From a virus, in the IMG/VR virus record IMGVR_UViG_3300007162_000032, positions 1 through 20,699 of that record: 20,699 bases of DNA. One strand, written 5' to 3'. Both the position numbers and the translations under genes were made by a program. Positions 1 to 20,699 of the stretch are shown piece by piece (within the stretch, counting starts at the first letter, position 1; every line of letters starts with the position of its first letter). The notes beneath the pieces are model-generated. The model saw nothing but the letters and a program-made list of their open reading frames with translations, did not search any database and had not been told where the DNA came from.

Positions 1-158
1 CCACCACCCATAGAACCACCACCGTCACCACCACCCATATTACTTTCGTGCAAGTATCTTGTTATTTTTTTTAAGTTATAATTGTGCTCCTGAAGATATC
101 TAATTCGATTCTGTAGAGCGTTAATTCTTTGCTGCATTATAGCTGTAAAAGTTGACAT
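1..158 (-). CDS. Partial coiled-coil/Gly-rich protein (N-terminus only)
   Basis: The ATG is at 158-156 on the minus strand and the frame stays open to the window edge, so only about 52 residues are visible. A strong Shine-Dalgarno (AAGGGG) lies just upstream of the ATG, and a late-type TATAAATA lies upstream of that. Residues 1 to about 40 are predicted coiled coil (MSTFTAIMQQRINALQ and onward, ending near YLQEHNYNLKK). They are followed by a flexible Gly/Asp/Ser/Met tract (MGGGDGGGSMGG). The first 31 residues align without gaps to the N-terminus of the divergent gene at 216, so the two are probably paralogues. Function is unknown. A trimeric virion fibre or whisker component is possible, but that is inference. 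Confidence 0.75.
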   Translation of the reverse strand, partial: MSTFTAIMQQRINALQNRIRYLQEHNYNLKKITRYLHESNMGGGDGGGSMGG

Positions 159-175
159 ATTTTTCCCCTTCAAGG

Positions 176-183
176 TATTTATA
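176..183 (-). promoter_or_regulatory. Late-type promoter (TATAAATA) for the leftmost minus gene
   Basis: A perfect T4-type late -10 box, TATAAATA, on the minus strand, 17 bases before the ATG at 158. T4-like phages use this box with gp55/gp33 and no -35 element. The fit of position and sequence supports it; no transcript data are available. Confidence 0.6.
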
Positions 184-192
184 TAAAAATTT

Positions 193-200
193 CATAAATA
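193..200 (+). promoter_or_regulatory. Late-type promoter (CATAAATA) for the gene at 216
   Basis: CATAAATA differs from the T4 late box at one position and matches the NATAAATA form reported for marine T4-like phages. It lies 15 bases before the ATG at 216, giving a short leader that contains the AAAGGA Shine-Dalgarno. It forms a divergent pair with the minus-strand box at 176-183. Confidence 0.5.
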
Positions 201-215
201 CTTAAAAGGAAAAAC

Positions 216-884
216 ATGACAACTTTTATAAAAGTTCTACAAGATAAACTTAAGGTTCTGGAAGCAAAATCACAGCAATTAGCTGAAAACAATTATCTTT
301 TGCAACTAGAATGCAAAAAAGCAGGATTGCTCAATGAGAATTATAGACTAAGAAGAACTATTAACGAGAGAGCACAATACTCGACCGCTTTCCCTTATCC
401 TGACGGTCTTCCTGATATAGACTATTCAGAAAATCCATTTTATTACCCACAGGGACCAGGAGGGCCACAAGCACCAGGAACTATTACTGGTACTAACCCA
501 ACAGATATTATAAACAATGCTTTGAGAAATCCAATTTTGATTGCTCCTCCCTCACCAGTTCCACCGAGCGATCCTGCATACGATCTTTATACTCAGGCAT
601 CTCAAATAATTTTACAATTTGCTCAATCCTTGTTTAAATTATTAAATAGCATGCCACAGGGAAATCCAATGTTACCTGGAATAATGAACGGTGATTCTAA
701 TTACATTAATAATTTTGTTTTGCCACAAATTAATAATGCTTTGAATTCTGGTCCAAATGGTGGCGTTAATTATCCAGCTCTTCTTGGTATAATTAATCAG
801 CTAGAACAACAGTACCCAGGAAATGGTTTTGGTAATTATGCAAATCAGATACAGGGAATTTATAACCAAATTCAGTCTTTATAA
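216..884 (+). CDS. Hypothetical coiled-coil, Pro/Gly/Asn-rich protein
   Basis: 222 residues; not recognised. An AAAGGA Shine-Dalgarno stands 5 bases before the ATG. Residues 1-50 are predicted coiled coil (MTTFIKVLQDKLKVLEAKSQ onward, including LAENNYLL). A Pro/Gly-rich linker follows (about 60-120; GPGGPQAPG near 80), then an Asn/Gln-rich helical C-terminal part (about 120-222) with no cysteine. The N-terminal 31 residues match the divergent minus-strand protein at 158 without gaps. Late-type promoter, coiled coil and low-complexity linker together suggest an oligomeric virion-associated protein (inference). A double hairpin follows the stop codon. Confidence 0.85.
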   Translation: MTTFIKVLQDKLKVLEAKSQQLAENNYLLQLECKKAGLLNENYRLRRTINERAQYSTAFPYPDGLPDIDYSENPFYYPQGPGGPQAPGTITGTNPTDIINNALRNPILIAPPSPVPPSDPAYDLYTQASQIILQFAQSLFKLLNSMPQGNPMLPGIMNGDSNYINNFVLPQINNALNSGPNGGVNYPALLGIINQLEQQYPGNGFGNYANQIQGIYNQIQSL

Positions 885-963
885 ACTAAAAAATTTAGTT
901 TGACAAAACTCCTTGTTGGTGCTACACTTCGCTGTGTAGGCGATCAACAAGGAATTTTGTTTT
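883..963 (+). terminator. Tandem hairpins with T-tract after the 216-884 gene
   Basis: The first hairpin is AAACTAAA-AAA-TTTAGTTT (883-901), overlapping the stop codon. The second has a 16-bp stem with one mismatch (903-918 with 945-960), topped by an inner CTACAC/GTGTAG stem (922-927 with 934-939, loop TTCGCT), and ends in TTTT. This is a plausible intrinsic terminator or mRNA 3'-end stabiliser, since the next gene has its own start region at 970-992. Confidence 0.65.
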
Positions 964-992
964 AATAGAGTATTAATATACCTAAATATTAT

Positions 993-1442
993 ATGAGAAA
1001 AAACAAATATATCTTCAGTAGATCTGCATTTGAAAATACAAGAAGAACCATCAACGAAATGAACAGCGTTTGTGGAGCTAGAAATGGAATTATAACAATA
1101 AATTCAATTCTAACCGACAACATGAAAAGCGCAATGAGTTCACTTGGTTTTGAGTATCTTTCAAGTGATGGAGAAATGAAGCACCATTTCAAGTCTCCAA
1201 GAGGAAGCGAAGAAAATGGAATGGACGGAGAGATGATTCAGGGGTTCATGCACGATAGAATGGATCCTAAATTTACGGAACAGGGAGTGGTTGATTCCGT
1301 AAACAGACAATTGATGGCTCCACCAAGAAGAACAACATTGAATCAGAATCCTTCAATGTTTGCTGGTGAACAGCCCGATTCGTTTATGGTCAATCCACAA
1401 GATCCTGACCAGATCATGAAGAGACTTCGCGGAATGAGATAA
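993..1442 (+). CDS. Hypothetical protein
   Basis: 149 residues; not recognised. The N-terminus is basic (MRKNKYIFSRSAFENTRRTI). The middle is Met/Gly/Asp-rich (residues about 70-90) and the C-terminus basic (MKRLRGMR). The single cysteine is in NSVCGARNG. No signal peptide or membrane segment. The start lacks a good Shine-Dalgarno; CTAAATAT about 6 bases upstream resembles a degenerate late -10. The stop overlaps the next ATG (TAATG), so the next gene is probably translationally coupled. Confidence 0.75.
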   Translation: MRKNKYIFSRSAFENTRRTINEMNSVCGARNGIITINSILTDNMKSAMSSLGFEYLSSDGEMKHHFKSPRGSEENGMDGEMIQGFMHDRMDPKFTEQGVVDSVNRQLMAPPRRTTLNQNPSMFAGEQPDSFMVNPQDPDQIMKRLRGMR

Positions 1443-2017
1443 TGCTTTCTGATAAATTTTGGATTAATCGTAATGGAATTCAGGTCTGGGTTGCAACTAG
1501 TCATTTGAAAACTGTTGCAGACAGACCTGATTTTTTTTGTGTGGATGCAAATGAAGCAAAGAAAATTTATTTGCTTTATACTGAATTGTATGGAGATGAA
1601 ACAGAGTTTTCAAGTAAATTTGAATATTATGACGAAAATTCTCTGAACAAATTAAAACAAATAAAAATGTTTGAACAAAAACTTTATGATGCTGGTTTTG
1701 TGTATGGTGAATACGACGAAAAAACATTGACTCTTCGTTCAACCAGTGAATATGCAATGCATTCTGCATTGAAAAAGTTAGTATTGATTGAATCAATCTC
1801 AAATCTTTCTTTGATGCTTGATACAAAAACTTCTTTATTTGCTGTTCGAAAATTCATAACTCCAAATGAAATTTTTTATTATTTAAATGAAAATATTTTT
1901 CCCAGAAAAGGAAAGTATTATTTTCAAAGACCTAAACAAAATAAACCGAAGTTTAAATTTATAAATATTCTATATGCTTCGAAAACCAGATCCAACTCTA
2001 CCAGCAGTAAAGTTTAA
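1442..2017 (+). CDS. Hypothetical protein
   Basis: 191 residues; not recognised. The composition is that of an ordinary folded protein, rich in Phe/Tyr/Lys, with mixed alpha/beta predicted content. It starts MLSDKFWINRNGIQVWVATS, which resembles the short beta-hairpin openings of phage-encoded SH3/PUA-like folds, but I cannot assign a family. Its ATG shares a base with the upstream stop (TAATG). The last 44 bases overlap the next gene and contain a perfect late-type TATAAATA box. Confidence 0.75.
   Translation: MLSDKFWINRNGIQVWVATSHLKTVADRPDFFCVDANEAKKIYLLYTELYGDETEFSSKFEYYDENSLNKLKQIKMFEQKLYDAGFVYGEYDEKTLTLRSTSEYAMHSALKKLVLIESISNLSLMLDTKTSLFAVRKFITPNEIFYYLNENIFPRKGKYYFQRPKQNKPKFKFINILYASKTRSNSTSSKV
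1960..1967 (+). promoter_or_regulatory. Late-type promoter box inside a gene end
   Basis: A perfect TATAAATA lies in the 3' end of the upstream gene, 6 bases before the ATG at 1974. If used, the transcript would start at or next to the ATG and be nearly leaderless. About four such octamers are expected by chance in a window this AT-rich, so position is the only supporting evidence. Confidence 0.35.
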
Positions 2018-2687
2018 CAGTAGACATAGCTTTCGAAGCCTTTGTGAGAGCTATGTTCGTTTGGTAGAAGCACCACTTCCGACATCAAAAGTAAGACCAA
2101 AAAGACCATTTGGTGCAGCTGGAGGTGGAGGTTTTGGTGGAGGACCATCAGATGCTGCCAGCGTTCTTTCAAAGATTGGAACTGGCCAGACTCAAGGTAA
2201 AGCATATGATATAGAAAAGGGTGCTTTCTATGCAGCTCTTCCTTCTGCAATTTCTCAAATTGCACAAGAAGGAAAGTCAGCATCTGAAGTTCTTGGAAAT
2301 GTTCCTGGTGCTGGATTCTTGGATAAAATAGCTCCTCTTCTAAGAGCAGGAACAATTTACGGAGCAGCAAAGACAGTCGGTGAAGATCCTGGATTCAGAA
2401 AAGAAGTTGATGATTTCTTGAAGAAAGATGCAACTGGTTCTAGAAGAAGTTTTGGAGGTTCATCGACACCAGTTGGAACAAATCCAGCAACACAACCAGT
2501 AAAGCCACCAGAGGCTTCACCAATGAAATTCAGAGATCCAAAGGAATTTTTTGATGATCTTGAAGGCGAAGAAGATCCTCTCAAGAGAAAGAAGAAAGAG
2601 CAGAGGCCATTTGGTCTTCCATCGACATCTCCTTCCTCTTCTCCACTTGGTGAACCAAAAGTTCCTGATTCTCCCCTCTGGATGTAA
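1974..2687 (+). CDS. Hypothetical Gly/Pro/Ser-rich protein
   Basis: 237 residues; not recognised. It overlaps the upstream gene by 44 bases. The ATG at 1974 is kept because no other ATG occurs in frame until near residue 182, while a conserved-looking segment (SFRSLCESYVRLVEAPL) lies at about residues 24-40. A Gly-rich linker (FGAAGGGGFGGGPSD) follows, then an Ala-rich helical middle (about 65-150) and a Pro/Ser/charged disordered tail (about 150-237). LVE-A near residue 32 fits the L/I-x-E cut rule of T4 prohead protease, which is suggestive only. There is no obvious Shine-Dalgarno. Confidence 0.7.
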   Translation: MLRKPDPTLPAVKFNSRHSFRSLCESYVRLVEAPLPTSKVRPKRPFGAAGGGGFGGGPSDAASVLSKIGTGQTQGKAYDIEKGAFYAALPSAISQIAQEGKSASEVLGNVPGAGFLDKIAPLLRAGTIYGAAKTVGEDPGFRKEVDDFLKKDATGSRRSFGGSSTPVGTNPATQPVKPPEASPMKFRDPKEFFDDLEGEEDPLKRKKKEQRPFGLPSTSPSSSPLGEPKVPDSPLWM

Positions 2688-2689
2688 AG

Positions 2690-3358
2690 ATGGCTTCTGC
2701 AAGAAGAACAGTTGCAAGACAAAATGCAGCTAAAAAAAAGAAGTCCTTGTTCAAGGCTCTCAAGGCAATTGAAGAAGCAAGAATTGCCAGACTTCCAAAG
2801 ACAGAACCAGAGATTCCAAAGAGTGAACCTGTTGATATTGAGACATCACCAAAGCCATCATTCATAGAATCTTTTGATCAAAAACAAAAAGAAATTCAAG
2901 AAACCATTCTTCTTGAAAATCAAAAAAATAATTCGGAAATACTTGATAAAAAACCAAGAACAACTGTTCCTGAAATTGATAAGTTCGGTACTAAGAACAT
3001 ATTTACGAATGATCCTGGCGTAATCACAAATCTTTTGGAAAAGCATATTTGCACAGTTGAATTCGATAGAGTTACAAAACCTTATGGAAAAAGAATTATT
3101 AGATGCAGTACAAGTCCAAATTTTGTTCCAAGATTAAAAGGATTTGGAAATTATAATGGATTAATCAAAGTGTGGGAAGTTGAAGAAAACAGATGGAAAA
3201 GTTTTTATGCAAGTACAGTAAATAGAGTAAGTTATGATGTTGAGCCTGTTGGTGTTAAAGATCAAGAAAAGGTAAAAGAACCATCAGATGCCGCAAGAGA
3301 TGCCATCAGAAGACTCGATGAAATGAGAACCAGACGTAGGCTAGAGCAAGATAAATAA
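2690..3358 (+). CDS. WYL_2 / Sm-like (DUF2693-type) domain protein
   Basis: 222 residues. Residues 1-35 are highly basic (RRTVARQNAAKKKKSLFKAL) and could bind nucleic acid. Residues 36-105 are charged and disordered. Residues about 113-183 look like the small beta-barrel domain called WYL_2/DUF2693 in phages: a first strand CTVEFDRVT, then RIIRCSTSP, and the hallmark VWEVEENRWKSFYASTVNRV. The C-terminus is a charged helix with Arg clusters. In known phages this domain is found alone or in small proteins of unknown role; here it is joined to a basic tail. The ATG is two bases after the previous stop. Confidence 0.7.
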   Translation: MASARRTVARQNAAKKKKSLFKALKAIEEARIARLPKTEPEIPKSEPVDIETSPKPSFIESFDQKQKEIQETILLENQKNNSEILDKKPRTTVPEIDKFGTKNIFTNDPGVITNLLEKHICTVEFDRVTKPYGKRIIRCSTSPNFVPRLKGFGNYNGLIKVWEVEENRWKSFYASTVNRVSYDVEPVGVKDQEKVKEPSDAARDAIRRLDEMRTRRRLEQDK

Positions 3359-3361
3359 TAC

Positions 3362-3535
3362 ATGGCAAAGACTAATACTGATCTTGAGAAATTAATAGCT
3401 CAAGCAAAAAGAGCCATTGATTGTTATGAAGAATATCTTCTTGACAAGAAAGATTGGAGAGATCTTGCCAAGACTATGTCATGTTTAAGGAATACTATTG
3501 AAGATATTGAGGTGAAAAAATATGGGAACACATAG
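3362..3535 (+). CDS. Small helical hypothetical protein (57 aa)
   Basis: A 57-residue frame filling the gap between two larger genes. It starts MAKTNTDLEKLIAQAKRAID and ends EVKKYGNT. It reads as two amphipathic helices with typical charge balance, it fits the neighbours' codon use, and its 3' end overlaps the next gene by 14 bases and carries that gene's Shine-Dalgarno (GAGGTG). GATAAATA at 3350-3357 just upstream resembles a late box. Function is unknown. Confidence 0.7.
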   Translation: MAKTNTDLEKLIAQAKRAIDCYEEYLLDKKDWRDLAKTMSCLRNTIEDIEVKKYGNT

Positions 3536-5855
3536 AAAATGCTGTTGTGATATAACTGAATTAGATTGTCGGTGTCCTGTTTATCCAACTTGGTGCTTTG
3601 GTTGGCAAGGTTGGTTAGGATATGCCGGTGATGCAACTACAATAACCCAAACAAATGGTAGATGGACACCTCTTTGGTTTACTTCTCCATACTACGATTC
3701 AAGAACAAGTCTTTCATGGCAAATCGGTCTTACTCTTTATAACTTTAATAATTTAAAATTAGACGGCACATCAGTATACGAAAAACCTCCCCAGGGAGCA
3801 GTTCCTGGAGCTACTTATTGCGCGTTTAATGAACCCGCAAGAACATCTGTCGCAAATAATCCAGCAGCAAGCCAAGATTTTCCATTCAGACTTCCTCCTA
3901 AACCATCTTCTACTGATAATGATTGGTGTATTCCTTATAATTATCCTGCACCTGAATGGATTGGTACTGGCGGAAGACCCGGTAACAATAATAACGAAGT
4001 GACCATAATATGGCCAATAATAAATGCAGAACAGCCACAGGATGGGAGTGATTGGGATTTTACAATGGGATTAAACGATTATTGCTGTTCCGATTTTGTT
4101 ATTGGAGAAGAGTGTACATTTTCTGAAGAATCAGCATTTAAAAATGCAGATAAATTATGTTTGGGTTTTGAGATTCAAGGAAATTCATCTCTATTGGAAG
4201 AAATGTGGAGAGGATTATCTGGTATTGGATTCGGAACAAACGGTGTTTTGGGTTCTCTTCTTGGAAATGCTACAAGCACTGGAAGATGGGCCAAGAGAGT
4301 ATATTCAGAAAATGGCGGTGCTTTAAAAGCACTTAGATTCTTTGCAGATCCTAATGTATGGGGCTATAATGTCGCTACAACAACAGCTGGTGGTCGTGGT
4401 ATTCAAGGACCATTCCGGTTGATGGATGGGGCAGCGATGCGTCCATCTGGTACTTGGAATAATCATAGAGCAATATTCACTCATACAGATTGGGGCAAAG
4501 AAAATGGAGTTTATCCGACTGTAAGAGATTGTTTTTGCAACACTTCTTGGCCAGAAGCAGGATCTTGTACCACACAAGAAGTAGAAGTTACTATTCCGGC
4601 AAGTTCTTTATGTGGAGAAGGAACACTCACAACTAAATGGCCAGTTCCTCTTGCTGGTTATCCCATAGGAAAAGGTTGTATGTATGCTAAGTCAAATACT
4701 TTATTATACTATTTGTATGAAAATCCAGAACCAGTTTATCCGTTTGATAGAATTGATGATTCGGATGTTAATACTAGATATTGTGACGAAAATTGTCAGT
4801 GTGTTCCAGCAAGAAGTGTTAATGGTGGATCTTGTGGTCAAAGCCAAATTGCCTTTTTCCCAGGAGAAGCTAGAGCCAGAGTTGGGTGTAGAGGATTTTA
4901 TGAATTTGGAAATGGTAGCGTTGAGCCTTGTGATGGGTATGTTTATGTTAACTGGTCTAGTGAAAACTGGGCATTACAAGATTGTGATTGTGCCATACAA
5001 CCAGTAGATTGCAATAAATGTAATATACCAGGTATACCTCAACCAGAACCATGTGAACCACCTCTTGGTTTCACTAAGCCAGAGCCAAATTCTTTGAAAC
5101 TTATACCCGGAACAAACGAAGCAACATTTATAATAAGTGTTGGAGATCCAAATATAATACAAGTTCCTAGCGAAAATTCAAGTAATGAAAATTCAAATAA
5201 TGAAGATTCAAGTAGTCTTGTGGGTCCGGGTGGACCTGGTGGTGGAGTTGGTGGATTATGTGGCACTTTAGATAATCCTTGCGTATGTGATGAACCTCCA
5301 CCACAATGTTATTGTTATGGCCCAGTATACGATGGGGAGGGATCAAATTTTTGCTGCTGTGGAGGATATTCAAGTTTAGCAGAGGCTGGAAATTGTTATG
5401 ATAAAAATGGCGATGTATTTTCGGGCGCACGCCCAACTTGTGCGTGTTATGAAGAATATTGTAGTGGTTGGCCAAATTCATGCGGATCTATTTGTGGTTA
5501 TTGCCCAAGATGCGCTCCGTGTTGTGGGACTTATGGATTTACCATAATAAGTACACTAATATTATTTGATATAAGATCAAACGGTGCTGGACCGAAATTG
5601 AGTGCAATGGAACCGTATAATTTAAGAGTATATTCTGGACTTACTGAAGAACGAATAAATCTTGATGTAGAAATTACGTTTAAAGATCAACCCAATTATT
5701 ATGATCCCTTTGATGGTCAATTACGCGATTTTGGTTGTTCTGATCCTGCTCCTATTAACGGTGGAGTTGGTTGTTTTTCACTGGACTCAAAGGATTATAG
5801 TCACCCTGCGGCATTTTGTAATTATCCTGCAAATCCAAACTCTAGAAATCAGTAA
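3522..5855 (+). CDS. Large cysteine-rich protein, probable virion surface component
   Basis: 777 residues with 49 cysteines (about 6%), extreme for a phage cytoplasmic product. The start is supported by GAGGTG 7 bases upstream. It opens MGTHRKCCCDITELDCRCPV. Residues 20-545 are Trp/Tyr/Asn/Gly-rich with scattered Cys. Residues 550-579 form a low-complexity linker (ENSSN-type repeats, then GPGGPGGGVGG). Residues 580-668 hold 18 cysteines, including CCC and CPRCAPCC. Residues 670-777 form a final, less Cys-rich domain. No signal peptide or membrane segment is seen. High Trp/Tyr/Asn and modular layout fit an extracellular adhesin or fibre (inference). Zinc or disulfide stabilisation is possible. 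I do not recognise a family. Confidence 0.85.
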   Translation: MGTHRKCCCDITELDCRCPVYPTWCFGWQGWLGYAGDATTITQTNGRWTPLWFTSPYYDSRTSLSWQIGLTLYNFNNLKLDGTSVYEKPPQGAVPGATYCAFNEPARTSVANNPAASQDFPFRLPPKPSSTDNDWCIPYNYPAPEWIGTGGRPGNNNNEVTIIWPIINAEQPQDGSDWDFTMGLNDYCCSDFVIGEECTFSEESAFKNADKLCLGFEIQGNSSLLEEMWRGLSGIGFGTNGVLGSLLGNATSTGRWAKRVYSENGGALKALRFFADPNVWGYNVATTTAGGRGIQGPFRLMDGAAMRPSGTWNNHRAIFTHTDWGKENGVYPTVRDCFCNTSWPEAGSCTTQEVEVTIPASSLCGEGTLTTKWPVPLAGYPIGKGCMYAKSNTLLYYLYENPEPVYPFDRIDDSDVNTRYCDENCQCVPARSVNGGSCGQSQIAFFPGEARARVGCRGFYEFGNGSVEPCDGYVYVNWSSENWALQDCDCAIQPVDCNKCNIPGIPQPEPCEPPLGFTKPEPNSLKLIPGTNEATFIISVGDPNIIQVPSENSSNENSNNEDSSSLVGPGGPGGGVGGLCGTLDNPCVCDEPPPQCYCYGPVYDGEGSNFCCCGGYSSLAEAGNCYDKNGDVFSGARPTCACYEEYCSGWPNSCGSICGYCPRCAPCCGTYGFTIISTLILFDIRSNGAGPKLSAMEPYNLRVYSGLTEERINLDVEITFKDQPNYYDPFDGQLRDFGCSDPAPINGGVGCFSLDSKDYSHPAAFCNYPANPNSRNQ
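5172..5216 (+). repeat. Three 15-bp tandem repeats in coding sequence
   Basis: Units at 5172-5186, 5187-5201 and 5202-5216 (GAAAATTCAAGTAAT and close variants) encode ENSSN, ENSNN and EDSSS in the linker of the Cys-rich protein. The 15-bp unit keeps the reading frame when its copy number changes. Confidence 0.85.
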
Positions 5856-5883
5856 TTGACAATAGTGAACTTAGTTGTACAAT
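5856..5883 (+). promoter_or_regulatory. Sigma70-type promoter for guaC
   Basis: TTGACA (5856-5861), a 16-bp spacer and TACAAT (5878-5883), directly after the previous stop codon. The predicted start of transcription is within a base or two of the ATG at 5890. A 10-bp direct repeat, ACAATAGTGA, occurs at 5859-5868 and 5879-5888, exactly 20 bp apart and overlapping both promoter elements. It could be an operator. Confidence 0.7.
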
Positions 5884-5889
5884 AGTGAT

Positions 5890-6906
5890 ATGCAATCCTG
5901 TCTAGATTACTCGGATGTTCTAATCGTACCTCGCCAGTCTGCGGTCAATTCGCGCTCAGATGTTAATCTGATGCGAACAATTGGTCGTATTTCTTGGACT
6001 GGTGTTCCAATAGTGGCTGCAAACATGGCGACGATTGGTACACTGGAGATGGCAGAAGCCCTCAGCAAGTATCAGTGGCTGACATGCCTACACAAGCATT
6101 ATACCTCAGAAGAAATTTTGTCTCTATCGTATCATGGGCAATATTTCTCTGCTCCAACTATCGGACTTGATACGACTAGCCAGCAAACATTTCGGCAAGT
6201 CATGAAGTCTGAGAACAAGTTCAAGTTTGTTTGTATCGATGTTGCAAATGGTTACATCGATAATTTCAGTCAGTTAGTGTACAATATTCGCCAAGAGTAT
6301 GGTGAAAGAGTAAATATCATTGCAGGAAATGTTGTAACACCAGAAGGAGTAAATTTACTATGCAAAGCAGGCGCGGACTTTATCAAGGTTGGAATCGGAC
6401 CCGGAAGTGCTTGCACAACGCGCAAGATGACCGGAGTAGGGTTTCCACAGTTCTCGGCAGTCCAGAACTGTGCAAGAGAAGCACGGAGCAATCCAAATCG
6501 GTTGGGAATAGTCGCGGATGGTGGGTGCGTACATCCAGGTGATGTCGCCAAGGCATTCGCTGCTGGCGCACAGATGGTCATGCTAGGTGGTATGCTAGCA
6601 GGCCACGACGAATGTGGCGGATGGGAGTTTGATTATAATACGAATACTGTGGTTCCAACCTTCTACGGAATGGCATCGGAACATGCAATGAAGACGCATT
6701 ATAATCAACGAAACTCCTATCGTGCCGCAGAAGGCAAGCGAGTAATTGTTGAAGCAAAGGGACCAGTTGAGAATACTGTCACGGAAGTCATGGGCGGTAT
6801 TCGTTCTGCTTGTACCTATGTCGGGGCAAAAAATCTTGATGAATTTTTCAACAATGCCCGATTCATTCAGGTAAATCATCAGTATAATACCGTCTTCGGA
6901 CACTAA
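5890..6906 (+). CDS. guaC: GMP reductase
   Basis: Converts GMP to IMP and ammonia with NADPH. 338 residues from ATG 5890; E. coli GuaC is 347. Family signatures are clear: DYSDVLIVPRQS near the start, VPIVAANMATIGTLEMAEAL, the catalytic-cysteine loop GIGPGSACTTRKMTGVGFPQ (Cys about 175) and VADGGCVHPGDVAKAF with MLGGMLAGHDECGG. These fit GuaC rather than IMP dehydrogenase, and no CBS domains are present. An in-frame TTG at 5875 would add five residues but lies inside the promoter, so the ATG is preferred. No Shine-Dalgarno is seen, so the message may be leaderless. Arginine codons are mainly CGN, unlike the AGA-rich gene before it. It probably salvages host guanine nucleotides toward adenine nucleotides (inference). 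Confidence 0.92.
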   Translation: MQSCLDYSDVLIVPRQSAVNSRSDVNLMRTIGRISWTGVPIVAANMATIGTLEMAEALSKYQWLTCLHKHYTSEEILSLSYHGQYFSAPTIGLDTTSQQTFRQVMKSENKFKFVCIDVANGYIDNFSQLVYNIRQEYGERVNIIAGNVVTPEGVNLLCKAGADFIKVGIGPGSACTTRKMTGVGFPQFSAVQNCAREARSNPNRLGIVADGGCVHPGDVAKAFAAGAQMVMLGGMLAGHDECGGWEFDYNTNTVVPTFYGMASEHAMKTHYNQRNSYRAAEGKRVIVEAKGPVENTVTEVMGGIRSACTYVGAKNLDEFFNNARFIQVNHQYNTVFGH

Positions 6907-6908
6907 CT

Positions 6909-7436
6909 ATGAATATTTTTGCTCTTCATTCAGATCCACTCATGGCCGCTAGTTACATGTGCGACAAGCATGTGATTAAGATGATTCTTGAAAGCGCACA
7001 AATGCTTTCTACGGTTCATCATGTCAGCGAAAGCTCCATTAACAAGGAAACTTTGTACAAGAAGTGTTTCGTGAATCACCCCTGCACTCTATGGGCCACA
7101 TACAGCAGGGATAACTACATCTGGCTCACGGAACATGCCCTTGCTCTTTCACACATCTACGCTAGGCGGTATAACAAGTGCCATAAGTCGTTTCCACTTT
7201 TGTACTCCATGAGCGTACAAATTCCAGAACTACCGAAGCGCGGCCTAACTCAGTTTGCTCAGGCTATGCCAGATAAATACAAGGTTCACGGAGATCCCGT
7301 ACTTGCTTATCGTAAGTACTATGTGGGCGAAAAGAGCAAGTTTGCAAAATGGACTTGCAATCCTGAACCTGAGTGGTATACTGTAATGCTAAAGGAGAAT
7401 GAAAATGAGCAATGTACAAATCTTGCGTTTAACTAG
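6909..7436 (+). CDS. Conserved phage protein, CDKHVIKM family, function unknown
   Basis: 175 residues. I recognise this as a widespread phage/environmental family with the conserved blocks MNIFALHSDP, CDKHVIKMILESAQMLST, NHPCTLWATYSRDNYIWL, FAQAMPDKYK and AYRKYYVGEKSKFAKW followed by PEWY. Conserved His, Cys, Asp and Trp residues suggest an enzyme or nucleic-acid-binding protein, but I know of no established function and assign none. It starts two bases after guaC, so it is probably co-transcribed and coupled. Its 3' end overlaps the next gene by 32 bases and carries that gene's Shine-Dalgarno. Confidence 0.85.
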   Translation: MNIFALHSDPLMAASYMCDKHVIKMILESAQMLSTVHHVSESSINKETLYKKCFVNHPCTLWATYSRDNYIWLTEHALALSHIYARRYNKCHKSFPLLYSMSVQIPELPKRGLTQFAQAMPDKYKVHGDPVLAYRKYYVGEKSKFAKWTCNPEPEWYTVMLKENENEQCTNLAFN

Positions 7437-7719
7437 TGGTGAAGAACTTATCGGTAGGGTTGAAACTAATGATGGCTTCTACACAATTAAAAAGCCATAT
7501 ATCCTCATCCCAATGGGCGAAGGGCGAATTGGCTTTGTTCCGTATATGCCTTATACCAAGGCGGAAGATGGGATTGACATCGGTGGAGATCATGTAATGT
7601 TTGCCCTAGATCCTATGTCCGAAATGGAAACACAGTACACTTCAGCAGTCAGCGGTCTTGTTACTGCACCAGCAGGGGCAAATAAGATTCTAGGCTCTGG
7701 CCTGAAGCTTACTAACTAA
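7405..7719 (+). CDS. Small Sm/SH3-like phage protein
   Basis: 104 residues from ATG 7405. This start is chosen over the ATG at 7399 because AAAGGAG (7391-7397) is then correctly spaced and the family normally begins M(S)NVQILRLTSGEELIGRVE. That opening is typical of a small conserved family in T4-like environmental phages, with an Sm-like beta barrel expected from the alternating strands (VQILRL, ELIGRVE, YTIKKPYILIPM, IGFVPYMPY). The C-terminus is Ala/Gly-rich and flexible. It may bind RNA or nucleotides, but the function is not established. It sits immediately before the tRNA array. Confidence 0.75.
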   Translation: MSNVQILRLTSGEELIGRVETNDGFYTIKKPYILIPMGEGRIGFVPYMPYTKAEDGIDIGGDHVMFALDPMSEMETQYTSAVSGLVTAPAGANKILGSGLKLTN

Positions 7720-7725
7720 AAATAT

Positions 7726-7800
7726 ATTCCCGTAGCTCAGTTGGATTAGAGCAAGTGCCTTCTAAGCACTAGGTCGTAGGTTCGAATCCTATCGGGAATG
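7726..7800 (+). tRNA. tRNA-Arg(TCT)
   Basis: Full cloverleaf: acceptor ATTCCCG/CGGGAAT, D stem GCTC/GAGC, anticodon stem AGTGC/GCACT with loop CTTCTAA (anticodon TCT, reads AGA), T arm GTAGG-TTCGAAT-CCTAT. Discriminator G; no CCA encoded. AGA is the main arginine codon of the late genes here. Confidence 0.95.
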
Positions 7801-7801
7801 C

Positions 7802-7872
7802 TGAAGATTGGTGTAACGGTAGCACAACTGACTCTGACTCAGTTTGTCCTAGTTCGAATCTAGGATCTTCAA
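7802..7872 (+). tRNA. tRNA-Gln(CTG)
   Basis: Acceptor TGAAGAT/ATCTTCA, anticodon stem ACTGA/TCAGT with loop CTCTGAC (anticodon CTG, reads CAG), T arm CCTAG-TTCGAAT-CTAGG, discriminator A. The U1-A72 pair is typical of tRNA-Gln. The D stem is a short GTG/CAC. One base separates it from the preceding tRNA. Confidence 0.9.
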
Positions 7873-7873
7873 T

Positions 7874-7945
7874 GAGGATGTAACTCAATGGCAGAGTGTG
7901 ACCCTTCCAAGGTCAATGTTGCGGGTTCAAGTCCCGTCATCCTCT
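7874..7945 (+). tRNA. tRNA-Gly(TCC)
   Basis: Acceptor GAGGATG/CATCCTC, D stem ACTC/GAGT, anticodon stem TGACC/GGTCA with loop CTTCCAA (anticodon TCC, reads GGA), T arm GCGGG-TTCAAGT-CCCGT, discriminator T. One base separates it from tRNA-Gln; no CCA encoded. Confidence 0.93.
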
Positions 7946-7946
7946 T

Positions 7947-8020
7947 TCTTCGGTAGCTCAGTTGGTAGAAGCGGAAAGCTGTTAACTTTCATGTCGCTGG
8001 TTCAAATCCAGCCCGAAGAG
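7947..8020 (+). tRNA. tRNA-Asn(GTT)
   Basis: Acceptor TCTTCGG/CCGAAGA, anticodon stem GAAAG/CTTTC with loop CTGTTAA (anticodon GTT), T arm GCTGG-TTCAAAT-CCAGC, discriminator G. The D stem is imperfect (GCT/AGC with an extra A). The tRNA ends only three bases before the ATG at 8024. Confidence 0.92.
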
Positions 8021-8023
8021 TTT

Positions 8024-8344
8024 ATGTCAACACTTGAAGAAGAAATCTACGCACTACAACGCTGTAAAGATTTTATTTACAGCCTTCTAGACCCAAAGCA
8101 GACACCCAAAGTGCCAAAAGAAATTCGGCAAAGGGCAAGAAATGTTGTCAAACACTATCCCATAGTGATTGACTTTTTTGTTGAAAGATACTATAATGAG
8201 AAGATAGTCGGGTCAAAGGCGACTAATTATGATTATTCCCAAATTGAGTGTGAAATTAAACGATATTTTGACTCAGACGATGCCGATTTGCCTCCAGATG
8301 GAGAGGCAAAAAAAGCACGTCAGTCTGATCTTCCACAAGAATAA
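8024..8344 (+). CDS. Small BPSL0761-like hypothetical protein
   Basis: 106 residues from ATG 8024. The frame is open further upstream, but that part lies inside tRNA genes. The N-terminal part (ALQRCKDFIYSLLDP, TPKVPKEIRQRARNVVKHYP) resembles the small all-helical proteins annotated BPSL0761 family, of unknown function. The C-terminus is acidic, then charged (DSDDADLPPDGEAKKARQSD). The only Shine-Dalgarno-like stretch, GAAGAG, is the 3' end of tRNA-Asn, so tRNA processing would remove it from the message. A promoter-like sequence lies inside the gene at 8169-8197. Confidence 0.7.
   Translation: MSTLEEEIYALQRCKDFIYSLLDPKQTPKVPKEIRQRARNVVKHYPIVIDFFVERYYNEKIVGSKATNYDYSQIECEIKRYFDSDDADLPPDGEAKKARQSDLPQE
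8169..8197 (+). promoter_or_regulatory. Sigma70-type promoter inside a gene
   Basis: TTGACT (8169-8174), a 17-bp spacer and a perfect TATAAT (8192-8197), about 100 bases before the deaminase-like start at 8298. The 13-mer ATTGACTTTTTTG recurs at 8562-8574. Both copies also encode Ile-Asp-Phe-Phe, so coding chance cannot be excluded. Confidence 0.5.
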
Positions 8345-8624
8345 GCTAGTTTCGATTGGTACTAATCAATTCAAGACACATCCACTTGCTCGTAAGTATG
8401 GATATGTCATTGATTGTGTCCATTCTGAGTTAGATGCGTTCAATAAGCTGCCAAAATGCTACAAAAGAGGCGAAAAGAGGTTGAAATTGATCAATTTTCG
8501 CATGAATCGGTTTAACGAACTGCGGAATTCTAAGCCTTGTAAGCATTGTTTGGCGTGGTGTATTGACTTTTTTGACGAAATTTGGTACACTGATAACGAA
8601 GGTTTTCAAGAATTGGAGATTTAA
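8298..8624 (+). CDS. Cytidine/dCMP-deaminase-like zinc protein
   Basis: 108 residues from ATG 8298, overlapping the previous gene by 47 bases. The sequence before this ATG reads as out-of-frame shadow of the upstream gene. Deaminase-fold features are visible: an N-terminal strand pair (HVSLIFHKNKLVSIGTNQFK), the zinc/proton-shuttle motif as HSE (VHSELDAF, where most families have HAE) and the PCxxC zinc motif (KPCKHCLAWC), then a final strand (DEIWYTD). Phages use such enzymes to turn dCMP into dUMP on the way to dTTP. This one is short and its substrate is not certain; it could act on a free base, nucleoside or RNA. It follows GMP reductase by 1.4 kb in the same early module. Confidence 0.75.
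   Translation: MERQKKHVSLIFHKNKLVSIGTNQFKTHPLARKYGYVIDCVHSELDAFNKLPKCYKRGEKRLKLINFRMNRFNELRNSKPCKHCLAWCIDFFDEIWYTDNEGFQELEI
8563..8591 (+). promoter_or_regulatory. Sigma70-type promoter before the 63-aa gene
   Basis: TTGACT (8563-8568), a 17-bp spacer and TACACT (8586-8591), within the 3' end of the deaminase-like gene and 34 bases before the ATG at 8625. TTTGGTACACT resembles TTTGGTATACT of the gp32 promoter. The -35 again lies in codons for Asp-Phe-Phe. Confidence 0.45.
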
Positions 8625-8816
8625 ATGTATAAGCACGGAGAAAAAGTAGTAAATTCGGAAAATAGCCGTCCTTGCACCGTGATTGGATCTCAAACCTCAC
8701 GGGCAAAGGACAAGAAGGGTGTTCTTTACGAAGAAACTGAGTATTGTGTTCGATATGAAGATGGTTCTACCGATTGGATCTCGGCAGAAAACACAAAGAA
8801 GTTCCTAATCGACTAA
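8625..8816 (+). CDS. Small SH3/KOW-like beta-barrel protein
   Basis: 63 residues. It starts immediately after the previous stop, with TTGGAG 7 bases upstream. The pattern MYKHGEKVV, CTVIGSQTSR, YEETEYCVRYEDGSTDWIS with a final ENTKKFL is that of a small five-stranded SH3/Tudor/KOW-type barrel (a Gly turn, then V/I alternation, then DGS turn). No family is assigned with certainty. Its stop overlaps the next ATG (TAATG). Confidence 0.75.
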   Translation: MYKHGEKVVNSENSRPCTVIGSQTSRAKDKKGVLYEETEYCVRYEDGSTDWISAENTKKFLID

Positions 8817-9082
8817 TGGCATACCGAATCCACATTGATATTCCTCTCATGTCCTCCTGCCAAGAGGAGGCTGTGGTGGCTGCTAAGGCCATTATGGAGC
8901 GTCTGGCCTCCCCAGAGGCCCTAGAGTGCGTAAGCCTCCACAAAGGCACACAGGTCAACTATCGTCTTGGTGACGATACTGACCGCCAGAAGAGCAATTA
9001 TTTGGTTTTGACTCCTTCTGGGCATGTTACTAACCAAAAGTGTAAAATTTTCTTGACAGATGAGACATCATCTGTAGAATGA
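8816..9082 (+). CDS. Hypothetical protein (88 aa)
   Basis: 88 residues from ATG 8816, coupled by TAATG to the gene before. An upstream in-frame ATG at 8774 lies within the previous gene and lacks a ribosome site. The sequence is MAYRIHIDIPLMSSCQEEAV and onward, with a beta-alpha-beta-like layout; I do not recognise it. The codons are less AT-rich than those of the late genes. Its last codons contain a promoter (9053-9080) for the RNA and tRNA that follow. Confidence 0.75.
   Translation: MAYRIHIDIPLMSSCQEEAVVAAKAIMERLASPEALECVSLHKGTQVNYRLGDDTDRQKSNYLVLTPSGHVTNQKCKIFLTDETSSVE
9053..9080 (+). promoter_or_regulatory. Sigma70-type promoter for structured RNA and tRNA-Ile
   Basis: TTGACA (9053-9058), a 16-bp spacer and TAGAAT (9075-9080), at the end of the 88-aa gene. 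Transcription would begin near 9087, at the start of a run of hairpins leading into tRNA-Ile. The 16-bp spacing matches the guaC and gp32 promoters. Confidence 0.65.
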
Positions 9083-9086
9083 TGAT

Positions 9087-9170
9087 GTAGCAGGGAACGA
9101 CAAAGAACAAATCGTTCCGCCCTAACGGGAAAGCGAGAACTAACTCGCCAGCACATGTGGTGCTGATATT
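9087..9170 (+). ncRNA. Candidate structured small RNA upstream of tRNA-Ile
   Basis: Non-coding gap filled by three consecutive hairpins: GGAACGA/TCGTTCC (9094-9100 with 9112-9118, 11-base loop), GCGAG/CTCGC (9133-9137 with 9144-9148) and AGCAC/GTGCT (9150-9154 with 9160-9164). A weaker CCC-TAAC-GGG lies between the first two, and GGGAA at 9127-9131 could compete with 9094-9098 for TTCC. It has its own promoter-like sequence and is followed by tRNA-Ile. T4 also carries two stable RNAs of unknown function in its tRNA region. It may simply be a processed 5' leader. Confidence 0.5.
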
Positions 9171-9243
9171 GGGTAGGTAGTTCAATCGGCAGAACCTTCC
9201 GCTTATAACGGCAGATGTGTGGGTTCGACCCCCACCCTACTCA
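9171..9243 (+). tRNA. tRNA-Ile(TAT)
   Basis: Acceptor GGGTAGG/CCTACTC (one G-T pair), D stem GTTC/GAAC, anticodon loop CTTATAA (anticodon TAT, reads ATA), anticodon stem TTCCG/CGGCA with one mismatch, T arm GTGGG-TTCGACC-CCCAC, discriminator A, no CCA encoded. A direct TAT reader of ATA avoids the need for lysidine-modified CAT. It lies 1.15 kb from the other tRNAs. Confidence 0.9.
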
Positions 9244-9257
9244 TTGGAGACATAAGT

Positions 9258-9410
9258 ATGATTATGACTGAAGAAGATAGAAAAATCGTACTACTTCTCA
9301 AGGATGAGATTGAAAAGATCAAGATCAACATGATTCTGGAGAATCGCAAAGTTGATCAAATTGTTTCAGTTTTAAGTAAAATTATTCAAAAGGAGAATAA
9401 AAATGATTAA
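9258..9410 (+). CDS. Small coiled-coil protein (50 aa)
   Basis: 50 residues from ATG 9258, chosen because GGAG (9246-9249) is then 8 bases upstream; a second ATG at 9264 would remove two residues. It is almost wholly charged amphipathic helix with Ile/Leu heptads (KIVLLLKDEIEKIKINMILE). Function is unknown. Its end overlaps the next gene by 8 bases and supplies the Shine-Dalgarno AAAGGAG. Confidence 0.65.
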   Translation: MIMTEEDRKIVLLLKDEIEKIKINMILENRKVDQIVSVLSKIIQKENKND

Positions 9411-9714
9411 TACTAATGTTTTTGGTCTGCGTTGGCTTGCTGCGTTTACTGCGTTCGGTGCTCTGCTTCTGCATCTTGATAATGCAAAGGCTCCAATTGT
9501 CTGGTCGTTCGTTGGCCTGACGGTTTTCCTGCTTATTTGTGAAATTCGTGCTCTTCAGAAGCACATTTGCCAACTTCAAAAGGAATTTGACAATGCGACT
9601 TTCAATGATGAAATTCGCAGCGTCCGAAGTGATATGTGGCGAAATGTGGATGAACTTCACACTCGTATTGAGCAGTGCTCAAATAGCTGCACAAAGGCAA
9701 AGAGCCGTATCTAA
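9403..9714 (+). CDS. Small two-helix membrane protein with coiled-coil tail
   Basis: 103 residues. Two hydrophobic helices are visible, about residues 7-24 (GLRWLAAFTAFGALLLHL) and 30-48 (PIVWSFVGLTVFLLICEI), joined by a short DNAKA turn. A long charged coiled coil follows (about 50-103). The topology suggests both ends on the same, probably cytoplasmic, side. Holin, superinfection-exclusion or host-membrane roles are possible, but none is shown. A strong AAAGGAG precedes the ATG, and the gene is the last before a strong terminator. Confidence 0.75.
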   Translation: MINTNVFGLRWLAAFTAFGALLLHLDNAKAPIVWSFVGLTVFLLICEIRALQKHICQLQKEFDNATFNDEIRSVRSDMWRNVDELHTRIEQCSNSCTKAKSRI

Positions 9715-9737
9715 TACAACTGAATAGTTAGTTTTCA

Positions 9738-9766
9738 AACCCCTTGCTCCAGCAGGGGGTTTTTTT
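9738..9766 (+). terminator. Intrinsic terminator ending the early module
   Basis: Stem AACCCCTTGCT/AGCAGGGGGTT (9738-9748 with 9751-9761; innermost bases form the loop) followed by a run of T to 9766. It closes the plus-strand early module. The stop codon of the convergent minus gene (9767-9765) lies in its T-tract, so the hairpin may also serve that gene. Confidence 0.9.
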
Positions 9767-10169
9767 ATGCAAAAAATGCAAAATTATATTCAAGATATAA
9801 AGAAATTCCAAGACCAGTAACAGATCCAGTTAATGTAACTCCTCTTGCATTATGCGGATAATATTCTGCAAATTGTCTAATAATCTGTGCATTAGAAGAA
9901 GGAGTTCCACTTTCTGATAACAATCTTTGAGTAAATTGATTATTATTTACATCAAATGTCATATCAAAATAATCGCCATCTACAGTTATATCAGTGCCAT
10001 CTTTTGATGCAAATAAAAATTTTTTAAATCTATATGAAGAAAAATCTAAATAATAGCTAGTAACAGAATCATCAAAAAACTCTAAAGAACCAGATGTTAT
10101 ACCTACAACAGATAAAGATTTTTCTTCATCTGAACCATATATCATTATATTTTGATTATTTAAATACAT
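9765..10169 (-). CDS. Hypothetical beta-rich protein, probable virion component
   Basis: 134 residues from the ATG at 10169, which shares a base with the upstream stop (TAATG). This start is preferred over the ATG at 10208, which would overlap the upstream gene by 40 bases. Sequence from MYLNNQNIMIYGSDEEKSLS; Ser/Tyr/Phe/Asn-rich, with many short strands and no cysteine (FFDDSVTSYYLDF, GDYFDMTFDVNNNQF) and an aromatic end (LYLEYNFAFFA). Not recognised; its pairing with the small beta protein upstream and its composition suggest a virion surface protein. Confidence 0.7.
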   Translation of the reverse strand: MYLNNQNIMIYGSDEEKSLSVVGITSGSLEFFDDSVTSYYLDFSSYRFKKFLFASKDGTDITVDGDYFDMTFDVNNNQFTQRLLSESGTPSSNAQIIRQFAEYYPHNARGVTLTGSVTGLGISLYLEYNFAFFA

Positions 10170-10432
10170 TAGACTAATAGTGCTACTGTTATATTTGATC
10201 CAGAGCAAGAAACAGATGTTATTCTACAAGGAATATAAAATGGACCCGAATTTCCAACTATTCTAATTACAAAATCGCCAGTATTTTGACCATTTTTATC
10301 CATAAAAACCAAAGTTACTACTGCCGTTGTTGCACCTCCACTATTAGAAATAATTATTGCTCTATGTTTGTCTGATATGGTGGTTGTTACGCCTGCTGTT
10401 ACTGCTACAACTTTTACTGGTGTGTGATTCAT
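10169..10432 (-). CDS. Small beta-sandwich-like protein, probable virion component
   Basis: 87 residues. A good Shine-Dalgarno (GAGGAAATT before ATG) and a TATAAATA box upstream support the start. The sequence is Val/Thr/Ser/Gly-rich with alternating hydrophobics throughout (VKVVAVTAGVTTTISDKHRA; SNITVALLV at the end), as in small head-decoration or fibre-base proteins of T4-like environmental phages. No specific family is assigned. First gene of a two-gene minus-strand operon. Confidence 0.75.
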   Translation of the reverse strand: MNHTPVKVVAVTAGVTTTISDKHRAIIISNSGGATTAVVTLVFMDKNGQNTGDFVIRIVGNSGPFYIPCRITSVSCSGSNITVALLV

Positions 10433-10446
10433 AATTTCCTCTTTCT

Positions 10447-10454
10447 TATTTATA
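10447..10454 (-). promoter_or_regulatory. Late-type promoter (TATAAATA) in a divergent region
   Basis: A perfect TATAAATA on the minus strand, 14 bases before the ATG at 10432. On the plus strand the overlapping TATAAACT (10451-10458) is a 6-of-8 match that could serve the nucleotidyltransferase gene at 10468. Confidence 0.6.
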
Positions 10455-10467
10455 AACTACATAGTAT

Positions 10468-11187
10468 ATGAGAAAATTGAGGAATTTTTTATCTGAGGCA
10501 TTAACTCTTCAATATCATTCGGAATTAAATCCGAAATTTTGGTCCAATTACTTTCTCAGAGAAGAAGTAAGAGAAAAATTATTAGAAATTGCAAAAGAAT
10601 GGCTAAAATTCTCAAAAACTCCAATTTCATCTGTTGAAGATATAATTTTAACTGGTGGAAATGCAAATTTTAATTATACAGATAAATCTGACTTAGATAT
10701 TCATATTTTATTAGATCCAAATAAGATTCCAAGCTGTTACAACGAAACTGATTATTATAAAGACAAAAAATTAATTTGGTCGTTGACTCATGATATTGAA
10801 ATTTACGGTTCACCCGTAGAAGTCTATGCTCATACTAGCGATGTTCAACCTCCACATAAAAACCAGGGAATATATTCTCTAAAACAAGCAAAATGGGTTA
10901 TGAAGCCAGAAAGAGCAAATGTAAACTTTGAAAAAGATGAACTCTTTCAAAGAAAATTGGACGATCTTATCGTGGAAATCGAACATGCTATGCAAAGTAC
11001 TACAGATACCAAAGTAGCAGAAAAACTTTTGGATAAAATAACAAAGACCAGAAGAGCTTCCATTGCAAAGGGTGGAGAATTCTCTCAAGAAAATTTAATA
11101 TTTAAAGAACTTAGAAATTTAGGATATATCGACAAGATAAGAAGTTTTGTTATTTCTAAGGTCGATGATCGTCTATCTTTAAGATGA
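10468..11187 (+). CDS. Predicted nucleotidyltransferase with capsid-targeting-like N-terminus
   Basis: 239 residues. The polymerase-beta-type nucleotidyltransferase motif is clear: LTGGNANFNYTDKSDLDIHI at residues 61-80 holds the G-G-x-A-N loop and the D75-x-D77 metal pair. A third carboxylate may be E119 in SPVEVYAH. Substrate is unknown; the fold is shared by CCA-adding, aminoglycoside and MNT-type enzymes. Residues 1-12 (MRKLRNFLSEAL) look like the T4 capsid-targeting sequence found on Alt and the internal proteins, and LSE-A fits the prohead protease rule, so the enzyme may be packaged and injected (inference). The C-terminal half is helical and charged. The ATG has no clear Shine-Dalgarno. 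The 3' end overlaps the convergent gene by 9 bases. Confidence 0.8.
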   Translation: MRKLRNFLSEALTLQYHSELNPKFWSNYFLREEVREKLLEIAKEWLKFSKTPISSVEDIILTGGNANFNYTDKSDLDIHILLDPNKIPSCYNETDYYKDKKLIWSLTHDIEIYGSPVEVYAHTSDVQPPHKNQGIYSLKQAKWVMKPERANVNFEKDELFQRKLDDLIVEIEHAMQSTTDTKVAEKLLDKITKTRRASIAKGGEFSQENLIFKELRNLGYIDKIRSFVISKVDDRLSLR

Positions 11188-12450
11188 TACTTCTATAGTT
11201 CCACCTATTCCTGTCAGTCCTAATGCTTCGTAATAAAAAACTGAAGGAGTGTTGCTGGTTATAGTGAGAATGGTGTAGGAGTTTTCTCGACCAGCAACTG
11301 AATTAGTTGTATAATATTCGGTCATTAACGCTGAAGCAACATTACCTTCAGTTCTAGTAAATACAATCTGATATTTGTTTTCTGAATCATAATTGCTGAA
11401 ATGCGATTGATCAAACTTATAAACACCAGTACTCAATGTTAGATTTGGGCTGTATTCAGTAGCTGAATTTTTTCTATGAATTTCATACAGCAATGTTCCC
11501 AGCTCCGTAATCTTAACTGTTATAATTTCATCAAATGACAACCCATTTGTCTCATATCCAGTATTGAAAGTTGAGCAATTCGTATCTTCTACCCAGGTAC
11601 TTAGAACATTTGGGGAACCATATTTAAATCTTCTTAAGTATCCCTGAAGCTCATTTTGGTTTTCAAAGCATTCTAAATAATAGCCATCGTTTCTATAAGT
11701 TTTTACTGATCCGTTTAGTGTTTTATCTACACCCAATAAATCAAGAGGAGGTGTACCTCTGACATATACATTTAAAGTTGTCAACTGACCTATTCTATTA
11801 TCATTGGAAATAGCATCTTTTAAGAATATAAGCTCTTCTCCTTGAGAAGTTGTTTCTACTCTTTGAATTCTATAACGATCAATATTTGCAGTATTTCCAG
11901 TATAGCTTACTTCTATCAGATCATCTTCGTAAAGCCCAAGATCACCAATTGCACCATTGTTAGTAACTGATTTTATTATGTAAGCACTATCTCCAGTAAA
12001 TCCAGAATTTAATGATATTTGTGGAGGATCAACAAAATAATCTCTTTCATATCTTGTTTCTGCCGTATTCAAAGCAGACGCTGAAATTTTTGTAGTTAAT
12101 AAAAGATTATCGTTTTGCGCCCCATCAAATTGATAAACTCCATTTACATTTGATGTTATACCATCTTGATCTTTGACATAGTAACCACTTGTAACTGTAA
12201 ATGTATTTCCGTTAGTTATTCCTTGAAGCAATATTTCAATATACTCCAAATCGTCTGTTGATTCAGTATTTGAGTAATCAAAAATTGCCTTTCCAAAAGA
12301 ATTATAAAATTGAACTAGTGGAGATGAATTTATTTTTTTACCGATTAAATCATAATCACCGTAAGAGCTTACCAAGTTGATTCCATAAGAATCAAGTGTC
12401 TTGACAAGCACTGGCGAGTCATCATTTACATAGTAAATTTTATCTGCCAT
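11179..12450 (-). CDS. Large beta-rich virion-type protein
   Basis: 423 residues, Asn/Thr/Ser/Tyr/Gly-rich, with long runs of short strands and few charged helices, typical of receptor-binding, fibre or head-surface proteins. It opens MADKIYYVNDDSPVLVKTLD. Repeated Tyr-containing turns (SGYYVKDQDG, NDGYYLECFENQ, TGVYKFDQSHF) suggest related beta modules. Only two cysteines. Not assignable to a named T4 protein. Its ATG follows the upstream stop by one base, so it is co-transcribed with the 351-residue gene. Its last 9 bases overlap the nucleotidyltransferase gene tail to tail, with no terminator visible. Confidence 0.75.
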   Translation of the reverse strand: MADKIYYVNDDSPVLVKTLDSYGINLVSSYGDYDLIGKKINSSPLVQFYNSFGKAIFDYSNTESTDDLEYIEILLQGITNGNTFTVTSGYYVKDQDGITSNVNGVYQFDGAQNDNLLLTTKISASALNTAETRYERDYFVDPPQISLNSGFTGDSAYIIKSVTNNGAIGDLGLYEDDLIEVSYTGNTANIDRYRIQRVETTSQGEELIFLKDAISNDNRIGQLTTLNVYVRGTPPLDLLGVDKTLNGSVKTYRNDGYYLECFENQNELQGYLRRFKYGSPNVLSTWVEDTNCSTFNTGYETNGLSFDEIITVKITELGTLLYEIHRKNSATEYSPNLTLSTGVYKFDQSHFSNYDSENKYQIVFTRTEGNVASALMTEYYTTNSVAGRENSYTILTITSNTPSVFYYEALGLTGIGGTIEVSS

Positions 12451-12451
12451 T

Positions 12452-13507
12452 TTATCTTGCTAGGTAATAGAGATTTTGTCCTGTAGATCCACCACCACTC
12501 TTTGCAAAGAGTTTGTTTAGATTCGATATTTCTAAGAAAATACCTTCACCTGGATCTAAAGGATATCCATATGTAAATCCACTTTCACCTACAAAGACAA
12601 ATTGTGTATTGTCTGATTTTGATTTTAGGTTTACTCCCGTTTTACAAGTAAATCCGGTTGGATAGATTCCTGTAGCAGTAGTAGATGCCGAGAATAGCCC
12701 AGTAAGAATGCTGGTTGGTAGAGTTGTATTTTCTACAGTTACTTTTGCAGTACCAGCAGTTAAAAGAGTTTCGATTGCCGGAATTCTTGATGTAAATGTT
12801 GCACCAGAATTGCCTGATTGATTGATTGTAGTGAGTAAGGCTTCAAGCGTAACTCCAGTAATGCTTACTGGAGAACCAGTCGATCCTTGAATATAAAGTG
12901 CAGTAGCGTTAGAATTTGTTACTCCTACGGTTGAGCTGATATTGGCAGTAAGAGCAATTGGTGCTCCTAATACTTGAACCATTAGGGCATTATAACCACC
13001 ACCATTTGAAACTCCTGCTACCAGATTCGTATTTGGATCATATAGTCTAACATATGCTCCGCTAGTGGCTCCGTCTGGGCCTATACCCATTGATTTTATT
13101 TTATAAGATCCACTGGTTAGATTTGTGGAGAAAGCCTGCGTATCAGTGTAGATATTTGTTAACAGGGTATTTCCTGCCTGATCCTGGGTTACTACAGCAT
13201 CATTTAGGCCAGAGCCATTTACTTTAATTGAGGATGTGCTATAATTAACTATCTGGACAGCACCACCAGTACCACCTCCTACCACGGTTGATCGGGTATT
13301 GAGGGTAACTCCAGTAGAGGCCAAATATGTGGGTAAAGGAGTTGAGCTGGTTACTCTGGTAGCATCTGAAGTTGCACCGTAAACTACCTTAAATAGTTGA
13401 ACGTGTGAGGTTGTTCCGTAAGAATCAATAACATAATCAGTAGAAATGGTAGCAGTTAAACCACCAGCAATTCCAATATTCAAATTTGCGTCAGTATTAT
13501 CGGGCAT
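12452..13507 (-). CDS. Ser/Thr/Gly-rich virion-type protein
   Basis: 351 residues with very low charge and abundant Thr/Ser/Gly/Ala/Val (TRSTVVGGGTGGAVQIVNYS). The C-terminal 70 residues (GVNLKSKSDNTQFVFVGESG, then GYPLDPGEGIFLEIS and a Gly/Ser tail) resemble a recurrent small beta domain seen in phage head and tail surface proteins, where the turn PL-x-PGE is common. GGAG is well spaced before the ATG. It is the first gene of a minus-strand pair reading away from gp33. A surface-exposed virion role is inferred; no named homologue is claimed. Confidence 0.75.
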   Translation of the reverse strand: MPDNTDANLNIGIAGGLTATISTDYVIDSYGTTSHVQLFKVVYGATSDATRVTSSTPLPTYLASTGVTLNTRSTVVGGGTGGAVQIVNYSTSSIKVNGSGLNDAVVTQDQAGNTLLTNIYTDTQAFSTNLTSGSYKIKSMGIGPDGATSGAYVRLYDPNTNLVAGVSNGGGYNALMVQVLGAPIALTANISSTVGVTNSNATALYIQGSTGSPVSITGVTLEALLTTINQSGNSGATFTSRIPAIETLLTAGTAKVTVENTTLPTSILTGLFSASTTATGIYPTGFTCKTGVNLKSKSDNTQFVFVGESGFTYGYPLDPGEGIFLEISNLNKLFAKSGGGSTGQNLYYLAR

Positions 13508-13545
13508 TTTTTCTCCAAATTACACTACTATATAGGGTATTCATC
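13508..13545. promoter_or_regulatory. Divergent start region between virion gene and gp33
   Basis: 38 bases with a palindromic CTATATAG (13528-13535) that could act as a degenerate late -10 on either strand. TATATAG also occurs in the divergent region at 17159-17182. The minus-strand GGAG site lies here; the gp33 start has only a weak AGGG. Confidence 0.35.
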
Positions 13546-13773
13546 ATGTTTATAGATCAAACATTTAAAAACGATTTTTCAAAGTTAATAGTCGAATATG
13601 TTTCAAAAAACAATTCAACATATATGGATGCTATTTTAAAGCACTGTGAGGATTACAATATCGAGCCTCAAGGAGCTGCAAAACTTTTATCAAAACCAAT
13701 AATCGAAAAATTAGTCGAAGAGGGCAGAGATCTGCATTTACTGCCAAAAAAGGCCAAACTTTTTTTTGACTAA
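13546..13773 (+). CDS. 33: gp33-like late transcription co-activator
   Basis: 75 residues from ATG 13546; the frame is open further upstream, but that part lies in the divergent gene. T4 gp33 (112 aa) bridges host RNA polymerase beta-flap and the sliding clamp to activate late promoters. The short T4-like version is recognised from the order of its helices: FSKLIVEYVSKNNSTYMDAI, then HCEDYNIEPQGAAKLLSKPI and a basic-hydrophobic tail (LHLLPKKAKLFFD) like the C-terminal clamp/flap-binding end. It stands next to gp32, as in other T4-like phages. The gp32 promoter -35 lies in its last codons. Its presence fits the TATAAATA boxes in this window. Confidence 0.75.
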   Translation: MFIDQTFKNDFSKLIVEYVSKNNSTYMDAILKHCEDYNIEPQGAAKLLSKPIIEKLVEEGRDLHLLPKKAKLFFD

Positions 13774-13793
13774 ACATCAATCTTTGGTATACT
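13766..13793 (+). promoter_or_regulatory. Sigma70-type promoter for gp32
   Basis: TTGACT (13766-13771), a 16-bp spacer and TATACT (13788-13793). The predicted transcript starts near 13800 and leaves a leader of about 40 bases containing a hairpin and AAGGAG. Confidence 0.7.
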
Positions 13794-13803
13794 ACGCCAT
13801 AGG

Positions 13804-13820
13804 CCAAGGGAGTTCCTTGG
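13804..13820 (+). promoter_or_regulatory. Leader hairpin of gp32 mRNA
   Basis: CCAAGG-GAGTT-CCTTGG, starting about 4 bases from the predicted transcript 5' end and 9 bases before the AAGGAG of gp32. T4 gp32 represses its own translation through a 5' pseudoknot leader; this hairpin could be an equivalent operator or a 5' stabiliser. No pseudoknot partner was found by eye. Confidence 0.5.
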
Positions 13821-13839
13821 GTTAATATAAGGAGACTAT

Positions 13840-14712
13840 ATGTCATTTAGCGATTTTAAGAAGCGTTCGAAGTCAAGCATTGAAGATCTAACCAAGAAGA
13901 TCGAAGACCTAAACAAGACTGCTGATTACAAGGATGATCGGTTCTGGCGACCGGAAGTTGACAAGGCTGGCAATGGCTATGCCGTCATTCGCTTCCTGCC
14001 TGCCTGCGAGGGAGAGGATGTTCCGTGGGCCAAGGTCTACTCACACGGCTTTCAGGGCAAGGGTGGCTGGCTAATCGATAACTGCCCAACCACCATTGGC
14101 CAGAAGTGTCCGATCTGCGAAGCCAATAGCGAACTCTGGAATAGCGGAGTCGAGAAGGATAAGGATCTTGCTCGTACCCGTAAGCGTAAGCTAACCTATA
14201 TCAGCAACATTCTGGTCGTTAGCGATCCCTCCAACCCCCAGAACGAAGGTAAGGTGTTCCTCTTCAAGTACGGGACCAAGATCTTCCAGAAGGTCCAGGA
14301 AGCCATGCAGCCTCAGTTCAAGGATGAGGAAGCCATCAACCCATTCGACTTCTGGAAGGGTGCTAACTTCAAGCTAAAGATTCGTAAGGTTGCTGGTTAC
14401 ACCAACTACGATAAGTCTGAGTTTGATGGTGCTAGCGAACTCTACAAGGGCGATGACGAGAAGCTGGAAAAGCTCTGGAAGACGCTTTACAAGCTTCAGG
14501 ACTTTGTTGCTCCTGCGGAATTCAAGTCGTATGACGATCTCAAGAAGAAGCTCAATGATGTTCTCGGTGGTGACATTCGCAGTGTTGCTCCTGCCGCAAA
14601 GAGAGCGGAGGATGAGGATGGATTTGAAGCTGCTCCTGCTCGTAAGGCTTCCAAGCCTGACGATGACGAGGATGCGCTTGAGTACTTCAAGCGACTAGCT
14701 AAGGAAGACTAA
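13840..14712 (+). CDS. 32: Single-stranded DNA-binding protein gp32
   Basis: 290 residues (T4 gp32: 301). It coats ssDNA during replication, recombination and repair. The N-terminal B domain has the basic KKRSKSS (residues 7-13), matching the T4 KRKST (LAST) motif. The core begins with KAGNGYAVIRFLP (42-54). The zinc site is H69, C82, C90, C93 (H-x12-C-x7-C-x2-C), two residues shorter than in T4 between the second and third ligands. The C-terminus is acidic (KPDDDEDALEYFKRLAKED), as needed for partner binding. AAGGAG precedes the ATG. Arginine codons are mostly CGN and the gene is clearly less AT-rich than the tail genes, consistent with high expression. Confidence 0.93.
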   Translation: MSFSDFKKRSKSSIEDLTKKIEDLNKTADYKDDRFWRPEVDKAGNGYAVIRFLPACEGEDVPWAKVYSHGFQGKGGWLIDNCPTTIGQKCPICEANSELWNSGVEKDKDLARTRKRKLTYISNILVVSDPSNPQNEGKVFLFKYGTKIFQKVQEAMQPQFKDEEAINPFDFWKGANFKLKIRKVAGYTNYDKSEFDGASELYKGDDEKLEKLWKTLYKLQDFVAPAEFKSYDDLKKKLNDVLGGDIRSVAPAAKRAEDEDGFEAAPARKASKPDDDEDALEYFKRLAKED

Positions 14713-14715
14713 TCC

Positions 14716-15339
14716 TTAGTTCCCTAAAACCCTCCAATGCGGAGGGTTTTTTATTGAAGAAAAAAAGTTTTCCAAATCCGTATTAAATCCTGGATTTATT
14801 TTTATTGGTTCATCTTCAAGTAAAGATACTTGGGTAGATGGTGTAATTGATCCGACTTGAGCAGGGATTTCATTTGCTTTTTTAGCATCATTATATGCTT
14901 TAGCAACTTCTCCCTCTAATTGCTGACGTTGAATATCTGTTAAATTTGGTATTTGATCTATCTGAGTATTTAAAGCCTCAAGTTCATCGTTCGTAGTTAG
15001 ATCTTCAGTGGTTTCTCCTTCAAGACTCATCATTTCGTATTCTGGAGGAGTATACCCCAATTCTCTGTTAAATTGTTCTGATAAAGGAGGAGTGGAAAAA
15101 TCAACAGGATCAAATTTAAATGGATCTTCTTTTTCAAGATCTTCTGGTAAAACTTCAGATGGAAACATTTCTTCAAAATTATCAGCTGGTTGAAGATTTA
15201 AATCTAAAGAATTATCTCCTTGCAACATTCTTGAATAATTCTCAAAAGACATTTGAGGATTGCCAAATTCGCTTCTTAGCAATTCTGTATCCCTAAGATC
15301 TACTTTTGGGGTATCAATGAATATTTCTGTGTCTATCAT
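14716..15339 (-). CDS. Acidic hypothetical protein, last gene of the gp4-gp26 operon
   Basis: 207 residues, strongly acidic and Pro/Leu-rich, probably largely disordered (LPEDLEKEDPFKFDPVDF and similar), with one helical stretch near 120-155 (IQRQQLEGEVAKAYNDAKKA). Not recognised. Its start overlaps the end of the -1 frame behind gp26 by 26 bases, and the upstream ribosome site is only a weak AG-rich stretch. The C-terminus (NPPHWRVLGN) is encoded inside the terminator hairpin shared with gp32. Position after gp26 suggests a tail-assembly or scaffold-like role, by context only. Confidence 0.75.
   Translation of the reverse strand: MIDTEIFIDTPKVDLRDTELLRSEFGNPQMSFENYSRMLQGDNSLDLNLQPADNFEEMFPSEVLPEDLEKEDPFKFDPVDFSTPPLSEQFNRELGYTPPEYEMMSLEGETTEDLTTNDELEALNTQIDQIPNLTDIQRQQLEGEVAKAYNDAKKANEIPAQVGSITPSTQVSLLEDEPIKINPGFNTDLENFFSSIKNPPHWRVLGN
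14726..14752. terminator. Terminator after gp32, shared with the convergent gene
   Basis: Perfect 10-bp stem AAAACCCTCC/GGAGGGTTTT (14726-14735 with 14741-14750), loop AATGC. On the plus strand it ends in a T-rich tail. On the minus strand it has four Ts and forms the last codons of the gene ending at 14716, so it can act on both strands. Confidence 0.85.
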
Positions 15340-15510
15340 TCTTTATCTTTCTTTGCTCTTCTTCCATCTTTTCTTTATGCTGATTAAAATATATTTCTCT
15401 TTCCCAGGGAAAACAATTTTCTAAATCATTTAAAGTAAAAATATTATTTGATATTAAAAAATATGATATCCTATAATAAACAATTAAATTAATATGATTT
15501 AGACATAAGT
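15314..15510 (-). CDS. -1 frameshift extension of gp26 (no own start codon)
   Basis: A 65-codon frame, -1 relative to gp26, running from the slippery site to TGA at 15316-15314 (its first codon borrows the last T of the heptamer at 15511). It encodes YLCLNHINLIVYYRISYFL, then FTLNDLENCFPWEREIYF and a charged helix. The middle looks like a real conserved protein (LxDLEN-x-FPWERE-x-Y), not a shadow. Between its opening stop (TAG, inside gp26) and this motif there is no ATG, GTG or TTG; the only ATG is in the last quarter. The likely product is gp26 residues 1-227 fused to these 65 (about 292 in all). A rare ATT start is the alternative. Confidence 0.65.
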
Positions 15511-16191
15511 AAAAAAATTCAGTACGCCATCCAATTTCATTGTTCTATTTTTGTCATCTGATGTTTTATATTCTACCACTGCTTGTGCTTTGGGTAGATT
15601 TGTCACAAATTTCTTAATTTCTTCAAATTCTTTAACAGTAAAAGAATCAAAAATTGACTTTAATTCTTCTTCGTTTATATCCATAAAATCATAAACTGCG
15701 TCATCCTTGTATATTCTATGAATACACGCCTTTGCAATATGCATAGAATCAAAAGATCCCTTTATGGATAAAAGTTTTTCCACCGTAGGTTCTTTAAACA
15801 AAATTTTAAATGTTTCGTCAAAGATAATTTCTTTTTCTGAATTTTTTCTATCGACGGTGAGCTTAGACAAATCTAAACTTGTTTTTATTTTTTCTCCAGT
15901 TTCTGGGCAAGTAAAATTTGTTTTTACTATTTCACCTACTGATTTTGATCTCAAAATACAAAAAAGATATTCTAAATCTTGCAGCGTTATACCGTCTGGA
16001 TCAATATCTGGAAAGCAACTTGTAAGTAGACTGTGAATATTCTTTACTATTAAAGAAGTGTCCTTTTCTTCTTTTATAAGCAAAAGATTTTTTTCATCTG
16101 ATACAAGAAATGGTCTAAAAGATATTTCTTTGCCAGTGCTTGGTTGAATTGTTTTATACGTTGGAAAATTTCTTTTAAAGTCTTTAATCAT
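15499..16191 (-). CDS. 26: gp26-like baseplate hub / tail assembly protein
   Basis: 230 residues (T4 gp26: 208). Matches the T4 baseplate (gp26) family in its opening PTYKTIQPSTGKEISFRPFL, followed by VSDEKNLLLIKEE, an all-helical body and a conserved FTCPETGEKIKTSLDL segment (about 105-120). In T4 gp26 is a minor hub component needed for central-hub assembly. ATGA overlap couples it to the tube-like gene upstream. Its 3' end carries the slippery heptamer and an in-phase -1 extension, recalling tail-assembly chaperones of lambda-type phages. Identification rests on remembered family features, not a search. Confidence 0.78.
   Translation of the reverse strand: MIKDFKRNFPTYKTIQPSTGKEISFRPFLVSDEKNLLLIKEEKDTSLIVKNIHSLLTSCFPDIDPDGITLQDLEYLFCILRSKSVGEIVKTNFTCPETGEKIKTSLDLSKLTVDRKNSEKEIIFDETFKILFKEPTVEKLLSIKGSFDSMHIAKACIHRIYKDDAVYDFMDINEEELKSIFDSFTVKEFEEIKKFVTNLPKAQAVVEYKTSDDKNRTMKLDGVLNFFTYV
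15511..15517 (-). other. Predicted -1 ribosomal slippery site, T TTT TTT
   Basis: Seven T on the minus strand in gp26 frame AAT TTT TTT ACT TAT GTC TAA. Both P- and A-site tRNA-Phe can re-pair after a one-base slip. The gp26 stop comes three sense codons later. Downstream sequence is AT-rich with only a weak GATAT/ATATC hairpin, so a structural stimulator is not obvious. Confidence 0.65.
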
Positions 16192-16733
16192 GATACACCA
16201 TAATTTCTAAATATAAATCCTACATCAAAAGTTAAAAATTTATCTGAAAATTCTGCGCTCATCTCAATTGGATATATTTTTACTGGATAAGCTTCCGAAA
16301 AAGTAAATGTTGCTTTGGTTCCGCCATTCATATCAAGGCACTCCACAACAACTAAGCCTGGTCTTGCATAGCTATTGTAAGGTCTTGCAAACGATGGTCC
16401 ATAATATTGGGGAAGGCTTCCATCATTTACAAGGGTATTCATCCAATTTTCTATTTTTTTATAAGTATTCCAATCCTGTTCCACGGGAAATGTTATTAAA
16501 AGATTTGCTTCTTTTCCTGGACCATAGTTTTGATTCATTGGTATATTTCTACCATTGCCAGGACCTGACATGAAATCGGATACCGTATCAATTTGTCTTC
16601 CACCGAATGTTACTTTTTGTGCTGGTATCGTGTTTATACCATCTGGAGTATCCACCGTTACATTGAATCGGTTGGTTCTTTGTATGCCACCAGCTTGATT
16701 GATTACTTGTTTTATGTAAGAAATTGAGTTCAT
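16188..16733 (-). CDS. Tail-tube-fold protein (gp54 or gp19 type)
   Basis: 181 residues. The N-terminus ISYIKQVINQAGGIQRTNRF matches the helical lead-in of T4 tube proteins (sAFxxGGxxRxNxF). The middle ITFPVEQDWNTYKKIENWMN and the end (EAYPVKIYPIEMSAEFSDKF followed by TFDVGFIFRNY) match the tube-fold pattern of gp19 and of the gp54 tube initiator, where a final ITTFDVTFAYR strand is characteristic. Location between gp4 and gp26, beside gp48 and gp53, favours the tube initiator gp54; the main tube gene gp19 normally sits beside sheath and portal. ATGA overlaps join it to both neighbours. Confidence 0.7.
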   Translation of the reverse strand: MNSISYIKQVINQAGGIQRTNRFNVTVDTPDGINTIPAQKVTFGGRQIDTVSDFMSGPGNGRNIPMNQNYGPGKEANLLITFPVEQDWNTYKKIENWMNTLVNDGSLPQYYGPSFARPYNSYARPGLVVVECLDMNGGTKATFTFSEAYPVKIYPIEMSAEFSDKFLTFDVGFIFRNYGVS

Positions 16734-17158
16734 TTGAATATATTTTTTTCTGTTAAGAGTTTAAATTCCCAATGATTATTTTCACATAAACAATTTGCAG
16801 CTTTCCATTTTGCTTCGTTTACTAAAAATGTTTTAACATCCCCCTTATAGGATTTTTTTTTTGGATTAAGAGGTTTTTTTGTCTGCTTTTCTGGTTTTAC
16901 TTCCACGACTAATGTTTTTTTCTCGTTATCTTTGTCAAGAAGTTGAACAACAAAGTCAGGGAAATAAGTATGGCGTTTGTTATCAATAGGGGAAATGTAC
17001 GGAATTTTAAGGCATTCATAGCACCAACTTACAACTTTCTCGCTAGCGTCGAAATATTTGCAAAGTTTCCTTTCCCAGAGAGATTTGCATAAAATTTTAT
17101 CGACATTACCGACATACTTATTCCTATTAACTGGTACAAATTTTGTTTTGTACGGCAT
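16730..17158 (-). CDS. 4: gp4 head completion nuclease
   Basis: 142 residues, close to T4 gp4 (150). The family matches strongly: SLWERKLCKYFD (E29), VVSWCYECLKIPYISPIDNK, HTYFPDF (D68), VVEVKPEKQT (E86, K88) and FLVNEAKWKAANCLCENNHW. E29, D68, E86 and K88 form the PD-(D/E)XK-type active site expected of this family, which trims or protects packaged DNA ends and completes the head before tail joining. First gene of the minus-strand operon, diverging from gp48. No clear Shine-Dalgarno; translation may start from a very short leader. Confidence 0.88.
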   Translation of the reverse strand: MPYKTKFVPVNRNKYVGNVDKILCKSLWERKLCKYFDASEKVVSWCYECLKIPYISPIDNKRHTYFPDFVVQLLDKDNEKKTLVVEVKPEKQTKKPLNPKKKSYKGDVKTFLVNEAKWKAANCLCENNHWEFKLLTEKNIFK

Positions 17159-17182
17159 GAAATATATAGTAAAGAAGCAAAA
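17159..17182. promoter_or_regulatory. Divergent start region gp4 / gp48
   Basis: Only 24 bases separate the two ATGs. TATATATT on the minus strand and TATATAGT on the plus strand (around 17163-17171) are 6-of-8 matches to the late box. Both messages would have almost no leader. Confidence 0.35.
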
Positions 17183-17947
17183 ATGCCTTTTATTTTTCCA
17201 CTAAACGACACTCCAGAAGTACCATATTGGGTTCTGTTCCAAGCAGCCGAATACAATGTGTTGGCTGTAAATAGAACTCGCAGTGCAGTTTCTTCAAGAG
17301 CATTTGATTATATTCAGCTTCCTTTGCCATTAGATATAAACATAAAAACGGAACATACCTTTTCAGAGGGTGTAAATCCGGTAGGACCAATTTTATCTGC
17401 TGCTGGTGAAGCAAACAGTCCTGGTGGTAGAGAGGGTTTACTCAAACGAGCCTTTCTCGATCCTATTTTAGCAAATTTTGAGGCCCTATCTTCTACATCA
17501 ACTATTAGAAGATTTACTAACCTAACAGAAATGTCATTGGTTGGAGAGGCTAGAAGAGAATTTACATTCAAATATACAATGGTTCCAAAAGATTTTAACG
17601 AATCTTCTGCCATTGGGAATATTTGTGAAGCTTTTAGAGTTGCTTCTTATCCAGAAGCCACGGAAATACCAGAAAGAGTTTTCCCGCCACCACTATGGAG
17701 ATTGCAGATCATAGGCCAAGGAAACTCGGAATATCTTACCAGACAATGGCTTGGAGATCCATTGGTGTGTGTTTTGGTTGGAGTGGCAATAAACAAAATA
17801 CCCTTTGGCGAAGAAACTCCAGCAAAATTTTTCCAAGATGGAACTCCTATAGCAACGAGTTTGAGCTTGACCTTTAAAGAATTTGAACAAGGAACATATA
17901 AAAATGGATTTGTTTATAGTAAATCTGAAATTTCAGCGGGTGTATAA
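17183..17947 (+). CDS. 48: gp48-like baseplate tail tube cap
   Basis: 254 residues; T4 gp48 is 364, so this lacks much of the Ser-rich N-terminal part. Recognised from the C-terminal half: REFTFKYTMVPKDFNESSAI (126-145, T4 equivalent VFTWDLTPRSTEDLMAI), PPLWRLQIIG (169-178) and CVLVGVAINKIPFGEETPAK (196-215) followed by TSLSLTFKEFE, which align in order with the T4 protein. gp48 sits on the central hub and starts the tail tube together with gp54. It is directly followed by gp53 (TAATG overlap), as in other T4-like phages. Confidence 0.8.
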   Translation: MPFIFPLNDTPEVPYWVLFQAAEYNVLAVNRTRSAVSSRAFDYIQLPLPLDINIKTEHTFSEGVNPVGPILSAAGEANSPGGREGLLKRAFLDPILANFEALSSTSTIRRFTNLTEMSLVGEARREFTFKYTMVPKDFNESSAIGNICEAFRVASYPEATEIPERVFPPPLWRLQIIGQGNSEYLTRQWLGDPLVCVLVGVAINKIPFGEETPAKFFQDGTPIATSLSLTFKEFEQGTYKNGFVYSKSEISAGV

Positions 17948-18696
17948 TGTTTGATAATTTTAAAAAAATAGAATACAATTTTGATGGTGTTGATAAGACT
18001 ATAGTTGATATAGCAACCAATTATGATCTGTCAGAATTGGAAAAATTTTTTTATTCTAAAAAAATAGATGAAGATGTCTTATTAGATAGAATTTCATCTC
18101 AAACTTATAGTGATCCAAAATATTATTTTGTTCCAATTTATGCATCAAAAATATTAAATCCATTTACTCAGTTTCCATACACAATAGAAGAACAAGAAAC
18201 ACTTTTAAATTCTTACAAGGCAGGATTTTTTAGCGGCATATCTGGAGCCTGTTTACAACCGGGGGATTTGATTGCACCATCAGATTCTGGTTTTTCTGCC
18301 GGATTCTGTGTAACTGGTAATTTTGGATATGTGAATAAAGTAAATGACAATGTAAGTAAACTTAAATTGCTAGTAGTTGGATCTTTAGGAACGGGATCTT
18401 ATAACATCATAAGAAATACAAATGGTTCTTGGAGTTATGTCTCTGGCAATATTACTCTTAACTTAGTAGAGCCATATGCAGATTCTGCAATTTATTTTTT
18501 AAATGAATCTAATATTGTATGCGAAGACAATACAACTGCTATAAATGAATATGTTTCTTTGAAGAACACGGGATCTACTTCTAATTTTTCTTATATAAAC
18601 GAAAAAGAAAATTTACTAGACAAGAACAATATAATGACTTTTGTTGAAGAAAATTATGTTAAAAAATTTGAGGATAAGATGAATGGCATTAGCTGA
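17947..18696 (+). CDS. 53: gp53-like baseplate wedge protein
   Basis: 249 residues (T4 gp53: 196). The N-terminal 90 residues follow the gp53 pattern: IEYNFDGVDKTIVDIATNYD, then the region SDPKYYFVPIYASKILNPFT with FPYTIEEQETLLNSY, matching the T4-type 'LYGDPxLYWiillaNnIlDPfydWPlsxxeL' segment. The C-terminal 150 residues are beta-rich and Ser/Asn-rich and do not match T4. The wedge protein links wedges to the hub. The start overlaps the gp48 stop; the end overlaps the hub gene by 14 bases. Confidence 0.75.
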   Translation: MFDNFKKIEYNFDGVDKTIVDIATNYDLSELEKFFYSKKIDEDVLLDRISSQTYSDPKYYFVPIYASKILNPFTQFPYTIEEQETLLNSYKAGFFSGISGACLQPGDLIAPSDSGFSAGFCVTGNFGYVNKVNDNVSKLKLLVVGSLGTGSYNIIRNTNGSWSYVSGNITLNLVEPYADSAIYFLNESNIVCEDNTTAINEYVSLKNTGSTSNFSYINEKENLLDKNNIMTFVEENYVKKFEDKMNGIS

Positions 18697-20686
18697 TCTA
18701 GTAACTATTAATTCTATAACCATAAAGCATGGCCACAATAACACTATATGGACTATATCTAACAACAACCAGTCTTATGGTTTATTTGAACAATTAATAA
18801 TTGAAGAGGGCATATTTGGAACTGTGCCTTCTGGAATTCTAGTCATTAGAGATCCTTCTGATGCTATGGCTGATTTTAATTTTAGTGGAAAAGATCAACT
18901 AACTTTAAACATCACAGATAGAAACGGACAAACAATATCAATTAATGATTTTTACATTTATCAGGTTTCAAGAGGAACTGATTATATTGATAAGACAACT
19001 CCAAAATTATTAAATTTAAAATTTGTTCATGAGTCATATTTTTTCAATGAAAGAGTTCCTGTTGATGTAGTAGAAGATATAAAGCTAATATCCGATGCAA
19101 CTGCCCAAGGAGATGTTACAGGAGATAGCTGGGTAAAAGATATGTTTACCATATTTTTTCCAGGTGATGTTTTTTATGTTTCCAAAACAACAAACTATGC
19201 ATGGTTAAAGAATAAACCCATTACATATCCAGCAGGAACAAAAACTGATCAGATAAAGGTTTTAAATCTTTTAAATTATTTGGCTGAAAATTCAAACGTA
19301 CAAAATACTTTGGTATCTTCTCCAGTAGCAGATGTTTTCTTTTGGAAAGATTTGGCATCAACAAACTTTGTTTCTCTGTCAACCCTAATACAATCTGAAC
19401 CTGTTGCTTATTACACAACTATTGATAGAGACAGCTATCCAGAAACACAAGATCCAAATTTAAGAGAAGAAAAAATTGATGCAGTTAATGTAACTCCAAA
19501 TATCTCTTTTATGGAATTAGAAAATGCCGGAACATTCGGATCTTATTACGAAAGAATAGATCCTAATTTTGAAAATCCTTATTTTAAATTCTTGGATGAT
19601 ACAGAATCAGTTGTAAAAAAGAATGTTATCTATAGAATAAAAGATTTATTTCCTGCGGCAATTTATAATTTTTATACTTCAGGAACAGATACGGATTATC
19701 CTTTAGATTTTACCGTATCAGATGTTATAAAATTTGATGATTTTAAGTTAGAATATTTGTCAAATAATACTTCAGGTGTTACGCTAACACATTATTCAAG
19801 AAGAGTATATCCAGATTCTTCTTTTGGATATTACGATGAATCCTATTACAATTCGTCTGGATCTGAACCATCCTATAGCTATTATTCGTTAGAGGGAATA
19901 ACAGCACCGCAGAATACTCCATCAAGAAATAGTATTACGTTGTGGCAAACGATGTATGATATAGATGAAGCAGATCCATTTGGAGACACTACAAATAGAA
20001 CACTGAATATACCAAAAGTTTATATAAGCATTAAGAAAACACTCATGTCAAAAAATGCTGCTTACTTTAAACTTAGAAAATTAAAAGAAAAGTGGAACGT
20101 GTTTAAAAATGTTGTCTGCTGTGTTAATAATGGAAATGATTCTTTTATGGCTATTATAACAGGAGCAACTGGCTTGACTGCCGCTTCAAGCCCGACAAGA
20201 GCTAAAGCATATGCTTATTCCTGGGAAGAGGTAGAAGCGGTTCCAAAGGTTCTAGGATTTACTACAGCAACAACTTTGGATTTTGAAGGTAGTTTCTTGA
20301 CAGATTTTACACAAACAAATCCAAATTTCTTCATTAAAAAATTAACTAATGGTAGAAAAGGTACAGTTACTCCCAGAAAATTTGAAGCTTATAACATAAA
20401 CGAATATACCAATAAAACTTCAGGATCTGCTGAATATGGAGGACCTGGTACTAATTTTACAGCCACTGGTTATCCGCTCGGACTAAGAAATGTTCCCGTT
20501 GGTTCTTATCCAAACACAACGACTCCATGTAGCGATGTAGCTCACGGTCAATTAGTAAAGATGTTCCAAGTTGATATAAGAACTATAAGAGGTCTTACCT
20601 TTACAGATCAAGAATATAAAAATACTCCTGTAATATACATGTTTGAGACACAAAACGATAAGGAAGGACAGTGTGAAACATGCTAG
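18683..20686 (+). CDS. gp27-like central baseplate hub, extended
   Basis: 667 residues; T4 gp27 is 391. AGGA 9 bases upstream supports ATG 18683. The N-terminal 120 residues match the gp27 hub barrel: GIFGTVPSGILVIRDPSDAM (T4 SLYGRNEGMLQFYD), GKDQLTLNITDRNGQ and INDFYIYQVSRG. A second hub-like segment may be VLNLLNYLAENSNVQNTLVS. The C-terminal half is Tyr/Ser/Thr-rich and not T4-like, and ends in CETC. Context after gp48 and gp53 fits the hub. It could be a fusion or a structural expansion of the hub; the C-terminal role is unknown. Confidence 0.7.
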   Translation: MALADLVTINSITIKHGHNNTIWTISNNNQSYGLFEQLIIEEGIFGTVPSGILVIRDPSDAMADFNFSGKDQLTLNITDRNGQTISINDFYIYQVSRGTDYIDKTTPKLLNLKFVHESYFFNERVPVDVVEDIKLISDATAQGDVTGDSWVKDMFTIFFPGDVFYVSKTTNYAWLKNKPITYPAGTKTDQIKVLNLLNYLAENSNVQNTLVSSPVADVFFWKDLASTNFVSLSTLIQSEPVAYYTTIDRDSYPETQDPNLREEKIDAVNVTPNISFMELENAGTFGSYYERIDPNFENPYFKFLDDTESVVKKNVIYRIKDLFPAAIYNFYTSGTDTDYPLDFTVSDVIKFDDFKLEYLSNNTSGVTLTHYSRRVYPDSSFGYYDESYYNSSGSEPSYSYYSLEGITAPQNTPSRNSITLWQTMYDIDEADPFGDTTNRTLNIPKVYISIKKTLMSKNAAYFKLRKLKEKWNVFKNVVCCVNNGNDSFMAIITGATGLTAASSPTRAKAYAYSWEEVEAVPKVLGFTTATTLDFEGSFLTDFTQTNPNFFIKKLTNGRKGTVTPRKFEAYNINEYTNKTSGSAEYGGPGTNFTATGYPLGLRNVPVGSYPNTTTPCSDVAHGQLVKMFQVDIRTIRGLTFTDQEYKNTPVIYMFETQNDKEGQCETC

Positions 20687-20699
20687 ATCCAGCAACAAT
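20680..20699 (+). CDS. Start of a further gene (partial)
   Basis: ATG at 20680 overlaps the hub stop (ATGCTAG) and the frame MLDPAT is open to the window end. AAGGAAGGA lies 11-19 bases upstream. Tight overlap is typical here. MLDPAT openings are familiar in tail-region proteins of T4-like environmental phages, but six codons are too few to identify it. Confidence 0.5.

Follow-up and report, generated by a model that had tools for sequence, protein, structure and literature searches.

A short non-coding stretch directly before the tRNA-Ile(UAU) gene of a T4-like phage, referred to here as leader A, is probably an independent small non-coding RNA of T4-like freshwater phages that shares its promoter with the tRNA, a reading to which, from sequence, we assign a probability of a little under 0.6. 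The stretch of DNA analysed (hereafter the window; 20,699 nt, IMGVR_UViG_3300007162_000032) is a piece of such a phage, and among the best matches listed for its single-strand binding protein are cyanophage and marine virus proteins with 55-60% identity. The source is a freshwater, T4-like virus of bacteria; the psbA/psbD family was found in none of 16 records, all of them fragments, and there is thus no sign of a cyanobacterial host. At positions 5875-6906 this T4-like phage also carries a GMP reductase/IMPDH-type gene, whose best phage matches share 37-49% identity.

Leader A occupies about positions 9087-9170 of the plus strand, from the predicted transcription start to the 5' end of the tRNA, where the putative RNase P site would lie. 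Upstream of it lie four tRNA genes (7726-8021) and, nearer to it, an 88-aa ORF (8816-9082, plus strand), the 3' end of which holds a sigma-70-type promoter on the same strand (9053-9080), comprised of TTGACA (9053-9058), a spacer of 16 nt and TAGAAT (9075-9080), with 11 of 12 consensus letters. The tRNA-Ile gene, with anticodon UAU (TAT), lies at 9170/9171-9244 (9171-9243 by Rfam) and is followed on the plus strand by a 50-aa ORF (9258-9410) and a 103-aa ORF (9403-9714), each of no assigned family and each likely carried on the leader A/tRNA-Ile transcript, and by an intrinsic terminator (9737-9762) that is the probable end of the unit. A single transcription unit from promoter to terminator is plausible from this arrangement, and within the predicted transcript leader A would sit between promoter and tRNA as a tRNA 5' external transcribed spacer does, as far as sequence can tell. 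By itself the promoter is weak evidence, since it is one of two sites with 11 of 12 letters in the 4,001 bases scanned, where 20 promoter-like sites were counted against 11 in shuffled sequence. It becomes convincing through its conservation, because TTGACA-16-(-10 box) with at least 10 of 12 letters is kept in the window and in 30 of 31 related loci, being missing from L043 only, and the consensus-like promoter proposed in the initial annotation can therefore be retained. In the leaderless relatives that hold this promoter, the tRNA starts 8-12 bases past the -10 box, so that transcription would begin almost at the tRNA.

The predicted fold of the 84-nt leader (minimum free energy -28.5 kcal/mol) contains three hairpins and a 3-bp stem. 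Hairpin 1, a perfect and invariant inverted repeat, pairs 9094-9100 with 9112-9118 (7 bp) around an A-rich loop of 11 nt; it is followed by the invariant stem CCC-TAAC-GGG (9120-9122/9127-9129), an extra element that had gone uncounted earlier, by the 5-bp hairpin 2 (9133-9137/9144-9148) with its loop NACTANN, and by hairpin 3 (9149-9154/9160-9165), which stops five bases short of the tRNA. Only 1 of 1000 shuffles was as stable as 9087-9170 (z -4.2), 1 of 200 was as low as 9083-9169 (z -3.6), and the core described below, folded alone, was likewise equalled by 1 of 1000. A fold that beats its shuffles in this way (z about -4) bears out the 84-base non-coding stretch with three hairpins first noticed before tRNA-Ile(TAT). 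The further proposal of alternative folds, with two copies of GGGAA competing for one TTCC, finds no support, the pair probability being 0.998 for the first copy and 0.0 for the second; a switch is likewise not supported. Leader A contains no ORF of at least 60 aa and no listed terminator-like site, and it has neither the acceptor closure nor the T arm of a tRNA, no tRNA being called there and the ends of the fold remaining unpaired.

A search with an exact pattern of 25 core bases retrieves 16 further IMG/VR contigs, and the same 16 are returned by a shorter core pattern and by a hairpin 1 pattern with two free bases; the two core patterns match once each in the window. Leader A stands directly before tRNA-Ile(UAU) in all 16 contigs, and the leader A set holds nine distinct sequences, eight of which are in the final alignment. 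The leader A model, R1, gave one match each in 9 of the 22 whole records searched, all known carriers, and none in the remaining 13, with true members scoring 93-117 bits. Looser patterns also returned five loci (L018, L019, L057-L059) and a GTDB pattern scan another five (L060-L064), of which the eight read (L018, L019, L057-L060, L062 and L063) were judged to be chance; when scored with R1, these ten loci gave 8.7-17.8 bits in six cases and no score in four, and the best of them, L062 from a Yoonia MAG (E 0.021), lies in a probable coding stretch without a tRNA. A pattern for the tRNA only found 22 contigs, namely the 16 with leader A, three with an unrelated leader B, one with B and an extra hairpin, and two that are leaderless. 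Relatives of the protein encoded by the upstream ORF number 31, comprising the same classes (16 A, three B, one B with the extra hairpin and the leaderless L032 and L041) and nine distant members (L042-L050; 38-50% identity), in which a tRNA-Ile-like gene lies close behind the ORF with no leader. In eight of these distant loci (L042, L044-L050), this gene has a CTTATAA anticodon loop and an unusual T arm, and it is called by ARAGORN in none of the eight and by Rfam in none of L042, L044 and L047. A phage tmRNA with the tag ANTRAFAMAA is present in L045-L049, five of the 19 loci scanned.

Across the eight distinct leaders a core of 57 nt (9092-9148) is nearly invariant, with 5 of 57 columns variable compared to 17 of 30 elsewhere in the leader (p = 2e-6) and to 10 of 19 fourfold sites in the upstream ORF (p = 1.5e-4), p values that overstate independence because columns and pairs share ancestry, and for a core whose limits were set after the alignment was seen. 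Within the core, variation is confined to bases in loops and to the pair that closes hairpin 2, and conservation of the core is about equal to that of the tRNA. When L034 is compared with L039, differences are seen at 26 of 76 residues in the upstream ORF, at 8 of 20 of its fourfold sites and at 5 of 73 bases in the tRNA, but at 0 of 57 in the core. Part of the apparent conservation could be due to the spread of leader A by local recombination between promoter and tRNA, both of them conserved.

The pairing was tested on eight of the nine distinct sequences against the fold of the leader in the window, the L006-type leaders, in which the longer hairpin 3 was misaligned, being left out of the pair counts. 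Of all cells, 98.8% pair, compared to 30-38% in slid controls. Hairpin 3 drifts in sequence and keeps its pairing: in two pairs both partners have changed, one pair in L002 only and the other in L004 only, a count reached by 10 of 500 shuffles; one further pair has become G-U (L015); and in L006, L008, L009 and L016 the leader is 23 nt longer, with added paired arms in this hairpin. Hairpin 3 is constrained in pairing, not in sequence. Hairpin 1 and the CCC/GGG stem show zero variation and hairpin 2 loses its closing pair in two of the eight distinct sequences, so that the pairing of these elements, lacking covariation, rests on energy. The compensatory changes that the initial annotation had sought in all three stems are consequently seen in hairpin 3, with its two pairs, and not in the others, which hardly vary.

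Leader B (L053, L055, L056) is unrelated in sequence to A and folds into two strong adjacent hairpins (z -5.5), to which L054 adds an extra one. It is found in four contigs only, always in the slot between promoter and tRNA-Ile, and its final, strong hairpin, like hairpin 3 of A, leaves five bases to the tRNA. The close relatives L032 and L041 have the same promoter and tRNA-Ile with no leader, and from this absence leader A is dispensable; such leaderless promoter-tRNA pairs, present also in the distant relatives, imply that the tRNA does not need a leader. A tree of the upstream ORF with its promoter part removed (28 of 32 rows, 23 distinct; L041, which is partial, and L045, L046 and L048 left out), midpoint-rooted and in large part unresolved, intermixes the leader types inside well-supported groups. 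One such group unites the window and L020-L022 (A) with L023-L024 (B) at a support of 98/99, and another L033, L034 and L035 (A) with the leaderless L032 at 100/100; the six distant rows are all leaderless. Judged from this tree, the leader appears to have been gained or lost where the distant rows split from the rest, and inside the A group it appears to have been replaced by B and also lost. Leader A thus looks like an exchangeable small RNA. Possible, although we advance it tentatively, is the broader view that the stretch from promoter to tRNA-Ile acts as a slot in which phages exchange small-RNA effectors. The tRNA would supply promoter and 3'-end processing, A, B, B with its extra hairpin or nothing would be swapped like counter-defence genes, and both leaders would be phage RNAs that act in trans and are unrelated to each other.

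Leader A resembles no catalogued RNA in the collections searched. Rfam (4227 families) matched only tRNA in the window at gathering thresholds, and between 9000 and 9300, on both strands and at E up to 5, it returned tRNA, a single match below threshold that coincides with the tRNA, and no riboswitch. Among 50,697 phage and 72,556 plasmid records no relative was found at a meaningful E; a 701-base query found nothing in the phage records, and the leader alone found only pieces of 22-39 bases (E of at least 0.7) in phage and plasmid records. A literature search of open-licence papers yielded nothing recognised as leader A RNA. The conserved core, the significant fold, the compensatory change in hairpin 3 and the lack of an Rfam match together uphold the earlier proposal of a structured non-coding RNA with its own promoter.

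For an independent small RNA, transcription would start near 9087 and host RNase P would cut at the 5' end of the tRNA, releasing an RNA of ~84 nt. The constraint on sequence in the core and on pairing only in hairpin 3 suggests that the RNA does its sequence-specific work through its 5' part (hairpin 1, the CCC/GGG stem and hairpin 2), and that hairpin 3 and the five-base tail form a sequence-free 3' cap, which would protect and presumably stabilise the freed RNA. Acting in trans, this RNA may then serve as a sponge, decoy or antisense RNA towards an RNA or protein of the host or the phage. That close relatives do without the leader in making the tRNA speaks for a role that belongs to the leader itself. 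The hairpin found five bases before the tRNA in both A and B is consistent with a 3' cap and with an aid to processing. It may mean that a hairpin at this place is what counts, and A stands before tRNA-Ile in 16 of 16 contigs; both would fit a leader that is mere pre-tRNA sequence, whose hairpins assist RNase P, protect the transcript or adjust the level of tRNA-Ile before being degraded. We regard such a mere leader as unlikely, given the leaderless pairs in close (L032, L041) and distant relatives and a core conserved beyond pairing, which a plain spacer would not need.

Conserved sequence beside a stem held only by structure also resembles an aptamer, and a single transcription unit reaching to the terminator at 9762 is plausible, so that leader A might be a cis-acting 5' regulator (riboswitch, attenuator or protein-binding leader) of the tRNA and the two small ORFs. 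This is quite improbable, as the leader has no listed terminator-like site, no predicted competing fold and, up to an E of 5 on both strands, no match to an Rfam riboswitch, and as processing of the tRNA, which separates the leader from the first ORF, would detach the leader. Near-identical phages differ in having A, B or no leader, as one would expect of cargo related to defence, and solitary small RNAs do serve phages in this way (PMC10651486); a CRISPR-repeat mimic (Racr) or other counter-defence or nuclease decoy RNA is nonetheless very improbable, since an exact-pattern scan of GTDB genomes for hairpin 1 with CCC...GGG gave five loci with one match each and no repeat array. Hardly probable at all is a constraint on DNA or a hidden peptide: the perfect, invariant inverted repeat of hairpin 1 could be a protein-binding site, but the adjacent hairpins, the stem-keeping changes and the lengthened hairpin 3 point to RNA, and indels of 23 nt and 1 nt, not multiples of three, argue against a peptide, as does the lack of any ORF of at least 60 aa in the leader. 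An independent small RNA, if confirmed, would be a phage RNA separate from those of T4, with a defined promoter and with natural variants, since near-identical genomes have it, lack it or carry a replacement; its clear split between sequence-constrained core and structure-only cap would make loss and swap experiments straightforward. It also points to tRNA genes as platforms from which phages can express and process small RNAs.

The initial annotation had likened leader A to the stable RNAs of T4, rnaC (species 1) and rnaD (species 2), which the T4 record annotates as small, stable RNA only and which, to our knowledge, have been without an assigned function for decades. The likeness holds in that all would be small non-coding RNAs whose genes lie among the tRNA genes of T4-like phages, and it does not extend to side of the cluster, T arm or sequence. 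The T4 RNAs (139 and 119 nt) lie after the last tRNA, 3' of tRNA-Arg and at the far 3' end, whereas leader A is 5' of tRNA-Ile; rnaC has a tRNA-like T arm that leader A lacks; and the local alignment scores with rnaC and rnaD, 12 and 11, were no higher than those of 265 and 290 of 300 shuffles, with no match for R1 in T4 69000-75000. Elsewhere in these loci, a hairpin-rich, tRNA-like insert of 116-133 nt lies directly after tRNA-Arg and before tRNA-Gln (L034 1325-1457, L035 1947-2062, L039 1936-2057), similar in all three, with a long extra helix and the T-arm-like TGGGTGCAAATCCCA, and called by neither ARAGORN nor Rfam. Its position 3' of tRNA-Arg recalls rnaD and its T arm rnaC, although its similarity to either is no better than that of shuffles; in the window, tRNA-Arg and tRNA-Gln abut without it. 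Another locus, L020, has ~500 bases between tRNA-Gln and tRNA-Gly (1512-2012), by eye possibly a homing-endonuclease-type insert on the minus strand.

Structured RNAs are also described for related phages, the T4-like cyanophages (CFrI, PhotoRC-II, wcaG and the glutamine riboswitch; PMC9964418), but none of these was matched by Rfam in the window, nor at E up to 5 in 9000-9300. The Racr RNA anti-CRISPRs (PMC10651486) are solitary small phage RNAs, as leader A would be, and mimic CRISPR repeats, to which leader A showed no resemblance in one GTDB genome scan by exact pattern only. The 3'ETS-leuZ sponge of E. coli, a functional tRNA transcribed spacer, is an RNA cut from a tRNA precursor (PMC8166272), as leader A is proposed to be; it is the 3' spacer of a bacterial tRNA and has known sRNA targets, whereas leader A is the 5' leader of a phage tRNA.

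Follow-up and report, generated by a model that had tools for sequence, protein, structure and literature searches.

Does the gp26-like gene of this T4-like phage end in a programmed −1 frameshift, and what would the longer product be? The question arises on the minus strand of a 20,699-nt viral sequence (IMG/VR record IMGVR_UViG_3300007162_000032, referred to here as the window), where the gp26 frame closes with AAT TTT TTT ACT TAT GTC TAA (stop at 15501-15499). The features discussed are:

16188..16733, minus strand: upstream tail tube-like protein (PHROG 45, E 1.3e-15)
15499..16191, minus strand: gp26-like putative short tail assembly chaperone (TAC-N), 230 aa (PF12322, PHROG 150, predicted fold)
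15511..15517, minus strand: slippery heptamer T TTT TTT, 16 nt ahead of the gp26 stop, in −1 slip phase
15314..15511, minus strand: −1 extension, gp51-like C-terminal domain (TAC-C) (PHROG 634, dN/dS)
14716..15339, minus strand: next gene, low-complexity acidic protein of 207 aa, overlapping the end of the extension; no family

The gp26 gene, its −1 frame and its neighbours

The gp26 product matched Pfam PF12322 (E 3.4e-48; 164.7 bits against a curated cut-off of 24.5 bits) and PHROG 150 (E 3.7e-48). A structure model built from a 50-sequence alignment (pLDDT 89.7) found its best solved matches in 3FGX (Z 7.8) and 2OB9 (Z 6.4), the latter being the HK97 tail assembly chaperone (HK97 gp13); these scores are middling, and the next row stood at Z 4.3. 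Both structures have been described as tail assembly chaperones (PMC9603447), and the model supports a resemblance of the predicted gp26 fold to known members of this group.

The T7 run at 15517-15511 sits in X XXY YYZ phase relative to the gp26 frame, and the canonical −1 heptamer that the sequence-only reading had placed at the 3' end of gp26 was verified on the minus strand in both sequence and phase. Because the called genes of the window hold 54 in-phase slippery heptamers in 6147 codons, the motif is not significant on its own; it carries no weight in isolation and was dropped as independent evidence.

The −1 frame is open between the stops at 15547-15545 and 15316-15314. After the slip it runs for 65 codons to the TGA at 15316-15314, giving a fusion of 292 residues, and this frame stayed open in 12 of 20,000 sequences obtained by dinucleotide shuffling of the 76 codons. 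The extension matched PHROG 634 (E 1.7e-14), whose name, baseplate hub assembly catalyst, is that of T4 gp51; a Pfam search with the extension alone returned no match. The PHROG match and the conservation at all 159 non-Tevenvirinae loci described below place this signal beyond chance. Together with the dN/dS values, they also bear out the claim that the 65 codons read like a conserved protein. The claim that no ATG, GTG or TTG precedes the conserved part was likewise correct, the first such codon lying 134 nt past the gp26 stop, beyond the conserved WERE core. When the fusion was searched by tblastn against annotated phages, 653 records matched, 540 of them with at least 80% coverage, and in many cyanophages the match fell on two separately annotated pieces, a gp26 and a gp51.

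Next to gp26, no tape measure turned up in the window, which is a fragment, and inspection of the 78 kb relative G001 by eye revealed none. The 207-aa gene after the extension had no Pfam or PHROG family and is not a recognised tape measure; gp32 lies convergent beyond it, an order repeated in G001. In phiN3, the gene two downstream of the chaperone is long and weakly matches tape measure families. The order chaperone, small gene, long gene (PHROG 27688) was observed in L013 (4870-6992) and L011 (6881-9447). Elsewhere in the window, positions 7732-7793 are similar to the tRNA-Arg of Pasteurella phages.

Conservation and selection at the gp26 end

Thirteen loci formed the initial comparison (window-like contigs, Kyanoviridae, Emdodecavirus, a KVP40-type phage, Pootjesviridae and others), and all contained an in-phase T TTT TTN. 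Further loci were collected through conserved gp26 motifs or, in eight cases, through the extension, and the heptamer was never used as a query. In this comparison of gp26 3' ends across T4-like phages, which the sequence-only reading had proposed, every one of the 159 distinct non-Tevenvirinae loci kept the in-phase T TTT TTN, at −10 from the stop in 131 and in the form TTTTTTC in 123. The −1 frame was kept as well: counting the slip codons, the extension was 56-71 codons long in each of the 154 loci with the full stretch, and residues were conserved from the slip onward. Without exception among 115 representatives, the first Phe codon of the site was TTT, against 70% TTT at the other positions in gp26, and its upstream neighbour ended in T; the naive odds of these patterns are ~3e-18 and ~1e-25, respectively, with related sequences treated as independent. 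In two loci, L110 and L111, the gp26 frame continues 31-34 nt beyond the heptamer to its stop, longer than at other loci.

Relatives without the heptamer had been named as a sign against frameshifting. None occurred among the 159 non-Tevenvirinae loci, but the heptamer was absent from the gp26 end in all four Tevenvirinae-type loci examined, and T4, Aeromonas phage 25 and Erwinia phage Cronus have none. T4 gp26 and T4 gp51 both match PF12322, T4 gp51 additionally matches PHROG 634, and T4 gp51 joins a gp26-homologous part and the C-terminal domain in one frame as a single protein. The two are separate, divergent genes in T4 and Aeromonas phage 25. In these phages and Cronus, two homologous genes, the short gp26 and the long gp51, stand in for the shift.

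A dN/dS check on the −1 frame had also been suggested. Ratios were 0.04-0.09 in the closest informative pairs, in which the locus L001, identical to the window at gp26 and the extension, was compared with L003 or L005. Low values also held in the first 50 codons of the extension, where no start codon occurs. Purifying selection acts on the −1 frame.

Probable frameshifting, its alternatives and candidate stimulators

On this sequence evidence, gp26 and its −1 frame very probably encode a TAC-N/TAC-NC tail assembly chaperone pair of the lambda G/GT type, made by −1 frameshifting. We favour this reading because the heptamer is conserved, the −1 frame is under selection, the extension is homologous to gp51, the predicted gp26 fold is chaperone-like and T4 replaces the arrangement with two genes. 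The retention of heptamer and −1 frame in relatives, with purifying selection, also supports the earlier proposal that a frameshift is how the −1 frame is read. Most ribosomes would terminate at the TAA and release the 230-residue short form. Some would slip one base back on T TTT TTT, a site that lets both Phe tRNAs re-pair with UUU, and would read the −1 frame into a 292-residue fusion with a gp51-like end. Both the occurrence of slippage and its rate are what we infer here, and the short and long forms would together coat the tape measure protein and hand it over.

It is improbable that the gp51-like frame is instead translated alone, through re-initiation or a non-canonical start past the gp26 stop, with no fusion being made. 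Several relatives do have an ATG overlapping or just past the gp26 stop, and in many an ATG lies ~5 codons past the slip, so that separate initiation is possible in those loci; gp51 is annotated as a separate gene in databases, and T4 gene 26 has an annotated internal product, 26'. However, the conserved core of the window is not preceded by any ATG, GTG or TTG, and 37 of the 154 full-length loci have none ahead of codon 20. A normal downstream ATG, which the sequence-only reading had considered unfavourable to a shift, is found soon after the slip in many relatives but is lacking in these 37. Separate translation would also leave the invariant heptamer without a reason; the residues directly after the slip are conserved, and the same two parts form one in-frame protein in T4 gp51. 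Transcriptional slippage, in which slipping of RNA polymerase at the T7 run would give mRNAs in either frame, is highly unlikely, since the long runs of the window (T7) and Melnitz (T8, L011) are set against only T6 followed by C in most loci (TTTTTTC in 123/159) and a codon phase that matches the expectation for tandem tRNA slippage.

Candidate stimulators of a −1 frameshift were found in the relatives. The codons GAG (p 2e-18) and GGG (p 5e-7; relatedness ignored in both values) are over-used 9-10 nt upstream of the heptamer, where they form a Shine-Dalgarno-like (SD-like) element. Predicted RNA structure peaks ~5 nt downstream of the heptamer (mean z −1.64, single-sequence predictions), whereas most background values lie from 0 to −0.5; RNAalifold found no consensus structure in this region across 115 loci. 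Over 110 related loci, the predicted RNA energy falls again ~200 nt past the heptamer (mean z −1.25), close to where the extension ends and the next gene begins. The window has neither a predicted structure downstream of the heptamer nor a strong SD-like element upstream, a difference in candidate stimulators from many relatives. One speculative and rather doubtful explanation is that the window lineage shifts on a bare U7, with T4-like groups reaching one conserved chaperone ratio through different stimulators.

Comparison with known tail assembly chaperones

A 2022 study in Virology by Vladimirov, Gautam and Davidson is said to have found frameshifting conserved in several T4-like groups, with T4 using genes 26 and 51. 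Passages citing this study state that some T4-like phages possess a short copy together with a long, fused one (PMC10885494), which the T4 gp26/gp51 pattern fits, and that poly-T frameshift signals occur in TAC-N genes of T4-like phages (PMC12846349). As these citing papers present it, −1 frameshift chaperones in T4-like phages were already reported in 2022 (Vladimirov, Gautam and Davidson, Virology), and the sequence-only reading's suggestion of a new instance for a T4-like gp26 does not stand. The SD-like element and the downstream structure of the relatives are possible additions to that report.

Judged from their sequences, many uncultivated T4-like phages that do not belong to the T4 group probably rely on −1 frameshifting for their tail chaperones. 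Such a shift would explain why annotations either omit gp51 or show it as a tiny gene of its own, and the results support the view that T4 gp26 and gp51, which have long gone by the name of hub assembly proteins, act as hub/tape-measure chaperones.

The chaperones of Vladimirov et al. (2022), as described in the citing passages, involve the same gp26/gp51 homologues and poly-T signals in TAC-N genes; the window lineage differs in having no close named phage in the collection searched, and the window lacks the upstream and downstream elements shown by many relatives. Both T4 proteins are homologous to the window gp26 and T4 gp51 bears the C-terminal domain, whereas T4 encodes them in two divergent genes and lacks the heptamer at the end of its gp26. 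The heptamer in the window is T TTT TTT and the gene that follows was not recognised as a tape measure, in which the locus differs from lambda gpG/gpGT; it shares with lambda a short form and a putative −1 frameshifted long form, with the shift near the end of the short gene, and its predicted chaperone fold resembles HK97 gp13.
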